Assembly (NCBI RefSeq): GCF_030684675.1
Contig: NZ_JAUXXZ010000052.1
Coordinates: forward strand, 1 to 64,000
Direction of reading: 5' to 3'
Source: Daejeonella sp.
GTDB lineage: Bacteria > Bacteroidota > Bacteroidia > Sphingobacteriales > Sphingobacteriaceae
DNA length: 64,000 bases
Position numbers and translations under genes: made by a program. Below the pieces are notes generated by a model. It was not told the DNA's origin. It worked only from the letters and a program-made list of their open reading frames with translations, and made no database searches. Within the stretch, counting starts at the first letter, position 1. The number at the start of each line of letters is the position of its first letter. Positions 1-64,000 of the stretch are shown piece after piece.

Positions 1-52
1 GGGGGAATTAAAGGGGGTGGAACCTCCCCGTAGCCCCTCCAAAGGGGCACAG
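1..52. repeat. GC-rich hairpin-forming intergenic sequence at the window edge
   Basis: This stretch is much richer in G and C than its surroundings. It contains runs GGGGG and CCCC facing each other and a clean stem GCCCCT / AGGGGC (positions 33-38 and 43-48) around a 4-nt loop. There is no T-run, so it is not a standard terminator. A weaker echo (AAGGGGGAACCACCCC) lies after the dethiobiotin synthetase gene near 26865. It is probably part of a dispersed intergenic repeat cut by the window edge; the rest of the spacer up to the first gene (53-216) shows nothing recognisable. Confidence 0.4.
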
Positions 53-216
53 CATAGCGCCTAAATCCCTACTTAATAATAAATTTTGATACTTTGACAC
101 CTGTTTAAAGATGTGTCCACACGATAGCTTCAGGGTCGGGAAATGGAATTTTATTGCGTTTCTATAAACATACGACCATCTTCTGGGTCGCTGATCTATT
201 AATACATTATGTCAGC

Positions 217-2637
217 CTATTTCTTAACCTGTATGTTCAAACACGTAGAACCTGCTTTTCCCGAAGAACTAATTCCCTGAAGCATGATTGTATAATTATT
301 CTCCTGATCAGAGGTATAGAAACTAATCGTTTTTTTACCGTCAGAATTGATCTTAATATCCGGCGACCAATACAATATATTTCTAAAATCAGGCAGTCTG
401 CTTTCAGCCTGCCCGGTAGTCTCATAAACCGGTGAATAAAACTCTCTTTTTAGTTGTAAACCATCAAAGTCGGTTATAGTAGCTCTGGTATCCAACTGAA
501 AATCAGGCAAATTGCCTTTATAGGTCGTAAAATTCAAGATACCTTCAAAGTTCAGGGCACCAAGAAAATATTTTTGAGCTACAACATCCAGTGAACGAAC
601 TTTTTTAGGGTCGTATTTTATGATCTTATTACCTGAATCAAAAATTGGGACACCATCCAAAATGATCAGTGGCTTAACACTTTTAGGAATATTTACAAGA
701 TGAGGTCTGACCGTGACCCATACTGAAAAATCATCCTTCTGACGTGTTACCGGCACCTCTGCGACATACTCTCTCAACACTTCTTCCATCGTATTGAACC
801 GCACAAAATTATCAAGCAGATAAGTCTTATCCGGTTTCAGGTAAAATGCACTGCTGTCAATCAATGCCGGATAAAATGTCCTCAATTTATTTGATGAGTA
901 AACATTCTGAACCTGACTGCTCAGACTTTGGGTGAACAATTGATTTCTTAGTTCTTCATTAAGGATTAGTTCAGTCGGTTTTGTACTTGAATATTCTTTC
1001 GAAAATGGACTCAGAATTTCGATTTTATATGTCGAATCCTGTTGGGTATCCGTTTGGGCCACAAGTTCTGATGGACCATAAATATCTCGGGTATGAAAGC
1101 TAACCAGTCCGGAATTATTACTTCTTGCACCATAGAGATGCAGTTTTTTGCCGGGTAATGATAAATAGGCAAGAATATTATTTGCAGGCCCATTAATCTT
1201 GGTGTCAATAATCCTTGCATGAATAATGTGTCCGTCGATTTCAGGTATAAACCCAAACACCGGCTTATTCCCGGTAATCACATTTTGCCATACAAATCTT
1301 CTCCAGCCATGAGTCAACATCAGGTTATCAAGAGCTTCATCGACTACCGCATCCTTGTTTTTAAGATAATAGCCCGGTGATTCTATATTTCCTTTTAAAT
1401 CTGATTTCAACCACAAATAATTGAAAATATCAGCATCTTCTGAACCACCAGCACTTGAAGCAAATACTGAAACAGAGGCATCAGCATCAATATCAAAGCC
1501 CTTTTCATCTTTTGAAATCAATTCAAGGCTTACTTTGTTTCGGGTTGAATAAGCCGACTTATCGGCCTTAATACCCAGATTTAATTGACTGTAGGGACGG
1601 ATAAAATACAAACGTTCTGCAAGTGCTTTACCCGAAGTATTGAATAGTGTAAAATGTGATATTCCTTCAGAAAGCTTATTCTTTTCAATCAGAAACTCCG
1701 ATCTACCCCCATTTAGAGTGATGCTTTCATTGAGTTTTTTATCCTGCCTGGTATGTACAAACAAAACAAGCTGCTGATTTGAGGCCCCTTCATTGGCATG
1801 TACTTTAACCTTGATCCGTTCTGCACCTTCATTTTCAAGCTGCAATACATAACCAGTTTTAGCGGATGGTAATTCCTTAACTATTGTTTTCGATCCCGGA
1901 ATTTCAATGAGCGCTCTGTAGGTTTTACCATTTTCTGGAGTAAAAGAAAAAGACCCAATGCCAAATTTGAGGGGTTTAAAGCTAAGAACGCTGTTATTAT
2001 TTTCATCTACAAGAGTGCCCCGAAAATCTATACCCTTACCCTGACTATCTATCGCACGAAATGCAAGCTTTGCAGGCAAAGACTCAACCATATTTCCGCC
2101 TTCGGGAAAGAACTGTACATCAAATTTCCGGTCTTCTTTCTCCGCTAATTGTTTCTCAGGTTTTGTCAGGGCATTGACAAGTGTGATATTCTTTTCAAAA
2201 TAAAAGTCCGGGCTAAAATTTTTCATCCAGCTTGTATAGGCTCTAAACTGATAATTCCCGCTGGATAGTGATACCGGCAAATATAAAGATCCACTGCCTG
2301 AGCCCTTATCAATTGAAATTTTGGCTTGCAAAACAGGCTTTAGATTTTTATCCATGATCTCAACGTAGGCAACTTTACTGAAATCAAGCGATTTATTTGA
2401 AACTGTATTTACATTGTACAATTTAAACCAGAGTATCTCTCCAGCCAGATATAGCTCCCGGTCGGTATGAACATAAATTTTTTCCTGAAGGTTCTGCTCT
2501 GAGTACTGGAAAAACTGCTTAGCAATTGAATCCTGGTTAAAAGACTGTGAAAATGCATCAGAAAAACATGCAACTAGTAAAAGCATCCCCAATGTTCTGA
2601 AGAGTTTTTTCTTAACTGTTTTTACTGATTTTTGCAT
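217..2637 (-). CDS. Large secreted protein with MG2-like N-terminus and TonB plug-like C-terminus
   Basis: 806 residues with a signal peptide (about residues 1-31, ending AFSQ). The N-terminal region contains YVHTDRELYLAGEILWFK (about 54-71), the typical beginning of an alpha-2-macroglobulin MG2-like domain as found in many Bacteroidetes surface proteins. About residues 655-720 read PLIILDGVPIF ... KVRSLDV ... GILNFTTYKG, which resembles the plug domain of SusC/TonB receptors (DGVPI ... ESI ... GVILITTKKG). The last 50 residues (YWSPDIKINSDGKKTISF) resemble the bait/A2M segment. There is no barrel. It is the last gene of a four-gene operon with a TonB receptor and a DUF4249-type lipoprotein, so a periplasmic or surface role linked to that receptor is inferred. 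Substrate unknown. Confidence 0.8.
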   Translation of the reverse strand: MQKSVKTVKKKLFRTLGMLLLVACFSDAFSQSFNQDSIAKQFFQYSEQNLQEKIYVHTDRELYLAGEILWFKLYNVNTVSNKSLDFSKVAYVEIMDKNLKPVLQAKISIDKGSGSGSLYLPVSLSSGNYQFRAYTSWMKNFSPDFYFEKNITLVNALTKPEKQLAEKEDRKFDVQFFPEGGNMVESLPAKLAFRAIDSQGKGIDFRGTLVDENNNSVLSFKPLKFGIGSFSFTPENGKTYRALIEIPGSKTIVKELPSAKTGYVLQLENEGAERIKVKVHANEGASNQQLVLFVHTRQDKKLNESITLNGGRSEFLIEKNKLSEGISHFTLFNTSGKALAERLYFIRPYSQLNLGIKADKSAYSTRNKVSLELISKDEKGFDIDADASVSVFASSAGGSEDADIFNYLWLKSDLKGNIESPGYYLKNKDAVVDEALDNLMLTHGWRRFVWQNVITGNKPVFGFIPEIDGHIIHARIIDTKINGPANNILAYLSLPGKKLHLYGARSNNSGLVSFHTRDIYGPSELVAQTDTQQDSTYKIEILSPFSKEYSSTKPTELILNEELRNQLFTQSLSSQVQNVYSSNKLRTFYPALIDSSAFYLKPDKTYLLDNFVRFNTMEEVLREYVAEVPVTRQKDDFSVWVTVRPHLVNIPKSVKPLIILDGVPIFDSGNKIIKYDPKKVRSLDVVAQKYFLGALNFEGILNFTTYKGNLPDFQLDTRATITDFDGLQLKREFYSPVYETTGQAESRLPDFRNILYWSPDIKINSDGKKTISFYTSDQENNYTIMLQGISSSGKAGSTCLNIQVKK

Positions 2638-2662
2638 TATTTAAGCTGTTTATTTATTGAGA

Positions 2663-3808
2663 TTACCAAAATGAAGGTTTAACATTACTTCCTCCTCTTG
2701 TACGACAATCAAGGCATATTGCTGTATTTCCATTATATGATTCTATTGTACCGGCAGCACTTACATTGTAAGTTGTAATCAGGTTCTGGCCGGTAACAAA
2801 GGCAGCATACAAACTATCTTTATGATTCCGAACCACTATTGCACTACACGTAAGATCAAAATTCCATGCAGGCACCTGATTATTGCTAATAAAAATCCGC
2901 TTTTCAACGATCTGAGAAATATTTATAAATCCTATTACCCTCTCATCCGGGTTGCTGATACACTTAATGTTACCAACGATGTCTGAAGGTTGATTGTCAA
3001 AGAGAGAACCCTGCTGTTCAGAATTCCTTTTCATTAATGTGAGATAATCGAAAGCCTCTTTACCTATAGCATATTGTTTGACCAGAATACTGTAACGAAT
3101 ACCCAATCTCTCAGAACGATTCGGAATCAAAGCCAGTTGAAAATCATCAACTACATCAGAACTTAATTTCGCAGTTGAGCTAATCAGAATATTAGTCGAT
3201 GCTTCGTTCTTCCAGCAGGTAAAAATTTTAAGTGATTCAAGAGGATCTCTGCTCTGAACTCTGGCATCTTTGTAAACGTAATCAGAAAACTCAACCGAGT
3301 GCTGTTCCCAGGTTTCTAAATAATCCCATTGATAATATTTAGTATTGTTATTGCTGTCATGAGCATCAATATAAAGACCAACACCATCTCTCTCCCTTCT
3401 CCAGTTTAGACTATCAATTGCAGGGGTGGTACGCACCGACATAAGGTCCGAAAGATATTCCTTACCGGCAATTGTCTTAATTCTAAGACGATATTGCAGA
3501 GTCGCATTAAATGTAGTAGCTGGCAAGGTATAGACACCCGCAGCACTTTCAGTCAAAGCCAGGATGGAATTATTAAGCCCTTCAACCTGAACCTTGGCAC
3601 CTTTTTCCATTTGTACTACACTCTTATCAGAAAGTTTAAGCGTACGACTTAACATTATATTTGTCAGACCTCCCTGATTGATAGTCCCTTCAATGACCAG
3701 CAGTGTTGCAGAGTCACTTATTGCATCATGCTCAAACGGCTTTTTACACGATAATGAAAACAGCAGAACTGAGATACACAGAATTAATTTTAAAGTCCTT
3801 GTCTTCAT
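2663..3808 (-). CDS. DUF4249-type outer-membrane lipoprotein
   Basis: 381 residues. The N-terminus (LCISVLLFSLSCKKPFE) is a lipoprotein signal with Cys at about residue 21. The following segment (lipidated Cys, short acidic stretch, then LLVIEGTINQGG) and the mostly beta-strand body match DUF4249 proteins, which in Bacteroidetes sit directly after a TonB-dependent receptor and are thought to act as its surface-exposed partner, in the way SusD partners SusC. The gene starts 1 nt after the receptor stop codon, so co-translation is likely. The family call is from recalled sequence pattern and context; substrate unknown. Confidence 0.75.
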   Translation of the reverse strand: MKTRTLKLILCISVLLFSLSCKKPFEHDAISDSATLLVIEGTINQGGLTNIMLSRTLKLSDKSVVQMEKGAKVQVEGLNNSILALTESAAGVYTLPATTFNATLQYRLRIKTIAGKEYLSDLMSVRTTPAIDSLNWRRERDGVGLYIDAHDSNNNTKYYQWDYLETWEQHSVEFSDYVYKDARVQSRDPLESLKIFTCWKNEASTNILISSTAKLSSDVVDDFQLALIPNRSERLGIRYSILVKQYAIGKEAFDYLTLMKRNSEQQGSLFDNQPSDIVGNIKCISNPDERVIGFINISQIVEKRIFISNNQVPAWNFDLTCSAIVVRNHKDSLYAAFVTGQNLITTYNVSAAGTIESYNGNTAICLDCRTRGGSNVKPSFW

Positions 3809-3809
3809 A

Positions 3810-6593
3810 TTAAAATCTGATATTATAGTTTACAAATGGAATAGCAGATCCAAAAATGGAAAGCTGATACCCTTTGATGAGTCCCTTTTCAGACACAAAA
3901 TAGGTTGAATAAGCATTGTCCCTGCCAGTCACATTATAGATTCCTAATGTCCATGAATTATGTGTTCGCTGATTTACCTTATGATTTCCATCGATATTTA
4001 ATGAAAAGTCAGTCCTGAAATAATCGGGTGCACGTAGCGCATTTCGATCAGAATAATTCGCCCTCAATGATCCAGCATAAAAATATTTGCCGATTGGGAC
4101 TGTAATTGGCCTTCCGGTACTGTAAGCCGTATTAAATGATGCACTAAATCTATGTGAGAAACGATAATTAGCCACAAGGCTAAAATCATGTGGCTTATCA
4201 TAATTAGCAGGATAATACTTCCCTCCATTAATGATCTGCCCGGCATTTGGATCATCCATTTTCAACAAAGTTCGTGAATAAGTGTATCCCATCCAGCCAT
4301 TTAACTTGCCGCTTAGTTTCTTAACCAGGAACTCTACTCCATACGCTTTCCCCTTGGTATTAATTACATCAGTCTCAATATGATGGTTCAAAATCAAATT
4401 AGCACCACTTTTATAATCCAGATAGTCCTTTAAGTTCTTGAAGTAACCTTCAATGGAAGTTTCAATAGTATTTTCTTTAAAGTTCTTGTAGAAGCCAAGG
4501 GAGGTCTGATCGCCGTACTGAGGTCTGATATTCGGATCACTCAGTTTCCAGATATCAGTCGGAGAAATAGCGGTAGTATTGGTCAGGAGATGAATGTATT
4601 GCCTTAAGGTATTATAACCTGCTTTCACTGAGAAATCTTCACTAAGCTGATACCGGGCAGACATACGAAGTTCGGGTCCATGGTAAGTTTTGGCCATTTC
4701 CCCCTTTTTATAAGAAGCAGTACCTATGACATTACTTTCCGATTTTGGAAGATTTGGAGCATACAAATTAACACTTTGAGGTCCCATGTAATTATACATA
4801 GAATAACGAATACCAAGATCCATTGATAAATTTGAACTCAGGTCAAAACGATCTCCTACATAAATAGCACTCTCAAAGGCCTGTTCAGGTGCTAATACAT
4901 CTAACTTGACAAGTGATTGGGAGCCAAGAGGTTGAAATGTTCCGGGATTGAGATCATACCTGATTGTACTGATCCCAAAATCAATGGTATGCTTTGAACT
5001 GAGATAATAATTAAAGTCTGATTTAAAATTGGCCTGCCGGATATCAAAGGCCATTTTGTATGCATTGGTTGGATTAACAATGCTATTATTATTGTATTGA
5101 TACCTGGTTAATCCTCCTACAAAAATCCCTGTTAATTTATTACTGAAAAGATGCTTCCATTTCATAGACAAATTCTGATTGCCGTATGCGAAGGTGGTAT
5201 CACTACCCAGATTTGAATTATCATCACTCAGATATCCTGATAAATACAAATTGTTCTTGCTATTAATTGCATGGCTGATTCTCAAATTCAGATCTGAAAA
5301 AGAAGCCTTAGCATCTTTATATCCGGAGTTTTCAGGCAGCATTTTGAGCAGCCAGTTGGAGTAGGTTGTTCTTCCGCCAAGAATAAAAGAAGTCTTGTCT
5401 TTAATAATTGGACCTTCAATATTCAATCTGCCCGTCAAAAGTCCTATTCCTGCAGTTCCACTCAGTTTTTTGGTGTTACCATCCCTGCTGTTTACATCAA
5501 GAACAGAAGATAAACGTCCTCCATAGCGGGATGGAATACTGCTTTTATACAATTCCACATCTTTGATCACATCCGGATTAAATGCTGAAAAGAATCCAAA
5601 AAAATGAGACGGATTATAGATTGTTAAATCATCAAACAAGATCAAATTCTGATCAACCGCCCCTCCCCTGACATTAAATCCATTACTTGCCTCTCCAACT
5701 GATTTTACACCCGGAAGAGTCAGCATTACCTTGACAATATCCGCCTCCCCAAAGGCAACTGGAACCTGTTTAATGGAACTTATACTTAGCTTTTCAACTC
5801 CCATCTGTACATTCCTGACATTGGCAGATTTCTCTGCAGAAATAACGACTTCCCTTAACGAAAGTACCTGTGTCTGGATCTCAATATCCAGCTTGCCGTC
5901 AGAATAGATCATTAAATTACGTTTGGTATCCTGAATACCCAATGCTTTAATATTGAGAATATGAGGTCCACGCGGTATAACCAGTGTATAATAGCCAAAC
6001 TGATTGGTATAGGTGCTGATTCGGGGGCTCTCAACGAAGACAGCAGCTCCAATTTCAGGGACACCGGTCTTTGCATCCCTTACATAACCCACCAATGTGA
6101 CATTTCCGGGTCTGAGCTGGGCAGTCTTATTCCCTATCTGAATCTGTTTATTTTCAAGAGCGGGGGACAGATTTCCTTGTTCGACAGTACCCATAAGTTC
6201 TGCAATAAGTTCCGGTTCCTTTTGCATCTGCCAGCTTAAAGAGTCCTTTTCGTTTTCAAATATTCCATAGGGTAGACTGGCCAGAATCTCAACTCCTTTT
6301 GTTAGAAATACATTATTATTCGGATCAATAGTATAACTGAAACTGGTATTTCTGAATGCCAATCTAAGAATAGCGGAAACAGATTCATTTTTCGCACTTA
6401 GTGTTACTCGTACACTGTCGAACTCAATGGGATTATAGTAAAAATGATACTTAGCTTTTGATTCAATCTCTTTTACAAAGTCCTGAATGCTTACATCTTT
6501 AAAGTCAACGCTAATCGAAACCGGCTTAACCTGTGCGGCAACATGCGATAAAGTAATCAATAAACAGATAAAAAGAACACTTGCTTTCTTCAT
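3810..6593 (-). CDS. TonB-dependent receptor with N-terminal STN domain
   Basis: 927 residues. After a signal peptide (to about residue 20, HVAAQ) comes a secretin/TonB STN domain (VKPVSISVDFKDVSIQDFV, about 22-95), a carboxypeptidase-regulatory-like beta sandwich (TLVGYVRDAKTGVPEIGA, about 165-245), a plug domain (VPVAFGEADIVKVMLTLPGV ... GFNVRGGAVDQNLILFDD, about 275-390) and an outer-membrane barrel ending in an aromatic residue (NIRF). An STN domain often means signalling to a FecR anti-sigma factor, but no FecR or ECF sigma gene is nearby. The start codon overlaps the stop of the upstream gene (ATGA). Together with the DUF4249 lipoprotein it probably imports an unidentified ligand. Confidence 0.9.
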   Translation of the reverse strand: MKKASVLFICLLITLSHVAAQVKPVSISVDFKDVSIQDFVKEIESKAKYHFYYNPIEFDSVRVTLSAKNESVSAILRLAFRNTSFSYTIDPNNNVFLTKGVEILASLPYGIFENEKDSLSWQMQKEPELIAELMGTVEQGNLSPALENKQIQIGNKTAQLRPGNVTLVGYVRDAKTGVPEIGAAVFVESPRISTYTNQFGYYTLVIPRGPHILNIKALGIQDTKRNLMIYSDGKLDIEIQTQVLSLREVVISAEKSANVRNVQMGVEKLSISSIKQVPVAFGEADIVKVMLTLPGVKSVGEASNGFNVRGGAVDQNLILFDDLTIYNPSHFFGFFSAFNPDVIKDVELYKSSIPSRYGGRLSSVLDVNSRDGNTKKLSGTAGIGLLTGRLNIEGPIIKDKTSFILGGRTTYSNWLLKMLPENSGYKDAKASFSDLNLRISHAINSKNNLYLSGYLSDDNSNLGSDTTFAYGNQNLSMKWKHLFSNKLTGIFVGGLTRYQYNNNSIVNPTNAYKMAFDIRQANFKSDFNYYLSSKHTIDFGISTIRYDLNPGTFQPLGSQSLVKLDVLAPEQAFESAIYVGDRFDLSSNLSMDLGIRYSMYNYMGPQSVNLYAPNLPKSESNVIGTASYKKGEMAKTYHGPELRMSARYQLSEDFSVKAGYNTLRQYIHLLTNTTAISPTDIWKLSDPNIRPQYGDQTSLGFYKNFKENTIETSIEGYFKNLKDYLDYKSGANLILNHHIETDVINTKGKAYGVEFLVKKLSGKLNGWMGYTYSRTLLKMDDPNAGQIINGGKYYPANYDKPHDFSLVANYRFSHRFSASFNTAYSTGRPITVPIGKYFYAGSLRANYSDRNALRAPDYFRTDFSLNIDGNHKVNQRTHNSWTLGIYNVTGRDNAYSTYFVSEKGLIKGYQLSIFGSAIPFVNYNIRF

Positions 6594-7345
6594 TTTACTT
6601 CTGTTAAAAGATCATAATACTTTACCATTCGAACAATTGCATTCTCAGGATCTTTCCTGAATTTGACATTGCTCTTTTTCAGAAACTCCTGAATTTCTTT
6701 CTGCTTGCTTCCCAGAACTTTCAAAACTGATCCTGAGCTTTCAACCGGGTAGTAAACCCCTCCCTTTTTTAGAAAAAAGTTATTTTTTTGCTTGAGAATT
6801 GTAATAAAATTTCCTTCAACTGACACCTCCTTTAAAGTGCCCTTAGAGCGATTCACAAGGACGTCAATTCCTCCATCATAGAAATGATCGTAAAATCCCG
6901 GAGGTATATTGAGATTATCCACCTTTATATGGATAAAATGATGATTATGAACAGAGAAAAAATCTATTTTCTCATTATGAAGACTAATTCCCGAAACCTG
7001 ATCAATATAACGTACAACTAATTGATCTTTAATAATATCCAACCTCATTGGGACATTTTCATAAAGAACACCATCATAGTAAACAGAACCATAGCTAATG
7101 TCTGTCGATTCAAAAAACTGATGACCTGACTTTAATCTATATGGAAATCCAGTATATTCCGTTCCTCTGTAAATTCCGGACTGTTCACCTAAAGATTGAA
7201 AATAAACTGAAGCGGCGTTACGAACAATCAATTGTTCAGCACTAATCTCATTTTTTATCTGAGCGATAGAAAAATTTAGAAACAGAAACTGAAATACCAC
7301 CAAGAATGTAAATCCAGTGCTTCTGAGCATATTTAAAAGAAACAT
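6590..7345 (-). CDS. Secreted protein of unknown function, first gene of TonB receptor operon
   Basis: 251 residues with a hydrophobic N-terminus (about residues 9-29, cleavage near SIAQ). Alternative start at Met6 (MLRSTGF) would shorten the n-region and looks equally acceptable. The body is beta-rich with many aromatic residues (YRGTEYTGFPY, SVYYDGVLYENVPMRLDI) and resembles no family I can name with confidence. Its stop codon overlaps the receptor start by ATGA, so the two are translationally coupled. A structural or assembly partner of the receptor system is possible but not shown. The 107-nt spacer in front of it holds an imperfect dyad GGTG-gAATTAATT-CACC near 7384-7400. Confidence 0.7.
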   Translation of the reverse strand: MFLLNMLRSTGFTFLVVFQFLFLNFSIAQIKNEISAEQLIVRNAASVYFQSLGEQSGIYRGTEYTGFPYRLKSGHQFFESTDISYGSVYYDGVLYENVPMRLDIIKDQLVVRYIDQVSGISLHNEKIDFFSVHNHHFIHIKVDNLNIPPGFYDHFYDGGIDVLVNRSKGTLKEVSVEGNFITILKQKNNFFLKKGGVYYPVESSGSVLKVLGSKQKEIQEFLKKSNVKFRKDPENAIVRMVKYYDLLTEVK

Positions 7346-7452
7346 TCGGTTAAAAAATTTTTCAATTGCGTTTTATGAATCCTGGTGGAATTAATTCACC
7401 GAATATAGATTAATTATTCAAAGCAATTAAATAGAAACGAATAACTAGCATT

Positions 7453-8160
7453 CTAAACTTTTTGTACAGTTTGAGGTTTCTCCACTACCTTACGCTCGAT
7501 AGTGCCCATTGTAATCAGGAACTGAGCAATCATATAAGTCGACATTATGAGTATTCCGGCAAACGAATAGGGTTCTACAAACTTCTTAAAGGCAAGGGCA
7601 GAATCGGAGATTACAAAGAATACTGCTCCTAAACAGATCAATCTGAAACTCAATAGATTTACCCTTCTATAACGGTAAGCTGCGAGAATTGCCATGATAG
7701 AGATCACGAAAATATAGGCGAGTACAGGAATTTTGAAGTTATTCAGATAATCCCTGATCCATGAATAATAGCTCATGGAAAACACTCCCATCAGAAAGAG
7801 CATCAGATGTCCGTAAACTTTTGATTCCTGGGGATTATTCTTAAAGTCACGAAAAAATGCCGATGAGTATACAATGTGTGCCATTAAAAATGAGACTAAA
7901 CCGTATAAAAACAGATAGACATCAGAACCTGTGTACAGAAGCAGGACATCCCCTATCAGTGAGAAAATAAGTCCGGCAAAAATAAGCCTGTTAAACCCGG
8001 CCTTCATATTGCTTTCCTTGTACAAATAGAAAGCAAGTGATAAACAAATCAATGGCTTGATTAAAATGCTGTATCCTTCAAAAAAAGCAGACTGAACCAT
8101 CAGATTCAAAATCATGATCATCAAAAAGATAAGCGAGAAAGTTCTGTGTTGTTTAAACAT
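7453..8160 (-). CDS. Lysoplasmalogenase-like membrane protein (YhhN/TMEM86 family)
   Basis: 235 residues with seven or eight predicted transmembrane segments. The pattern KPLICLSLAFYLY ... IFAGLIFSLIGDVLLL ... FLYGLVSFLMAHIVYSSAFF ... GAVFFVISDSALAFKKF matches the YhhN/TMEM86 family, including the two conserved Asp-containing motifs (GDVLL and SDSALA). Known members hydrolyse the vinyl-ether bond of lysoplasmalogens, giving a fatty aldehyde and glycerophospho-ethanolamine or -choline. The gene lies 1 nt downstream of an alkylglycerol-monooxygenase-like gene, which supports an ether-lipid role for both. Family assignment good; exact substrate inferred. Confidence 0.85.
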   Translation of the reverse strand: MFKQHRTFSLIFLMIMILNLMVQSAFFEGYSILIKPLICLSLAFYLYKESNMKAGFNRLIFAGLIFSLIGDVLLLYTGSDVYLFLYGLVSFLMAHIVYSSAFFRDFKNNPQESKVYGHLMLFLMGVFSMSYYSWIRDYLNNFKIPVLAYIFVISIMAILAAYRYRRVNLLSFRLICLGAVFFVISDSALAFKKFVEPYSFAGILIMSTYMIAQFLITMGTIERKVVEKPQTVQKV

Positions 8161-8161
8161 T

Positions 8162-9373
8162 TTAATTCCGTTTAAGGCGAGTGAACCAGGCGAATGAAAG
8201 CAATGCTGAGATGGTGTTTATAATGATCAGATTTGAAAAAAAAATGCTTCCATAGAATGTTAAAGGAACCAAAGTCCAAAATATGATCCTGATATTTTCA
8301 AACCAACCAGACCAGTTTCTTTGCTCCATCAATACACCACAGGACGTAAGACTTAGAATTGACAGCAGACTACAGGACACCAACTGTAAAGTACTTAATT
8401 CTGAATTGATAAAAATAAGTAAGCTTGATAGGATCAGTGTGAAAAGAAATGTAATCAGAATATACATTTTGAATCTCTTATCATATTCTGGACTATATTT
8501 TACATAAGTTTTAATCTCAATTTCTTTGGGATATTGCAATCCACCCAGATAATCCGGGAACCAGCCGGGAGCATTGATAAAAATTTTAATCTTATCAATA
8601 AAACTTCGGGCATTTTTTGAGCTTGAATATAAATCTGCCCAATAGTGAAAATTTGCCCAAACCGGATTCCAACTGGCCAGAGGTTTGGTAATACCATAAA
8701 CTACCTCCTCTTCCTCATTCTGAAAGGTTCCAAACATTCTATCCCATATAATTAAAGTACCCGCATGATTCTTATCAATATATTTTGGATTTGAACCATG
8801 ATGAACCCTGTGATGGGAAGGGGTATTTAAAAACCATTCCAGCGAACCCATTCTGCCGATTGCCCGGGTATGTATCCAGAACTGATAAATGGTATTAAAA
8901 GCACTAACGGTGAGGAACATAATCGGTTCAAAACCGGCTAAGGCCAGCGGAAGGTAAAAAACCCAGGCAAAACCCGATTGGAACCATGATTGCCGTAGAG
9001 CGACCGTTAAATTATACTCTTCAGACTGATGGTGAACAATATGAGCTGCCCATAAGGCGTTTATCTGATGACTTTTGCGATGGAACCAGTAATAAAAAAA
9101 ATCCACACCAAAAAAAAGCAATATCCAGGTCAATAAAGTATTGGGAAATGTATAGAATCTCCAATGCTCATAGATAAATATATAGCCAAAAAAAGTAATA
9201 GTTTTTAGAAATATCCCTACCAGTTGTGATCCAATACCCTGACTCAAATTCGAAAGTGAATCATTCAGGCGATAATAATCGAGCTTTTTGTACAGGGCAT
9301 AGCCGAGCTCTACAGCGATCAGGATAAAAAATACGGGGATAGAAAGGGCGATATAGTCAACTTTCATTATCAC
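8162..9373 (-). CDS. Alkylglycerol monooxygenase-like membrane di-iron hydroxylase (sterol desaturase superfamily)
   Basis: 403 residues, multi-pass membrane protein. The fatty-acid-hydroxylase histidine clusters are intact: HRKSH (about residue 99), HIVHH (about 111) and, later, HHRVHHG (about 187). From memory, the stretches FFYYWFHRKSH, YQFWIHT, LNTPSHHRVHHG, AGTLIIWDRMFGTF and VVYGITKPL closely resemble animal AGMO (TMEM195), as does the extra C-terminal membrane region (LTSCGVLMEQR). AGMO cleaves the O-alkyl bond of alkylglycerols using tetrahydrobiopterin. The next gene is a lysoplasmalogenase, another ether-lipid enzyme. An alternative start is Met3. A generic sterol desaturase annotation would be the conservative call; AGMO-like is an inference. 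Confidence 0.85.
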   Translation of the reverse strand: MIMKVDYIALSIPVFFILIAVELGYALYKKLDYYRLNDSLSNLSQGIGSQLVGIFLKTITFFGYIFIYEHWRFYTFPNTLLTWILLFFGVDFFYYWFHRKSHQINALWAAHIVHHQSEEYNLTVALRQSWFQSGFAWVFYLPLALAGFEPIMFLTVSAFNTIYQFWIHTRAIGRMGSLEWFLNTPSHHRVHHGSNPKYIDKNHAGTLIIWDRMFGTFQNEEEEVVYGITKPLASWNPVWANFHYWADLYSSSKNARSFIDKIKIFINAPGWFPDYLGGLQYPKEIEIKTYVKYSPEYDKRFKMYILITFLFTLILSSLLIFINSELSTLQLVSCSLLSILSLTSCGVLMEQRNWSGWFENIRIIFWTLVPLTFYGSIFFSNLIIINTISALLSFAWFTRLKRN

Positions 9374-9536
9374 AATTTAGTATTTAATCATGAAACAAAA
9401 AATTAGATAGAATATTGTTTATTTATCTTAAGGCTGTCTATATTAGCGGCCCGGTACTGATACGGATCTAAAAAAATAAAATCAAAATAGATGAACCCAT
9501 ACCGCAAAGCGGAATAAAAAACCTTAAAACACTCAA

Positions 9537-10220
9537 ATGAAACGTTATATATTACTTGTCGCAGCGGCGGCTATTTCAACTTTTAGTTCAGCACAGACCA
9601 AACCAACTGCGGCTCCATTATTTAAGACACAACTGGATTCAGCGAGCTATGCCTTTGGGGCAAGCATTGCTAATGACCTGAAGCAAAGGGGCGTGAGCAC
9701 TCTGAACTATACATTGGTTTCCAAAGCAATGAGCGATGTTTTTTCAGGTGGGAATGTCATTTTCAGCCCTGAAAAATCACAGGAAGTAATTTATGGTCTG
9801 CTTAATGTTCTTGAAAAAAAGAAATTTGAAGGATCCATAGCTGAGGCAGATAAATTTTTAAGTGATAATAAACAGAAAGCCGGAATTGTAACCCTTCCAA
9901 GCGGATTGCAATATGAAGTCCTGGCTCCCGGCACTGGTACCAAACCAGTTGCTACTGATGAAGTAACGGTACATTACAAAGGAACACTTACAAACGGAAA
10001 GCAATTTGATAGTTCATACGACCGGGGTGAACCAACTTCCTTTACACTAAACCAGGTAATTCCAGGCTGGACAGAAGGATTGCAACAAATGCCAATAGGT
10101 TCAAAATATCGTTTCTTTATTCCTTATGCACTTGCTTACGGTGAACGTGGTGCAGGCAAGGATATTCCACCTTACAGCACACTGATTTTTGAGGTAGAAT
10201 TGATTAAGATCGGGAAGTAG
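9537..10220 (+). CDS. FKBP-type peptidyl-prolyl cis-trans isomerase, exported
   Basis: 227 residues. Signal peptide (about 1-19, STFSSAQ), then an FKBP_N dimerisation region (about 33-115, SYAFGASIANDLKQRG) and a C-terminal FKBP catalytic domain (about 125-227) with VTVHYKGTLTNGKQFDSSYDRG, VIPGWTEGLQ, PIGSKYRFFIPYALAYG and the terminal FEVELIKI. This is the architecture of Mip/FklB-type periplasmic isomerases, which assist folding of exported proteins. It stands alone: the upstream gene is divergent and a convergent hydrolase follows. The upstream spacer (9374-9536) shows no clear promoter motif. Confidence 0.93.
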   Translation: MKRYILLVAAAAISTFSSAQTKPTAAPLFKTQLDSASYAFGASIANDLKQRGVSTLNYTLVSKAMSDVFSGGNVIFSPEKSQEVIYGLLNVLEKKKFEGSIAEADKFLSDNKQKAGIVTLPSGLQYEVLAPGTGTKPVATDEVTVHYKGTLTNGKQFDSSYDRGEPTSFTLNQVIPGWTEGLQQMPIGSKYRFFIPYALAYGERGAGKDIPPYSTLIFEVELIKIGK

Positions 10221-10229
10221 TATTTTTAA

Positions 10230-10257
10230 TTGAGAGTTGAGAATGGAAAGTGGAGAA
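10230..10257. repeat. Degenerate 7-bp tandem array (TTGAGAG/TGGAGAA type)
   Basis: Four consecutive heptamers TTGAGAG, TTGAGAA, TGGAAAG, TGGAGAA in the spacer between the convergent FKBP and hydrolase genes. The period is exactly 7 although the units differ at two or three positions. The same unit type occurs at 41933 and 42543. The function is unknown. Confidence 0.7.
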
Positions 10258-10302
10258 TGCTAAATAGTTATTCACTGTCCTGATTCCTGGTTCTTAGTTC
10301 AG

Positions 10303-10330
10303 TTATCAGTTGTCCGTTATCAGTTATCTG
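10303..10330. repeat. Degenerate 7-bp tandem array (TTATCAG type)
   Basis: Units TTATCAG, TTGTCCG, TTATCAG, TTATCTG in register; the preceding 30 bases (CTGTCCT, GATTCCT, GGTTCTT, AGTTCAG) can be read as more diverged units of the same period. A near-identical unit set (TTGTCAG, TTAGCTG, TTGTCAG, TTATCGG) lies 51 kb away at 61266. Confidence 0.7.
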
Positions 10331-10419
10331 GGTGAACGGAAGTACTAAAAGATCTCATTATTTTGCTATCAGACTAATTACACATTAATCAATACATCTC
10401 AATTGAACCAGGATCAAAT

Positions 10420-10475
10420 CTCAATACTCAATACTCAATACTCAATACTCAATACTCAATACTCAATACTCAATA
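10420..10475. repeat. Perfect 7-bp tandem array, eight copies of CTCAATA
   Basis: Eight identical head-to-tail copies of CTCAATA. The last copy and a half run into the coding region of the convergent alpha/beta hydrolase: its TGA stop codon (read on the minus strand) and the codon for the final Tyr are made of repeat bases. A perfect array of this kind is prone to copy-number change by slippage, and any change would be upstream-neutral for the protein because the stop lies at the repeat edge. Confidence 0.95.
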
Positions 10476-11621
10476 CTTCAAATAGTACTCCAAAAACCCA
10501 TACGCCACTTCATTAGACTCAGGATTCGGGGTATGCTCGGGACGGTTTGTCATAGCAACACGATCCTTATAGCCCAGTAAATTATTCACTGCTACAGAAT
10601 GATTCAATGGAATCCAGCGACTTGCAGGATCTTCAGAACCTCCCGAAACGAGAAATGGACGGGGAGCCATCAGCGCGTGCAATTCCTGAAGATTATAGCC
10701 TTCTGAAACAAGTTTTGGGTATAACCCTATTGCAGGATTTTCTTTGGTGATTAATCCTCTTTTTCGCCAGGGCTGCGGATGATATCCCAGATACCAGGGT
10801 TCCCAGTAATTGATCGATTCACGGGAATCTTCGAAAACTATACCCGGATCTGACCACACTGCACAGGCAAATTTCTCGTACAAACAGGAGGCGAACATTG
10901 CCCATTTCCCTCCGTAAGAATGACCCATAATACCGATCCGTTTTGAATCAACATTCTGAACCTTAGCCAGAACATTCCAGGCATTCGCAGCAGCATAAGC
11001 AAGCATAGATAATGGCTGGATGCTTGCATTTTGAATCCCCGGGTAATAAATTGAGTAGGTTTTCGAATTGGTGCTTTCTGTTGTGCCCAGAGAAAGTGTC
11101 ACAAATCCCCTTTTGCAAAGCTGATAAGCAAAATCGCGATCCGGAAGATCAGGCCTTCCTAAACCTGCAGCAGTTTCAGGCTCATAATAAACAGTAATAA
11201 CTGCCGGCTTTTTACCTTTGCCATCAGGAACCAAAAGGTAGCCATTCGTCTTTTGACCGGGGGCCCAACTAAATCTCACTTGATACTGGGTAAAGCCATC
11301 CTTTCTAATAGAATCCAGAAATTCCAGCTTCTGATCTGTTATGAGTGCAGGCCATTTGCCCATAAGTCCATTCCAGCGATCAAGAATCTCCACCCTTCTT
11401 TTCTTCCATTCTGCAGGATTTTTCACTTCCCTCCCATCATAAAATTTTAGTGGGGAACGATATGGTCCATATTGATTTTTAAACTGATCTGGTGCAGCGA
11501 AGTATGGCGCGATTTTCTTCCAGGCTGATTCCTTACTTACTATTTGTGCAGCACTGTTTTGATAGAGTAATGGAAGAAAAAACAGAACCAGAACAATTCG
11601 GATGGATAAAGTCTTCATCAT
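10470..11621 (-). CDS. Secreted alpha/beta hydrolase (esterase-like)
   Basis: 383 residues. Signal peptide (about 1-26, NSAAQ). The alpha/beta hydrolase nucleophile elbow is GHSYGG (about residue 233-238), and candidate triad partners follow in GGSEDPASRW (Asp) and NRPEHTPNP (His). The segment KRIGIMGHSYGGKWAMFAS and the late MAPRPFLVSGG recall glucuronoyl-esterase / acetyl-xylan-esterase-like proteins, but I cannot fix the substrate. The gene directly follows another exported hydrolase without a gap, so the two form an operon, perhaps for deacylating plant polysaccharide. Its stop codon lies within a CTCAATA tandem array. Start: two adjacent Met codons; the first is used here. Confidence 0.85.
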   Translation of the reverse strand: MMKTLSIRIVLVLFFLPLLYQNSAAQIVSKESAWKKIAPYFAAPDQFKNQYGPYRSPLKFYDGREVKNPAEWKKRRVEILDRWNGLMGKWPALITDQKLEFLDSIRKDGFTQYQVRFSWAPGQKTNGYLLVPDGKGKKPAVITVYYEPETAAGLGRPDLPDRDFAYQLCKRGFVTLSLGTTESTNSKTYSIYYPGIQNASIQPLSMLAYAAANAWNVLAKVQNVDSKRIGIMGHSYGGKWAMFASCLYEKFACAVWSDPGIVFEDSRESINYWEPWYLGYHPQPWRKRGLITKENPAIGLYPKLVSEGYNLQELHALMAPRPFLVSGGSEDPASRWIPLNHSVAVNNLLGYKDRVAMTNRPEHTPNPESNEVAYGFLEYYLKY

Positions 11622-12740
11622 CTATTTAAGATATTTTTCAAACCAGTCGAGCATTTCAATCTTCATATCATCAGTGAATACATGTCCGGTATTTGGATAA
11701 ATGATGCTCTTAAACTTATCCTTCTCCTTGTAAAGTGAGTAAACGGTATCCAATTTTTTCTCCAGAGTTTTCATCCCGCTTAAGGGCGATCCTGCATCCC
11801 TGTCACCGGTAAGAGCCAGAAATGGTCTCGGAGCTATAAGTCCCATGACTGCTTCAGTATCAAAGTGTTGCAGCATGCCCGGGACAAAATAATAGATCCC
11901 ATGCGCTTTTAGTTCCCTTTGTTCAATAAGTTCCTTGTAGCGGGTGAAGCAGGCGATTCCAACCACAACCTTTACTCTTTCATCAAGTGCTGCAAGCCAC
12001 CATGCTCTGGTACTTCCCATACTCATCCCCTCTACACCTATCTTTTCTGAATCGATTTCAGGGCGGGTGTTCAGATAATCCAGAGCAATTTGTTCATCCC
12101 GGATTTGCATTCCCCATAAGGAGCGGCCAAACCACAAGTTGATTTTGAAAGTCGAAGTCTCCTGGTCAGCTCCTTTTGACTGAGTCTCAGGTGCCCCGGC
12201 CGGACCTGTCCCCTGACGTTCCCCATTAAAATAACTGTCAATGGCCATCACCGCATATCCTTTCGAAATCAATAAGGCCAATACATCCTGTGCAGTACCT
12301 GAATTCGACCCAAAAACATTGTCTTTACTGCTGCCATGTCCATGCATTCCCAATACTACCGGCACCTTCCCTTTAACATTCGTTGGAATAGCCAGGTATC
12401 CGGGAATCAGACCATCCACTTCATTATCAATCAGAAATTTTTCGAGTATATATCCGTTCATCTGCTTTCTGAAAACGGTTTTTACATTCAAATTCTTTGG
12501 ACGGACAGGAATATCACCCAATAATCGCTGAAGGGTAGCAGCCACCTGAACCCGGTCATTTTTCCAGGCAGGCAATCCGGAAGGAAACTGAAAATCAGGA
12601 TAATTCCATTTTTGATAATATTCAGAAACTCCATCCCACGCCCTTTGTTCTTTCCAGAGCTCTTCCTGTGCAGCAACAGGCTTAGATATCCCGAATAAAA
12701 TCAGGAGTAATAGTGATAAACAAAGAAGTTTTGATTTCAT
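11622..12740 (-). CDS. Secreted alpha/beta hydrolase (dienelactone hydrolase / acetyl esterase-like)
   Basis: 372 residues with a signal peptide (about 1-24, KPVAAQ). Central motifs of an alpha/beta hydrolase are present: oxyanion region VVLGMHGHGSSKDN, nucleophile elbow GMSMGSTRAWW (about residue 225-235), acid residue in ALTGDRDAGSP and catalytic His in YPNTGHVF near the C-terminus. This is the layout of prolyl-oligopeptidase/dienelactone-hydrolase-like esterases. The downstream hydrolase starts right at its stop codon. The two proteins are not close copies of each other. Exact substrate unknown; a role on acylated glycans in the periplasm is a guess. Confidence 0.85.
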   Translation of the reverse strand: MKSKLLCLSLLLLILFGISKPVAAQEELWKEQRAWDGVSEYYQKWNYPDFQFPSGLPAWKNDRVQVAATLQRLLGDIPVRPKNLNVKTVFRKQMNGYILEKFLIDNEVDGLIPGYLAIPTNVKGKVPVVLGMHGHGSSKDNVFGSNSGTAQDVLALLISKGYAVMAIDSYFNGERQGTGPAGAPETQSKGADQETSTFKINLWFGRSLWGMQIRDEQIALDYLNTRPEIDSEKIGVEGMSMGSTRAWWLAALDERVKVVVGIACFTRYKELIEQRELKAHGIYYFVPGMLQHFDTEAVMGLIAPRPFLALTGDRDAGSPLSGMKTLEKKLDTVYSLYKEKDKFKSIIYPNTGHVFTDDMKIEMLDWFEKYLK

Positions 12741-12796
12741 TTGATATTCAATTTAGTTTGATAATTTCTTAGCAAAATTACAGTAAAAGTAAATCC

Positions 12797-13567
12797 TTAT
12801 GCCTTTGCTGCCTCTGCAATAAGTTTTGCCGAAAGATCCTTTCCGAGGAATTTATCAATCAGTTTATGCACTCCATAAAGCAAAGGGGTCATCAGGATTG
12901 CAACTATAAATTTATATGTGTAATTGACCAATCCGATTGCTGCAACCATTTGCCAGCTCCAGTTATATTGTGGATTAAGATAAAAGGCTATGAAGATAAC
13001 TACAAAGCTGTCGATCATTTGAGATACCAAAGTAGAACCGGTAGCCCTTAACCACAGTAACCGCTCGCCGGTAAGCTTTTTAATACGATGAAAAAGAATT
13101 ACATCAGCCATTTGTCCGATCAGAAATGCGATGATGGAACCGGCAATGATCCACATCCCCTGTCCGAAAATCCCATTGAAAGCTGCATTCATATTAACAT
13201 CTACCCCATCAACTTTTTGATTGACCCAAAAATCAGACGGAACCAGATTCATCGCAAAACCCACCACTAAAAAAGCATAGCTTATCAGAATTGCAGCCAG
13301 TATTGACAAAAAACGGACCTGCCTGACCCCAAAATACTCGTTAATGATATCCGTCATAATAAATATGAGCGGCCATGTTACTACTCCCGCCGACATATTA
13401 AAAGACAGATCAGGAACACCAAACATATCGATATTGAATTTCTCCATTCCCAGAGAACCCTCAACAGTAAATATTTTAACTCCGATAAACTCGGCGAGAA
13501 TAGCGTTTGCAACGAGAAATGTGCCCAGAATGAGCAGAAGTCGACTTTCTTTGCTTTTATAAGTCAT
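12797..13567 (-). CDS. yhhQ: Queuosine precursor transporter (YhhQ/VUT family)
   Basis: 256 residues, about six transmembrane segments. The conserved family features are visible: NAILAEFIGVKIF near the start, WPLIFIMTDIINEYFG (about 65-80), the loop DVILFHRIKKLTGERLLWLRATGSTLVSQMIDSFVVIFIAF (about 160-200) and a final NYTYKFIVAILMTPLLYGVH. Known members import queuosine precursors (preQ0, preQ1 or related bases) for tRNA modification. queA, which acts on preQ1-tRNA, is also in this window but 50 kb away. The 99-nt spacer to the divergent aminotransferase was inspected for a preQ1 riboswitch and none was recognised. Confidence 0.9.
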   Translation of the reverse strand: MTYKSKESRLLLILGTFLVANAILAEFIGVKIFTVEGSLGMEKFNIDMFGVPDLSFNMSAGVVTWPLIFIMTDIINEYFGVRQVRFLSILAAILISYAFLVVGFAMNLVPSDFWVNQKVDGVDVNMNAAFNGIFGQGMWIIAGSIIAFLIGQMADVILFHRIKKLTGERLLWLRATGSTLVSQMIDSFVVIFIAFYLNPQYNWSWQMVAAIGLVNYTYKFIVAILMTPLLYGVHKLIDKFLGKDLSAKLIAEAAKA

Positions 13568-13666
13568 TTATGGCTTTCAATTTGAAATTAAAATAATAAT
13601 TAAATCCCGGGAATTATAAAACATTCTAAATCAGAAAAATTAAAAATATCTAATTTAGGCTTTAAT

Positions 13667-14809
13667 ATGCACTTAAAATCTAAATTGCCTGATATAGGTA
13701 CCACTATTTTCACAGTAATGTCTAAACTGGCTTCTGAGCACAAAGCCATTAATTTATCACAGGGATTTCCAGATTATGAATGTTCTCCTCAACTGGTAGA
13801 GCTGGTAAACCATTATATGAAATCGGGGTATAATCAATATGCCCCAATGGCCGGTATCTATTCATTGAGAGAGCGAATAGCTGAAAAGCAGGAGAAACTG
13901 CATCAGGCAAAATACAATCCGGAAACCGAAATAACCATCACTTCGGGTGGCACACAGGCCATTTTTACTTCTATAGCCTGCGTAATTCAACCTGGCGATG
14001 AGGCAATCATTTTCGAACCGGCTTATGATTCATATACACCTTCAGTTATTCTGTTTGGAGGGATAGTCAGATCTATAGAACTAAGTGCTCCCGATTACAT
14101 CATCAACTGGCAGGAAGTAAGGCAAATGGTCAACGAAAAGACACGGATGATCATCATCAATACTCCTAATAATCCGACAGCAAAAACCCTGACTGAAGAG
14201 GATATGGCAGAACTGATCAGTATCACAAGAGATACTAATATTCTGATCATTAGTGATGAAGTATATGAGCATTTGGTTTATGATGGCAGGAAACACTTAA
14301 GTATTTCGCAATACCCCGAACTAATGGAAAGAAGTTTTATAACAGCCTCATTTGGGAAACTATTGCATACCACAGGATGGAAAGTGGGCTATTGTCTGGC
14401 GCCTGAGTGGTTAATGAAAGAATTTCGTAAAGTTCATCAGTTTGAAGTCTTCAGTGTTAACTCAGCAGTACAATATGCCATCTCCGCTCATTTGTTAGAT
14501 GAACGTAATTATTTGGAAATCAGTGACTTTTTTCAGAACAAGAAAGATTTTTTTTATAACTTGATGAAAGAAACAAGGTTTGACCTGCTTCCATGTTACG
14601 GTTCATATTTTCAATCGGTACAGTATAGCAGGATAAGTGATGAAGGAGATACCGATCTGGCGAAAAGGATAATAAGGGAATTTGGTGTAGCCTCCATACC
14701 TTTTTCAGCATTCTATCGAAAAGGTACTGATCATAGGGTTTTACGCTTTTGCTTTGCCAAAAAGCACGAAACACTCGAAAAGGCCGTTATTAAGCTAGCT
14801 AAAATATAG
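13667..14809 (+). CDS. Methionine aminotransferase (YbdL-like, PLP fold type I)
   Basis: 380 residues. Features of class I/II aminotransferases: substrate loop NLSQGFPDY (about 28-36), GYNQYAP, TSGGTQAIF, the PLP-binding NTPNNPTAKTL, ISDEVYEHLVYDG and the Schiff-base lysine K231 in ASFGKLLHTTGWKVGY. The phrase LSQGFPDYECSPQL and the SFGK-TGWK arrangement fit the YbdL subgroup, which transaminates methionine/4-methylthio-2-oxobutanoate, often with glutamine as amino donor. The next gene encodes an omega-amidase, which removes the alpha-ketoglutaramate formed from glutamine; the pairing supports a methionine-salvage role. Gap to the next gene is 40 nt. Confidence 0.87.
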   Translation: MHLKSKLPDIGTTIFTVMSKLASEHKAINLSQGFPDYECSPQLVELVNHYMKSGYNQYAPMAGIYSLRERIAEKQEKLHQAKYNPETEITITSGGTQAIFTSIACVIQPGDEAIIFEPAYDSYTPSVILFGGIVRSIELSAPDYIINWQEVRQMVNEKTRMIIINTPNNPTAKTLTEEDMAELISITRDTNILIISDEVYEHLVYDGRKHLSISQYPELMERSFITASFGKLLHTTGWKVGYCLAPEWLMKEFRKVHQFEVFSVNSAVQYAISAHLLDERNYLEISDFFQNKKDFFYNLMKETRFDLLPCYGSYFQSVQYSRISDEGDTDLAKRIIREFGVASIPFSAFYRKGTDHRVLRFCFAKKHETLEKAVIKLAKI

Positions 14810-14849
14810 CAGTAACCTTAATTAGGCATTAACGTATGAATATCACTGA

Positions 14850-15632
14850 ATGAATACGCTAAAAATCACAACCTTCCAGGCTTACCTTTTCTGGGAGAAC
14901 ATTGAAAAAAACCTTCAAAACCTCGGGCTGAGACTTTCTTCAATTCGTGAAAAAACCGATCTTATTGTGCTGCCTGAAATGTTCAGCACCGGCTTTTCAA
15001 TGAATCCTGAGCATCTTGCCGAAGAGATGGATGGTAAAACAATGAAGTGGATGCATCAGCAGGCAAAAAAGTTTGAATGCGTGTTAACCGGCAGCATCAT
15101 TATTAAAGAGGATAAAAAATACTTTAATCGCTTGATCTGGATGCGCCCTGATGGCACTTATGAATATTATGACAAAAGGCACCTGTTTGGTTTAGGCGAG
15201 GAAGACAAACACTATTCCTCCGGAAGCAAAAAACTCTTTGTTGAATTACATGGATGGAAGATTTGTCCGATGATCTGTTATGATCTCCGCTTCCCTGTAT
15301 GGCTGCGAAATATAGATGAAGAATATGATATGCTTTTGATTGTAGCTAACTGGCCTGAGCGTCGTTCTCTGCATTGGCGTACACTTATTCCGGCAAGAGC
15401 CATAGAGAATCAGGCATTTATCGTAGCTGTAAACCGGGTAGGACATGATGGCAATGAGATTTACCATTCCGGCGACTCCATGTGCATTGACCCTAATGGT
15501 AAAGTGATTTATTACAAACCCAATGATGAGGATCTTTACACTTTTTCAATAAACAAAGAAGATCTCACAACTGCCCGGGAATCATTTCCATTCCTGAAAG
15601 ATGCAGACAAGTTTAAATTAGACATAAAATAA
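14850..15632 (+). CDS. Omega-amidase, nitrilase superfamily (YafV-like)
   Basis: 260 residues. The nitrilase catalytic triad is readable: E43 (LPEMFSTGF), K109 (YDKRHLF) and C143 (MICYDLRFP). The YafV/NIT2-type signature GEEDKHYSSG follows the lysine. These enzymes hydrolyse the amide of alpha-ketoglutaramate or alpha-ketosuccinamate. Position just after a methionine aminotransferase suggests that it pulls a glutamine-dependent transamination forward as the last step of methionine salvage. No other methionine-salvage genes are adjacent. Family certain; in vivo substrate inferred from context. Confidence 0.9.
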   Translation: MNTLKITTFQAYLFWENIEKNLQNLGLRLSSIREKTDLIVLPEMFSTGFSMNPEHLAEEMDGKTMKWMHQQAKKFECVLTGSIIIKEDKKYFNRLIWMRPDGTYEYYDKRHLFGLGEEDKHYSSGSKKLFVELHGWKICPMICYDLRFPVWLRNIDEEYDMLLIVANWPERRSLHWRTLIPARAIENQAFIVAVNRVGHDGNEIYHSGDSMCIDPNGKVIYYKPNDEDLYTFSINKEDLTTARESFPFLKDADKFKLDIK

Positions 15633-15675
15633 GCAATCCTGAATTATCAAAGAAAAATATCCATAAGCCCTAAAG

Positions 15676-15972
15676 ATGGAAATAAAACATCGTGAGAATG
15701 CCCATAAAGGCTCATTTTACGTTGAAGAAAATAATACGGTGCTTGCAGAGCTAAGCTATAGCTTTGCAGGAGCAGATAAACTGATTCTGGATCAAACTAA
15801 TGTTTCAGCTAAATTAAAAGCAAAGAACATTGGAAATAGCCTGGTTGAGGCTGCTGTTAATTACTCGAAAGCAAAAAATATTAGAATTGTACCGCTTTGT
15901 CCCTTTGCAAAAGATTTGATTGAGAATACTCCTGAATTTCGGGAAGTACTTATTAAAAAAGATCTTCAATAA
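15676..15972 (+). CDS. Small GNAT-like N-acetyltransferase (NATD1/YjdJ type)
   Basis: 98 residues. The pattern (NAHKGSFYVEENNTVLAELSY ... ILDQTNVSAKLKAKNIGNSLVEAAVNYSKAKNIRIVPLCPFA) is that of the minimal Acetyltransf_CG/NATD1 family: one acetyl-CoA-binding helix with a degenerate loop in place of RGxGxG, and the conserved VPLCPF strand. The substrate of this family is not established. It follows the omega-amidase by 43 nt and may be co-transcribed. The stop codon is 12 nt from the convergent PPK2 gene. Confidence 0.8.
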   Translation: MEIKHRENAHKGSFYVEENNTVLAELSYSFAGADKLILDQTNVSAKLKAKNIGNSLVEAAVNYSKAKNIRIVPLCPFAKDLIENTPEFREVLIKKDLQ

Positions 15973-15984
15973 TTTTGGATTCTG

Positions 15985-16866
15985 TTATTTCTCTTCAATA
16001 AGACGTTTCCTGCATTCTTCGAGCCTGGCTTTTTCAGATTCTGAAAGTTCAGGTAATTGCATATTCATTGCTTTAAATGTATCTACAATGATCCTGCTGA
16101 TTGCAATTCTTGTAAACCATTTTTTATCCGCAGGTATAACATACCATGGTGCGTGTTCTTCAGTGGTCGCCTTAATAGCCTCTTCATAAGCATTCATATA
16201 CTGATCCCACTTTTCACGCTCATCAATATCGCCGGATGAAAATTTCCAGTTCTTCAGAGGTTCGTCAATCCGTTCAAGGAATCGCTTTTTTTGTTCCTCT
16301 TTTGAAACATTTAAAAAAAATTTTAAAATAACCGTGCCATTCCTGCTAATATGTTTTTCGAAGTTTCGGATACTCTCATACCGGCCTTTCCAGAATGCAG
16401 CATTAATATCTTTGACACTTTCAATTCCTGCTATCCCCTCATTCAGAACGTATTCCGGATGAACCTTACAAACCAGTACATTCTCGTAATGAGAGCGGTT
16501 GTGTATCCCAATCCTACCACGTTCAGGTAAAGCTTTGTTGTGGCGCCATATAAAATCATGATCAAGTTCTTCGGCACTGGGTTGTTTAAAACTATAAACC
16601 TGACACCCTTGTGGATTTAAGCCACTCATGGTATGTTCAATTGCACTATCCTTTCCTGCGGCATCCATCGCCTGAAAAATGATAAGCAGGGAATTTTTAT
16701 TGAGCGCATACATTTCTTCCTGTAAATTGTCCATCTCATCCCTGAGTTCATTTAACAAATGAACGGCCTTCTCCTTTTTATAATCTCCTGAAAACCCAGG
16801 ATCATGATCTTTCAGGCTAAAAGGTTTGCCTTTTGCAATTCTGAATTGGTTAATTAGAGCATCCAT
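15985..16866 (-). CDS. Polyphosphate kinase 2 (PPK2), probably class III-like
   Basis: 293 residues. Walker A is MDAAGKDS (K72), followed by GLNPQGCQVYSFKQPS, the lid/Walker B region HNRSHYENVLVCKVHPEYV and the R/K-rich stretch KFFLNVSKEEQKKRFLER. These are PPK2 signatures; the INRSHYENVLV version (instead of GRSWYNRAG) matches the class III subgroup, whose characterised members can phosphorylate both AMP and ADP from polyphosphate. It would couple polyphosphate to nucleotide pools in the cytoplasm. No ppk1 or exopolyphosphatase gene is adjacent. The gene is divergent from PBP1A (118-nt spacer). Confidence 0.92.
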   Translation of the reverse strand: MDALINQFRIAKGKPFSLKDHDPGFSGDYKKEKAVHLLNELRDEMDNLQEEMYALNKNSLLIIFQAMDAAGKDSAIEHTMSGLNPQGCQVYSFKQPSAEELDHDFIWRHNKALPERGRIGIHNRSHYENVLVCKVHPEYVLNEGIAGIESVKDINAAFWKGRYESIRNFEKHISRNGTVILKFFLNVSKEEQKKRFLERIDEPLKNWKFSSGDIDEREKWDQYMNAYEEAIKATTEEHAPWYVIPADKKWFTRIAISRIIVDTFKAMNMQLPELSESEKARLEECRKRLIEEK

Positions 16867-16984
16867 ATAAAAATCTTTGCTAGCAATTTAAAACATTTTT
16901 TACCCCTTTAACGTTATTTTGGCAGTATTTCGAAATTCTTAGAAATTTACCTCATATTAATGATGATTTCCTCATATTTACCAT

Positions 16985-19453
16985 ATGTTCAGAAGAATTA
17001 AAAACAAGCCTCTTCGTTATTTTGCAATAGCTTTTTACTTTATTATCCTATTTTTTTGCGCCCTGGAACTTAACTTTTTGTGGCTGTTTGGCTATTCACC
17101 TTCAATAAAAGATATTAAAACTCCCAGTATAAATATTGTTTCAGAACTTTATACCGCCGATGGTAAACTGATTGGAAAATACTATAAAGAAAACCGCACA
17201 CCGGTTGAATATGACAGCATTTCTCCTGCAGTGATTGATGCTTTAGTTGCGACTGAAGATGTACGATTTTATCAGCATAGTGGTATTGATGTTCGGTCTT
17301 TGATCTCAAGTTTGATATCTACCGCCACCGGCGACAGACGGGGAGCTAGTACCATTACTCAGCAGCTTGCAAAAAATCTTTACAGCACCCGAAACAGAAA
17401 ATCTCAGGGGCTGATCAAATATATTCCACTGGTCAGGACAGTGATTTTTAAGTTAAAGGAATGGCTCACAGCATACAAACTTGAAAATTATTATTCCAAA
17501 AATGAGATTCTGACACTCTACCTCAATACAGTTCCTTTTGGGAACAATACATTCGGAATAAAGACTGCATCCAAGCGATATTTCAATAAAGGGGTAAACA
17601 GGCTTCAGGTTGAGGAAGCAGCACTCCTCGTTGGGATGCTGAAAGCAACCACTACTTATAACCCTATCCGGAATCCTGAAAAGGCACTGGAAAGAAGGAA
17701 TACAGTGCTGAGTCAGATGGAGAAATATGAATATCTGAATGCATCAGAGTTTAAAAAGTACAGTCAACGGCCACTTAAACTAAACCCGGGAAGTCTGGAT
17801 GAAGGTAGTGATGGTGGATCCTATCTAAGATCAGCAGTATCAAGATACCTTGAAAAATGGTGTGAGGATAATGGCTATGATCTGTATGGTGATGGTCTGA
17901 AAATATATACTACTATAGACTCCAGACTGCAGCGGTATGCAGAAGAAGCTGTAAACAGTCATATGAAGTTATTGCAAAGAAGATTCGAAGATGTTTGGGG
18001 GAATGAGAACCCCTGGCGAACTTCAGATGGAAAAGAAATTCTTGATTTTCCAGAAAAAGCAGCACAAAGACTCCCCTATTACGAATTCCTGAAGAAAAGA
18101 TTCAACAATAACCCTGATTCGATAAATTATTATTTAAACAGGCCAAAAAGAATGAAGGTATTTAACTGGAGCGGAGAAAAAGAAGTACAATTCTCAACAA
18201 TAGATTCCATAAAATATTATGCTAAAATCCTGAATACAGGCATGATGACCCTTGATCCTTTCAACGGACATATTAAAGTGTGGGTTGGTGGGATTAACAA
18301 TAAGTATTTCAAATATGACCATGTAAATCAGGCCAAAAGGCAGGCAGGATCAACATTCAAACCCTTCGCATACCTGGCCGCACTCGAAGCCGGAATGAAT
18401 CCCTGCGATAAATTTACTGATAAGGCGGTTAGGATTCCTTATACTATCAGAAAGGGAGAAACAGAGTACTGGGAACCCAAAAATGCAAATTATAGTTTCT
18501 CGGGCAGAGAGATGTCCTTACGCTGGGCAATGGGTAAGTCTGTCAATTCTATTACCGCTCAAATCACCGAAAAAGTTGGTGCTCAGAATGTAGTAAAATT
18601 TGCAAAAGCATGCGGAATCGAAAGTGATCTGAAGGCTGTTCCTTCGGTTAGCCTGGGTCCAAATGATGTCAGTGTTTTTGAAATGGTAAAAGCCTATGGC
18701 ACTTTTCTGAATAAAGGGGTTAGAACAGAACCCATACTGGTAGAAAAAATTACAGATTCAGAAGGAAACCTGATAGAAGAGTTCAAGGCAGAACAAAAAA
18801 GAACCCTGACTGAAGAAATAGCATGGTTGATGATCTATATGCTCAGAGGAGGAATGGAAGAGCCTGAAGGGACCTCACAGGCACTTTGGGAATGGGATCT
18901 TTGGAAAAACAATAACCAGATAGGTGGTAAAACCGGAACATCCTCTGATTATGTTGATGGCTGGTACATGGGTGTTACCAAAGATCTGGTAACCGGAGTA
19001 TGGGTTGGTTGTGATGAGCGGAGTGTACACTTTAAAACATCCCAGACAGGTGAAGGGTCAAGAACTGCCCTGCCAATCTTTGGAAAATTCATGGAAAAGG
19101 TTTATAAAGATGCTTCATTAGGGATAAAACCAGGGCCATTCCCTAAACCGGGAGTAGAAATTACAAGGGAGTATCAATGTGAAACCGTTTATAGCCGGCC
19201 GGACACAAGCGCAGTAGACTCAATATTGATTGATTCATTATATATTCCATCCGAATCTCCAGACACAGCAGAAACCCCGAATTTAACCATCCGGAATACC
19301 ACAAGTCCTAAAGTTCAGGAGAACAGAGGTAATCAATCACAGGAAAACAAGCAGCCGGCAAACCCGAAAACAGAAACCCCGATTGATGTGCAAAAAACCC
19401 GAAAAGAGATCAGAGAAGAACGCAGACAGAATAAAGCAAAACAAAATAATTGA
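16985..19453 (+). CDS. Class A penicillin-binding protein 1A
   Basis: 822 residues. A short cytoplasmic tail and one membrane anchor (about 12-36) precede the GT51 glycosyltransferase (about 60-240; catalytic E91 in TEDVRFYQHSG and RGASTITQQLAKNL). The transpeptidase has all three motifs: S456-T-F-K459, S519-V-N521 and K649-T-G-T652. The last 90 residues are a polar, Pro/Asn/Gln/Arg-rich tail. The enzyme polymerises lipid II and cross-links peptidoglycan in the periplasm. The next coding region begins about 90 nt downstream on the same strand. Confidence 0.95.
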   Translation: MFRRIKNKPLRYFAIAFYFIILFFCALELNFLWLFGYSPSIKDIKTPSINIVSELYTADGKLIGKYYKENRTPVEYDSISPAVIDALVATEDVRFYQHSGIDVRSLISSLISTATGDRRGASTITQQLAKNLYSTRNRKSQGLIKYIPLVRTVIFKLKEWLTAYKLENYYSKNEILTLYLNTVPFGNNTFGIKTASKRYFNKGVNRLQVEEAALLVGMLKATTTYNPIRNPEKALERRNTVLSQMEKYEYLNASEFKKYSQRPLKLNPGSLDEGSDGGSYLRSAVSRYLEKWCEDNGYDLYGDGLKIYTTIDSRLQRYAEEAVNSHMKLLQRRFEDVWGNENPWRTSDGKEILDFPEKAAQRLPYYEFLKKRFNNNPDSINYYLNRPKRMKVFNWSGEKEVQFSTIDSIKYYAKILNTGMMTLDPFNGHIKVWVGGINNKYFKYDHVNQAKRQAGSTFKPFAYLAALEAGMNPCDKFTDKAVRIPYTIRKGETEYWEPKNANYSFSGREMSLRWAMGKSVNSITAQITEKVGAQNVVKFAKACGIESDLKAVPSVSLGPNDVSVFEMVKAYGTFLNKGVRTEPILVEKITDSEGNLIEEFKAEQKRTLTEEIAWLMIYMLRGGMEEPEGTSQALWEWDLWKNNNQIGGKTGTSSDYVDGWYMGVTKDLVTGVWVGCDERSVHFKTSQTGEGSRTALPIFGKFMEKVYKDASLGIKPGPFPKPGVEITREYQCETVYSRPDTSAVDSILIDSLYIPSESPDTAETPNLTIRNTTSPKVQENRGNQSQENKQPANPKTETPIDVQKTRKEIREERRQNKAKQNN

Positions 19454-19543
19454 ATTCTGATTTTCTGATCTGATATTTTGAAACTCTGGAAATCAAAATC
19501 ATTAATTTTACGTAATTTAGAAAAAGTCCATTTCATTTATTGT

Positions 19544-22500
19544 ATGAGAGAGCGTAGTATTTGCCGAAAAATGCCATCATTCTGGCTGATCATAATCTTA
19601 TTTACAGCCATTTTTTTTAGTGCAGCCACTGATGTAAATGCACAATATTTTGGCCAGAATAAGGTCAGATATAAAAATCTGAAGTTTAAAGTTTATGAAA
19701 CCCCTCACTTTGACCTGTATTACTATCTAAAAAATGATAGTCTGGTTCAGCGTTTTGCAAAAGAGGCTGAGGTTTGGTATGAACTGCATCAGCAGGTTTT
19801 CAGAGATACCTTTTTAAAGAAAAATCCATTCATTCTTTATTCAAACCATCCCGATTTTCAACAAACCACTGCATTAATGGGTGAAATTAGTGTTGGAACA
19901 GGTGGTGTTACCGAAGGAATGAAAAATAGGGTAATTATGCCTATTTCCCAATTAAATCATCAGACAAGACACGTTTTAGGTCACGAGCTTGTACACGCTT
20001 TTCAGTATCACTCCTTGATAGAAGGCGACTCAACCAACCTCGAGAACATTGGTAATTTACCTTTATGGATGGTAGAAGGTATGGCCGAATACCTTTCGGT
20101 AGGTAAGCAGGATGCATATACCTCCATGTGGATGCGGGATGCATACCTGAATAAGGATATCCCCTCTTTAAGAGATCTGACTACTTCTAATAAATACTTC
20201 CCATATCGTTACGGGCAGGCATTCTGGTCTTACATTGGCTCCACATACGGTGATACAGTCATTGTCCCATTCTTCAAAGAAACTGCAAAATATGGCTATG
20301 AAATGGCCATCCGAAGAACTTTTGGATATGATGAAAGAACATTATCCAGTCTCTGGAAAACAAGTGTAGAGAATACTTACAGACCATATCTTAAAGACAC
20401 TGCCCAAACACCAATTGGGAAAAAGATAATTGATGATAAGAATGGTGGTGCAACCTATAACCTTGCCCCGGCAATATCACCTGATGGGAATTATGTTGCT
20501 TTCCTTTCGGAGCGTGACCTGCTCAGTATCGATCTCTTTCTTGCTGATGCCAAAACCGGAAAAATCCTTAAAAAGCTGTCCAGTAAGGCAAAAAGCGGAC
20601 ATATTGATGAATATAATTTTATAGAATCGGCAGGCGCGTGGTCGCCCGACAGTAAAAAGTTTGCATTCAGTGCATTCAGTGCCGGTGTAACCAAACTTCT
20701 GGTAGTGGATGTTTCAAGTGGCCGTGTTATTTCAACTGAAGGCATGGGTAGCGTCGAAGAGTTCAGTAACATTGCCTGGTCTCCAAATGGAAATGACGTT
20801 GCTTTTTCGGGTTTGAAAGAAGGCCAAAATGACCTTTACCAATTTAACCTTAATACAAAGTTACTGACGCAATTAACGAATGATAAATATTCTGAATATC
20901 ATCCAAACTATTCAAGAGATGGTAAATCAATTGTATTTAGTAGTGACCGCACAACATTTGACAAATCAGCCATAGGTGTTGATATTACAATGAATTTGGC
21001 TGTAATTGATATTGTAAGCAAAACAATTAGCGATCTGAATGTTTTTGATGGAGCGAATAATCTGAATCCTCAATTTTCAGGCGATAATAAGAGTATCTTT
21101 TTCTTATCCAACCGAGATGGTTTCAGAAATCTGTACCGCTACTCAATTGAAGAAAAAACTGTTGAGCAATTAACAGATTATTTTACAGGTATCAGTGGAA
21201 TTACCGAATACTCCCCTGCCCTGAGTGTTTCCAAAAATGATGATATTTTATACTCTTATTACAGAGCTCAGAAATATACTATCTATAATGCAAAAGTTGC
21301 CGATTTTAAAGCAAAGGAAGTAGGTGTTCAGGAATTAAACTTTGATGCAGCAGCTTTGCCTCCTGCAAAATCAGTTGGTGTAAATATTATCAATGCTAAC
21401 CTGAATAATTTTGAGCGCTTTGAAAGGATACCAAAGGATTCGATCCGGACCATAGCCTATAAGCCTAAATTTAAACTGGATTACCTTTCAAGTAATGGAG
21501 TTGGAGCTTCTGTGGGAAGATTTGGAACCGGACTTGCCAGTGGTATCCAGGGTGTGTTCAGTGATATACTAGGCAGAAATCAGATCTTTGCAACAGCGGC
21601 AGTAAATGGCGAAATTTATGATTTTGGAGGACAGGTAGCTTACGTTAATCAGCAAAGCCGGATCAACTGGGGTGTTGTGGGTTCACACATTCCTTATGTT
21701 TCAGGGCAGGTATCCGCTGCAGTAGAAAATCTTCCGGGTGTAGGGCAAACCTATATTGAAAATTATGATATCATCCGCACCTTCGAAGATCAGTTTTCTG
21801 TATTTGCATCTTACCCATTTTCAAGAAACCACCGTTTTGAAGCCGGGAGCGGCATTTCCAGGTACAGTTACCGCATTGACAGGTATAGTAATTATTATGA
21901 TTATGGAAGTGGTTATCCAATTGGTAATGACAGAAAAAAACTATCCAGGGATGATGCAGCAGCATTTTATGGTGTATTTTTTGACCCTTTTACCACAGTA
22001 CAGTTAAATGCAGCCTTCGTAGGTGATAACTCCTTCTCCGGAATGACCGGTCCACTCGATGGTTTCCGATATAGATTTGGAATTGAAAATTACCAGGGCG
22101 ACTATAAACTTAATGCAATAACTGCAGATGCAAGAAGATACGTAAGGTTAAAACCAATTACAGTAGCCGGTAGAATTTACACATACACCCGTATAGGCCG
22201 CGATGAAAACAGGCTTTATCAAATGTATGCAGGTTATGGCTATCTGATCCGGGGTTATGATGCTAATTCATTTTACAGGAACGGAACTGCATCCAATACC
22301 GGTCCCGGAGAATTTGATATTAATCAATTAGTTGGTTCACGTATTGCAGTAGCCAATTTTGAATTGCGACTTCCATTCACCGGGCCAGAGAAACTGGCAG
22401 CGATAGAATCAAAATTTTTATTTTCAGATCTGAACTTGTTCTTCGATATGGGACTTGCGTATGATAATGATTCAAAAGTTGCTTTCCGATCATCCCCACG

Positions 22501-22666
22501 GACTGTTAACGGGTATATGGAACGAATTCCGGCGATGAGTGCTGGTGTATCACTTAGAGTCAACGTATTTGGATACTTCATCTTAGAGCCTTATTATGCG
22601 ATACCTTTCCAAAGGAAAGATGTTAAAACGGGAATATTCGGGCTGACATTCGCCCCCGGATGGTAA
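19544..22666 (+). CDS. Outer-membrane protein: MA-type metallopeptidase + TolB-like propeller + barrel
   Basis: 1040 residues from the chosen start. A longer reading from 19478 exists, but its first 22 residues would precede the signal peptide (LIIILFTAIFFSAATDVNAQ), so Met at 19544, or possibly at 19571, is preferred. Residues about 40-290 form a peptidase-MA/gluzincin domain: H147-E148-x-x-H151 in GHELVHAFQYH, third ligand E178 in MVEGMAEYLSVG. Residues about 310-640 hold TolB/PD40 propeller repeats (APAISPDGNYVAFLSERD, AWSPNGNDVAFSG, NYSRDGKSIVFSSDR, FSGDNKSIFFLSNRDG). The last 350 residues look like an Omp85/surface-antigen barrel (GVSLRVNVFGYFILEPYYAIPF ... APGW). The three-part build suggests an envelope protease or quality-control factor; this is inference. 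Confidence 0.85.
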   Translation: MRERSICRKMPSFWLIIILFTAIFFSAATDVNAQYFGQNKVRYKNLKFKVYETPHFDLYYYLKNDSLVQRFAKEAEVWYELHQQVFRDTFLKKNPFILYSNHPDFQQTTALMGEISVGTGGVTEGMKNRVIMPISQLNHQTRHVLGHELVHAFQYHSLIEGDSTNLENIGNLPLWMVEGMAEYLSVGKQDAYTSMWMRDAYLNKDIPSLRDLTTSNKYFPYRYGQAFWSYIGSTYGDTVIVPFFKETAKYGYEMAIRRTFGYDERTLSSLWKTSVENTYRPYLKDTAQTPIGKKIIDDKNGGATYNLAPAISPDGNYVAFLSERDLLSIDLFLADAKTGKILKKLSSKAKSGHIDEYNFIESAGAWSPDSKKFAFSAFSAGVTKLLVVDVSSGRVISTEGMGSVEEFSNIAWSPNGNDVAFSGLKEGQNDLYQFNLNTKLLTQLTNDKYSEYHPNYSRDGKSIVFSSDRTTFDKSAIGVDITMNLAVIDIVSKTISDLNVFDGANNLNPQFSGDNKSIFFLSNRDGFRNLYRYSIEEKTVEQLTDYFTGISGITEYSPALSVSKNDDILYSYYRAQKYTIYNAKVADFKAKEVGVQELNFDAAALPPAKSVGVNIINANLNNFERFERIPKDSIRTIAYKPKFKLDYLSSNGVGASVGRFGTGLASGIQGVFSDILGRNQIFATAAVNGEIYDFGGQVAYVNQQSRINWGVVGSHIPYVSGQVSAAVENLPGVGQTYIENYDIIRTFEDQFSVFASYPFSRNHRFEAGSGISRYSYRIDRYSNYYDYGSGYPIGNDRKKLSRDDAAAFYGVFFDPFTTVQLNAAFVGDNSFSGMTGPLDGFRYRFGIENYQGDYKLNAITADARRYVRLKPITVAGRIYTYTRIGRDENRLYQMYAGYGYLIRGYDANSFYRNGTASNTGPGEFDINQLVGSRIAVANFELRLPFTGPEKLAAIESKFLFSDLNLFFDMGLAYDNDSKVAFRSSPRTVNGYMERIPAMSAGVSLRVNVFGYFILEPYYAIPFQRKDVKTGIFGLTFAPGW

Positions 22667-22672
22667 AAATTT

Positions 22673-22700
22673 AAAAGCGGCCTCTGGGGTCGCTTTTTTT
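22673..22700 (+). terminator. Rho-independent terminator after the metallopeptidase-barrel gene
   Basis: Stem AAAAGCGGCC / GGTCGCTTTT (one G-T pair) around a 5-nt loop, followed by continuous T residues. It starts 7 nt after the stop codon. Confidence 0.88.
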
Positions 22701-22792
22701 ATTTCAAGTAAAAACTATTTAAGATATAAACTCGTACTTAATCATATGCATAAGATGAACTCAGCTCATGTAAATCACTATCAAAAATAAAA

Positions 22793-23281
22793 ATGATGAA
22801 ATCACTATTAAGTATTGCGGTCCTGATATTGTTTGTAACAGTAACTAGCTGTGGACAAACAAATTCCAAAAGCACTAAGGCCTTAACATTTCTTGTACAA
22901 AAATCTGAAGCAGAATGGAGAAAAGTACTTAGCCCAATTGCCTTCGAGGTAATGGTAAAAAGGGGAACAGAACCTCCATTTCGTAATGCGTATAATGACA
23001 ATCACCAGAAAGGCATCTATGTCAGCGCTGCAACCGGCGAACCATTATTCAGTTCGGAAGATAAATTCGAATCAGGAAGCGGTTGGCCGAGCTTTACAAA
23101 AGCCATTAAAGCAGGTGTTATAACCGTTGTTACAGATAACAGCCATGGAATGGTTCGCGATGAAGTAATCGAAACCAAAACCGGCCTTCACCTGGGTCAT
23201 GTGTTTGATGATGGCCCAAAAGACAAGGGTGGAAAACGCTATTGCATGAACTCTGCAGCACTAAAGTTCATTAAAAAGTAA
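22793..23281 (+). CDS. msrB: Peptide-methionine (R)-S-oxide reductase, lipoprotein form
   Basis: 162 residues. The MsrB fold is evident from FEVMVKRGTEPPF, GIYVSAATGEPLFSSEDKF, GSGWPSF, HLGHVFDDGP and the catalytic Cys151 in KRYCMNSAALKF. The N-terminus (ILFVTVTSCGQT) is a lipoprotein signal, so the enzyme should sit in the envelope. Only two cysteines exist in the preprotein: the lipidated one and Cys151. The zinc-binding CxxC pairs and the Cys often found in GCGWPSF are replaced (SAAT, GSGW), so this is a non-zinc form without a resolving Cys. It would repair R-methionine sulfoxide in exported proteins. Its stop codon directly abuts that of the convergent gene. Confidence 0.93.
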   Translation: MMKSLLSIAVLILFVTVTSCGQTNSKSTKALTFLVQKSEAEWRKVLSPIAFEVMVKRGTEPPFRNAYNDNHQKGIYVSAATGEPLFSSEDKFESGSGWPSFTKAIKAGVITVVTDNSHGMVRDEVIETKTGLHLGHVFDDGPKDKGGKRYCMNSAALKFIKK

Positions 23282-23632
23282 TCAGGATAAATTTCTGACA
23301 GCAGTATTCATCGTTTGGATACCTGAAATCAGAATCTGCTCAAAATCCAATCCAATGGTCAGATCTATCCAATCCGGATTAACTGATCTAATCATTCTGT
23401 CTTTCTGTATACGCGTAAATTTGCTGATTAGTTTGAAACGTTCCATTGCAAGGGTTTCAGAATTTAATTCCTCAAAATAAACCAGCCTGGTTAATTGCTG
23501 TCCGGCATCAAAAAATAAATTTGGCATCTGCCTGTAAAAACTCATGGTCTTCATCAGGTCAGAACTCATCCCAACGTGGATACAACTGCGGTTACGGTCT
23601 GTAACTAAATAAACAAATTTTCTGGTCTTCAT
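23282..23632 (-). CDS. GIY-YIG nuclease-like protein, degenerate
   Basis: 116 residues from the chosen Met; eight extra residues (start at 23656) would be possible but the domain begins directly at MKTRKFVYLVTDRN. The plan matches small GIY-YIG proteins: FVYLVT in place of the GIY strand, CIHVGMSSDL in place of YIG, LVYFEELNSETLAMERFKLISKFTRIQKDRMIRSVNPDWIDL in the C-terminal half with the conserved Glu-R-K pattern (YFEE ... A..RE-like, NP.W.DL). The first tyrosine motif is altered and catalysis is uncertain. It is divergent from an S24-type repressor gene, with the repressor's palindromes in between, so joint DNA-damage control is possible. Confidence 0.7.
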   Translation of the reverse strand: MKTRKFVYLVTDRNRSCIHVGMSSDLMKTMSFYRQMPNLFFDAGQQLTRLVYFEELNSETLAMERFKLISKFTRIQKDRMIRSVNPDWIDLTIGLDFEQILISGIQTMNTAVRNLS

Positions 23633-23689
23633 GGCTGGTTTAATTAGGATCGGCATATATTAAAATTTAAATTTTTAGTTCTGAAAATA

Positions 23690-23731
23690 TTTACTAATTT
23701 TATGAGCATAAATTTACTAACAATTTTAGTA
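23690..23731. promoter_or_regulatory. Putative operator region of the S24-type repressor
   Basis: Two palindromes lie 20-60 nt before the repressor start. The first is TTTATG-AG-CATAAA (23699-23712). The second is TACTAA-caatt-TTAGTA (23715-23731). In addition TTTACTAA is repeated directly at 23690 and 23713, 23 nt apart. The cluster also lies upstream of the divergent GIY-YIG gene. Autoregulation by the repressor is inferred. Confidence 0.6.
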
Positions 23732-23750
23732 TTTCCAAATTTATTTTAAA

Positions 23751-24527
23751 ATGTCAAACATTTCTTCAAATCTGAAGTACCTCCGCAAGAAAAAAGGGCT
23801 TACACAGCAGCAATTTGCTGACACTCTGGAAATCAAACGCTCCCTTGTAGGAGCTTATGAAGAGGACCGGGCCGAACCTAAATATGAATTACTAAAAAAA
23901 TTCGCGGAATTTTATGAACTTTCAATGGATGAACTCATCAATGATCGCATTGATGACCGTTGGAAACCTAAACCTAAAGCGGATCCCGCAAATATCAGAG
24001 TACTAAGTATTTCTGTAGACAGTCAGGACAGGGAAAATATCGAACTGGTTCCTGTAAAAGCAAGTGCGGGCTATTTAAATGGGTATGGAGACCCCGAATA
24101 TATCAGTGAATTACCAAAATTCCATTTACCCATGTTCCGCCAGGGCACTTATCGTGCATTTGAAATCAAGGGTGATTCGATGCTTCCGCTTCAATCAGGT
24201 ACGATTGTGGTTGGAGAATATCTAAGCAATTGGAATGATGTAAAACCTGGCGATACTTATGTAGTAATAAGCAAAAATGACGGCATAGTATATAAAAGAA
24301 TAGGAAACAGGGTAAAAGAAAATAAGACATTAAAGCTTATTTCTGATAATCCGGTATATGAACCCTATTCCATTCAGGCAGATGAATTACTTGAAATATG
24401 GAAGGCGAAAGCCTTTATCAGTACCAACTTTCCTGAACCTGCGCCGGAGCCAACGCTTGAAACCCTGACCAACATGGTCACACAAATGCAGAAATCTATC
24501 TCAAACCTTGATAAAAACCGGAATTAA
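23751..24527 (+). CDS. HTH + S24 peptidase transcriptional repressor (LexA/CI-like)
   Basis: 258 residues. An N-terminal XRE-type helix-turn-helix (about 5-62; LKYLRKKKGLTQQQFADTL, SLVGAYEEDRAEP) is joined to a C-terminal S24/LexA-like domain. The self-cleavage machinery is complete: A106-G107 (KASAGYLNGYG) as scissile bond, nucleophile S143 (IKGDSMLPL) and general base K182 (GIVYKRI). Such proteins are cleaved after RecA activation and derepress damage genes. The C-terminal 35 residues (PEPAPEPTLETL ... NLDKNRN) form an extra tail that may be coiled. No phage genes surround it, so it is more likely a chromosomal SOS-like regulator. Targets other than its own promoter are unknown. Confidence 0.88.
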   Translation: MSNISSNLKYLRKKKGLTQQQFADTLEIKRSLVGAYEEDRAEPKYELLKKFAEFYELSMDELINDRIDDRWKPKPKADPANIRVLSISVDSQDRENIELVPVKASAGYLNGYGDPEYISELPKFHLPMFRQGTYRAFEIKGDSMLPLQSGTIVVGEYLSNWNDVKPGDTYVVISKNDGIVYKRIGNRVKENKTLKLISDNPVYEPYSIQADELLEIWKAKAFISTNFPEPAPEPTLETLTNMVTQMQKSISNLDKNRN

Positions 24528-24600
24528 CATAATTTAACATTTGCATTTTAAACTATCGCTCAATTAAATCATCTATCTGATTAAATAAACACATACAGAT

Positions 24601-25044
24601 ATGAAGAAGTTATTGATTATTACAGCCCTATTTGTCGGAGTTTTAACTACCGGCTTTGCTCAGGATAGCACACAAAGAAAGAGACCTGCAGGACCCGGTC
24701 CACATGGACAGCATTCTGCACAGCAAATGAAAACTCCTGAAGAGCGTGCAAAAATGAGTGCTGATGCAATGGAAAAAAGACTAAACCTCAGTCAGGAACA
24801 AAAGGATAAAGTTTATGCCCTGAATCTTGAACGTGCTCAGAAAATGGAAAAACTTCATAAATCTGAAATGGATCAGAGAAAATCTCAGATGGAAAAGCGC
24901 AAAGAAATCATGATGGAGTCTGAAAAGAAAATGAATAAGATTCTGAATGAGGAGCAACAAAAAGCGATGGAAGAAATGAAACAAAAATCTAAAGAAAGAA
25001 TGAAGCAAAGGTCGGAACACAGACCGGGTATGAGAAAAGGTTGA
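24601..25044 (+). CDS. Exported Met/Lys/Glu-rich helical protein (DUF4890/Spy-like)
   Basis: 147 residues. Signal peptide (1-20, TTGFAQ), then a Pro/Gly/His-rich linker and a long charged helical region with two LTxxQ-like motifs (LNLSQEQKDKVYAL and LNEEQQKAMEEM). This is the pattern of small periplasmic Spy/CpxP-like or DUF4890 proteins. The body is strikingly rich in Met, Lys, Glu and Gln, and the C-terminus is basic (RMKQRSEHRPGMRKG). A periplasmic chaperone-like or metal-related role is conceivable, not shown. It is the last gene before a strong terminator. Confidence 0.75.
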   Translation: MKKLLIITALFVGVLTTGFAQDSTQRKRPAGPGPHGQHSAQQMKTPEERAKMSADAMEKRLNLSQEQKDKVYALNLERAQKMEKLHKSEMDQRKSQMEKRKEIMMESEKKMNKILNEEQQKAMEEMKQKSKERMKQRSEHRPGMRKG

Positions 25045-25067
25045 TAATTCCTTGATTCATTTCTAAT

Positions 25068-25097
25068 AAAAGCGGCCCATTTCAGGCCGCTTTTATT
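25068..25097 (+). terminator. Rho-independent terminator before bioF
   Basis: Perfect 10-bp stem AAAAGCGGCC / GGCCGCTTTT with a 7-nt loop, followed by an AT-rich T tract. The stem is nearly the same as that of the terminator at 22673. bioF starts only 19 nt later, so its promoter must lie within or upstream of this hairpin, or some read-through occurs. Confidence 0.88.
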
Positions 25098-25115
25098 ATT
25101 TTTAACAAAAAAATT

Positions 25116-26237
25116 GTGAAAGACATCAATACTTTCATTTCAGAAAGTCTGCAGCAGCGTATAAAAAACCATTCGCTGCGCACTTTAAAACCTGAGAATT
25201 CGTTAATTGACTTTTGTTCTAACGATTACCTGGGGTTTTCGCGATCAGAAGAACTTAAAATGCTATTTGATGATGAATTAAAGAATTATCCTGAATATCG
25301 ACTGGGTTCTGGCGGTTCAAGGTTACTGGCCGGTAATCATAGCTTTACTGAAAGTCTGGAGAACCAAATCGCCATTTTTCACGATTCAGAAAGCGCACTA
25401 ATTTATAATTCAGGCTTCGATGCTAACATTGGTCTGTTCGCATCCCTTCCGCAGCGGGGTGATACCATTATTTCAGATGAATATATCCATGCATCTATAA
25501 TCGATGGAATCAGATTAAGCCATGCATCCCGTTATATATTCAGACATAATGATCTTTCGAGTCTGGAACAAAAATTAAAACTGGCAAAAGGAAAAATATT
25601 TATTGTCGTTGAAAGTGCGTATTCAATGGATGGAGATGAAGCGCCGCTGAAGGAAATAACAAAACTTGCAAAGCAATATAATGCTGCACTCATTGTCGAC
25701 GAGGCTCATGCCGTGGGGATATTCGGAGAATCCGGCAGAGGTATGGTACATGAACTGGGACTTTGTGAAGAGGTATTTGCAAGGATAATAACCTTTGGTA
25801 AAGCTTTGGGTACTCATGGTGCTGCTATCCTGGGCAGCAGCCAGCTAAGATCCTACCTCATAAATTTTTCAAGAGCATTCATTTATACTACAGCCGCACC
25901 CTTCCTGAACCACCTGGCTGTTAAGAGCGCATATTTGTACTTTAAAAGCAGGGATCATCAAACAGATATCCATCAGCGAATAAAACTATTCAAACAAAGT
26001 ATAAAATCAGGGACCAAACTTCTGGATAGCAGATCAGCCATCCAAATTATTGTCATTCCCGGTAACGATAAGGCAAGGGAAGCCGCCCGGCTCATACAGC
26101 AGGGAGGATTTGATGTCAGAGCCATTTTGAGTCCGAGTGTTGCAGCAGGATCAGAACGCCTGCGGATCTGCCTGCACAACCATAATTTAACGACAGAGAT
26201 CAAAAACCTTTGCGAACTTTTAAACCGAATACTTTGA
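25116..26237 (+). CDS. bioF: 8-amino-7-oxononanoate synthase
   Basis: 373 residues starting at a GTG codon; no ATG fits better, and the reading begins KDINTFISESLQQR as expected. Alpha-oxoamine synthase features: DFCSNDYLGFS, GSGGSRLLAGNH, EDSESALIYNSGF-like loop (HDSESALIYNSGF), DEYIHASIIDGIRLS, VVESAYSMDGDEAPL, IVDEAHAVGIFGESGRG and the PLP lysine K229 in TFGKALGTHGA. It condenses pimeloyl-thioester with alanine in biotin synthesis. Compared with CoA-ligand relatives such as Kbl it is shorter at the N-terminus, as BioF should be. It overlaps bioD by four bases. bioA is in the window about 30 kb away; bioB and bioC are not present. Confidence 0.93.
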   Translation: MKDINTFISESLQQRIKNHSLRTLKPENSLIDFCSNDYLGFSRSEELKMLFDDELKNYPEYRLGSGGSRLLAGNHSFTESLENQIAIFHDSESALIYNSGFDANIGLFASLPQRGDTIISDEYIHASIIDGIRLSHASRYIFRHNDLSSLEQKLKLAKGKIFIVVESAYSMDGDEAPLKEITKLAKQYNAALIVDEAHAVGIFGESGRGMVHELGLCEEVFARIITFGKALGTHGAAILGSSQLRSYLINFSRAFIYTTAAPFLNHLAVKSAYLYFKSRDHQTDIHQRIKLFKQSIKSGTKLLDSRSAIQIIVIPGNDKAREAARLIQQGGFDVRAILSPSVAAGSERLRICLHNHNLTTEIKNLCELLNRIL

Positions 26238-26845
26238 GCACTCGTCCCATTTTTATAACAGGAATAGGCACAGGCGTTGGTAAAACCATCGTTTCAGCCA
26301 TTCTGGTACAAAAACTACAAGCAGATTACTGGAAACCTATCCAATCAGGTGATCTGGATAACAGCGATACAGCCCATGTCAGAAGTCTGGTATCAAACAA
26401 AACAACAACATTGCACCCCGAGACATATCGGCTTACCCAACCCTTCTCTCCGCACAAATCAGCTGCATTAGATGGTATATACATTGATCCGGAAAAAATT
26501 GTATTGCCAGAAACAAGTAATCAGTTAATAATAGAAGGCGCTGGCGGATTAATGGTGCCTCTGAATCAGAATTTTTTAATGATTGACCTGATCAAAAAAC
26601 TGGATGCAGAAGTTATTCTGGTATCTAAAAACTATTTGGGTAGTATCAATCATACCCTGATGTCGGCCGGGATTCTGAAAAGCAATGGTATTAAATTAAG
26701 CAGGCTTATATTTTCCGGGGCAAAGGATCGTGATTCTGAAACAATCATCAGCAAGCATTTGCAAATCGAAACTTTGCATATTCCCTATTTTGATGAACTG
26801 AATTCAGAAATAGTATCATCTTTCGCAGAAAAAATGGCCTGGTAA
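26234..26845 (+). CDS. bioD: ATP-dependent dethiobiotin synthetase
   Basis: About 203 residues. The start chosen is TTG at 26234, which forms a TTGA overlap with the bioF stop and gives the usual short N-terminus STRPIFITGIGTGVGKT; an in-frame TTG at 26210 would add eight unlikely residues. P-loop GIGTGVGKT lies at about 10-18, YWKPIQSG follows, and IIEGAGGLMVPLN carries the second nucleotide/substrate loop. The enzyme closes the ureido ring of dethiobiotin from DAPA, CO2 and ATP. Translational coupling to bioF through the overlap is likely. Confidence 0.92.
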   Translation: MSTRPIFITGIGTGVGKTIVSAILVQKLQADYWKPIQSGDLDNSDTAHVRSLVSNKTTTLHPETYRLTQPFSPHKSAALDGIYIDPEKIVLPETSNQLIIEGAGGLMVPLNQNFLMIDLIKKLDAEVILVSKNYLGSINHTLMSAGILKSNGIKLSRLIFSGAKDRDSETIISKHLQIETLHIPYFDELNSEIVSSFAEKMAW

Positions 26846-26881
26846 GTGAGTTTTTAACCCTAAGGGGGAACCACCCCATAC

Positions 26882-26920
26882 AAAAAAAAGGTCCTGAGTA
26901 AAACTCAGAACCTTTTTTTT
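26882..26920. terminator. Bidirectional terminator between bioD and susD
   Basis: Stem AAAAAAAAGGT + CTGAGT facing ACTCAG + ACCTTTTTTTT with a 3-nt loop and a single C-A mismatch. The A-run on one side and T-run on the other allow termination of both convergent genes. A short GC-rich piece (CCCTAAGGGGG) lies just before it. Confidence 0.88.
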
Positions 26921-26939
26921 ATATAATAAGCTCTAAAAC

Positions 26940-28340
26940 TTAGAAACCAGGATTTGGTTGTAAGCTTTTGTTATTATCCAATTCACGCTGAGGGATAGGA
27001 AGAATAGTCTTCTGACCACCATAAGCAGCTAATGGATTATTTGCTCTAAGATTTTGCTTGTATCTAAGCATATCCATTCTTCTGAAACCTTCGAAAGCAA
27101 GTTCTTTTCTTCTTTCAAGAAGAATTGCATCAATTAAAGCAGCTTTGGTTAAAGGAACCTTATTGCCTAAACCTGCACGGTTCCTCAGGGAGTTCAAAAT
27201 ATTTATAGCTTCTGCATTAGGCAAAGCATTAGCCTGAGCCAATGCTTCAGCAAGGTTCAGATATACTTCAGTAATTCTGATAACAGGTGAGTTATCTGCA
27301 TTGTTTACAGCATCAGGGAATTTAGATGTAAATGCACGGCTTACAGCATCTGCTGCAGTACCTGTACGCTTAAGTAGATAACGCTTATCTCCTGGCTCAG
27401 CTTCATAAGCTGCAATCAAATTAGCAGAAAAAGGAGCATCACCACGACCACCTAATGGTGCAGGAGAATAATATGATGCCCAGCCACCTGAACCAGTTCT
27501 TCCATTATCAGTAGGAGAATTCTGAATAGTGAACACATCTTCAGCGGTATTTTTATCATAAAAGGTATAATCAGTTGCTAAAGTGTAAGGACCTGTGATT
27601 GCAGCCCTTGCAGCTGTGATTGCATTTGCCCACTCTTCGCGGTATAGATATAACCTTGATAATAATGCATTAGCTGCACCTTTAGTTGCACGACCTCTGG
27701 TATCTACACCAGTTGCATAACTTGCAGGCAATGCTGCTGCTGCTTCGGTAAGATCCTTTTTAATCTGATCATGAACCTGATTAACAGTTGCTCTTGCTGG
27801 GTATGAAATTGTACCTGTAAAATCATCGACAACAAGAGGTACACCAAGATTAGTTCCTGTTGTTACCTGAAATGGTTGAGCGTACATGTTTACCAATTGT
27901 AAATACGCTAAAGCACGTAAAAACTTAGCTTCTCCAACAAATTGGTTTTTCTCAGCATCGGACAAACCTGAAACACTGGCAATATTGCCAATTACTTTAT
28001 TAGCACGGGTAATAACCTGATAATGTACCTGCCAGATACCTGATACGTTACCATTGGTTGAAACTGTTGTGAAATCCCTTAACTCTTGTAGAGTTGGAAA
28101 TGATCCCACAAATTCCACGTTATCTCCCATATACTCTTCAATCATTTGCGGCATAGAACCGTAAAATTCAAGAGTTTGAGCAGTACTGTATACACCTAAT
28201 ACGGCACTTCTTGCAGTAGAAGGATTACTGAAAATGGTTTCTTCAGTTAAATCCTGCTCTGGTGTCAGCGCTAATTTATTTTCACATGAACTCAGTGAAA
28301 ATGCCAGTGCTGAAATTGCTATTATATATTTTATTTTCAT
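26940..28340 (-). CDS. SusD/RagB-family nutrient-binding outer-membrane lipoprotein
   Basis: 466 residues. Lipoprotein signal with Cys19 (SLSSCENK), then the SusD pattern: LALTPEQDLTEETIFSNPSTARSAVLGVYS, a TPR-type helical core (GEAKFLRALAYLQLVNMYAQPF, NALLSRLYLYREEWANAI), and the conserved ending NEFRRPD-like RRKELAFEGFRRMDMLRYKQN ... ILPIPQRELDNN. It forms the lid of the SusC transporter immediately upstream. No glycoside hydrolase, sulfatase, protease, sensor or ECF sigma gene is adjacent, so the ligand (glycan, peptide or other) cannot be told. Confidence 0.95.
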   Translation of the reverse strand: MKIKYIIAISALAFSLSSCENKLALTPEQDLTEETIFSNPSTARSAVLGVYSTAQTLEFYGSMPQMIEEYMGDNVEFVGSFPTLQELRDFTTVSTNGNVSGIWQVHYQVITRANKVIGNIASVSGLSDAEKNQFVGEAKFLRALAYLQLVNMYAQPFQVTTGTNLGVPLVVDDFTGTISYPARATVNQVHDQIKKDLTEAAAALPASYATGVDTRGRATKGAANALLSRLYLYREEWANAITAARAAITGPYTLATDYTFYDKNTAEDVFTIQNSPTDNGRTGSGGWASYYSPAPLGGRGDAPFSANLIAAYEAEPGDKRYLLKRTGTAADAVSRAFTSKFPDAVNNADNSPVIRITEVYLNLAEALAQANALPNAEAINILNSLRNRAGLGNKVPLTKAALIDAILLERRKELAFEGFRRMDMLRYKQNLRANNPLAAYGGQKTILPIPQRELDNNKSLQPNPGF

Positions 28341-28351
28341 TATTTCTTATA

Positions 28352-31330
28352 TTAAAGTCCTAAGTTGATACCAAAAGTAAGGGATTTAGCTTGCGGCAAT
28401 GCGAAGAATGATTCACCCATGATAAGATTGCTTGCTCCATTTGCTGAAACCTCAGGATCTGGTCCTCTGAAATCTTTGTTTTGAATTGTCCATAGATTTT
28501 GACCTAAGACATAAATCCTTGCAGAACGCAACACTTTAGTTTTGCCAAGAACAGACGATGGTAGATTGTAACCAAGTGTTACAGTTTTCAATCTTGCATA
28601 AGATCCATCTTGTAATTGACTAGTAGACAACTGATTAAAGGTGCCACGGGTCGGGCTATTCAATCTTGGTGCAAAAGCCTGATCTCCAGCTGTTTTCCAG
28701 TAGTTTAACAGGTCAGTACTTTTATTGAATGAAGGTGTTGCAACATTCTCAGTAAAACGTAAACCGTCAATTAAGACCTTATTGCCATAGGCAAAGTTAA
28801 AGAATGCACTAAGATCAAAATCCTTATAACGGAAGGTATTTGTGAAACCACCAACAAAATCAGGATCTGCATGACCTACTAATACTCTATCTGCAGCAAC
28901 CGGAGTTGTAGTTGGAGTCCCGTCTTTTTTCAACCATTCAGCGTCACCGGTTGCAGGATTAATTCCTTTATATCTGATCAGGTAGAATGAGTTTCTTGAT
29001 TCACCAACAATGGCTCTTTGAGCAGTAGATCCTGAAATGAAGTTTCTACCTTCCGGATCTTTGTTCTCAGGTAAAGACAATACAGTATTTTTGTTGAAAC
29101 CAATATTGAAATTTGTTGTCCATGAGAAGTTTTCAGATTTAACATTTTGAGTACCTAAAGTAACCTCGAAACCTCTGTTTCTCATCTCACCAATATTCTG
29201 AGTTGCCGAAGCAAAACCGGTGGTAAATGGATAAGGAACACTAGCCAACAATCCTACTGTATTCTTATTATAGTAGTTTAACTGCAAATCAACAGCATTA
29301 AATAATCTGGCAGTAAGGCCGATATCCAGTTGTTCTGTTTCTTCCCATCCTAAGTTAGGATTGGCAACACGTGCAGGAGTAGATGCAGAAGCATCACTGT
29401 AAGCTGCACCAGCACCAAATGTACCCAGATAATCGAAGTAACCAATCTGATCATTTCCAGATATACCATAACTAGCAGTGAATTTCAGGAATTGTGCAAT
29501 TTTGTTATCCTTGTTAAAGAAACTCTCATTTGATAAAATCCATCCCGCTGAAGCTGCATAGAAAATACCATATTTCTTGTTTGCTCCGAAACGTGAAGAA
29601 CCATCTCTTCTTACTGTTCCTTCAAAAAGATATTTATCAGCATATGAATAACCAAGACGGGCAAACTGAGATTCTAATGCCCATTCTGCACCAGTTTCAG
29701 AAGCAGTAAGCGGAGTTGAAGCAGAACCAATATTTGGTAATGCATCACTTGCAAATCCTTGTCCTTCAAATAAACCATTCGTTAATCTCGAAGTTTCGAA
29801 TGAATAACCTAATAATCCGCTAACAGAATGATTTTGACCTATGATTTTATTATAGTTCAGGGTGTTTTGAGTCAACCATTTATTATCTGAACGTCTTGAG
29901 ATGTATCCGTAACCACCAGGTGTAAATACATCAACTTCACGATATTTCTCATCAAATAAGGCATTATCAATACCCCAGTCAGTTTTGAATGTTAAACCAC
30001 TGATGATATCCACTTCAGCATAAGCATTACCTGTATTACGGGTTGAATTCAACTTGTTGAAACCTGTTGCTTCAAGACCAATTACGTTTTGAATAAACCC
30101 TGTATTTCTAAAATTTCCGTTTGCATCATACGGCATAACATATGGTAACTGCAAATAAGAAGAAGTTAAAGGAGCGTAAGTACTGTTTTCAGCACCAATA
30201 CGGTCTGAATTAACTCTAGCTAAATTATAGTTTAAACCAACTCTAACTTTTTCACTGATGTTGTGATTGAAGTTGAAACGGCCTGATAAACGCTCAAGAT
30301 CATTTCCTATGGTATAACCTGACTCGTCAGCAAATGTACCCCCAAGATAGAATCTCGTTTTGTCGTTTCCACCTGATGCGCTTGCATTAAAATTATTCAT
30401 TTTTCCAGTTCTTAGCACTGCATCTGTCCAGTCAAAGCTGGTTGTAGGATAAGCAGGAACTGCAGTATTGTTTGCCTGAAGAAAATCTCTACGGAAGGTT
30501 CTCCACTGATCAGCATTCATGTACTTTAAGATATCAGTAGGTTCGGAAGTACCATTGAAGTAGTCGACATTAATCTTAGTTGCAGAATTATTTGCACCAG
30601 ACTTAGTCTTGATCAAAATAACACCATTTGAGCCTCTTGAACCATAGATAGCTGCTGCAGATGCATCTTTAAGTACCGTCATACTCTCAATGTCATTTGC
30701 ATTAATATTCAACAATGGATTCAAACCTGAACCACCACCTTGACCCTGTGTGTAGTTTCCGGTATTCAAAGGCACTCCATCAATTACATAAAGTGGCTGA
30801 CCACCTGCTGTTAAAGAAGAACCACCACGGATTGTAATTTGTGAAGCAGATCCAAGTACACCTGATGAATTCACCATGTTTACACCGGCCGCCTGTCCTT
30901 GCAAAATTTGCTGAGGACTAATAATTGGAACGTTTTTGAATGATTCAGCACTTACAGATGAAGTTGACTGAGTACTCAAAGCACGACTCTGTGCACCATA
31001 ACCAACCACAACAACTTCAGAAAGTAGTTTTGCATCGGTCACTAAACGTACGTCAACACGACTTCCGGAACCAACTGTGATTTCCTGTGAAACATAACCG
31101 ATGTAGGTAAATGTCAACACGGAGGCATTAGCAGGAACATTTAAGGAATAATTCCCTTCAGCACCCGTAGTCGTACCCGCAGTGCCACCTTTAACACGTA
31201 CGGAAACACCAGGCAGAGGGAGGCCGTCATCAGCTCCAACAACTCTACCAGAGATAGTCTTATTTTGTGCTATTGCGCTGGTAACAGCGAATAAGCCAAA
31301 CAATAAGAAAGCTAGTAATTTTCTTTTCAT
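28352..31330 (-). CDS. SusC/RagA-family TonB-linked outer-membrane transporter
   Basis: 992 residues from the Met that begins a proper signal peptide (MKRKLLAFLLFGLFAVTSAIAQ). A 44-residue upstream extension is open but lacks sense. Carboxypeptidase-regulatory-like domain about 23-100 (ISGRVVGADDGLPLPGVSVRVKG), TonB box-like VVVGYGAQ, plug about 120-240 (GSSLTAGGQPLYVIDGVPL ... IESMTVLKDASAAAIYGSRGSNGVILIKTKSG), then a 22-strand-type barrel. It works with the downstream SusD protein (11-nt gap). The plug and barrel are full length. A long 5' spacer with several palindromes precedes it, so it is probably regulated at transcription. Confidence 0.95.
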   Translation of the reverse strand: MKRKLLAFLLFGLFAVTSAIAQNKTISGRVVGADDGLPLPGVSVRVKGGTAGTTTGAEGNYSLNVPANASVLTFTYIGYVSQEITVGSGSRVDVRLVTDAKLLSEVVVVGYGAQSRALSTQSTSSVSAESFKNVPIISPQQILQGQAAGVNMVNSSGVLGSASQITIRGGSSLTAGGQPLYVIDGVPLNTGNYTQGQGGGSGLNPLLNINANDIESMTVLKDASAAAIYGSRGSNGVILIKTKSGANNSATKINVDYFNGTSEPTDILKYMNADQWRTFRRDFLQANNTAVPAYPTTSFDWTDAVLRTGKMNNFNASASGGNDKTRFYLGGTFADESGYTIGNDLERLSGRFNFNHNISEKVRVGLNYNLARVNSDRIGAENSTYAPLTSSYLQLPYVMPYDANGNFRNTGFIQNVIGLEATGFNKLNSTRNTGNAYAEVDIISGLTFKTDWGIDNALFDEKYREVDVFTPGGYGYISRRSDNKWLTQNTLNYNKIIGQNHSVSGLLGYSFETSRLTNGLFEGQGFASDALPNIGSASTPLTASETGAEWALESQFARLGYSYADKYLFEGTVRRDGSSRFGANKKYGIFYAASAGWILSNESFFNKDNKIAQFLKFTASYGISGNDQIGYFDYLGTFGAGAAYSDASASTPARVANPNLGWEETEQLDIGLTARLFNAVDLQLNYYNKNTVGLLASVPYPFTTGFASATQNIGEMRNRGFEVTLGTQNVKSENFSWTTNFNIGFNKNTVLSLPENKDPEGRNFISGSTAQRAIVGESRNSFYLIRYKGINPATGDAEWLKKDGTPTTTPVAADRVLVGHADPDFVGGFTNTFRYKDFDLSAFFNFAYGNKVLIDGLRFTENVATPSFNKSTDLLNYWKTAGDQAFAPRLNSPTRGTFNQLSTSQLQDGSYARLKTVTLGYNLPSSVLGKTKVLRSARIYVLGQNLWTIQNKDFRGPDPEVSANGASNLIMGESFFALPQAKSLTFGINLGL

Positions 31331-31449
31331 TTTTAAAATGTTTAATTTGATAATTGGTTTTAATCCGCAGACACGGACTTCAGGGCGCAATAATAAGTGT
31401 TCTAACACAATATTCGTGTATTCTAACTGTAACTTTAGAGTAACAAAAA

Positions 31450-31461
31450 TGTTGCGCAACA
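31450..31461. promoter_or_regulatory. 12-bp perfect palindrome upstream of susC
   Basis: TGTTGC followed directly by GCAACA, 120 nt upstream of the susC start. The symmetrical form without spacer suggests a dimeric regulator site. No known binding protein can be assigned. Confidence 0.4.
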
Positions 31462-31568
31462 AAGAAATGCTAACTCTAAGACAATGACTTCCTAATTCAA
31501 GGAAGACTAATATTACACAATAAAGAAAAGCTTCATATCAATATTGTTTGAATAATTAGGTCCTTATC

Positions 31569-31591
31569 TTAGTAACAATGATTGTTACTAA
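31569..31591. promoter_or_regulatory. Perfect 10-3-10 palindrome, likely operator
   Basis: Arms TTAGTAACAA and TTGTTACTAA separated by TGA, without mismatch. It lies about 135 nt before the dehydrogenase start and about 240 nt before susC. There is no T tract, so it is not a terminator. The half site TTGTTACTAA differs by one base from TTGTTAGTAA found (on the minus strand) in the S24 repressor operator region. Confidence 0.6.
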
Positions 31592-31672
31592 ATGAAAATA
31601 TCTGCATACTATTTGCACTTGCTTTGATAAAACTTCTTTTCGGGCCGAAGAAAATAAGCGGAAAATCATTCC

Positions 31673-31680
31673 TAAATTTG
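31673..31680 (+). promoter_or_regulatory. -7 promoter element TAAATTTG of the 3-hydroxyacyl-CoA dehydrogenase gene
   Basis: Matches the Bacteroidetes housekeeping -7 consensus TAnnTTTG and lies 46 nt before the start codon. No TTTG was found at the -33 position, so only half of the consensus is present. Confidence 0.4.
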
Positions 31681-31726
31681 AGCAGCAGCATAATAATCCT
31701 GAATATTTAAATTCTATATAATCAAT

Positions 31727-32617
31727 ATGCAAACAATTTCAGTTATCGGATCCGGGACTATGGGCAATGGCATCGCTCATATCTTTGCATTGTCAGGTTA
31801 TCTTGTCCACCTGGTAGATATTTCAGAAGAAAGTCTAAAAAAGGGGATGGAAACCATCCATAAAAATCTGGATCGTCAGATTGCCAAAAACCTGATTACT
31901 GATGAACTGAAGCAAAAGACCATCAATAATATTAAAACTTTTACTGATCTGGGAGTAGCTGTTCATGACTCTGATCTGATCATTGAAGCTGCAATAGAAA
32001 ATCAGGGGATTAAACTACAAATATTCAGAGACCTGGATCTCTACTGTAAACCTGAAGCTATTCTTGCATCAAATACCTCCTCCATATCTATTACTACAAT
32101 AGCCTCTGCCACCAAAAGACCGGATAAAGTGATTGGTATGCACTTTATGAACCCCGTCCCCGTAATGAAACTGGTTGAAGTAATCAGAGGATACTCAACT
32201 TCAGATGAAGTTACCAAAAGTATAATGGAGCTTTCACTTAAACTCAATAAAATACCCGTTGAAGTAAATGATTATCCTGGATTCGTTGCAAACCGAATTC
32301 TAATGCCAATGATTAATGAGGCTATTTATACCTTGTACGAAGGTGTAGCCGGAGTTCATGAAATAGACACAGTTATGAAGCTTGGCATGGCACACTCGAT
32401 GGGCCCTTTACAACTGGCTGATTTTATCGGCCTCGATGTTTGTCTCGCCATAATGAATGTTTTATATCAGGGTTTTGGAAACCCAAAATACTCTCCTTGT
32501 CCCCTGCTGGTCAAAATGGTTACAGCTGGTCAGTTAGGAGTTAAAACAGGAAATGGATTTTATGACTATTCAAAAGGATCGAAAGATCCGGAGGTTTCGG
32601 GTAAATTCAAAAGGTAA
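31727..32617 (+). CDS. 3-hydroxybutyryl-CoA dehydrogenase
   Basis: 296 residues. N-terminal Rossmann domain with SVIGSGTMGNGIAHIFA (about 4-20), acidic strand end VDISEES, and the family signatures EAAIENQGIK, LASNTSSISIT (catalytic region), GMHFMNPVPVMKLVEVI with the catalytic His, and NDYPGFVANRILMPMINEAI at the start of the C-terminal helical domain (HCDH_C; MGPLQLADFIGLD). This is the single-function, about 290-residue dehydrogenase acting on short-chain 3-hydroxyacyl-CoA, as in butanoate or amino-acid catabolism. It is monocistronic here; its transport-gene neighbour is divergent and unrelated by function as far as can be seen. Confidence 0.93.
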   Translation: MQTISVIGSGTMGNGIAHIFALSGYLVHLVDISEESLKKGMETIHKNLDRQIAKNLITDELKQKTINNIKTFTDLGVAVHDSDLIIEAAIENQGIKLQIFRDLDLYCKPEAILASNTSSISITTIASATKRPDKVIGMHFMNPVPVMKLVEVIRGYSTSDEVTKSIMELSLKLNKIPVEVNDYPGFVANRILMPMINEAIYTLYEGVAGVHEIDTVMKLGMAHSMGPLQLADFIGLDVCLAIMNVLYQGFGNPKYSPCPLLVKMVTAGQLGVKTGNGFYDYSKGSKDPEVSGKFKR

Positions 32618-32624
32618 ATTGGAA

Positions 32625-32659
32625 ATTATGAGGTATGAAATCTGAGGTATGAGGTACGA
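32625..32659. repeat. Degenerate 7-bp tandem array (GGTATGA type)
   Basis: Units ATTATGA, GGTATGA, AATCTGA, GGTATGA, GGTACGA in register, with CTGAGGA next. It begins 8 nt after the dehydrogenase stop codon, in the spacer to the convergent argS gene. Confidence 0.65.
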
Positions 32660-32796
32660 CTGAGGAATCTGTTTCAAAATAATATTCATTGTTAATTATC
32701 TTAAAGCTGTAGGCCGTTATAATCTTAACAGATTTCTCCACGCATCTCAATTATTGGAAATGGAATAATACTACCCGCGTGTTCGAAATGACGGTA

Positions 32797-32831
32797 ATTC
32801 AATTCTCCATTCTCAACTCTGCATTCTCAAT
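32797..32831. repeat. Degenerate 7-bp tandem array (TCTCAAT type)
   Basis: Units ATTCAAT, TCTCCAT, TCTCAAC, TCTGCAT, TCTCAAT in register. The array ends 3 nt before the argS stop codon. Read on the other strand the units are close to the GAGTTGA/GAATGGA type found at 42543. Confidence 0.7.
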
Positions 32832-32834
32832 TAT

Positions 32835-34613
32835 TTACATTCTTGCTGGCACTCGTATCCCCAGCAATGCCATTCCCTTGTTGATTGTAACTGCACATGC
32901 GGAGGCAAGATCAAGCCTGAAATTTCTGACACTTGTATCTTCTGCTTTGAGTATGCTTTCCTCATGATAGAACTTATTAAAAAGTTTAGCGAGCTCAAAA
33001 ACATAATTTGCAATATGCGCCGGACTATACTCCATTGCAGCTGCAGAGATAACTCCAGGGTATTTACTAAGATTAACGATCAATTCCCTTTCCAGTATTG
33101 TCAGTTCCAGTGAATGATTACTTGAAATCCTGGTTTTATAATCTGCTTTTGCCAGTACAGAACGTATCCTTGCATGGGTATATTGAATAAATGGACCTGT
33201 ATGCCCCTGAAAATCAATGGATTCATTCGGATCGAACAATAGCCTCTTTTTAGGTTCTACCTTCAGAAGGAAAAACTTAAGTGCACCCAAACCAATCATA
33301 TTGTACAAATCGGCCTTCTCGGCTTCAGAAAATCCATCTACTTTGCCCAATTCTTCTGTACGTTCCTGCGCCGTCCGAATCATATCATCCATCAATTCAT
33401 CAGCATCAACAACAGTGCCTTCTCTTGATTTCATTTTACCGGAAGGAAGATCTACCATCCCATAAGACAAATGATATAATCCCTTAGCCCATGGCTTTCC
33501 TAATTTCTGCAGAATTAAAAACAAAACTTTAAAGTGGTAATCCTGTTCATTTCCAACCACATAAATGGACTTGTCCACTTTAAAATCATCATATTTCAAC
33601 TGCGCAGTTCCCAAATCCTGTGTAATATAAACCGAGGTTCCATTTGCGCGTAAAACCAGCTTCTGATCCAGTCCGTCTTCGGTAAGGTCTATCCAAACTG
33701 AACCATCTTCCTTTTCAAAGAAAACACCTTTATCAAGCCCTTCATCGATGATATCCTTACCGAGCAAATAGGTATCAGACTCATAATAATATTTTGCAAA
33801 ATCAACCCCAAGCTGATTATAGGTTTGTTCGAAACCTGCATATACCCATGAATTCATCATGGACCATAATGCTATAACTGCAGGATCACCAGCTTCCCAA
33901 TCCAGAAGCATTTCCTGAGCCTGTCTGATCACAGGAGCGTTCTTCTTTCCATTATCTTCAGTCTGACCTTCTTCCACAAGCTCCGCGACCTGCTTTTTGT
34001 ATTCCTGATCAAAAATAACATAGTATTTACCCACCAAATGGTCACCTTTGAGTCCGCTGCTTTCGGGTGTCTCTCCATTACCAAATAACTGCCAGGCAAG
34101 CATTGATTTGCATATATGTATGCCTCGGTCATTAACCAGGTTTACCTTAATCACTTCATAACCATTAGCCGAAAGTATCTCCGCAACTGAATACCCCAAT
34201 AAATTATTACGAACATGCCCCAAATGCAAGGGCTTATTGGTATTTGGAGAGGAATACTCAACCATTACCCGTTTTCCATTGGCTGGAAACTGGCCAAAAC
34301 CCTCATTTAATACATTATTTAGTAATTGATCAATCCAGTAAGAGTCTGAAATGGAAAGATTCAGAAAACCCTTAATGACGTTAAATGCAGTCACTTCCTG
34401 AATATGCTCCTTAAGATATTCGCCAATTTCAGCTCCGGTTTGTTCAGGTGTTTTCTTTGAAAGTCTTGTAAAAGGAAAAGTTACCACAGTTACCTGGCCT
34501 TCAAACTCCTTCCTGGTTTCCTGAATAACGATGCTATCTATTCCAATCTCTGATTGATAAAGTACTGAAACAGCCTTTTGAATATGCTCTGCTATGGTAT
34601 TTTCTATTGTCAT
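32835..34613 (-). CDS. argS: Arginyl-tRNA synthetase
   Basis: 592 residues, normal for bacterial ArgRS. N-terminal Arg-N domain (about 1-90), class I HIGH motif as HLGH in SSPNTNKPLHLGHVRNN (about 125), the KMSKS-equivalent KMKSREGTVV (about 372) and the C-terminal DALR anticodon-binding domain (QYTHARIRSVLAKA ... FNKFYHE ... ). It charges tRNA-Arg. The gene is followed by nothing on its strand, and an arginase gene lies 26 nt upstream in the same direction, so the two may be co-transcribed. Heptamer arrays fill the 3' spacer. Confidence 0.97.
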   Translation of the reverse strand: MTIENTIAEHIQKAVSVLYQSEIGIDSIVIQETRKEFEGQVTVVTFPFTRLSKKTPEQTGAEIGEYLKEHIQEVTAFNVIKGFLNLSISDSYWIDQLLNNVLNEGFGQFPANGKRVMVEYSSPNTNKPLHLGHVRNNLLGYSVAEILSANGYEVIKVNLVNDRGIHICKSMLAWQLFGNGETPESSGLKGDHLVGKYYVIFDQEYKKQVAELVEEGQTEDNGKKNAPVIRQAQEMLLDWEAGDPAVIALWSMMNSWVYAGFEQTYNQLGVDFAKYYYESDTYLLGKDIIDEGLDKGVFFEKEDGSVWIDLTEDGLDQKLVLRANGTSVYITQDLGTAQLKYDDFKVDKSIYVVGNEQDYHFKVLFLILQKLGKPWAKGLYHLSYGMVDLPSGKMKSREGTVVDADELMDDMIRTAQERTEELGKVDGFSEAEKADLYNMIGLGALKFFLLKVEPKKRLLFDPNESIDFQGHTGPFIQYTHARIRSVLAKADYKTRISSNHSLELTILERELIVNLSKYPGVISAAAMEYSPAHIANYVFELAKLFNKFYHEESILKAEDTSVRNFRLDLASACAVTINKGMALLGIRVPARM

Positions 34614-34639
34614 CTGCTATGGGTATGCACCCTGTAAAT

Positions 34640-35587
34640 TTAATCGTTAATTAAAGCATTTGTTGCCCGCAATAAAATCTCAAAAGCATTTTCAGCCATA
34701 AGATTCTCCCGGTCAAGTGTTGGATTTACCTCCACCATCTCAAATCCGCAAACTTTTTCACTACACATCAGTCGGGCAAGTAAATTGCCGGCTTCTCTTT
34801 CGGTAATACCATGAGGTACTGGTGTGCCGGTGCCCTTTGAAATAGCGGAATCCAGTGCATCCACATCAAATGAGACATAAATCAAGTCGCAATTTTGCAA
34901 ATATTTCAGCGTATCCAGCGCAACCCTTTCCACTCCCCTCTTTCTAACCTCCGATGGCGGGAAATTCTTAATCTTATGTTTCTTCAGCAAATACTGTTCG
35001 GGCGACTCAGAATCACGCATGGCAATATAAACCAGGTCACTATACTTTATTTTAGGGGCAATATTAGCAACATTCTTTAACTGATACCAGTAATTTACAG
35101 TCTCCTGATCCGGCACATTGATCTTTGACTCAATATTATCCTCATCCAGAACTATTGCCAGTGGCATTCCATGCAGATTTCCTGATGGAGTGGTGTACGG
35201 CGAATGAATATCAGAATGAGCGTCAATCCAAATCACGCCAAGCCTGCTTTTTGGGAAGGCTTTACGGATACCTGAAATGGTCCCTGCAGAACAACTATGA
35301 TCACCCGACAGTATAATTGGGAATTCTTTATTCTTCAGAGTCTTTGCAACTTCCTCAGCTATACGTTCAACCATTGTGAGTACACCAGATACTCTTTTAG
35401 CAAATTGATTACCGGCAGTTTCAAGCAAAAGATGATTCTCATTTGGTACTTCAACACTTTTGTACTTTTTGAAATATCTGCTGCCAAAGTCGAGCGCAGC
35501 TATTTTAATTGCATCAACTCCCAAACTTGAACCGCGCGTTCCTGCTCCGATTTCTGATTTAACCTCAATTATTCTTAGTTCACGCAT
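34640..35587 (-). CDS. Arginase (ureohydrolase family)
   Basis: 315 residues. Manganese-ligand motifs are present: SGDHS (about 95), IWIDAHSDIHSP (about 120) and SFDVDALDS (about 238). The substrate-loop sequence SGNLHGMPLAIVLD matches arginases (Bacillus RocF type) rather than agmatinases. The only oddity is SGDHS for the usual GGDHS and Ser in place of Pro after DALD. It would convert arginine to ornithine and urea. It lies between argS (same strand, downstream) and arginine decarboxylase (divergent), so this locus handles three fates of arginine. Agmatinase activity is a less likely alternative. Confidence 0.88.
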   Translation of the reverse strand: MRELRIIEVKSEIGAGTRGSSLGVDAIKIAALDFGSRYFKKYKSVEVPNENHLLLETAGNQFAKRVSGVLTMVERIAEEVAKTLKNKEFPIILSGDHSCSAGTISGIRKAFPKSRLGVIWIDAHSDIHSPYTTPSGNLHGMPLAIVLDEDNIESKINVPDQETVNYWYQLKNVANIAPKIKYSDLVYIAMRDSESPEQYLLKKHKIKNFPPSEVRKRGVERVALDTLKYLQNCDLIYVSFDVDALDSAISKGTGTPVPHGITEREAGNLLARLMCSEKVCGFEMVEVNPTLDRENLMAENAFEILLRATNALIND

Positions 35588-35672
35588 GCCCCTTTACTCT
35601 TTGCTTTACAGATAAGAACACAGGCTTAATATTTTTAAGCTCCGTATTATGTTCTATGCTATATGCTTTTTA

Positions 35673-35680
35673 TATCTTTG
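35673..35680 (+). promoter_or_regulatory. -7 promoter element TATCTTTG of the arginine decarboxylase gene
   Basis: Exact match to TAnnTTTG, only 16 nt before the chosen ATG, which implies a 5' leader of roughly ten bases. It also argues against the upstream start at 35649, which would precede the promoter. No clear -33 TTTG. Confidence 0.5.
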
Positions 35681-35696
35681 CCAAAATTATAAAAAA

Positions 35697-37079
35697 ATGC
35701 AGAGTTACGCGGAGTTTCTTGATTTAAGCGTGGGGTTCCCTCAGGATGGTTTTGACATCATTGATGATGAACTTTATTTCCATGATCTGAACCTTATGGA
35801 AATGATTGAAACCTATGGTTCCCCTCTCCGGTTCACTTATTTACCAATAGTGAGTAAAAAGATCCAGCAGGCAAAACTATTGTTTCAGGCAGCCATCGTG
35901 AAGAATAACTACCGGGGTGGTTATAAATATTGTTATTGTACCAAAAGCTCTCACTTCAGACATATTGTTGAGGAAGCGCTACGAAATGACATCCACCTGG
36001 AAACATCTTCTGCCTTTGATATGCCTATGATCGATGCCCTCGAAAAGAAAGGTTCATTGAACAAGGATATTACAGTTATATGTAACGGGTTCAAAACTTT
36101 CCAGTACAAACAGTATATTATTGATATGCTGCACGATGGATTTAAAAACATTATCCCGGTACTGGATAATAAAGAGGAGTTCAATATCTATGATGATGAG
36201 TTGGATATTCCATGCAGCATTGGTATGCGTATTGCTGCAGAAGAACAGCCTGATTCACAGTTCTATACTTCCAGATTGGGAATCAGAATGGAAGATATTA
36301 TTGAGTTTTACAATCATAAAATTGCCCTCAACCCAAATTTTAAGGTAAAGTTGCTTCATTTCTTTATCAATTCAGGAATATCGGATACCCCGTACTACTG
36401 GAATGAGCTTGAAAAATACACAATCCTTTACTGCAAGTTCAAAAAAATAAATCCTGATCTCGATACACTGGATATTGGTGGAGGAATGCCATTCAAAGAT
36501 TCACTTGCGTTTGATTTCGACTATGAATACATGGTGAATGAGATTGTAAAACGAATCAAAGAGATTTGCGCAGAACATGATGTTGTAGAGCCTGATATCA
36601 TCACTGAATTCGGTAAATATACCGTTGCGGAAGCATCTGGTATTCTGTATAAAGTACTGGGAAGAAAACAGCAAAATGATCGTGAAAAATGGCTGATGCT
36701 GGATGGTTCTTTCATTACCAATCTGCCTGATGTTTGGGCACTGAATCAGAAATATATCCTTGCCCCTGTAAATAACTGGGATTCTGAATATGAACGTGTG
36801 AATCTGGGAGGAATTACTTGCGATGGGCAGGATTATTACAGTCAGGAGGCCCATATGAATAACGTTTTCATGCCTAAGACCAGAAAAGTACAGTATCTGG
36901 GATTTTTTCACACAGGCGCCTACCAGGAAGTTCTGAGCGGTTATGGTGGTATACATCATTGCCTTCTACCTTCGCCTAAACATGTAATCATCCGCCGCAA
37001 CCGGGATGAAACATTTAATTTTGAAGTGTTTGGCGAAGAACAAAACAGTAAACAGGTTTTAAAGATATTGGGTTACTGA
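35697..37079 (+). CDS. Arginine decarboxylase, PLP fold type III
   Basis: 460 residues from Met at 35697 (MQSYAEFLDLSVGF); an earlier Met would lie upstream of the -7 promoter element. The fold-type-III pattern is visible: PLP lysine in YKYCYCTKSSHF (about residue 82-93), HFFINSGIS, glycine loop LDIGGGMPF, EFGKYTVAEASG and a C-terminal substrate part with ITCDGQDYYS (the Cys-Asp of the active site) and GAYQEVLSGYGG. This short form is typical of Bacteroidetes and annotated as biosynthetic arginine decarboxylase (agmatine for polyamines). The gene is monocistronic and faces away from arginase and argS. Confidence 0.88.
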   Translation: MQSYAEFLDLSVGFPQDGFDIIDDELYFHDLNLMEMIETYGSPLRFTYLPIVSKKIQQAKLLFQAAIVKNNYRGGYKYCYCTKSSHFRHIVEEALRNDIHLETSSAFDMPMIDALEKKGSLNKDITVICNGFKTFQYKQYIIDMLHDGFKNIIPVLDNKEEFNIYDDELDIPCSIGMRIAAEEQPDSQFYTSRLGIRMEDIIEFYNHKIALNPNFKVKLLHFFINSGISDTPYYWNELEKYTILYCKFKKINPDLDTLDIGGGMPFKDSLAFDFDYEYMVNEIVKRIKEICAEHDVVEPDIITEFGKYTVAEASGILYKVLGRKQQNDREKWLMLDGSFITNLPDVWALNQKYILAPVNNWDSEYERVNLGGITCDGQDYYSQEAHMNNVFMPKTRKVQYLGFFHTGAYQEVLSGYGGIHHCLLPSPKHVIIRRNRDETFNFEVFGEEQNSKQVLKILGY

Positions 37080-37080
37080 C

Positions 37081-37163
37081 CCGGCCCGGATCACCCCGGG
37101 CTGACAACAATCAAGTCTGGGCTGACAGGAATTAAGCTTTGTCACCCCGGACTCGATCCGGGG
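37081..37163. repeat. GC-rich palindromic intergenic repeat
   Basis: In an AT-rich genome this spacer carries CCCGGCCCGG..CACCCCGGGCT, the phrase GGGCTGACA twice, and a 19-nt palindrome CCCCGGA-ctcga-TCCGGGG (37145-37163) followed by GCGGGGCGGGG. Sequences of the form CACCCCGGACTNGATCCGGGG recur as dispersed repeats in several bacterial groups. It starts 1 nt after the decarboxylase stop codon and could serve as a hairpin, but has no T tract. Confidence 0.6.
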
Positions 37164-37193
37164 CGGGGCGGGGCCAAAGACATCCATTATATT

Positions 37194-37730
37194 ATGCAAA
37201 AAATTTATTTCCTTCTTCTATGCCTGTTTCCACTGATGTCTTGTTCTCAAAACAAAACATCAACCACTCCTGTAGAAATAGACGAGAAGCTATTGCCTCA
37301 ACAAAATTTCACGACCCTGAAGTTTGAGGCTGATGGAAAACCATGTATTGCCTTAATCAATAACCGTTATATCGGATACAAAGAAAAATTAAAATTTTCA
37401 ATGTCACTTTTCGTCATGGTAAACACGATTGAAAAAAACAAGGATGGTCACCCGAATGAGAAAGAGACTGAAACTTTCAATACCCTTCAAACTGAGATCA
37501 TTTCAGAACTAAGTAAGGTACTTGGTCCTTATTGTTATATCGGGACAACTACAATGCCGGGGTATCGTGATATTCTTCTGTACATTAACCCTGGAGACCG
37601 TGAAAAAGCAACTGATATTCTTAAAAAAATAAAGGAGAAAAATAGTCGTGTAGACACTATTTCCTTTGAAGAAGATACTGAATGGGAAGCTGTTGCCTCA
37701 TTTTACGAAGCTATTTCTCTCAAAAATTAA
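37194..37730 (+). CDS. DUF695-like lipoprotein
   Basis: 178 residues. Lipoprotein signal with Cys (FPLMSCSQ). The body matches what I recall of DUF695: ALINNRYIGYKEKLKFSMSLFVMV, KDGHPNEKETETFNTLQTEIISEL, YIGTTTMPGYRDILLYINPG and a final FEEDTEWEAVASFYEA. Function of that family is unknown. Its TAA stop overlaps that of the convergent RluA gene in the shared four bases TTAA. Confidence 0.7.
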   Translation: MQKIYFLLLCLFPLMSCSQNKTSTTPVEIDEKLLPQQNFTTLKFEADGKPCIALINNRYIGYKEKLKFSMSLFVMVNTIEKNKDGHPNEKETETFNTLQTEIISELSKVLGPYCYIGTTTMPGYRDILLYINPGDREKATDILKKIKEKNSRVDTISFEEDTEWEAVASFYEAISLKN

Positions 37731-38446
37731 GAGTCGAACTTATCCAGGAGTTTAATCAGGGTCGCGAAATCTTTAGGGTATGGTGCTTCGAACGTCATCT
37801 CCGTATTTTCATCAATTTTAAAGGTAATCTGACGTGCATGCAGCGCAAAGCGCTTCATGACAGGAAGCTCCTCCTGATCTTTACTCAGTCTGTAAGCCCG
37901 CTTTATTTCCGATAAATAGACCGGTTTCCCTCCATACATTTCATCACCTGCGATATTAGCCCTTTGTGAAGCAAGATGAATCCTGATCTGATGCATTCTG
38001 CCTGTAATCGGCCTGCATTCAACCAGGGTATAATGTTTATAATATTTTAGGGAATTAAAAATAGTTTCTGCGGGTTTTCCCTCCTGACGATTGATTGCAA
38101 CGTTTTTAGCACCAAGGTTCAGAATAGGAAGATCCACATGTAATTCCTCAAATATATGGGTACCATTAATCAAAGCATGATACACTTTGCGTACTTTCCT
38201 GTGTTCAAATTGCATGGAAACAAAACGATAGCTCTCCGGATTTTTTGCGATGATGAGCACTCCTGATGTCTCCCTGTCTAAACGATGACAGATCTGAGCA
38301 TCATCAGAATACTGCTTAGCCATTCTGAGCAGATTAATTTCGCCACCTTCCCTGTCGTCCAGAGAACTTAAAAAGGCTGGCTTATTAACAATGATCAGAT
38401 TGTTATTCTCAAAAAGTATAAGATCTTCGAATTTGGGAAACTTCAC
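37727..38446 (-). CDS. RluA-family rRNA/tRNA pseudouridine synthase
   Basis: About 239 residues from a GTG codon (VKFPKFEDLILFENNNLIIVNKP); a TTG seven codons earlier would be inside a TATTTTTG promoter-like element. Catalytic Asp is in CHRLDRETSGVLIIAK, with the RluA-family sequences KVRKVYHALING and CRPITGRMHQIRIHLAS. There is no S4 domain. The target uridine cannot be predicted. The last codons share TTAA with the convergent DUF695-like gene. Confidence 0.9.
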   Translation of the reverse strand: MKFPKFEDLILFENNNLIIVNKPAFLSSLDDREGGEINLLRMAKQYSDDAQICHRLDRETSGVLIIAKNPESYRFVSMQFEHRKVRKVYHALINGTHIFEELHVDLPILNLGAKNVAINRQEGKPAETIFNSLKYYKHYTLVECRPITGRMHQIRIHLASQRANIAGDEMYGGKPVYLSEIKRAYRLSKDQEELPVMKRFALHARQITFKIDENTEMTFEAPYPKDFATLIKLLDKFDS

Positions 38447-38464
38447 GTATGCAGTATTAGACTG

Positions 38465-38472
38465 CAAAAATA
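38465..38472 (-). promoter_or_regulatory. -7-like element TATTTTTG of the RluA gene
   Basis: On the minus strand this reads TATTTTTG, an exact TAnnTTTG match, ending 18 nt before the GTG start of the pseudouridine synthase gene. It overlaps the alternative TTG start, which therefore seems unlikely. Confidence 0.4.
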
Positions 38473-38517
38473 AGATTTTAATTTTAGCAGAGCGAAGCTT
38501 TTAGCTTTAAGCTTAAA

Positions 38518-39207
38518 CTACTTTAACTCAAACTTGTACCCTACTCCTTTTACGGTACTCACATACTTATCCCCAAGTTTTTCACGAAGCTTACGTATGT
38601 GGACATCAATGGTACGGTTGGTCACTACGACTGAATCCTCCCAGATATTTTTCAGAATCACCTCACGGGTAAAGACTTTCCCGGGTTTGGATGCAAGAAG
38701 GTATAATAATTCAAACTCCTTTTTGGCAAGTACAATCTTTTCACCTCTTTGAAACACCAGAAAAGCCTCACGGTCAATAACCAAATCACCTATTTCTAAC
38801 TTATTTTCAATCTCTATGTCAGATTGCACATTTCTTCGTAAAATGGCATTGATGCGGCTTGTCAAAGCCCTTGGTTTAATTGGTTTTGCGATATAGTCAT
38901 CAGCCCCAACATTAAACCCCGCAATCTCAGAATACTCTTCACTGCGCGCAGTCAGAAATACCATAAAGGTATTCTTGAAATCATTCATGGTTCTGAGAAT
39001 ACGACAGGCTTCGATACCATCCATTTTTGGCATCATTATATCCAGAATAATCAGATCTGGTAGTACTCTCTTCGCCTCAGCAACTCCTTCCTGACCGTTG
39101 GAAGCAGTAAATACCTGATAACCTTCTTTCTTGAGATTATACTCAATTAATTCCCGAATATCTGGTTCATCATCTACAATCAGGATTTTGTGCTTAGCAG
39201 TACTCAT
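38518..39207 (-). CDS. OmpR/PhoB-family response regulator, orphan
   Basis: 229 residues. Receiver domain (about 5-120) with the acidic pair VDDEPD, phosphoacceptor Asp in LIILDIMMPKMDG, Thr in FLTARSEE and Lys in YIAKPIKP. A winged-helix output domain (about 135-229) carries REVILKNIWEDSVVVTNRTIDVHIRKLREKLG and the final VKGVGYKFE. No histidine kinase gene lies next to it. In Bacteroidetes such regulators resemble RprY/PhoP types. The gene follows TlpA on the same strand after about 100 nt. Confidence 0.93.
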   Translation of the reverse strand: MSTAKHKILIVDDEPDIRELIEYNLKKEGYQVFTASNGQEGVAEAKRVLPDLIILDIMMPKMDGIEACRILRTMNDFKNTFMVFLTARSEEYSEIAGFNVGADDYIAKPIKPRALTSRINAILRRNVQSDIEIENKLEIGDLVIDREAFLVFQRGEKIVLAKKEFELLYLLASKPGKVFTREVILKNIWEDSVVVTNRTIDVHIRKLREKLGDKYVSTVKGVGYKFELK

Positions 39208-39310
39208 AGACAGATATTTTGATATAAAAGTAAACTCTCCATTACACTAAATCATTAAGCCTGTATTAAGAAATTGTAAATCTTTATTATAAATTGACAA
39301 TTTCTTGTGA

Positions 39311-40411
39311 TCAATTTAACACTTTCTGAAGGAAGTTCTGCAGTTCGGCGCCTCTTAAATTCTTTGCAACGATTTTTCCATTCGGATCCAGAATAAAAGA
39401 AGCAGGTATTCCTTCAACTTTATACTGAATGGTCACTTTGCCATCCCATCGCTTTAATTCTGATACATGCGACCAGTTTAAGCGATCATCCTTAATTGCT
39501 TTTAACCAGTCTGATTTATCCTCATCAAGGGAAACCCCAAGAACTGTAAAGCCTTTATCTTTAAATGTTTCATATTGCTTTACAATGTTTGGATTTTCCT
39601 CACGGCAGGGCGCACACCATGAAGCCCAGAAATCAAGCAGAACATACTTGCCTTTGAAATCTGACAACTTAACCAGCTTGCCTTCTGTATCGCTTAATTC
39701 AAATTCGGGTGCGATCTGACCAACAGAAACCGGTTTTAATCCTGCCATTTTATTGACAAAAGATTGAACCGCTTTATTCTTTGGAAAAACAGACCCGATT
39801 TCTTCAGCGTATGCAATTAGCTCAGCTTCGTATTTATTCTGATCGAGGGAGCTTGCTGCAAAAAAGCCGGCAAGATTATTTTTATTTTCCTGAGCGAACT
39901 TGAAAGTAGTCTCAGAGTACTTATCCATATTGGCTTGAAACTGCGGCATCAGTACATTATAGATTGAATCTTTTGCTGCAGGATTTGCCTCAGTCATGGC
40001 TGCATAATCATCCTGTATTTTTTTGTAAATCTTACTGAAATCATTTCCTATCTGATTAAACTCACGTATTTTCTCTGAATCTTCTGAACCTTTAATTTCA
40101 TAGGCATTGGTAGTATCAGAATAATCTGTCTTAAAATTTAATTCATCGCCATTCTTTCCTACGACAAGGAAATTCTTTTCACCTACAACAAGAGTATAGA
40201 AATCAGGTTCCTCGGCAACCCGGCGGAACTTAAACTCATTGCTTTCATTCAAAAATGCTGAGTCGACAAGCTGATCAGTTTCATACAGCAATACTTTTTT
40301 AATTTCACCGGCATTTTCTACCTTCCCTGAAATACTCAACTCATCATTATTTTTGCAGGAAACCACAAAAACACTCGTTGCCAAAATGGCTAAGCCAAAA
40401 ACTTTTCTCAT
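39311..40411 (-). CDS. TlpA-family thioredoxin-like lipoprotein with DUF4369 domain
   Basis: 366 residues. Lipoprotein signal with Cys19 (SVFVVSCKN), an N-terminal DUF4369 domain (about 24-115: LSISGKVENAGEIKKVLLYE ... FYTLVVGEKN), a helical linker and a C-terminal redoxin domain (about 225-366) with the redox motif WASWCAPCREENP, the cis-Pro region GIPASFILDPNGKIV. It should act as a periplasmic thiol-disulfide reductase. Its ATG overlaps the gatB stop (ATGA), an unexpected functional pairing. Confidence 0.92.
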   Translation of the reverse strand: MRKVFGLAILATSVFVVSCKNNDELSISGKVENAGEIKKVLLYETDQLVDSAFLNESNEFKFRRVAEEPDFYTLVVGEKNFLVVGKNGDELNFKTDYSDTTNAYEIKGSEDSEKIREFNQIGNDFSKIYKKIQDDYAAMTEANPAAKDSIYNVLMPQFQANMDKYSETTFKFAQENKNNLAGFFAASSLDQNKYEAELIAYAEEIGSVFPKNKAVQSFVNKMAGLKPVSVGQIAPEFELSDTEGKLVKLSDFKGKYVLLDFWASWCAPCREENPNIVKQYETFKDKGFTVLGVSLDEDKSDWLKAIKDDRLNWSHVSELKRWDGKVTIQYKVEGIPASFILDPNGKIVAKNLRGAELQNFLQKVLN

Positions 40412-41880
40412 GCTTTACTTTCTAATTTATCTATTACTAACTTACTGGCAATCTGCGGATTGATCTTGCCCTTAGTCTTTTTCATCAGGTCACCCATGAA
40501 CAAACCAAGAACGCCTTTTTTGCCATTATGGTATTCTTTAATCTTATCCGGGTAATTACTAAGAACCTCTTCAATGAGCAAATTCAATTCATCGTCAGCA
40601 GTATCTATCAGTACCTGCAATGAAATAGCCATCTCTTCTGCAGATTTCCCGGGATTTTTAATCAACTCAGGAAAAACCTGATGAGCCGCAATTGAATAGT
40701 TAAGCTTGCCTTTATCAATCAGTCTGATAAGATCTGCAAGAACCTCAGGCTTGACCGGGAAGTCCTCAATATGCTTATGATTATCATGAAGATATGATCT
40801 CAAAGGCCCAATAACCCAGTTTGCTGCGGCCTTAAAGTGCTGGGTCTTCGAACTTAGTTCATCGAAATAGACCGCTATTTCTTTCTCGGATGAAAGTAAA
40901 ATAGCATCATATTCAGAAAGGCCGAAAACGGAAGTATACCGTTCAATCTTTTTTGAAGGCAATTCGGGTAATTCGGCCAACAATTCATCAATATACTTCT
41001 GTTCGAGTACTAATGGCTGCAGATCAGGTTCTGGAAAATAACGATAATCATTGGCCATCTCCTTACTCCTCAGCGGACTTGTATTACCAGTCTCAGCATC
41101 AAAATTCAAAGTGTTCTGCTCAATATATTCACCTCTTTCTAAAAGCCCAGTCTGCCTTAAAAACTCATGATCAATAGCTCTTTGCAGGTTTCGAATAGAA
41201 TTAAGATTTTTTACTTCACATCTGTTCCCATATGCTGAAGCTCCTCTCAGCCTTACCGATATATTAGCGTCGCAACGAATACTACCTTCCTCCATATTCC
41301 CATCGCAAATATTCAGGTATCTCACCAATTTTCGGATTTCGGACAAATATGCTGCTGCTTCATGTGCGGAGCGGATATCAGGTTCAGAAACTATTTCTAT
41401 TAAGGGAACTCCTGCCCTGTTCAGGTCAATCAATGAATCAAATTCATCCTGATCATGCATACTTTTTCCGGCATCATCTTCCATGTGAATACGATGGATT
41501 CGAATGCGTCTTGCTGAATGATCGTCTGCTTTTACATCAATAAAACCCGAATGGCAAATTGGCTGACTATCCTGTGTGGTCTGAAAACCCTTGGGCAGGT
41601 CGGCATAAAAATAGTTTTTACGATCAAAATGCGTATTTAGATTGATACTACAATTAGTAGCCAGTCCCATTTTAATAGCATATTCGACTACTTTTTTATT
41701 TAGTTTGGGCAAAGTTCCGGGTAAACCAAGGCTTACAGGACTTATATGCTCATTAGGGCCGCCACCGAAGCCGGCTGAATCAGTAGAAAATATCTTACTC
41801 TCGGTTGATAACTGAACATGTACCTCAAGCCCAACTACAAGCTCATATTTATCAGTTAAACTGTCCGCTATTGTCGTCAT
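40408..41880 (-). CDS. gatB: Asp-tRNA(Asn)/Glu-tRNA(Gln) amidotransferase subunit B
   Basis: 490 residues, normal length. Signature segments: YELVGLEVHVQLSTESKIF-like start (LVVGLEVHVQLSTESKIF), GLPGTLPKLNKKVVEYAIKMGLATNC, FDRKNYFYADLPKGFQ, RIHRIHMEDDAGKS, LNRAGVPLIEIVSEPDI and the YqeY-like tail (GKKGVLGLFMGDLMKKTKGKINPQI). It binds misacylated tRNA and ATP in the transamidation route for Asn-tRNA or Gln-tRNA. gatA and gatC are not nearby, as is common. Translationally linked to the TlpA gene. Confidence 0.96.
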   Translation of the reverse strand: MTTIADSLTDKYELVVGLEVHVQLSTESKIFSTDSAGFGGGPNEHISPVSLGLPGTLPKLNKKVVEYAIKMGLATNCSINLNTHFDRKNYFYADLPKGFQTTQDSQPICHSGFIDVKADDHSARRIRIHRIHMEDDAGKSMHDQDEFDSLIDLNRAGVPLIEIVSEPDIRSAHEAAAYLSEIRKLVRYLNICDGNMEEGSIRCDANISVRLRGASAYGNRCEVKNLNSIRNLQRAIDHEFLRQTGLLERGEYIEQNTLNFDAETGNTSPLRSKEMANDYRYFPEPDLQPLVLEQKYIDELLAELPELPSKKIERYTSVFGLSEYDAILLSSEKEIAVYFDELSSKTQHFKAAANWVIGPLRSYLHDNHKHIEDFPVKPEVLADLIRLIDKGKLNYSIAAHQVFPELIKNPGKSAEEMAISLQVLIDTADDELNLLIEEVLSNYPDKIKEYHNGKKGVLGLFMGDLMKKTKGKINPQIASKLVIDKLESKA

Positions 41881-41909
41881 TTAAACTTTAATGGTATCTA
41901 AATATCGCA

Positions 41910-41917
41910 CAAAGATA
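41910..41917 (-). promoter_or_regulatory. -7 promoter element TATCTTTG of gatB
   Basis: Minus-strand TATCTTTG, exact TAnnTTTG match, 29 nt before the gatB start codon. The same octamer precedes the arginine decarboxylase gene. No clear -33 element. Confidence 0.45.
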
Positions 41918-41932
41918 AGCAATTGATTACAG

Positions 41933-41953
41933 TTGAGAGTGAACAATGAAACT
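41933..41953. repeat. Degenerate 7-bp array, left arm (TTGAGAG type)
   Basis: Units TTGAGAG, TGAACAA, TGAAACT. With the array at 41985, which runs in the opposite sense, it forms an imperfect inverted pair (GTGAACAATG against CATTGTGTTCA). Lies in the divergent spacer between gatB and a small secreted protein gene. Confidence 0.5.
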
Positions 41954-41984
41954 GCATTTAAAAAAACCATAACACACATTGTGT

Positions 41985-42018
41985 TCATTATCAATTTTCA
42001 ATTGTCAACTATCAATTA
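41985..42018. repeat. Degenerate 7-bp array, right arm (CAATTGT type)
   Basis: Units TCATTAT, CAATTTT, CAATTGT, CAACTAT, CAATTA in register. It lies 57-90 nt before the next start codon and may overlap its promoter region. Confidence 0.6.
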
Positions 42019-42074
42019 AACTAAAATGGCACGTTAATTGAACTTGAATCATATCTATTAATAACACAGAAAAT

Positions 42075-42539
42075 ATGAAAAGATTAATCATTGCTTTTTT
42101 AGCCGGATTTATTGCTTTTTCGGCAGCACCTGCTATGGCACAGATAAGTGTCAATGTGAATCTTGGAGCCCAGCCTGAATGGGGTCCTACCGGATACAAT
42201 CGTGCAGATTATTACTACCTGCCCGATATTGAAACCTATTATTATGTCCCAAAACGTCAGTTTATTTATCGTGAAAATGATAAATGGCTTTTCATGTCTG
42301 CTTTACCATCCCGTTATCGCGGATATGACCTAAATAATGGCTATAAAGTGGTTATTAACTCCCCAAGACCTTATCAATACTTTAGTTCACACAAAGTGAA
42401 GTATGCAAAATACAAAGGCTATAACGGGAAACAATCAATTATCAGGAATAGTAATGATTCAAGATATTCCAAAGGCAATTCAGGCAAGTCCCATTCCAAA
42501 GGGAAAAATGGACATTCGGGTGGTAAAGGGAAACACTAA
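42075..42539 (+). CDS. Small secreted protein with basic Gly/Ser/Lys tail
   Basis: 154 residues. Signal peptide (1-22, PAMAQ), then a Tyr-rich region (QPEWGPTGYNRADYYYLPDIETYYYVPKRQFIYR) and a low-complexity basic C-terminus rich in Lys, Ser, Gly and His (SKGNSGKSHSKGKNGHSGGKGKH). No family I can name, although similar small Tyr-rich exported proteins are common in Sphingobacteriaceae. The YYYLP/ETYYYVP repeats hint at a surface or matrix role. It is followed by a long inverted repeat that probably ends transcription. Confidence 0.75.
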   Translation: MKRLIIAFLAGFIAFSAAPAMAQISVNVNLGAQPEWGPTGYNRADYYYLPDIETYYYVPKRQFIYRENDKWLFMSALPSRYRGYDLNNGYKVVINSPRPYQYFSSHKVKYAKYKGYNGKQSIIRNSNDSRYSKGNSGKSHSKGKNGHSGGKGKH

Positions 42540-42542
42540 TTA

Positions 42543-42609
42543 GAGTTGAGAATGGAGAATTGAGAGTGGAGAGTGCAGTTAACTCTCAATTTTCCACTCT
42601 CAACTATCA
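42543..42609. repeat. Inverted pair of 7-bp arrays between convergent genes
   Basis: Left array GAGTTGA, GAATGGA, GAATTGA, GAGTGGA, GAGTGCA (42543-42577); right array ACTCTCA, ATTTTCC, ACTCTCA, ACTATCA (42582-42609). The arms are mutual inverse complements over 22 bp (42546-42567 with 42582-42603) with only two mismatches. The right arm reaches the alaS stop codon. It could act as a two-way terminator hairpin. Confidence 0.85.
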
Positions 42610-45264
42610 ACTAACAAAAGTTTTTGCTTTCTCAAGTGCTTTTGCAAGCCCGGAACTATCCTTACCTCCTGCAGTGGCAAAGAACGGTTGTCCGCCACCA
42701 CCACCCTGAATTTCTTTAGCTAATTCACGCACAATATTTCCTGCGTTCAGATTTCTTTCTTTAACAAGGTTTTCGGATACCATCACCGTCAGGCTTGGTT
42801 TTCCATCGATATCGCAAGCCAAAACCAGGAAGAGATCATTTACCAGATCCTTTACAGCATAAGCAAGACTTTTCACTGCATCGGTATTGGGCAAGTCAAC
42901 CTGCTGGGCAATCAGATTAATACCATTGATCAGCAATGCATTTTTAACAAGTTCATGCTTCAATCCGGCAGAACGCTCAAGTATAGTTTTTTCAATTTCC
43001 TTTTTCAGACGATTGTTCTCTTCAAGTAATGACTCAACTGTTTTAAGAAGGTCATTTGGGTTCTTAAGCAGGTCTTTTAATCCCCTGATCTGTTCATTCT
43101 GAGCATTAATATAATTCTCAGCAGTCTCAGCCGTGATTGCTTCAATCCTTCTGACACCTGCTGCTACAGCACTTTCTGAAATAATCTTAAAATAGCCGAT
43201 CTGTCCGCTTGATTTAACATGAGTCCCGCCACAAAGTTCTTTCGAAAAATGATCATCAAATGTGATCACACGGACATAATCTCCATATTTTTCACCAAAA
43301 AGAGCGGTTACGCCTGAATCAATTGCTTTCTGATAAGGTACATTCCGCTCCTCTTTCAATAGAATGTTCTCGCGGATTTTACGGTTCACAATACCTTCAA
43401 CTTCTGATAGCTCCAGATCTGTAAGCTTGGAAAAATGTGCAAAATCGAATCTTAAATATTCTGAATTAACCAATGAACCTTTCTGATTCACATGATCACC
43501 CAAAATCTGCTTCAATGCTGCATGTAAAAGGTGAGTAACCGAATGATTGTTTTCTGTTGCTGTTCTCCTCTTATAATCAACTACCGCATAAAATGATCCC
43601 GAAAGATCATCAGGGATTTCGTCAAGAAAATGAACAATTAATCCGTTTTCCTTTTTGGTATCTGTTACCGGGTATTCAAACAGACGTGAATGGTCTTCAA
43701 GTTTCCCGGTATCGCCAACCTGTCCCCCGCTTTCAGCATAGAATGGGGTTCGGTTTAGCACCAACTGATACTGATCCTTTCCCTTGGCTGTAACCTTACG
43801 ATATCTCAGAACTTTACATTCCGTTTCCAGTTCATCATAACCGATAAATTCAACCTCCTCATCTTCATTTATAATAACCCAGTCGCCGGTATCAATTGCT
43901 GTTGCGGCTCTTGAACGTGCTTTTTGTTTCTGAAGTTCTGCTTCAAAGCCTTCCATATCAACAGCCCATCCCTTTTCGCGGGCCATTAGTTCCGTCAGGT
44001 CGATAGGAAATCCAAAAGTATCATATAGTTCAAATGCAAATTCTCCATTGATGACCTGATCATTAGTTTCAAAGCGTTCAAAACGCTGAATTCCGGTCGC
44101 TAAAGTTCTTAGAAACGATACCTCTTCTTCCAGAACCACCTTCTGAACAAAATCCTGCTGCTTTTTAAGCTCAGGGAATATTCCGTCGAACTGATCTGCA
44201 AGAATTGGGACCAGTTTATTTAAAAATGGCTCCTTCAGATCAAGAAAGGTGTAGGCATATCTTACCGCTCTTCTGAGTATTCTTCTCACAACATAACCAG
44301 CCTTATTGTTGGATGGCAGGGTTCCATCGGCAATACAGAAACTGATCGCACGGACGTGATCAGACATTACACGCATCGCCACAGACGCACCCCAGCCTTC
44401 TCCACCCGGGACTGAATTTCCAACATAGGGCATGCGTGATTTTTCTGAAATAAATTGAATCATCGGCTGGAAAACATCGGTATCGTAATTGGATGTTTTA
44501 TTCTGTATTACCCTTACCAAACGTTCAAGTCCCATTCCCGTATCCACATGCTGTCCGGGTAGTTTTTCAAGAGAACCATTCTTCAGGCGATTGAACTGCA
44601 TGAAGACATTATTCCATATTTCTATAACCTGTGGATCATCCTGATTGACCAGTTTACTGCCATCAATTTTAAGACGTTCAGCATCAGGGCGCATATCCAC
44701 ATGAATCTCCGAACATGGCCCGCAGGGACCTGTTTCACCCATCTCCCAGAAATTATCCTTCTTATTTCCTAAAAGAATCCGGTCTTCAGAAACATACTGT
44801 TTCCATATCTCGTATGCTTCCTGATCTTTAGGAAGTCCTTCTTTCTCGTCACCTGCAAAAACACTGACGTAAAGCCGGTCCTTAGGTATTTTATATACTT
44901 CAGTTAAAAGTTCCCAACTCCAGGCAAGGGCCTCCTTTTTAAAATACCCGTCCTCCGGATTAGCAGGATCACCAAAACTCCAGTTGCCAAGCATCTCGAA
45001 CATTGTATGGTGATAAGTATCTATTCCAACTTCTTCGAGGTCGTTATGCTTACCGGAAACGCGCAAACAACGTTGCGTATCGGCCACCCTGGGGTATTTT
45101 ATCGCTGCCTGACCGAGGAACAGATCCTTGAACTGATTCATTCCGGCATTGGTAAACATCAATGTGGGGTCATTCTTTACAACAATAGGTGCTGATGGTA
45201 CAATATGGTGTCCTTTGGCGGCAAAAAAATCTAAAAAGCCTTGTCTTATCTCTTTGGTGGTCAT
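42607..45264 (-). CDS. alaS: Alanyl-tRNA synthetase
   Basis: 885 residues, full length. Class II core near the N-terminus (RQGFLDFFAAKGHHIVPSAPIVVKNDPTLMFTNAGMNQFKDLF, HHTMFEMLGNWSFGD), GLGMGLERLVR-type motif 3 (HVDTGMGLERLVRVIQ), tRNA-editing domain with HSVTHLLHAAL and ELCGGTHVKSSGQIG (zinc ligands), and a C-Ala domain with a Gly-rich end (IQGGGGGQPFFATAGGKD). The gene ends at a heptamer inverted repeat; a TATATTTG element lies just upstream. Confidence 0.97.
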   Translation of the reverse strand: MTTKEIRQGFLDFFAAKGHHIVPSAPIVVKNDPTLMFTNAGMNQFKDLFLGQAAIKYPRVADTQRCLRVSGKHNDLEEVGIDTYHHTMFEMLGNWSFGDPANPEDGYFKKEALAWSWELLTEVYKIPKDRLYVSVFAGDEKEGLPKDQEAYEIWKQYVSEDRILLGNKKDNFWEMGETGPCGPCSEIHVDMRPDAERLKIDGSKLVNQDDPQVIEIWNNVFMQFNRLKNGSLEKLPGQHVDTGMGLERLVRVIQNKTSNYDTDVFQPMIQFISEKSRMPYVGNSVPGGEGWGASVAMRVMSDHVRAISFCIADGTLPSNNKAGYVVRRILRRAVRYAYTFLDLKEPFLNKLVPILADQFDGIFPELKKQQDFVQKVVLEEEVSFLRTLATGIQRFERFETNDQVINGEFAFELYDTFGFPIDLTELMAREKGWAVDMEGFEAELQKQKARSRAATAIDTGDWVIINEDEEVEFIGYDELETECKVLRYRKVTAKGKDQYQLVLNRTPFYAESGGQVGDTGKLEDHSRLFEYPVTDTKKENGLIVHFLDEIPDDLSGSFYAVVDYKRRTATENNHSVTHLLHAALKQILGDHVNQKGSLVNSEYLRFDFAHFSKLTDLELSEVEGIVNRKIRENILLKEERNVPYQKAIDSGVTALFGEKYGDYVRVITFDDHFSKELCGGTHVKSSGQIGYFKIISESAVAAGVRRIEAITAETAENYINAQNEQIRGLKDLLKNPNDLLKTVESLLEENNRLKKEIEKTILERSAGLKHELVKNALLINGINLIAQQVDLPNTDAVKSLAYAVKDLVNDLFLVLACDIDGKPSLTVMVSENLVKERNLNAGNIVRELAKEIQGGGGGQPFFATAGGKDSSGLAKALEKAKTFVS

Positions 45265-45281
45265 CCTGATTAGCTATTCTG

Positions 45282-45289
45282 CAAATATA
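45282..45289 (-). promoter_or_regulatory. -7 promoter element TATATTTG of alaS
   Basis: Minus-strand TATATTTG, exact TAnnTTTG match, 17 nt before the alaS start codon, implying a very short leader. No convincing -33 element. Confidence 0.45.
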
Positions 45290-45391
45290 ATACAGATATG
45301 TGTTTTTTTGGGAGAGAATATGAAATAGCCTCAGGAGTACTACCTTCAGCATATTATGCGTTAACATTGTTCAAAGCTTTCAAATTTTTAC

Positions 45392-45419
45392 TTGCTTCGG
45401 TTCAAAATTAGTAGTTTTA
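45392..45419 (+). promoter_or_regulatory. Putative promoter of the MerR gene
   Basis: TTG (45392-45394), 17-nt spacer, then TAGTTTTA (one base off TAnnTTTG), 19 nt before the start codon. Confidence 0.35.
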
Positions 45420-45438
45420 CAAAAGCAAAATCATTGGT

Positions 45439-45774
45439 ATGCCATACAAGGAGCGCGACATTACTAAATTATATTACAGCATGGGTGAGGTGACCCGTAT
45501 GTTTGATGTAAACGCATCCCAGATTCGTTTTTATGAACGTGAATTTGAGATCCTCCAGCCCAAAAAGAACAAAAAAGGAAACCGCCTGTTCAGTGCCGAT
45601 GATGTTGAGAACCTGAAGATAATTTTCAATCTGGTGAAAGAAAAAGGCTATACCCTGCAGGGTGCCAAAGATTATTTACGCAGCAATAAGGCTGAGGTAA
45701 AGGAGAACCAAAAGGTGATCGACTCTCTTGAGCGTCTGAAACAATTTCTGCTTGAGGTAAAAGAGCAGCTTTAG
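45439..45774 (+). CDS. MerR-family transcriptional regulator
   Basis: 111 residues. A single MerR winged-helix DNA-binding domain (about 10-80): LYYSMGEVTRMFDVNASQIRFYEREFEIL and KKGNRLFSADDVENLKIIFNLVKEKGYTLQGAKDYL, followed by a short helix for dimerisation. No ligand-binding domain and no metal-binding cysteines, so its signal is unknown. It is divergent from alaS and lies 2 nt before a lipid kinase gene, with which it is probably co-transcribed. Confidence 0.9.
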   Translation: MPYKERDITKLYYSMGEVTRMFDVNASQIRFYEREFEILQPKKNKKGNRLFSADDVENLKIIFNLVKEKGYTLQGAKDYLRSNKAEVKENQKVIDSLERLKQFLLEVKEQL

Positions 45775-45776
45775 TT

Positions 45777-46676
45777 ATGCCGGGGCAAAAAAAATCTGCA
45801 GTAAAGAGCTTGAGAATACTGTTTGTCATTAATCCCAAGTCCGGACATGGAGGGGAGAAAAATCTTAAAAATCTTATCTCTGATAGATCCAAATCTGAGG
45901 GATTTGATTATCAGCTCATTGTAATGAGCGGTGATGATACAGAACGTATTTCAGAAAAATTAAAACAATATAAACCTGACATTGTTGCTGCTGCTGGTGG
46001 TGATGGAACCATAAATTTAATGGCAGGAATACTTGCGAATACAGGGATTCCCCTCGCCATTATTCCACAGGGTTCTGCTAATGGTATGGCAAAGGAACTG
46101 CATATCCCCGCCAAAACCGAGAATGCCTTGGAAATCCTCATCAACGGAAAAACACAGGAGATTGATCTGATTAGAATTAATGAAAAGATCTGTATCCACC
46201 TGGCAGATGTAGGATTGAATGCAAGGGTAGTAAAGCGTTTTGAAAATGATGCGAAAAGAGGCCTCCTGACCTATGCCAAGCACCTTTTCGGAGAAATGTT
46301 TCTGCTTAAAAAATATGTTTTCAATATAACCTACGATGGTAATACAATCCGCAGAAAAGGTGTATCCATTACCTTCGCTAATGCTTCACAATATGGTACC
46401 GGAGCAGTAATCAACCCCAAAGGAATACTGGATGATGGCAAATTTGAACTCGTGATCATCAAGCCTTTTCCACGAATCAAGCTTTTATCGATCACCTGGA
46501 AAATGTTCATGAATAAATTACATACTTCTGATTATGTAGAGATCATCAGCTGTGATAAAGCTCATGTAATGAGCAGTAGAAAAACAACACTTCAGGTAGA
46601 TGGAGAGGTTCTGGGCAAAGTAAAGGAAATATCTATCGAAAGTATGCATAAAGCACTTACTGTTATAGTACCTTAA
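45777..46676 (+). CDS. Diacylglycerol/lipid kinase family protein (YegS/BmrU type)
   Basis: 299 residues. DAGK catalytic features: FVINPKSGHGG at the N-terminus, the nucleotide motif AAGGDGTINLMAGIL (about 66-80), IPQGSANGMAKEL and, in the C-terminal beta sandwich, DDGKFELVIIKPFPRIKLL and STLQVDGEVLGK-like TTLQVDGEVLG. The enzyme phosphorylates a lipid such as diacylglycerol. Its start follows the MerR stop by 2 nt. Its stop codon shares TTAA with the convergent phosphoesterase gene. Confidence 0.9.
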   Translation: MPGQKKSAVKSLRILFVINPKSGHGGEKNLKNLISDRSKSEGFDYQLIVMSGDDTERISEKLKQYKPDIVAAAGGDGTINLMAGILANTGIPLAIIPQGSANGMAKELHIPAKTENALEILINGKTQEIDLIRINEKICIHLADVGLNARVVKRFENDAKRGLLTYAKHLFGEMFLLKKYVFNITYDGNTIRRKGVSITFANASQYGTGAVINPKGILDDGKFELVIIKPFPRIKLLSITWKMFMNKLHTSDYVEIISCDKAHVMSSRKTTLQVDGEVLGKVKEISIESMHKALTVIVP

Positions 46677-47728
46677 TCTATCTTATATTCATAGACCATT
46701 TTCCCTTTTTCAGCATTCGCATCAATTACCCAGGCTGAAATATAAACTGAACCTTCATTTTCAAACCTTAGTTTAAAAAATCCCTTTGCCTTCATTCCAA
46801 ATTTCAGATTTTTTCCTGTCTGTAAAACGTATTTAAGCTTTGAGCCGGCACCACTAACAATAAAATGATTCTGGTCTTTGGAAATATGCTGCAGATTATG
46901 CTCATGTCCGGAGGCATAAATAATACCCGGATAACTTTTAAATATCTCGATGAGACGTTTTCGCAAATGCCTGTAACGGGGATGAGCTATATCCTCCTTT
47001 GCTCCAAAATATTTTCTGTAAATGGGTAACAATGAACCAAGAATAGGAAGGGGAAAATATGCTTTACGATGGTAAATAGTAAATGGAAATAAGTGATGTC
47101 TTAACTTATAGCGGCCACCATGAATGGCATAACTATAAACCGGTGCATGTCCGGCAATGATTATTCTCTTATCCTTGTTACTTTCAAGTATAGTTATCAG
47201 ATGCTTAAAAAATTCCTCCTCTGATTCTACTCTACAGCCACACTCTTGCCCAATGGGTCTGAAACCAGGTTGCAGCCACCATTGTGTGTTAATCATTACA
47301 AGGGTAACATTCGGATTAACATTGATCTCTGTTGGTCCCGGGCACCCATTTGTAGGGTACATTACGTTTTTGTCAAAAAGCTTTTCGAGGTATTTTTCCT
47401 GTCTTAAAATATATTCATAACCACCTTCCCTGCCCTTGTTCCAATCGTGATTGCCTGAAATAAAGAGCACCTTACCATGATAATCCTTCAATGCTTCTTT
47501 GTGGGCGATTAATGCATTTTCAGCATCCTTCCTCAGAATAGCACCTTCCGGAGGCAGACCTTTAGGATAAATATTATCGCCTAAAAAGATAACAGCAGAA
47601 TGCTGACATTTATCAAAGTGGGAACGCATGGTTTCCAATACAGGATCTGGCCCATGCCTGACTACATTTCCTGTATCACCAATCAAAAAAATCTCGTAAG
47701 TCTTCTTTTCCCTTCCTCCGGATTGCAT
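46673..47728 (-). CDS. Calcineurin-like metallophosphoesterase
   Basis: 351 residues from the ATG at 47728; a TTG ten codons earlier would overlap the upstream gene. Metal-ligand motifs in order: FLIGDTGN, FLGDNIYPKGLP, FISGNHDWNKG, IAGHAPVYSYAIHGG and YASGHEHNLQH. This is the GD-GDN-GNHD-GH-GHEH series of calcineurin-like phosphoesterases, closest to the tartrate-resistant acid-phosphatase-like group. No signal peptide is evident, so a cytoplasmic location is inferred. Substrate unknown. It lies 23 nt after an enoyl-CoA hydratase gene on the same strand. Confidence 0.88.
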   Translation of the reverse strand: MQSGGREKKTYEIFLIGDTGNVVRHGPDPVLETMRSHFDKCQHSAVIFLGDNIYPKGLPPEGAILRKDAENALIAHKEALKDYHGKVLFISGNHDWNKGREGGYEYILRQEKYLEKLFDKNVMYPTNGCPGPTEINVNPNVTLVMINTQWWLQPGFRPIGQECGCRVESEEEFFKHLITILESNKDKRIIIAGHAPVYSYAIHGGRYKLRHHLFPFTIYHRKAYFPLPILGSLLPIYRKYFGAKEDIAHPRYRHLRKRLIEIFKSYPGIIYASGHEHNLQHISKDQNHFIVSGAGSKLKYVLQTGKNLKFGMKAKGFFKLRFENEGSVYISAWVIDANAEKGKMVYEYKID

Positions 47729-47751
47729 AATTGATGATTTAATTTCGGATG

Positions 47752-48525
47752 TTACCAATTCAGCTTTTCCTTATTTAAAAAAGCCGAAATTCCTTTCTTG
47801 CAGTCAGAGGATGAACGGGTTTCTACGTTCATTTTTACAGCTAAATTCAAACTATCTTCCAATGAAAGATCCTGAACAGAATTAATAAGCGCTTTTCCAA
47901 GAGCTACAGAATTTGCTGAAACTGATTGAATAAGCTTGTGCGCGTAGGATTCTACAGCTCCGGCTATTTCTTCCTTCGGACAAATGAAATTGATCAAGCC
48001 ATAATCAGAAGCAGTTTGAGCATCTATCAGCTCTCCGCTAAGGAGTAACTCTTTTGCTCTTCCTTCACCCAGTCTTCTGAGCAGAAAGCAGGTTACGAGG
48101 GCCGGAATAAAACCAATCCTGACTTCAGTATAACCAAATTTAGCTTCGGGCACTGAGAATATCAGATCACACACTGAAATCAATCCGCAGCCTCCGGCTA
48201 TAGCATGCCCCTCAACCTGTGCGATTACTAATTTGGGAGAGCGGTAGATTAGTGAAAAGAGGTCTTTCAATAAATTGGTATCTTTTAAATTATCTTCCTC
48301 TGTATTGTTTTGCAAATGCTTCAGATAATCCAAATCAGCGCCAGCACTGAATACCTCTCCATTGGCCTTAAGTACGATTACCTTAACATCTTCATTATGA
48401 ATAGCAGCTTTAAAGGCATTCGTTAGCGCAAATACCATATTAGGATTTAAAGCATTTCGCTTCTCAGGTCGGTTTATTGTAATACTAGCTATCCTTTCTG
48501 ACGTATTATATTCCAGCAATTCCAT
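47752..48525 (-). CDS. Enoyl-CoA hydratase/isomerase family (methylglutaconyl-CoA hydratase-like)
   Basis: 257 residues. Crotonase fold: ITINRPEKRNALNPNMV, oxyanion-hole segment FSAGADLDYLK, VEGHAIAGGCGLISVCDLIF and KFGYTEVRIGFIPALV. The first catalytic Glu of classical crotonases is Gly here (GGCGL) while the second Glu (YTEVRIG) is kept; this combination is what I recall from methylglutaconyl-CoA hydratases of leucine breakdown. No other leucine-degradation gene is adjacent. The gene is in the operon downstream of comEC. Confidence 0.88.
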   Translation of the reverse strand: MELLEYNTSERIASITINRPEKRNALNPNMVFALTNAFKAAIHNEDVKVIVLKANGEVFSAGADLDYLKHLQNNTEEDNLKDTNLLKDLFSLIYRSPKLVIAQVEGHAIAGGCGLISVCDLIFSVPEAKFGYTEVRIGFIPALVTCFLLRRLGEGRAKELLLSGELIDAQTASDYGLINFICPKEEIAGAVESYAHKLIQSVSANSVALGKALINSVQDLSLEDSLNLAVKMNVETRSSSDCKKGISAFLNKEKLNW

Positions 48526-48580
48526 TTTTGATTTCCAGTATTAATAATCGATCCTGATTAATCAAAATTAACCCAAATTA

Positions 48581-50677
48581 CTATAGTTTGATAATATAAG
48601 CAGGCGATTTCTTTAAAACATAAGCAGAAACGTTCAGTTTCGCTGCTTCTGAGAGCCAGGACTTAATCTTATACTCTGAATTGGTCGGGTCTATCAAAAC
48701 TTTCTTAAACTTAACAATAGCATTGATATCTGCTAACTTTTGAACCGGATTATGGCTCAAAACAAGGATATCAACCTTTAATCTTTCACCCGATTCCGGC
48801 AAACTGATTTTTCTGTCCCAACGAAGCACGCGGAACTTACCAAATTGCATAAAATTTGAATCTGACCAGTATGAATCGCCCCTTAATGTACTTTCAATAT
48901 TGAGCAAAGTGATGTCAGAACCTCCCCGACTTTCCAACACCGGTTTAATGGAATAAGAAAAATTTCTGTCTGCGGAGTCAAAATCTGCAAGAACAATACA
49001 TTTACTCCCCTTGGAATAAGCAATGGCAGAATTTTTTCGAAGACTGAAAAATATCAGATCTTCCCTTCTAAAATTTAGAATCCGATCCAGGGAAATGCTC
49101 ATAAATAGAATCATGCTAAAAGTTATTGCTACCCATACAATGATTTTTTGCCTTGATTTTGACCAAAAAACCATCATTAGAATCAACGTGCAAAGTAGAA
49201 AAAGCTGAAATCCACTAAGCCAGATACCCGAAAGACTTGCAAAGGGAAGATTCTCTATCCTGAATAAAATATCATTTGTCAGATTGATTAATCCGCTCAA
49301 AAATTTCCCAAGGGGAATCAACAGGAAACTAAATGGAATGGCCAGAAGCAAAATTCCAGCATACATAATGATTGTTACAGGTAAAACAATAAGCAGATTA
49401 CTGAGCAGAAAATAAAGCGGGAATTGATGGAAATAATATAAACTCAGCGGGAAAGTGGCTAACTGAGCAGCAAGAGAAAGGGCACAATAACTCCAGGCAT
49501 AATCGATAAACTTATTCCTAAAATACAAGCTGTGGTAAAATTTTGGATGGAAATAAACAAGTCCGCAAACAGCAAGGTAGGAAAGCTGAAATCCGACATC
49601 CAAAAGATAATACGGATAATATAAAAGAAGGAAAAATGCAGAGATTGCGATCAAATTATAGGAGTTCTGATTTTTATTCAGCGCTTTCCCGATAAGCACA
49701 AAGCTGATCATTACTGCAGCCCGGCAAACCGGTGATGAAAAACCGCTAATCAGAGAATAAAACCAGATTGCTATAACAATTAACAGGATCCGCACTAAAA
49801 TCAGAACTTTGTTCTTATCCATTGTCCTGAGCAAAAAAGATAATACCAGAAAAACGATACCCACATGCATGCCTGAAACAGAAAGGACATGCATTGTTCC
49901 AGTCTTTGAATAAGTCTCTATGACATCCTTATTCAGGTCTGCCCGGTACCCTAAAATTAGAGTTGAAGCCAACGCTGCCGCATCCTGATCAGGCAGATAA
50001 GTATTGTATTTATTGATCAGCTTCCTTCTTAATGACAAAGCAAATGATATAACAGGATTACCTGCAAAGCCTTTCAACACCCGAAATTGATTCCTTTTAA
50101 CATAAGATTGAAAGTAAATCTGTCGGTTTTCCATAAATAACTTATAATCAAATTCTCCCGGATTGTACGGAGGTTCCAGAGCGTGGTAAACGGCAGGAAT
50201 TAAAATAATTTCTCCATAATCAGGCACAAACTTTCCGATTGAATCTGCTTCCATTGAGATTAATATTTTTCCGCTGCTATGTTTAAGGCTTTGCTTATTA
50301 AATACGCCTATCACTTCCCCCTCAAAACGGAAATTACCAAAGGCTACTTTAGGTTCATTCTGAACCCGGACTAGTAATAGGTCTGCTTTTAAGAGGTTGA
50401 ATCTAAGTGGGTCAAACCGCTCTGACTTATATACTGTAAGGCTAAAACAGAGAATATAAAGGAAAGCATGAATAATCAAACCGAAAATCCAGGCCCGTCT
50501 GAAAAGGGAGAAACGTTTATATCCCAATAGTAAGGACAGGAAAATACATAGGATAAAAAGACAGAACTCAACTCCCCATTCAATCAGGAAAGAATGTGCA
50601 AGAAATCTTCCGGAAATTATCCCCAGTATCATCGGAATTAGTAAACGAACAAATGGCACCTCTCCCTTGTAGAACAT
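48581..50677 (-). CDS. comEC: ComEC/Rec2-family DNA uptake channel protein
   Basis: 698 residues. An N-terminal DUF4131-like region with membrane helices and an OB-like domain (RVQNEPKVAFGNFRFEGEVIGVF) precedes the competence domain of many helices with the hallmark HVLSVSGMHVGIVF and SGFSSPVCRAAVMI. The C-terminal 170 residues correspond in place to the metallo-beta-lactamase domain of longer ComEC proteins, but the HxHxDH metal motif is missing (only ILVLSHNPVQ remains), so nuclease activity is unlikely. The protein should carry single-stranded DNA across the inner membrane. It is encoded 2 nt after a ComEA-like helix-hairpin-helix protein. Confidence 0.92.
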   Translation of the reverse strand: MFYKGEVPFVRLLIPMILGIISGRFLAHSFLIEWGVEFCLFILCIFLSLLLGYKRFSLFRRAWIFGLIIHAFLYILCFSLTVYKSERFDPLRFNLLKADLLLVRVQNEPKVAFGNFRFEGEVIGVFNKQSLKHSSGKILISMEADSIGKFVPDYGEIILIPAVYHALEPPYNPGEFDYKLFMENRQIYFQSYVKRNQFRVLKGFAGNPVISFALSLRRKLINKYNTYLPDQDAAALASTLILGYRADLNKDVIETYSKTGTMHVLSVSGMHVGIVFLVLSFLLRTMDKNKVLILVRILLIVIAIWFYSLISGFSSPVCRAAVMISFVLIGKALNKNQNSYNLIAISAFFLLLYYPYYLLDVGFQLSYLAVCGLVYFHPKFYHSLYFRNKFIDYAWSYCALSLAAQLATFPLSLYYFHQFPLYFLLSNLLIVLPVTIIMYAGILLLAIPFSFLLIPLGKFLSGLINLTNDILFRIENLPFASLSGIWLSGFQLFLLCTLILMMVFWSKSRQKIIVWVAITFSMILFMSISLDRILNFRREDLIFFSLRKNSAIAYSKGSKCIVLADFDSADRNFSYSIKPVLESRGGSDITLLNIESTLRGDSYWSDSNFMQFGKFRVLRWDRKISLPESGERLKVDILVLSHNPVQKLADINAIVKFKKVLIDPTNSEYKIKSWLSEAAKLNVSAYVLKKSPAYIIKL

Positions 50678-50679
50678 AA

Positions 50680-52725
50680 TCAGAACTGAAAACGCAACTG
50701 TAATCTTATATCTGAACGTTTATTGCCATTAATCAGGTCCCCTCCAGTTCCAATCGTTTCCTGATTGGCATAACTTATCAAAGCATAGCGTAACCACAGG
50801 TCGGTTCCGCGTGATATGGAATATCTGCCATTGACATAAAACCTGACCCCTTTCCCCTGATAAGCCGGTACAGAATATGAATACAAAACATCATTTTCGT
50901 AAGAATAGATCCTTGTATTGAACCCTGAAGTCTCAAAAATTGCAAAGCGAATATTACCTGAAATTTTCGAACCCATAGGGTCGTAAATGATATCCTGGAA
51001 ACTCAAAAAACCAAATTCAGGATTCAGATTACCCTTGCGATAACGAACAATTTCCGCACGGTTTCTGATAGAAAAATCATTGCTGATCTTATAGGTCATT
51101 TCGACCCTTAAATTCTGCTTATCTACAATGTCCAATCCTGGTCCGGAATCTTCAGTGTTCTCCTCCCTGATCTGTTGCCTGAATCTGCCAATAAGCTTAA
51201 ACAGCTTTCCGGGTGTATAAGTGATTTGCCCAAAGAGTTCATAACCAGAAGAGGGACCATCAACCCGGAATTTCAACCATGGGAAGCTGAAAAAATCTGA
51301 ATAGGTATAAAGTTCCCATTGCCGGTTAAACTTAATTGCAAGGCCTGAATAAAATCCACGTTCGTTAACAGCATTCGATGCTTCTGCCAGACCCTGATTA
51401 AAAAAAGAATGATAATTTTTTTCGTAGTTCCGATAGAGCAGTACCAAAGAGACAGGCGGAGCTAAGCTGCTTATGAGTCCATTTAAAATCGCAAAACCGG
51501 AATTCAGACTATGAGCTGCCTCTCCAAAAATATAGGAATTCTTAAATGTGTAACTATAATTCAGGCTTACATTGTGTAGGCTGGCACCCTTGAAATTATA
51601 TTGCTGATAAAGCGACTTCCCTTCTGCAAACGGAATACTGAATTGGGTACGATAAGCAGTTATTCCTGCACTCAAATCCCCTGTAATATATTGAGCATTA
51701 GCACCATAAACGCGTTGCGAAAGAGCATTCTTATTAAGAATTTCGGTTTTGGTACGGTGCAAACCACTTACTTGCATGGAACTGACCTCCAGACTGGATT
51801 CTGCCATGCCGGCATCAATTCTCCTTCCTGAATAAAATGGAGTAAATGAAATTGCTTTTAACCTAAATGTTCCTGCAATCCCGCGCATAAATAAGGATTC
51901 ATTTACTGAACTATAAGGTCTTAATCCAACATCCTGCTTCGCAATTGTACTTAGGTTTGCTCCTTTACCAAATCCTGCTCCGGCCCACATGCTCAATCCC
52001 TGACCAAACTGCAATGCATAATCACCGGCTATTACTTTTCTGATAATCCCATTTCCTCTATATGAAATATTTGCTGAATAAAAATCAAAACCTTTGCCTC
52101 CCTTGCTGAATGATAAAGGCTCTCCGGCATCTTTCTCCATATTAAGCGATGCAAACAATGCATTTGAATAGTTATACCGGTATCTGGTAAACATCCGCAT
52201 TGCTGAACCTAAATAAGTTCCATCAGCAACCAAATTGGATGATGAAAAACCGGATTGTTTCTCTAAAACTTGTCCGAACCTAAACATGAGGTCATGTTCA
52301 GCTTTCATTATGAGCTTGTTAAAAGAAATAAATTTCAACTCTCCGGGTGGCAATACCACAATAAAATTCAAAAGCCAGCGAAGGGTCTGAGGGTCAAAGC
52401 CGGGTACACTTTGTAACTCCAGAACATCTATAAACAGACCATTTTCTTCCCTATGACTGAGTATGGACTTGACCTGAACTGGTGAAATAAAGAATAACTC
52501 CTGTAATTGATCTTTACTGGCAAGATTAATATTGAGAGGCGATCTCCTGTAATGATTCAAACGTTCCGCAATTTCTGAATAATCATGATCTTCAGAAAGT
52601 TCAGGAGCCATTGATTCCAGTATCTGTTCAATCAGAACATCATTCTGAACCTGCGAATAAGTAGTTATGCCGCGGGTTAAGCACAGCAAAAGCAACAGAT
52701 AAATCGTTCTGTAGTCAGAATTCAT
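50680..52725 (-). CDS. ComEA-like helix-hairpin-helix domain fused to a large beta-rich (barrel-like) region
   Basis: 681 residues from Met at 52725, which begins the signal peptide (NSDYRTIYLLLLLCLTRGITTYSQ); an earlier Met has no sense. Residues about 62-122 form a ComEA-type helix-hairpin-helix unit (LNINLASKDQLQELFF, VKSILSHREENGLF, LQSVPGFDPQTLRWL). The remaining 550 residues are beta-rich with alternating aromatic strands, GxGLSMWAG, and end in LQLRFQF, as an outer-membrane barrel would. A periplasmic DNA-binding domain on an outer-membrane barrel, next to comEC, fits a DNA uptake role. Overlaps the upstream PorV-like gene by 11 nt. Function inferred. Confidence 0.82.
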   Translation of the reverse strand: MNSDYRTIYLLLLLCLTRGITTYSQVQNDVLIEQILESMAPELSEDHDYSEIAERLNHYRRSPLNINLASKDQLQELFFISPVQVKSILSHREENGLFIDVLELQSVPGFDPQTLRWLLNFIVVLPPGELKFISFNKLIMKAEHDLMFRFGQVLEKQSGFSSSNLVADGTYLGSAMRMFTRYRYNYSNALFASLNMEKDAGEPLSFSKGGKGFDFYSANISYRGNGIIRKVIAGDYALQFGQGLSMWAGAGFGKGANLSTIAKQDVGLRPYSSVNESLFMRGIAGTFRLKAISFTPFYSGRRIDAGMAESSLEVSSMQVSGLHRTKTEILNKNALSQRVYGANAQYITGDLSAGITAYRTQFSIPFAEGKSLYQQYNFKGASLHNVSLNYSYTFKNSYIFGEAAHSLNSGFAILNGLISSLAPPVSLVLLYRNYEKNYHSFFNQGLAEASNAVNERGFYSGLAIKFNRQWELYTYSDFFSFPWLKFRVDGPSSGYELFGQITYTPGKLFKLIGRFRQQIREENTEDSGPGLDIVDKQNLRVEMTYKISNDFSIRNRAEIVRYRKGNLNPEFGFLSFQDIIYDPMGSKISGNIRFAIFETSGFNTRIYSYENDVLYSYSVPAYQGKGVRFYVNGRYSISRGTDLWLRYALISYANQETIGTGGDLINGNKRSDIRLQLRFQF

Positions 52726-53509
52726 AATTGAATGATAAATTTGGAGAATACCCAAGTCTGGGGTGTGATGATACAGCTGCATCCAGAGAAAACCTCCTGT
52801 ATTTTAATCCAAAGCCCCCAGTCTGCTTAAATGGATTAGCACTTAATCCGCCACGTAAATAAAAGCGCTTAATAATTTGATACTCAATACCCATCTTGAT
52901 ATTCATCCCGAAATCAAGCATCTTATTTAAATCGCTTATAAACAATAACTTATCGCTTACCAGGTATGCAAGACCCACAGAAATTCCGGAAAGGATATGA
53001 GAGCCTGAAAGTTCATTAATCCTGCTCCTTCCAGGGTTATAGATATAACTTCCCAAACGGATCCTATCGTTCAGGCTATATTGCATACCCGCATCCACAC
53101 TAATTGCATTTCCGGTACCATAAACAGGTATGCTGACCTGATGATATTTAAGTCCAAGTGAAATCGAAAGGTCAGCAGAAAAACTTCTGGAAAGGGCAAT
53201 CCCTGTAGTTTGTTCCAGGTATTCAGTGATGCCATAGCGTTGAAAACTAAGCCCCAAAACATGTTTCTTAACAGGTAATCCCAAAACTGCACTTTGAGTA
53301 CTTAGCTCAGGGTCCAAATAATGCTGTTCATATCCCAATGCAAATATTGCGCGTTCAATACTTGCAGCACCAGCACTATTTTGCTGTAATGACCATACAT
53401 CCTGTAATGCCGTACCAGCTGAGCCCATTGCTTTAGATCGGGATCCCAGGTTGTTTTGAGCATGTAATGAATGTTGGAATAAAATACAGATCAGGCAGAT
53501 GTATTTCAT
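52715..53509 (-). CDS. PorV/PorQ-like outer-membrane barrel protein
   Basis: 264 residues. Signal peptide (1-17, SLHAQ), then the family start NNLGSRSKAMGSAGTALQDVWSLQQNSAGAASI, followed by repeated short beta strands and a terminal aromatic residue (LSFNYEF). PorV and PorQ are barrels tied to the type IX secretion system, but small PorV-like proteins are numerous in Bacteroidetes and this one lacks T9SS neighbours. It is the first gene of the cassette with the helix-hairpin-helix barrel protein and ComEC, so it may be an accessory of that outer-membrane assembly. Confidence 0.75.
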   Translation of the reverse strand: MKYICLICILFQHSLHAQNNLGSRSKAMGSAGTALQDVWSLQQNSAGAASIERAIFALGYEQHYLDPELSTQSAVLGLPVKKHVLGLSFQRYGITEYLEQTTGIALSRSFSADLSISLGLKYHQVSIPVYGTGNAISVDAGMQYSLNDRIRLGSYIYNPGRSRINELSGSHILSGISVGLAYLVSDKLLFISDLNKMLDFGMNIKMGIEYQIIKRFYLRGGLSANPFKQTGGFGLKYRRFSLDAAVSSHPRLGYSPNLSFNYEF

Positions 53510-53617
53510 TTACATCAAATTAACAATAGAGGAAAGAAGCGGCAAATTGGATTATTAAACGGTCGATAGTAACAAAATCCGGAATTATTAGTCTCTTTGT
53601 CAAATCAATTATTAAGC

Positions 53618-54283
53618 ATGAAAAGAATCATTTTAAATCTCGCTTTGTTACTCATTGGAACAAGCGTTTTCGCACAAAGCAATAAAATAGCTGAGGGCAC
53701 TATTATTTACACAGTAGAATGGAAATTACCTGAGCAAATGCAAGCTATGGCCAGTAACTTCCCTACTGAAATTAAGGTATTCTTCAAAGGAGATTCATCC
53801 AGTTTAAAAACTGAATCTGCAATGTACAGTAGTACCAACATCATCAATTTTAGCAAGGAATATGAGCGCCTCCTGTTGAATATACCTATGATGGGGAAAA
53901 AGTTTTCGGTCATCTTTAGTCCGGCAGACCAGGAAAGAATGGCAGCCAATATGCCCGAATTAAGCGTAAAACCAGGTACTGAAACAAAAAAGATTGCAGG
54001 TTATACTGCTCAAAAACATGAAGTTAATGAGAAGAAAAGCAATCAAAACTCTGAAGCATGGTTTACAAAGGATGTTGAGATCACTCCCAATTCATTAAGC
54101 CGCTTTTATGGTAAGGAATACGGATTCCCCGTTGAATTCACTTCCTACATGAATGGCCTGAGCGTAAAAGCAGTAGTGAAAGAAATTGCAGCAGGTCCGG
54201 TGCCTGCGGGCTCTTTCAGTGCGACCAAAGATTACGAAGAGATTACTTTAGACCAGCTAATGCAAATGCAGGGAGGAAGATAA
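53618..54283 (+). CDS. Secreted DUF4412/GLPGLI-like protein
   Basis: 221 residues. The ATG at 53618 begins a normal signal peptide (KRIILNLALLLIGTSVFAQ); a TTG seven codons upstream adds nothing useful. The body resembles DUF4412/GLPGLI-type proteins: EGTIIYTVEWKLP, IKVFFKGDSSSLKTESAMYSSTNIIN, KKIAGYTAQKHEV and PVEFTSYMNGLSVKAVVKEI, a series of paired beta strands that recall LolA-like folds. Function unknown; these proteins are exported and typically monocistronic. The gene is divergent from the PorV-like gene. Confidence 0.72.
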   Translation: MKRIILNLALLLIGTSVFAQSNKIAEGTIIYTVEWKLPEQMQAMASNFPTEIKVFFKGDSSSLKTESAMYSSTNIINFSKEYERLLLNIPMMGKKFSVIFSPADQERMAANMPELSVKPGTETKKIAGYTAQKHEVNEKKSNQNSEAWFTKDVEITPNSLSRFYGKEYGFPVEFTSYMNGLSVKAVVKEIAAGPVPAGSFSATKDYEEITLDQLMQMQGGR

Positions 54284-54356
54284 AACCCTTGTTTAGGTTA
54301 AATTAACGAAAAGTTTAAAGCTTTTTAACATTCGGCGTTTTTCATAACTTGCGCTG

Positions 54357-56219
54357 ATGTTAAAAAGCTTTATTGTTTTTGGACGGTATTTTCTGTTCTG
54401 GATCATTTTCTTCTTCCTTGAGAGACTTATTTTTCTAATTTATTATTCAGAAAGAATTTCATATTTGGGGATTAGTGAAATCATAAGCACGTTCTGGCGT
54501 GCTTTGAGGCTTGATTTCTCTATGGCTGCCTATATTTCGGCAATCCCTGCCATTGTTTATATCACCTTACTTTTTCTGCCCTCTGTCAAATTCTCCAAAA
54601 TAATAGCCAAAACCTATGTTGTGTTTTTTGTTATTGTATTTTCAACAATTGGAATCAGTAATCTAAATCTATACAGGGAATGGGGTTCCAAAATAAATTT
54701 CAGAGCTCTGGAAATGGCGATTAGTGCTCCAAAAGAAGCAATTGCATCAACGTCTTCTTCTCCGGTCATTCCTATGTTCAGCATCTTATTTGCTTACATG
54801 ATTTTTTCTGTTTTTCTTAGTAATAAAGTCATTTGGTATCAAATTGCCGACCGTACTAAGTCTTTGGGGATCAGGCTGATTATAAGTTTTTTTCTTGCAA
54901 GCACATTATTCCTCGCAATCAGGGGGGGATGGCAGCTTTCACCAATTAACCAGAGTATGTCTTATTTTTCATCCGAACCTGTTTTAAATCATGCTGCAGT
55001 AAATACAGAATGGAATCTCATTCAGGACATTCTGAACAATAAATTTGGGAATGAGAATCCATATAATTACTATAATGAGAAAGACGCTAAGAAGATTGTT
55101 GCAGGCCTTTTCAGAAAACCCGCCGAACCAACACCTCAGGTATTAGATTCTGATCGTCCGAATATTGTATTCATCATACTTGAAAGTTTTACCGCAAGGT
55201 TGGTTGAAGATCTTGGTGGCGAAAAAGGTGTTAGTCCAAATTTTAAAAAGCTGGTTTCAGAAGGCATATTGTTTGAGAATATCTACGCTGCATCAGGGAG
55301 AACCGATAAGGGAGTGGTAGCAACATTAAGCGCATTCCCCTCTCAGGCTATCCGAAGCATCATGAAACAGAATGACAAACAAGAAAGGCTGCCGGCAATC
55401 TCTCAGGACCTGATCCAAAATGGTTATTCGAGCTCTTTTTATTATGGAGGAGAGAGTGAATTCTTTAATATGAAATCTTACATATTGAGTCATGGGTATC
55501 AAAAAATGGTGGATCAGCATTCATTTGACATAAAAGACATGAATTCAAAATGGGGCACTTACGATGATAAAGTTTTCTCAAAAAACATTGCTGACCTCGA
55601 TTATGCTAAACAACCCTTTTTCTCAACAATTCTTACTTTAACCAACCACGAACCATTTGAACTACCTTCAGAACCTCATTTTAAGGGCGATGACGTGGAT
55701 TCCAAATTCAGAAGCACGACATTTTATACTGATTCCTGTTTAGGCGCTTATCTTAATCAGGCAAAACAAAAAAGCTGGTATAAAAACACACTATTTGTTG
55801 CCATTGCCGACCATGGGCACCGTATTCCGGGTAATCTGATGGAATATAATCCGGAACGTTACCGCATTCCTCTTCTTTTTTTTGGGGAAGTGATTAAGCC
55901 GGAATTCAAAGGAACCAGGATCAATAAAATCGGAAACCAAACAGATCTTGCGGCAACTTTGCTTAATCAATTAAAAATTGACCCAAAACGCTTTGTTTGG
56001 AGCAAGGATCTGCTGAATCCGGGCACAGCTGAGTTCGCCTTTTTCAACTGGGATAATGGATTTGGATTTGCAAACAATGAGCAGATTATTTCATTTGATA
56101 ATATTGGTAAGAGCATTATTCTGAGAAAAAGCCCATCAAACTCAAATGTGGATTCAATTCTGACGAGTAATGGGAAAGCATATATGCAGGAGGTCTACAG
56201 ACAATATCTTGAATATTAG
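54357..56219 (+). CDS. LtaS-like phosphoglycerol/phosphoethanolamine transferase (sulfatase fold)
   Basis: 620 residues. Five N-terminal membrane segments (about 5-200) are followed by a periplasmic sulfatase-fold domain: RPNIVFIILESF (metal Glu), nucleophile T316 in SGRTDKGVVATLSAFP, FYYGGESEFFN, KWGTYDDKVF and AIADHGHRIPG (metal Asp/His). This is the lipoteichoic-acid-synthase architecture. In a Gram-negative organism it most likely transfers phosphoglycerol or a similar group to a surface glycan or lipid. Its stop lies 4 nt from that of convergent bioA. Confidence 0.88.
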   Translation: MLKSFIVFGRYFLFWIIFFFLERLIFLIYYSERISYLGISEIISTFWRALRLDFSMAAYISAIPAIVYITLLFLPSVKFSKIIAKTYVVFFVIVFSTIGISNLNLYREWGSKINFRALEMAISAPKEAIASTSSSPVIPMFSILFAYMIFSVFLSNKVIWYQIADRTKSLGIRLIISFFLASTLFLAIRGGWQLSPINQSMSYFSSEPVLNHAAVNTEWNLIQDILNNKFGNENPYNYYNEKDAKKIVAGLFRKPAEPTPQVLDSDRPNIVFIILESFTARLVEDLGGEKGVSPNFKKLVSEGILFENIYAASGRTDKGVVATLSAFPSQAIRSIMKQNDKQERLPAISQDLIQNGYSSSFYYGGESEFFNMKSYILSHGYQKMVDQHSFDIKDMNSKWGTYDDKVFSKNIADLDYAKQPFFSTILTLTNHEPFELPSEPHFKGDDVDSKFRSTTFYTDSCLGAYLNQAKQKSWYKNTLFVAIADHGHRIPGNLMEYNPERYRIPLLFFGEVIKPEFKGTRINKIGNQTDLAATLLNQLKIDPKRFVWSKDLLNPGTAEFAFFNWDNGFGFANNEQIISFDNIGKSIILRKSPSNSNVDSILTSNGKAYMQEVYRQYLEY

Positions 56220-56223
56220 CAAT

Positions 56224-57498
56224 TCAAAATCTCTCCAATGCCTCTTCAATTTTTAAATAAACATAGCTCAGTTGTTCTGTATTAATACAGTAAGGTGGCA
56301 ACACATATACGATATTACCAAGTGGACGAAGAATAATACCCTGGTCCAGAAAAAAGTTATACAGATTATCCCTTAAATTGTTAAAATAAGAAGTTTCACC
56401 TGTACTCTCCCATTCCAATGCAAGAATAGTTCCAGTCTGCCGGATGTTTTTTAGCCTTGGATGATCCTTAATTTTATTCTGGAATTCATGATGGCTTTGA
56501 GTTATTCTAGCAATATTTTTTATTGTTTCCTTATCGAGCAACAAATCAAGGCTAGCTAATGCTGCTGAACAAGCAACCGGATTAGCGGTAAAAGAATGCC
56601 CGTGAAATAATGTCTTCAATTTATCATCTGAGAGAAAGGCATTGTATATATCTAAAGTACAAGTAGTTAATCCTAATGCCATGGTTCCACCAGTCAAACC
56701 TTTTGAAAAACACATCAGATCTGGTTGCTCAGAAAGATGATCAGAGGCAAACAACCTTCCAGTTCTGCCAAAACCAGTCATAACTTCATCGGCAATCGTT
56801 AAAATTCTATTTTTCTTGCAATGCGAAATTAGTTCATCCAGATATTTGGCATCATACATCTGCATTCCTCCTGCACCTTGTACAAGAGGTTCAAAAATAA
56901 AAGCTGAAAGATCAGCTGCAAGCGATGAAATATGATTTTTGAGATCTTCGATATTTCCGGCATCAGGTAGGTCAATAAATTCAACCTCAAATAATAATTT
57001 TTCGAAAGGCTGCGTGAACGCACTTCTTGCGCTAACTGCCATTGCACCGAATGTATCCCCATGATAAGAATTATTAAAGGCCAAAAATTTAATTCTTGAA
57101 TCTCCTTTATTACTCCAATATTGAAGGCACATTTTCAGAGCAACTTCAACTGCAGTTGATCCATTATCTGAATAAAAGAACTTGGATTGACCTGAAGGAA
57201 GAATTTTAATCAGCCTTTCAGCGAGTTCAACTGCCCCGGGATGAGTAAATCCGGCAAAGATCACATGTTCGAGTTGCCTGAGTTGCTCTGCAACCTTTTC
57301 TGCGATGTACGGGTGTGAATGTCCATGAATATTAACCCACCAGGAAGAAATTGCATCAATGTATCTTTTTCCATCTTCTGCTATAAGATAAACACCCTCA
57401 CCTCTTACAATCGGAATGGGACTTGCTGCATTTTGCATTTGGGTATAAGGATGCCAGATCAGCTCCCTGTCGCGTTCAGCTAAAGATTTTTCGGCCAT
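56224..57498 (-). CDS. bioA: Adenosylmethionine-8-amino-7-oxononanoate aminotransferase
   Basis: 424 residues. BioA features: RELIWHPYTQMQNA at the start, GKRYIDAISSWWVNIHGHSHP, FAGFTHPGAVELAERL, FFYSDNGSTAVEVALKM, NNSYHGDTFGAMAVS, ADEVMTGFGRTG and the PLP lysine in CFSKGLTGGTMALG. It transaminates KAPA with S-adenosylmethionine as donor to give DAPA, the substrate of BioD. It is separated from bioF-bioD by 30 kb. It overlaps the upstream Nudix gene by 19 nt, so it is part of a Nudix-linked operon here. Confidence 0.95.
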   Translation of the reverse strand: MAEKSLAERDRELIWHPYTQMQNAASPIPIVRGEGVYLIAEDGKRYIDAISSWWVNIHGHSHPYIAEKVAEQLRQLEHVIFAGFTHPGAVELAERLIKILPSGQSKFFYSDNGSTAVEVALKMCLQYWSNKGDSRIKFLAFNNSYHGDTFGAMAVSARSAFTQPFEKLLFEVEFIDLPDAGNIEDLKNHISSLAADLSAFIFEPLVQGAGGMQMYDAKYLDELISHCKKNRILTIADEVMTGFGRTGRLFASDHLSEQPDLMCFSKGLTGGTMALGLTTCTLDIYNAFLSDDKLKTLFHGHSFTANPVACSAALASLDLLLDKETIKNIARITQSHHEFQNKIKDHPRLKNIRQTGTILALEWESTGETSYFNNLRDNLYNFFLDQGIILRPLGNIVYVLPPYCINTEQLSYVYLKIEEALERF

Positions 57499-57932
57499 TT
57501 TTTTTTTAATAAATCCACAACCCGCTGGTCAGTCTGAAAAGTAACATCATGAACAGCAATTTCATTCAGATCCTTCCATCTAAAAGCTTGTAAAATATTC
57601 CCTGCATCATCAAAATCATAAGGTAAATTTTTAAAATTAAGCTTTAAATCAGATTTAGGACTAACCAGGTAATAGACGCTTATAACCTGACTATCATTAA
57701 ATGCCGATTGAATAAAAAAATCTGTGGTATAAAAATGTTCGATTACATCCACATCCACATTACACTCTTCAATAAATTCTCTCCTTAAAGCTTCTATAAG
57801 TCCTTCTCCATACTCCAGACCTCCGCCCGGAAACTTGCAGAACCTGAATCCATATTCTTCTTCATCACTTAACAATATCTGATTCTGATCATTGATCAGC
57901 AAACCATAAACACGAACATTAAAATTATACAT
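57480..57932 (-). CDS. Nudix hydrolase
   Basis: 150 residues. The Nudix box is complete: GGGLEYGEGLIEALRREFIEEC (about 35-56, pattern Gx5Ex7REUxEExGU with Cys at the Gly position). N-terminal strands NFNVRVYGLLINDQNQILLSDEEEYGFRFCKFPGG fit an NTP- or ADP-ribose-type binding pocket. Substrate unknown. The coding region overlaps bioA by 19 nt at its 3' end and a CDF transporter gene by 8 nt at its 5' end, so the three genes are translationally linked. Confidence 0.9.
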   Translation of the reverse strand: MYNFNVRVYGLLINDQNQILLSDEEEYGFRFCKFPGGGLEYGEGLIEALRREFIEECNVDVDVIEHFYTTDFFIQSAFNDSQVISVYYLVSPKSDLKLNFKNLPYDFDDAGNILQAFRWKDLNEIAVHDVTFQTDQRVVDLLKKKWPKNL

Positions 57933-58908
57933 CTTTGGTAAAATGTTTTTGATTTCTGGTTACATTTTCGGTTGTCCAAAGTATATCAACACGCTTTTCC
58001 TCTGTTCTCACTTCACATGCAGGCATCCTGCAATAATGGCAACATTCAGGCATACAGGGATCAGCATGTATGAAAAATTCCATATTGGAATTAGCTTTAT
58101 GATTAACCAATTTATCTACTTCCGAAACTTCCTCATGAACCTTACTCAGGTTAAAATAATAAGGCAGAGTAATGTGACAGTCGATATGCAGATCAGGCCC
58201 ATAGCGTTGGGTACGAAGATTATGCATATCGATCCATGATTCTTTACGGTGTTCATTAAGTATCGCGATGATCTCATCTGCAATATCAAAATCTGACTCA
58301 TCCATTAAACCTGAAACAGATTTACGAACGAGCTTATATCCACTGTAAATAATGTAAAATCCAATCAGTATGGAAAGAATACTATCGAGATAAGTCAGGC
58401 CGGTAATATAAATCAAAATCAATCCTGCAACGATCCCAACACTAGTGTAAGCATCAGTTTGCAAATGTTTTCCGTCAGCATACAATGTCAATGAATTGAG
58501 TTTCTTGCTTTGAGCAATCAGGTAATAACCTAAGCCATAATTAATCATTCCTGCAGCGGCTATAATTAATGTTCCATCCATAAGATCGCTAATCTCATGA
58601 GGATAAAAAAGATTATAACCCGATTTGAAACTTATCAGGATTCCGGCAATTACAATTAAGCTGCCTTCAATAAATACAGAAAAGAACTCGACTTTTCCGT
58701 GCCCGTAAGGATGATTGGAATCACGGGGCTGAGAAGCCACATAAATGCTGTAAAATGCAAAAAGACCAGCCAGAATATTGACAATACTTTCGGCGGCATC
58801 AGTTAGAATTGAATTGGATGAAGTAATAAAATAAGCTGTAAACTTTGCAAGCATCAGTAAAACACCGATGACAAGGGATATTAAAATAACTTTTTTTTGA
58901 GTTTGCAA
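57925..58908 (-). CDS. Cation diffusion facilitator (CDF) family metal transporter
   Basis: 327 residues. Six membrane segments with the CDF metal-site residues: SNSILTDAAESIVNIL in TM2 and LYADGKHLQTDAYTSVG in TM5 (HxxxD). A C-terminal cytoplasmic ferredoxin-like domain (about 205-290) follows. The end carries a Cys-rich tail HADPCMPECCHYCRMPACEVR with five cysteines, which may bind zinc or another thiophilic metal. The protein should export divalent metal by proton antiport. It is the first gene of the CDF-Nudix-bioA operon and has a TAAATTTG element upstream. Confidence 0.92.
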   Translation of the reverse strand: MQTQKKVILISLVIGVLLMLAKFTAYFITSSNSILTDAAESIVNILAGLFAFYSIYVASQPRDSNHPYGHGKVEFFSVFIEGSLIVIAGILISFKSGYNLFYPHEISDLMDGTLIIAAAGMINYGLGYYLIAQSKKLNSLTLYADGKHLQTDAYTSVGIVAGLILIYITGLTYLDSILSILIGFYIIYSGYKLVRKSVSGLMDESDFDIADEIIAILNEHRKESWIDMHNLRTQRYGPDLHIDCHITLPYYFNLSKVHEEVSEVDKLVNHKANSNMEFFIHADPCMPECCHYCRMPACEVRTEEKRVDILWTTENVTRNQKHFTKDV

Positions 58909-58927
58909 ACCAGAGCCTATTTATGAG

Positions 58928-58935
58928 CAAATTTA
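58928..58935 (-). promoter_or_regulatory. -7 promoter element TAAATTTG of the CDF-Nudix-bioA operon
   Basis: Minus-strand TAAATTTG, exact TAnnTTTG match, 19 nt before the CDF start codon. A weak TTG (CAA on the plus strand at 58951) lies 15 nt further, shorter than the usual spacing. Confidence 0.42.
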
Positions 58936-58995
58936 TATAATACAACAGAGCAATTGTTATTATTATCGAAATATAAGCTTCATTTATCTTTAATT

Positions 58996-59026
58996 TTTGC
59001 ATTGGCTGGGCATGTTCATATATTTG
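58996..59026 (+). promoter_or_regulatory. Consensus Bacteroidetes promoter of the aspartate aminotransferase gene
   Basis: TTTG (58996-58999), exactly 19 nt, then TATATTTG (59019-59026): a full match to the TTTG-N19-TAnnTTTG consensus. The chosen ATG begins only 8 nt after the -7 element, so the transcript is probably leaderless or nearly so. It also rules out the longer reading that starts at 58954. Confidence 0.7.
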
Positions 59027-59034
59027 CGTTAATT

Positions 59035-60231
59035 ATGAGCACATTATCAAACCGAATCAACAACTTATCCGAGTCTGCCACGATTAAAATGGCGAAAATG
59101 GGCCGGGAATTAGCAGCAAAGGGAGTAGACGTAATCAGTCTGAGTTTAGGTGAAACTGACTTTTACACTCCGGACTTTGTTAAAGAAGCAGCCAAAGAGG
59201 CTATTGACAAGAACTTTTCTTACTACACTCCGGTTGCAGGCTATCCTGAACTGCGTAAGGAAATTGCAGCAAAACTTAAGCGTGAAAACAACCTGGACTA
59301 TGATTTTGACCAGATAGTAGTATCAACAGGTGCCAAACAATCACTTGCTAATGCGATTCTTTGTGTAGTAAATCCAGGAGATGAAGTAATCATCCCTACA
59401 CCTTACTGGGTATCGTATTCTGAGCTTGTAAAGCTGGCGGAAGGTGAATCTGTATTCATCAATACCTCGCTGGAGAGTGATTTCAAGATTACTCCTGGGG
59501 AACTTGAAGCAGTAATCACTCCAAAAACAAAATTATTCATGTTTTCTTCACCAAACAACCCTACAGGCAGCGTTTACACACGTGAGGAGCTTGCCGGTTT
59601 AGTGAAGGTTTTCGAAAAATATCCTAATATTTATATCATATCCGATGAGATCTATGAGCATATCAATTTCCTGAATGCGCATGAATCTATTGCACAATTC
59701 CCTTCAGTAAAAGACCGTGTAATCATAATCAACGGACTGTCAAAAGCATACGCAATGACGGGATGGAGAATCGGTTATTCAGTGAGCAACAAAGAGATTG
59801 CTGCTGCATGCGATAAACTTCAAAGCCAGATCACTTCCGGAACTTGTTCAATCACTCAAAAGGCAGGAATTGCAGCGTATTCTGGCGGACTTGATACGAT
59901 CAATGAAATGAGAACTGTGTTCAAAGAACGTCGTGATCTTGTTTATGGTTTATTGAAAGATATCCCGGGTCTGAAGGTTAACCTGCCAGGAGGTGCATTT
60001 TACTTCTTCCCTGAAGTTAGCTCCTTCTTTGGAAAAACTACACCTGATGGCGAACTGATTAAAAATGCTGAAGATCTTTCACTTTACCTGTTAAATACAG
60101 GACACGTTGCTACAGTAAGTGGTGATTCTTTCGGAGATCCAAACTCAATCAGGCTTTCTTATGCAGCAGCTAACGACAAGCTTATTGAAGCAATGAAACG
60201 CATAAAAGCTGCTTTAGGCGCTTTAAAATAG
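59035..60231 (+). CDS. Aspartate/prephenate-type aminotransferase, PLP fold type I
   Basis: 398 residues from the ATG at 59035, which follows a full promoter. Family features: VDVISLSLGETDFYTPDFVKEAA, YYTPVAGYPELRKEIA, VSTGAKQSLANAI, TPYWVSYSELVKLAEGE, FSSPNNPTGSVYTREELAGL, ISDEIYEHINF and the PLP lysine K237 in NGLSKAYAMTGWRIGYSV. This is the class Ib aspartate aminotransferase group (often also active on prephenate). It makes aspartate from oxaloacetate with glutamate. A weak hairpin separates it from the heptose kinase gene. Confidence 0.93.
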   Translation: MSTLSNRINNLSESATIKMAKMGRELAAKGVDVISLSLGETDFYTPDFVKEAAKEAIDKNFSYYTPVAGYPELRKEIAAKLKRENNLDYDFDQIVVSTGAKQSLANAILCVVNPGDEVIIPTPYWVSYSELVKLAEGESVFINTSLESDFKITPGELEAVITPKTKLFMFSSPNNPTGSVYTREELAGLVKVFEKYPNIYIISDEIYEHINFLNAHESIAQFPSVKDRVIIINGLSKAYAMTGWRIGYSVSNKEIAAACDKLQSQITSGTCSITQKAGIAAYSGGLDTINEMRTVFKERRDLVYGLLKDIPGLKVNLPGGAFYFFPEVSSFFGKTTPDGELIKNAEDLSLYLLNTGHVATVSGDSFGDPNSIRLSYAAANDKLIEAMKRIKAALGALK

Positions 60232-60246
60232 TATTTTGCCCTTAAC

Positions 60247-60268
60247 ACCGGGCCAATCACCCGGTTTT
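60247..60268 (+). terminator. Weak Rho-independent terminator after the aminotransferase gene
   Basis: Stem ACCGGG / CCCGGT with a 7-nt loop and only four T residues. It lies 15 nt after the stop codon and 17 nt before the next start, so partial read-through into the kinase gene is possible. Confidence 0.5.
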
Positions 60269-60284
60269 ACATTCCATACCCCCA

Positions 60285-61259
60285 ATGACAGATATCTTCG
60301 AAAAATTCAACTCATTGAATATTATGATCATTGGAGACGTGATGATGGATAGCTATATCTGGGGCAAGGTTGAACGTGTCTCGCCTGAGGCACCTGTTCC
60401 GGTTGTAAAGGTAAGTAATAAAGAAAATCGATTGGGTGGAGCAGCTAACGTTGCTCTGAATGTTCAGTCACTTGGCGGCAAGCCATTCATTTGTGCAATT
60501 ATTGGGGATGATAAAGATGGCGAAGAATTTTTGTCGCTCCTCAGGAATCAAAATCTTTCAGAGCAGGGGATATTGAAGATCAAGAATCGCCCTACTACAG
60601 TTAAAACCAGAATCATTGCACACAATCAGCAAATAGTTCGGGTAGATGTAGAAACTGACGAGAATATCTCTGAAGCAGAGACAGAAGTGATGATTGGAAT
60701 GATCAAAAAAATTCTGGCAGAACAAAAAATTGATGCCATCATCTTCGAAGACTATGATAAGGGCCTGATTACTGAAAAATTAATCTCTGAAACAGCTGAA
60801 CTTGCAGAACACCGGGGAATAATTACTGTTGTGGATCCTAAAAAACGAAATTTCCATTCTTATAAAGGTGTCCATCTGTTCAAACCCAATTTAAAAGAGT
60901 TAGAAGATGGCTTAAAGATGGTGATTGATTCCTCAAAACCCAACCAGGTTGAAAATGCAATCAGCAAATTAAAATCACAGCTTGGAGCGAGGGCAGTAAT
61001 GCTCACCCTCTCAGAGAAAGGTGTTTTTATTAACTCAGATCTGGGGCAACGTCATGTTGCGGCACATAAACGTGATATTGCCGATGTATCCGGCGCAGGA
61101 GATACTGTAATTGCAACGGCAGCACTATGTCTTGCGGCCGGCCTGGATGAATTTAAAGCCTCTGAAATAGCCAACCTGGCGGGAGGACTCGTTTGCGAAC
61201 ATGTAGGCGTAGTTCCTATTGATAAAGCAAGATTACTTGAAGAAAGCAGGAAACTGTAA
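60285..61259 (+). CDS. rfaE1: D-glycero-beta-D-manno-heptose-7-phosphate kinase (HldE kinase-domain type)
   Basis: 324 residues. PfkB/ribokinase fold: IMIIGDVMMDSYIWGKVERVSPEAPVPVV at the start, NRLGGAANVALNVQSLG, EDYDKGLIT, TVVDPKKRNFHSYKG, FKPNLKEL and the catalytic Asp in DVSGAGDTVIATAALCLAAG. The VERVSPEAPVPV motif is specific to the RfaE domain I/HldA kinases of ADP-heptose synthesis, the step that phosphorylates C1 of heptose 7-phosphate. The protein ends before the nucleotidyltransferase domain, so it is a stand-alone kinase; the partner is not in the window. Used for lipopolysaccharide core or S-layer heptose. Confidence 0.92.
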   Translation: MTDIFEKFNSLNIMIIGDVMMDSYIWGKVERVSPEAPVPVVKVSNKENRLGGAANVALNVQSLGGKPFICAIIGDDKDGEEFLSLLRNQNLSEQGILKIKNRPTTVKTRIIAHNQQIVRVDVETDENISEAETEVMIGMIKKILAEQKIDAIIFEDYDKGLITEKLISETAELAEHRGIITVVDPKKRNFHSYKGVHLFKPNLKELEDGLKMVIDSSKPNQVENAISKLKSQLGARAVMLTLSEKGVFINSDLGQRHVAAHKRDIADVSGAGDTVIATAALCLAAGLDEFKASEIANLAGGLVCEHVGVVPIDKARLLEESRKL

Positions 61260-61265
61260 TTTATG

Positions 61266-61293
61266 TTGTCAGTTAGCTGTTGTCAGTTATCGG
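61266..61293. repeat. Degenerate 7-bp tandem array (TTGTCAG type)
   Basis: Units TTGTCAG, TTAGCTG, TTGTCAG, TTATCGG, directly after the kinase stop codon. Almost the same units as the array at 10303. Confidence 0.7.
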
Positions 61294-61331
61294 GAACAAC
61301 AAAATATCCTTAAACTAACTTTATGTCTGAA

Positions 61332-61394
61332 ATCAGACGTCTGACCTCAGACATCAGACCTCAGACCTCAGACATCAGACCTCAGACATCAGAC
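61332..61394. repeat. 7-bp tandem array of ATCAGAC/CTCAGAC with palindromic head
   Basis: Seven in-register heptamers (CTCAGAC, ATCAGAC, CTCAGAC, CTCAGAC, ATCAGAC, CTCAGAC, ATCAGAC; 61346-61394). They are preceded by ATCAGAC-GTCTGAC (61332-61345), where the second unit is the reverse complement of the repeat, making a palindrome. Lies between the convergent heptose kinase and permease genes. Confidence 0.9.
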
Positions 61395-61420
61395 AACTGG
61401 TAACCGTTAACTCAAAAATC

Positions 61421-62668
61421 CTACTTACTCCTTATCGCTTCCACCGGATCAAGCCTTGAGGCATTGAATGCTGGTATAAACCCAGAGATTAATCCAATAG
61501 CTGTTGAAAGAACAATGGTTAAAATAACCTTACCAATATCTACTACAATAGTAAGATCAAAAAATGTTTTGGATACGAATGCCAGTATGAAGACAATAAT
61601 CAGTCCGATAAAGCCCCCTATCAGACATAGAAGCACAGATTCTATCAGGAACTGAAGCATAATAAAATAATTCTTAGCTCCCAGTGACTTCTGAATTCCG
61701 ATGATATTTGTACGCTCTTTTACAGAAACAAACATAATATTGGCAATTCCAAATCCTCCCACCAGAATTGAAAATCCTCCGATGAATGCTCCTGCGAAAT
61801 CTATAATTCCGAAAAGCTGATCAAGCTGTGCGGTTAATATTGTGGTTTTATTAAGTGAAAAATCATCATCATCTGCCGGAGAAAGCCGGTGTATGGAACG
61901 CATTGTCCCTTTCAATTCACTTTCGAGCTCATTAACAGAAATATTTTCCCTGCCCTTGACTGTAATTTGTGGCCCGTAGCGTTCATCTTCAACTTTTATT
62001 ACCCCTTTTGCGAAATTCAAAGGAATGAGAACGGTTTTATCGGCAGAAATACCCAGCATATCTTCACCCTCTTCCGTAAAAACCCCTATAATAGTCACTT
62101 TCCTTCCAAATACCGTTATAACCTTCCCTATTGGATCCTGATTGGGAAACAAGCCATCAGCTATCGAATAACCAATAATGGCGATAGGTCTTCCACTTTT
62201 TGATTCAGCATCCGTAAAATATCTTCCTGATTCAAAATCAAATTTCCAAACCTTATAATAATCATGAGATGCAGCAGAAATCTGTGCACCCTCAATACTA
62301 TTGTTTTTATACTTAATGGTACGATTTCCAACACTGACCTCATATGAGATTCCTTCTGCATTCATTAAACGTTCAGTCAGCTTATCATAATCACGCAGGC
62401 TGGGCTGTGGACGACTGATGTACTTCCACCATGGAAAATCGGGGCCACCAACCCATGGCCATTTCTGAATATAGATCGTATTACTTCCCAATTTTTCGAC
62501 GCTGCTCTGAATATTATTGCGAAGGGTATCAACCGCCGAAAAAACGCCAATAATAGTCATGATACCAATCGTTATTCCTAACAATGATAAGATTGTCCTG
62601 AGCTTATTCTGACGAAGTGCCTCATATGCAAACAGGAAGCTCTCCTTTAAAAGTTTGAGAAATATCAT
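61421..62668 (-). CDS. MacB/FtsX-type ABC transporter permease
   Basis: 415 residues. One membrane segment near the N-terminus (LSLLGITIGIMTIIGVFSAVDTL, about 28-50), a large MacB periplasmic core domain (about 50-285; GSNTIYIQKWPWVGG) and three C-terminal segments of the FtsX domain (about 290-415; FSILVGGFGIANIMFVSVKERTNIIGIQKSLGAKN and the ending AFNASRLDPVEAIRSK). An ATPase partner would be needed but is not adjacent. Likely an export pump or envelope-stress transporter subunit. Confidence 0.92.
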   Translation of the reverse strand: MIFLKLLKESFLFAYEALRQNKLRTILSLLGITIGIMTIIGVFSAVDTLRNNIQSSVEKLGSNTIYIQKWPWVGGPDFPWWKYISRPQPSLRDYDKLTERLMNAEGISYEVSVGNRTIKYKNNSIEGAQISAASHDYYKVWKFDFESGRYFTDAESKSGRPIAIIGYSIADGLFPNQDPIGKVITVFGRKVTIIGVFTEEGEDMLGISADKTVLIPLNFAKGVIKVEDERYGPQITVKGRENISVNELESELKGTMRSIHRLSPADDDDFSLNKTTILTAQLDQLFGIIDFAGAFIGGFSILVGGFGIANIMFVSVKERTNIIGIQKSLGAKNYFIMLQFLIESVLLCLIGGFIGLIIVFILAFVSKTFFDLTIVVDIGKVILTIVLSTAIGLISGFIPAFNASRLDPVEAIRSK

Positions 62669-62764
62669 ATACCAGTTTAGACCAAATTTAACTAAAAACG
62701 TTACAGCTCTGCTATGATTTAATCAGATAATAAAATATCAGGAGAAAATCTCCAAACTAGGCAT

Positions 62765-62794
62765 TAAATTTGTAGTTTTATTTTGCTAAATTTG
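62765..62794 (+). promoter_or_regulatory. Two tandem -7 elements TAAATTTG before queA
   Basis: TAAATTTG occurs at 62765-62772 and again at 62787-62794, 22 nt apart; both match TAnnTTTG. The second lies 26 nt before the queA start. No -33 TTTG at the ideal spacing for either one. Confidence 0.45.
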
Positions 62795-62820
62795 CGCCCT
62801 TAAATCCATTAAACATCATT

Positions 62821-63870
62821 ATGAAATTATCTCAGTTCAAATTTGATTTACCTGATTCTTTAATCGCCCATAACCCTGTAGAAAATCGTGATGAAGCGCG
62901 TCTAATGGTCTTAGACAAGAAAACCGGAGCAATTGAACATAAAATATTCAAAGATATTTTAGGACATTTTGACGAGAAGGATGTGATGATCATAAACAAT
63001 ACTAAGGTATTTCCTGCTCGTTTATATGGAAATAAAGAAAAAACCGGTGCTACCATCGAAGTTTTTCTTCTTCGTGAATTAAATCGCGAATTACGCCTTT
63101 GGGATGTTTTGGTTGACCCTGCCCGTAAAATCAGAGTTGGAAATAAATTATATTTTGGGGATGATGATCTTCTCGTGGCTGAAGTCGTAGATAACACTAC
63201 ATCCCGCGGAAGAACAATCAGATTTTTATTCGATGGTACTGATGAAGAGTTTCGTAGAAATATTGAAATCCTGGGTGAAACACCCCTGCCAAAATATATC
63301 AAACGTAAGGCGACTGCAGAAGATAAAGAACGCTACCAGACTATTTTTGCAAAAAATGAAGGTGCTGTTGCAGCTCCAACTGCCGGTTTACATTTCAGTC
63401 GCGAACTGATGAAACGTCTTGAGCTTAAAGGAGTAGATTTTGCAGAAGTCACACTTCATGTCGGCTTAGGAACATTCAGATCTGTTGAAGTTGAAGATCT
63501 AACCAAGCATAAAATGGATTCTGAGCAATTCATCATCGCCCAAAAAGATGCTGATCTTGTTAACAAAGCGATATTCGAAAAACGTAAAGTATGTGCTGTT
63601 GGTACCACTTCAATGCGTGCCATAGAATCTGCAGTTTCGGCAGGAAGAGAATTGAAAGCTGCAAACGACTGGACCAGTAAGTTCATTTTCCCACCATATG
63701 ATTTCAGTATTGCTAATTGCATGATTACTAACTTTCACACCCCTGAATCAACTTTATTGATGATGGTGGCTGCATTTGGAGGTTATGAGAACGTAATGAG
63801 GGCCTATGAAGTTGCTGTAAAAGAGAAATACCGCTTCTACAGCTATGGCGATGCGATGCTTATCATCTAA
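62821..63870 (+). CDS. queA: S-adenosylmethionine:tRNA ribosyltransferase-isomerase
   Basis: 349 residues, normal length. QueA signatures: [31 protein letters not shown] at the start, [75 protein letters not shown] and [18 protein letters not shown]. It transfers and isomerises the ribosyl of S-adenosylmethionine to preQ1-tRNA, making epoxyqueuosine. No other queuosine gene is adjacent; a precursor transporter is elsewhere in the window. Next on the strand is ispD after 80 nt. Confidence 0.97.
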
Positions 63871-63950
63871 GGTTTTTCAAAAAAGCCTCTTGGTATAAAA
63901 TTAGTTAAACACTGGTTTTTGGTTCTGAGGGGGTTTTCATATATTGAGCT

Positions 63951-64000
63951 GTGAAATACTTTGCAATCATTGTTGGTGGAGGTTCTGGTTCGAGAATGCT
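63951..64000 (+). CDS. ispD: Start of 2-C-methyl-D-erythritol 4-phosphate cytidylyltransferase (partial)
   Basis: Only about 16 codons are inside the window, starting with GTG (KYFAIIVGGGSGSRM). The N-terminal GGGxGxRM loop, here IIVGGGSGSRM, is the nucleotide-binding signature of IspD, which makes CDP-methylerythritol in the MEP isoprenoid pathway. Other nucleotidyltransferases begin similarly, so the call rests on a very short piece. It lies 80 nt after queA on the same strand; truncated by the window edge. Confidence 0.6.
   Translation, partial: MKYFAIIVGGGSGSRM

Follow-up and report, generated by a model that had tools for sequence, protein, structure and literature searches.

A predicted helix-hairpin-helix barrel protein encoded beside comEC in Daejeonella: a possible secretin-free route for DNA across the outer membrane of Bacteroidota

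Known systems and the P-B-comEC locus

How Bacteroidota without a type IV pilus bring DNA across their outer membrane is the question addressed here. The closest described system is that of Riemerella anatipestifer, a pathogen of ducks. There, two adjacent genes (RA0C_RS04915/RA0C_RS04920) encode a barrel with a carboxypeptidase-regulatory domain and a protein with DUF5689. Both are essential for transformation, as is a helix-hairpin-helix (HHH) protein similar to the 309-residue protein described below (PMC8459023). In Porphyromonas gingivalis, the 'ComEA' protein PGN_0421 is essential for competence, and the passage of DNA across the outer membrane is regarded by the authors of that study as an open question (PMC11532111). 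PGN_0421 is a Bacteroidota HHH protein, assigned to the periplasm by analogy, and may belong to either of the two HHH protein types discussed here.

The window, i.e. the whole analyzed stretch of 64,000 nucleotides from Daejeonella sp., encodes on its minus strand, to which all coordinates given here refer, the genes P, B and comEC in this order. P (52715..53509) is assigned by profile and neighbourhood to the PorV/PorQ family and has 264 amino acids, including a signal peptide, with the C-terminus NYEF. The HHH-barrel protein B (50680..52725; 681 amino acids) is defined by its open reading frame, its relatives and a structural model. The first ATG of its open frame is located at 52782, and the start at 52725 was picked from the relatives. 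The closest record belongs to a Sphingobacteriales MAG, with 93% identity in B, and Daejeonella comes next. C, which is ComEC, comprises 698 amino acids (48581..50677). The three-gene cassette that the preliminary description had proposed is real, with an overlap of 11 nt between P and B, a distance of 2 nt between B and comEC, and confirmed reading frames and domains.

There are similarities as well as differences between P-B and the Riemerella pair. Both consist of outer-membrane proteins, do without a secretin, occur alongside ComEC and a separate protein with three HHH units (3xHHH protein), and replace each other across genomes. However, homology between the Riemerella pair and B was not detected, and neither CarboxypepD_reg nor plug is matched by B. 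Moreover, B carries a fused HHH domain and has a PorV-like partner, whereas the partner of the Riemerella barrel is a DUF5689 protein.

P also resembles the PorV and PorQ proteins of type IX secretion, although its partner is B, which does not track the type IX marker SprA. It matches the PorV_fam profile NF033709 over most of its length (E 5.6e-12), but with 45.9 bits, where the cut-off is 90, and it scores 13.7 bits against the PorV equivalog with its cut-off of 250, so that neither type IX PorV cut-off is reached. A sequence search found no solved structural relative of P. P is probably a small outer-membrane barrel and the partner of B.

Predicted structure of B, its HHH domain and ComEC

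The model of B built from an alignment of 72 sequences (pLDDT 90.2, pTM 0.87) replaces an earlier one of fair quality based on 15 sequences (pLDDT 70). It starts with a signal peptide and helices; the HHH domain comes next, and then 24 strands assigned by DSSP over residues 143-680 (50686..52299; C-terminus QLRFQF). What had been described as a beta-rich region of 550 residues is a 24-stranded barrel according to the structure prediction of the 681-residue protein. The signal peptide, read from the sequence, comprises residues 1-25 (52651..52725) and ends with TYSQ; it contains a hydrophobic helix (residues 5-21), and Q25 is invariant in the alignment of 15 close relatives. By a manual count from the strand list, the connections have a mean length of about 17 residues after odd strands and of about 3 after even ones. 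Since long and short loops alternate and both ends of the predicted barrel would be periplasmic, the N-terminal HHH domain is placed in the periplasm by the model.

The top match of the model in Foldseek is a chain of the Mtr complex that we take to be MtrB (E 2.5e-12, TM about 0.4). In the VIA comparison, the best match is the alginate exporter AlgE (Z 16.5 over 279 residues), and lower scores were obtained for porins and pilus ushers; the usher FimD aligns over 372 residues (Z 14.8, rmsd 3.9). The fold matches of the predicted structure are outer-membrane barrels, and the 24-stranded ushers (FimD/PapC), AlgE and MtrB are large barrels of this kind, as is predicted for B. However, the identity of B to them is only 7-12%, and usher domains were not detected in B. 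Apart from HHH_3, B has no Pfam domain above cut-off, and the barrel family is absent from Pfam. At the level of sequence profiles, a plug is likewise missing among the families matched by the 72 B members at E 0.01. We also considered the net charge of the barrel (+15 for B itself, mean +15) as a sign of a path for polyanions and dropped it, since the last 500 residues of other proteins range from -9 to +13. A description of an HHH-barrel protein was not found in the literature searched, which was mostly open-access. B represents a real and widespread barrel family without a Pfam name.

The HHH domain of B (HHH_3, E 2.6e-12, residues 63-121, 52363..52539) is present in 70 of the 72 B members, including the protein of the window. 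B and ComEA (ComE operon protein 1, 8dss/8dfk) share a (HhH)2 domain of the HHH_3/ComEA type (E 3e-13 with the family profile). However, ComEA is a small, anchored or periplasmic protein whose glycine hairpins (GxG) contact the DNA backbone, whereas the domain of B sits on a predicted barrel and the GxG is lost from its hairpin 1. The two hairpins of B read FFISPVQV and PGFDPQTL, with the glycines mostly replaced: glycine is found at positions 79, 81, 109 and 111 in 7, 3, 42 and 7 of the 72 members, and at both positions of the hairpin 1 GxG in none of them. The charge of the domain is nearly neutral (-1 in B itself, mean -1.9), while the 3xHHH protein has a charge of +10 in its periplasmic part. 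Given the lost hairpin glycines and the near-neutral charge, the label 'DNA-binding' is doubtful for this domain, and the idea of a canonical DNA-binding HHH in B is weakened. The preliminary description had suggested a DNA-binding domain fixed to a barrel; the barrel, as a prediction, and the periplasmic HHH domain fused to it are supported, but the simple picture is probably wrong in detail.

The separate 3xHHH protein is also encoded in the window genome. It has 309 residues, a hydrophobic stretch at the N-terminus and HHH units, of which visual inspection gives three and Pfam two. All 85 sampled genomes of the class encode relatives of this protein, regardless of whether B, the DUF5689 pair or neither of them is present. 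It is likelier that this membrane-anchored protein, rather than B, is the counterpart of ComEA.

ComEC of the window contains an N-terminal DUF4131 (residues 38-196, E 2e-20) and a Competence domain (residues 240-507, E 5.4e-57), the sole Competence match in its genome. A Pfam Lactamase_B match was not found in it, and the HxHxDH nuclease motif occurs in none of 73 ComEC proteins of close relatives. The C-terminal region (48584..49090), which is where the metallo-beta-lactamase domain would lie and in which the nuclease motif was not found, resembles by eye a remnant of such a domain. The domain is optional among ComEC proteins, some of which are known to lack it (PMC6299819). In seven of eight loci with longer flanks (L332, L334-L339), the barrel-DUF5689 pair is adjoined by a gene of the Exo_endo_phos_3 nuclease family. 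The product of this gene is a candidate stand-in for the strand-degrading nuclease missing from ComEC.

Gene linkage, distribution and exclusion

Among the 80 nearest named relatives, mostly labelled as Sphingobacteriaceae genera, comEC follows B within 350 nt in 77; the three exceptions are one contig end and two Parapedobacter. P precedes B in 72 of them, and the remaining eight are Pedobacter (L093, L104-L107, L112-L114). This degree of conservation argues that the tight packing of the cassette is not due to chance. At two further loci, L030 and L031, B opens with a signal-peptide-like start similar to the one of P, which looks like an in-frame deletion of P.

Of 40 diverse loci from other families, 25 have P as the first or second gene from B, a count that may miss a few P proteins too diverged for the model, and P precedes B in all eight further loci of the family f2, which is possibly Chitinophagaceae. 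In contrast, comEC was found near B in none of the 40 loci of other families (5 kb flanks). P-B is a wide unit, whereas the linkage of B to comEC is a feature of one family, the Sphingobacteriaceae. The separation of comEC from B in most relatives, which the preliminary description had named as an argument against its reading, is found in part, namely in the other families, yet P-B persists there as the wider unit.

At 18 of the 40 distant loci (L159, L164, L167 and others), a gene of one and the same cluster lies on the strand opposite to P, mostly two genes upstream of B. Two genes of this divergent cluster were tested and both are PorD (DUF4835, NF052317). At two loci of the family f17 (L181, L183), B adjoins scpB and a pseudouridine synthase-like gene, and P is absent.

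An alignment-based search (E 0.001) found B matches in 262 of 345 sampled genomes of the phylum Bacteroidota, some of them by the HHH domain alone; within the order, B occurs in 106 of 151 genomes. It was not found in any listed genome of the genus g4, taken without proof to be Sphingobacterium. The match is weak, for instance, in G003, G006 and G007, where it probably reflects the HHH domain of another protein; these three g4 genomes possess neither a full B nor DUF5689 but a 3xHHH protein. In the family f17, nearly all sampled genomes carry B. The best PDB match of ScpB from f17 is 1t6s, presumably a Chlorobium tepidum protein. On this basis, f17 is probably Chlorobiaceae. C. tepidum has been transformed naturally in the laboratory (PMC3842273), which is an argument at the level of the family, in whose sampled genomes B is seen.

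B and the Riemerella-type pair, scored by strong DUF5689 matches with thresholds set after viewing the bimodal E-values, nearly exclude each other. We took these matches as the pair because most of 30 loci have a large barrel gene ahead of the DUF5689 gene, with a CarboxypepD_reg-like domain in two of four longer loci tested. Within f2 (149 genomes), 60 genomes have B and 67 the pair: both occur in 3, B only in 57, the pair only in 64 and neither in 25. When one genome per genus is considered, both are present in 3 of 102. The class sample (85 genomes) contains 32 genomes with B and 54 with the pair, i.e. 6 with both, 26 with B only, 48 with the pair only and 5 with neither. Fisher's test yields p 1e-17 and 6e-11, with ancestry ignored. 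When B is mapped onto a 3xHHH protein tree covering 76 genomes, four changes of its state are seen. In independent pairs of genomes differing in B, DUF5689 is opposite or unchanged and never changes in the same way, although these are only two to four pairs and carry no significance. Much of the exclusion is due to shared ancestry, with about four switches visible on the tree. Nevertheless, the anti-correlation is the strongest functional hint we have; it is suggestive and not a proof.

Proposed role of the P-B unit

We lean, by a modest margin over even chances, towards P-B being an alternative, secretin-free outer-membrane entry route for DNA in Bacteroidota without pili. The secretin-free entry suggested by the preliminary description gains support from the near exclusion with the Riemerella pair and from the genome of the window (98.97% complete, positive controls included), in which neither the secretin (PF00263) nor the T2SSE/PilB/PilT ATPase (PF00437) has a match. 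This search covered the window genome only, and B occurs also in other classes. The predicted barrel topology with its matches to outer-membrane barrels, the packing of P, B and comEC, the presence of the 3xHHH protein in every genome of the class, the independence from SprA and the f17 carriers also speak for a DNA route.

Less probable, and on balance unlikely, although it deserves serious attention, is that P-B moves a polysaccharide, a lipid or a protein. The vicinity of comEC in Sphingobacteriaceae would then be accidental, and the HHH domain would serve protein-protein contacts, like the one in the GspK pseudopilin. This would agree with the distance between B and comEC at all 40 diverse loci outside the family, with the lost hairpin glycines and near-neutral charge of the HHH domain, with weak T2SSK matches in 15 of the 72 B members, and with an alginate exporter leading the VIA matches ahead of porins and pilus ushers. 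What speaks against it is the near exclusion with a pair without which transformation fails, the tight packing of B and comEC kept within one family, and the ComEA-like sequence of the HHH domain.

Far less probable is that B exports DNA or holds it at the surface (release of extracellular DNA, biofilm), or imports it as food only, unlinked to transformation. A large barrel beside ComEC fits DNA traffic in either direction, but ComEC is an importer, and the Riemerella pair that excludes B is needed for transformation proper (PMC8459023).

The least probable reading, an accessory role of P-B in type IX secretion, to which the PorV_fam match of P and the neighbouring PorD genes might point, is ruled out as the main one by the double dissociation of B from SprA (52 genomes of the class have SprA without B, 3 have B without SprA, and the listed SprA-less f17 genomes carry B), which means that B does not follow SprA, and P remains below the PorV_fam cut-off and far below that of the PorV equivalog.

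If P-B is a DNA entry route, extracellular DNA would enter through the lumen of the predicted 24-stranded barrel, which may be gated by the conserved long third loop, and the PorV-like P would assist B in this step. The periplasmic HHH domain of B might pass the DNA on; a docking or structural function is more likely for this domain than the canonical binding by hairpins. The membrane-anchored 3xHHH protein would receive the DNA as a ComEA-type binder or ratchet, and a single strand would cross the inner membrane via ComEC. As the nuclease motif of ComEC is missing, the other strand would be degraded by another nuclease. Here we infer DNA as the cargo, the order of the steps and the energy source, while the barrel and its topology (as predictions), the gene linkage, the missing pilus parts of the window genome and the distribution were computed.

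Some observations do not fit easily with a DNA route. Both systems coexist in three f2 genomes and six genomes of the class, and some genomes possess neither; P is absent beside B in eight of the 80 named relatives, and comEC lies apart from B outside the Sphingobacteriaceae. Furthermore, no energy source is visible at P-B. The case for DNA entry, which draws on the predicted structure, the gene linkage within one family and the anti-correlation with a proven system, is nonetheless credible.

In a wider sense, B might belong to a so far unrecognised family of DNA entry channels, a proposal that we regard as tentative and hold a little below even chances. Such a channel would consist of a 24-stranded barrel, to which a periplasmic HHH domain is fused, together with its PorV-like partner. 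It would be distributed over most Bacteroidota in the wide sense, would need no pilus, secretin or TonB-type receptor, and would have been exchanged in evolution with the Riemerella-type pair. If B is indeed a channel, a protein that can now be named by its HHH domain only could be annotated as a transport protein across many genomes, and two exchangeable entry routes would lead into one inner machinery in the phylum.
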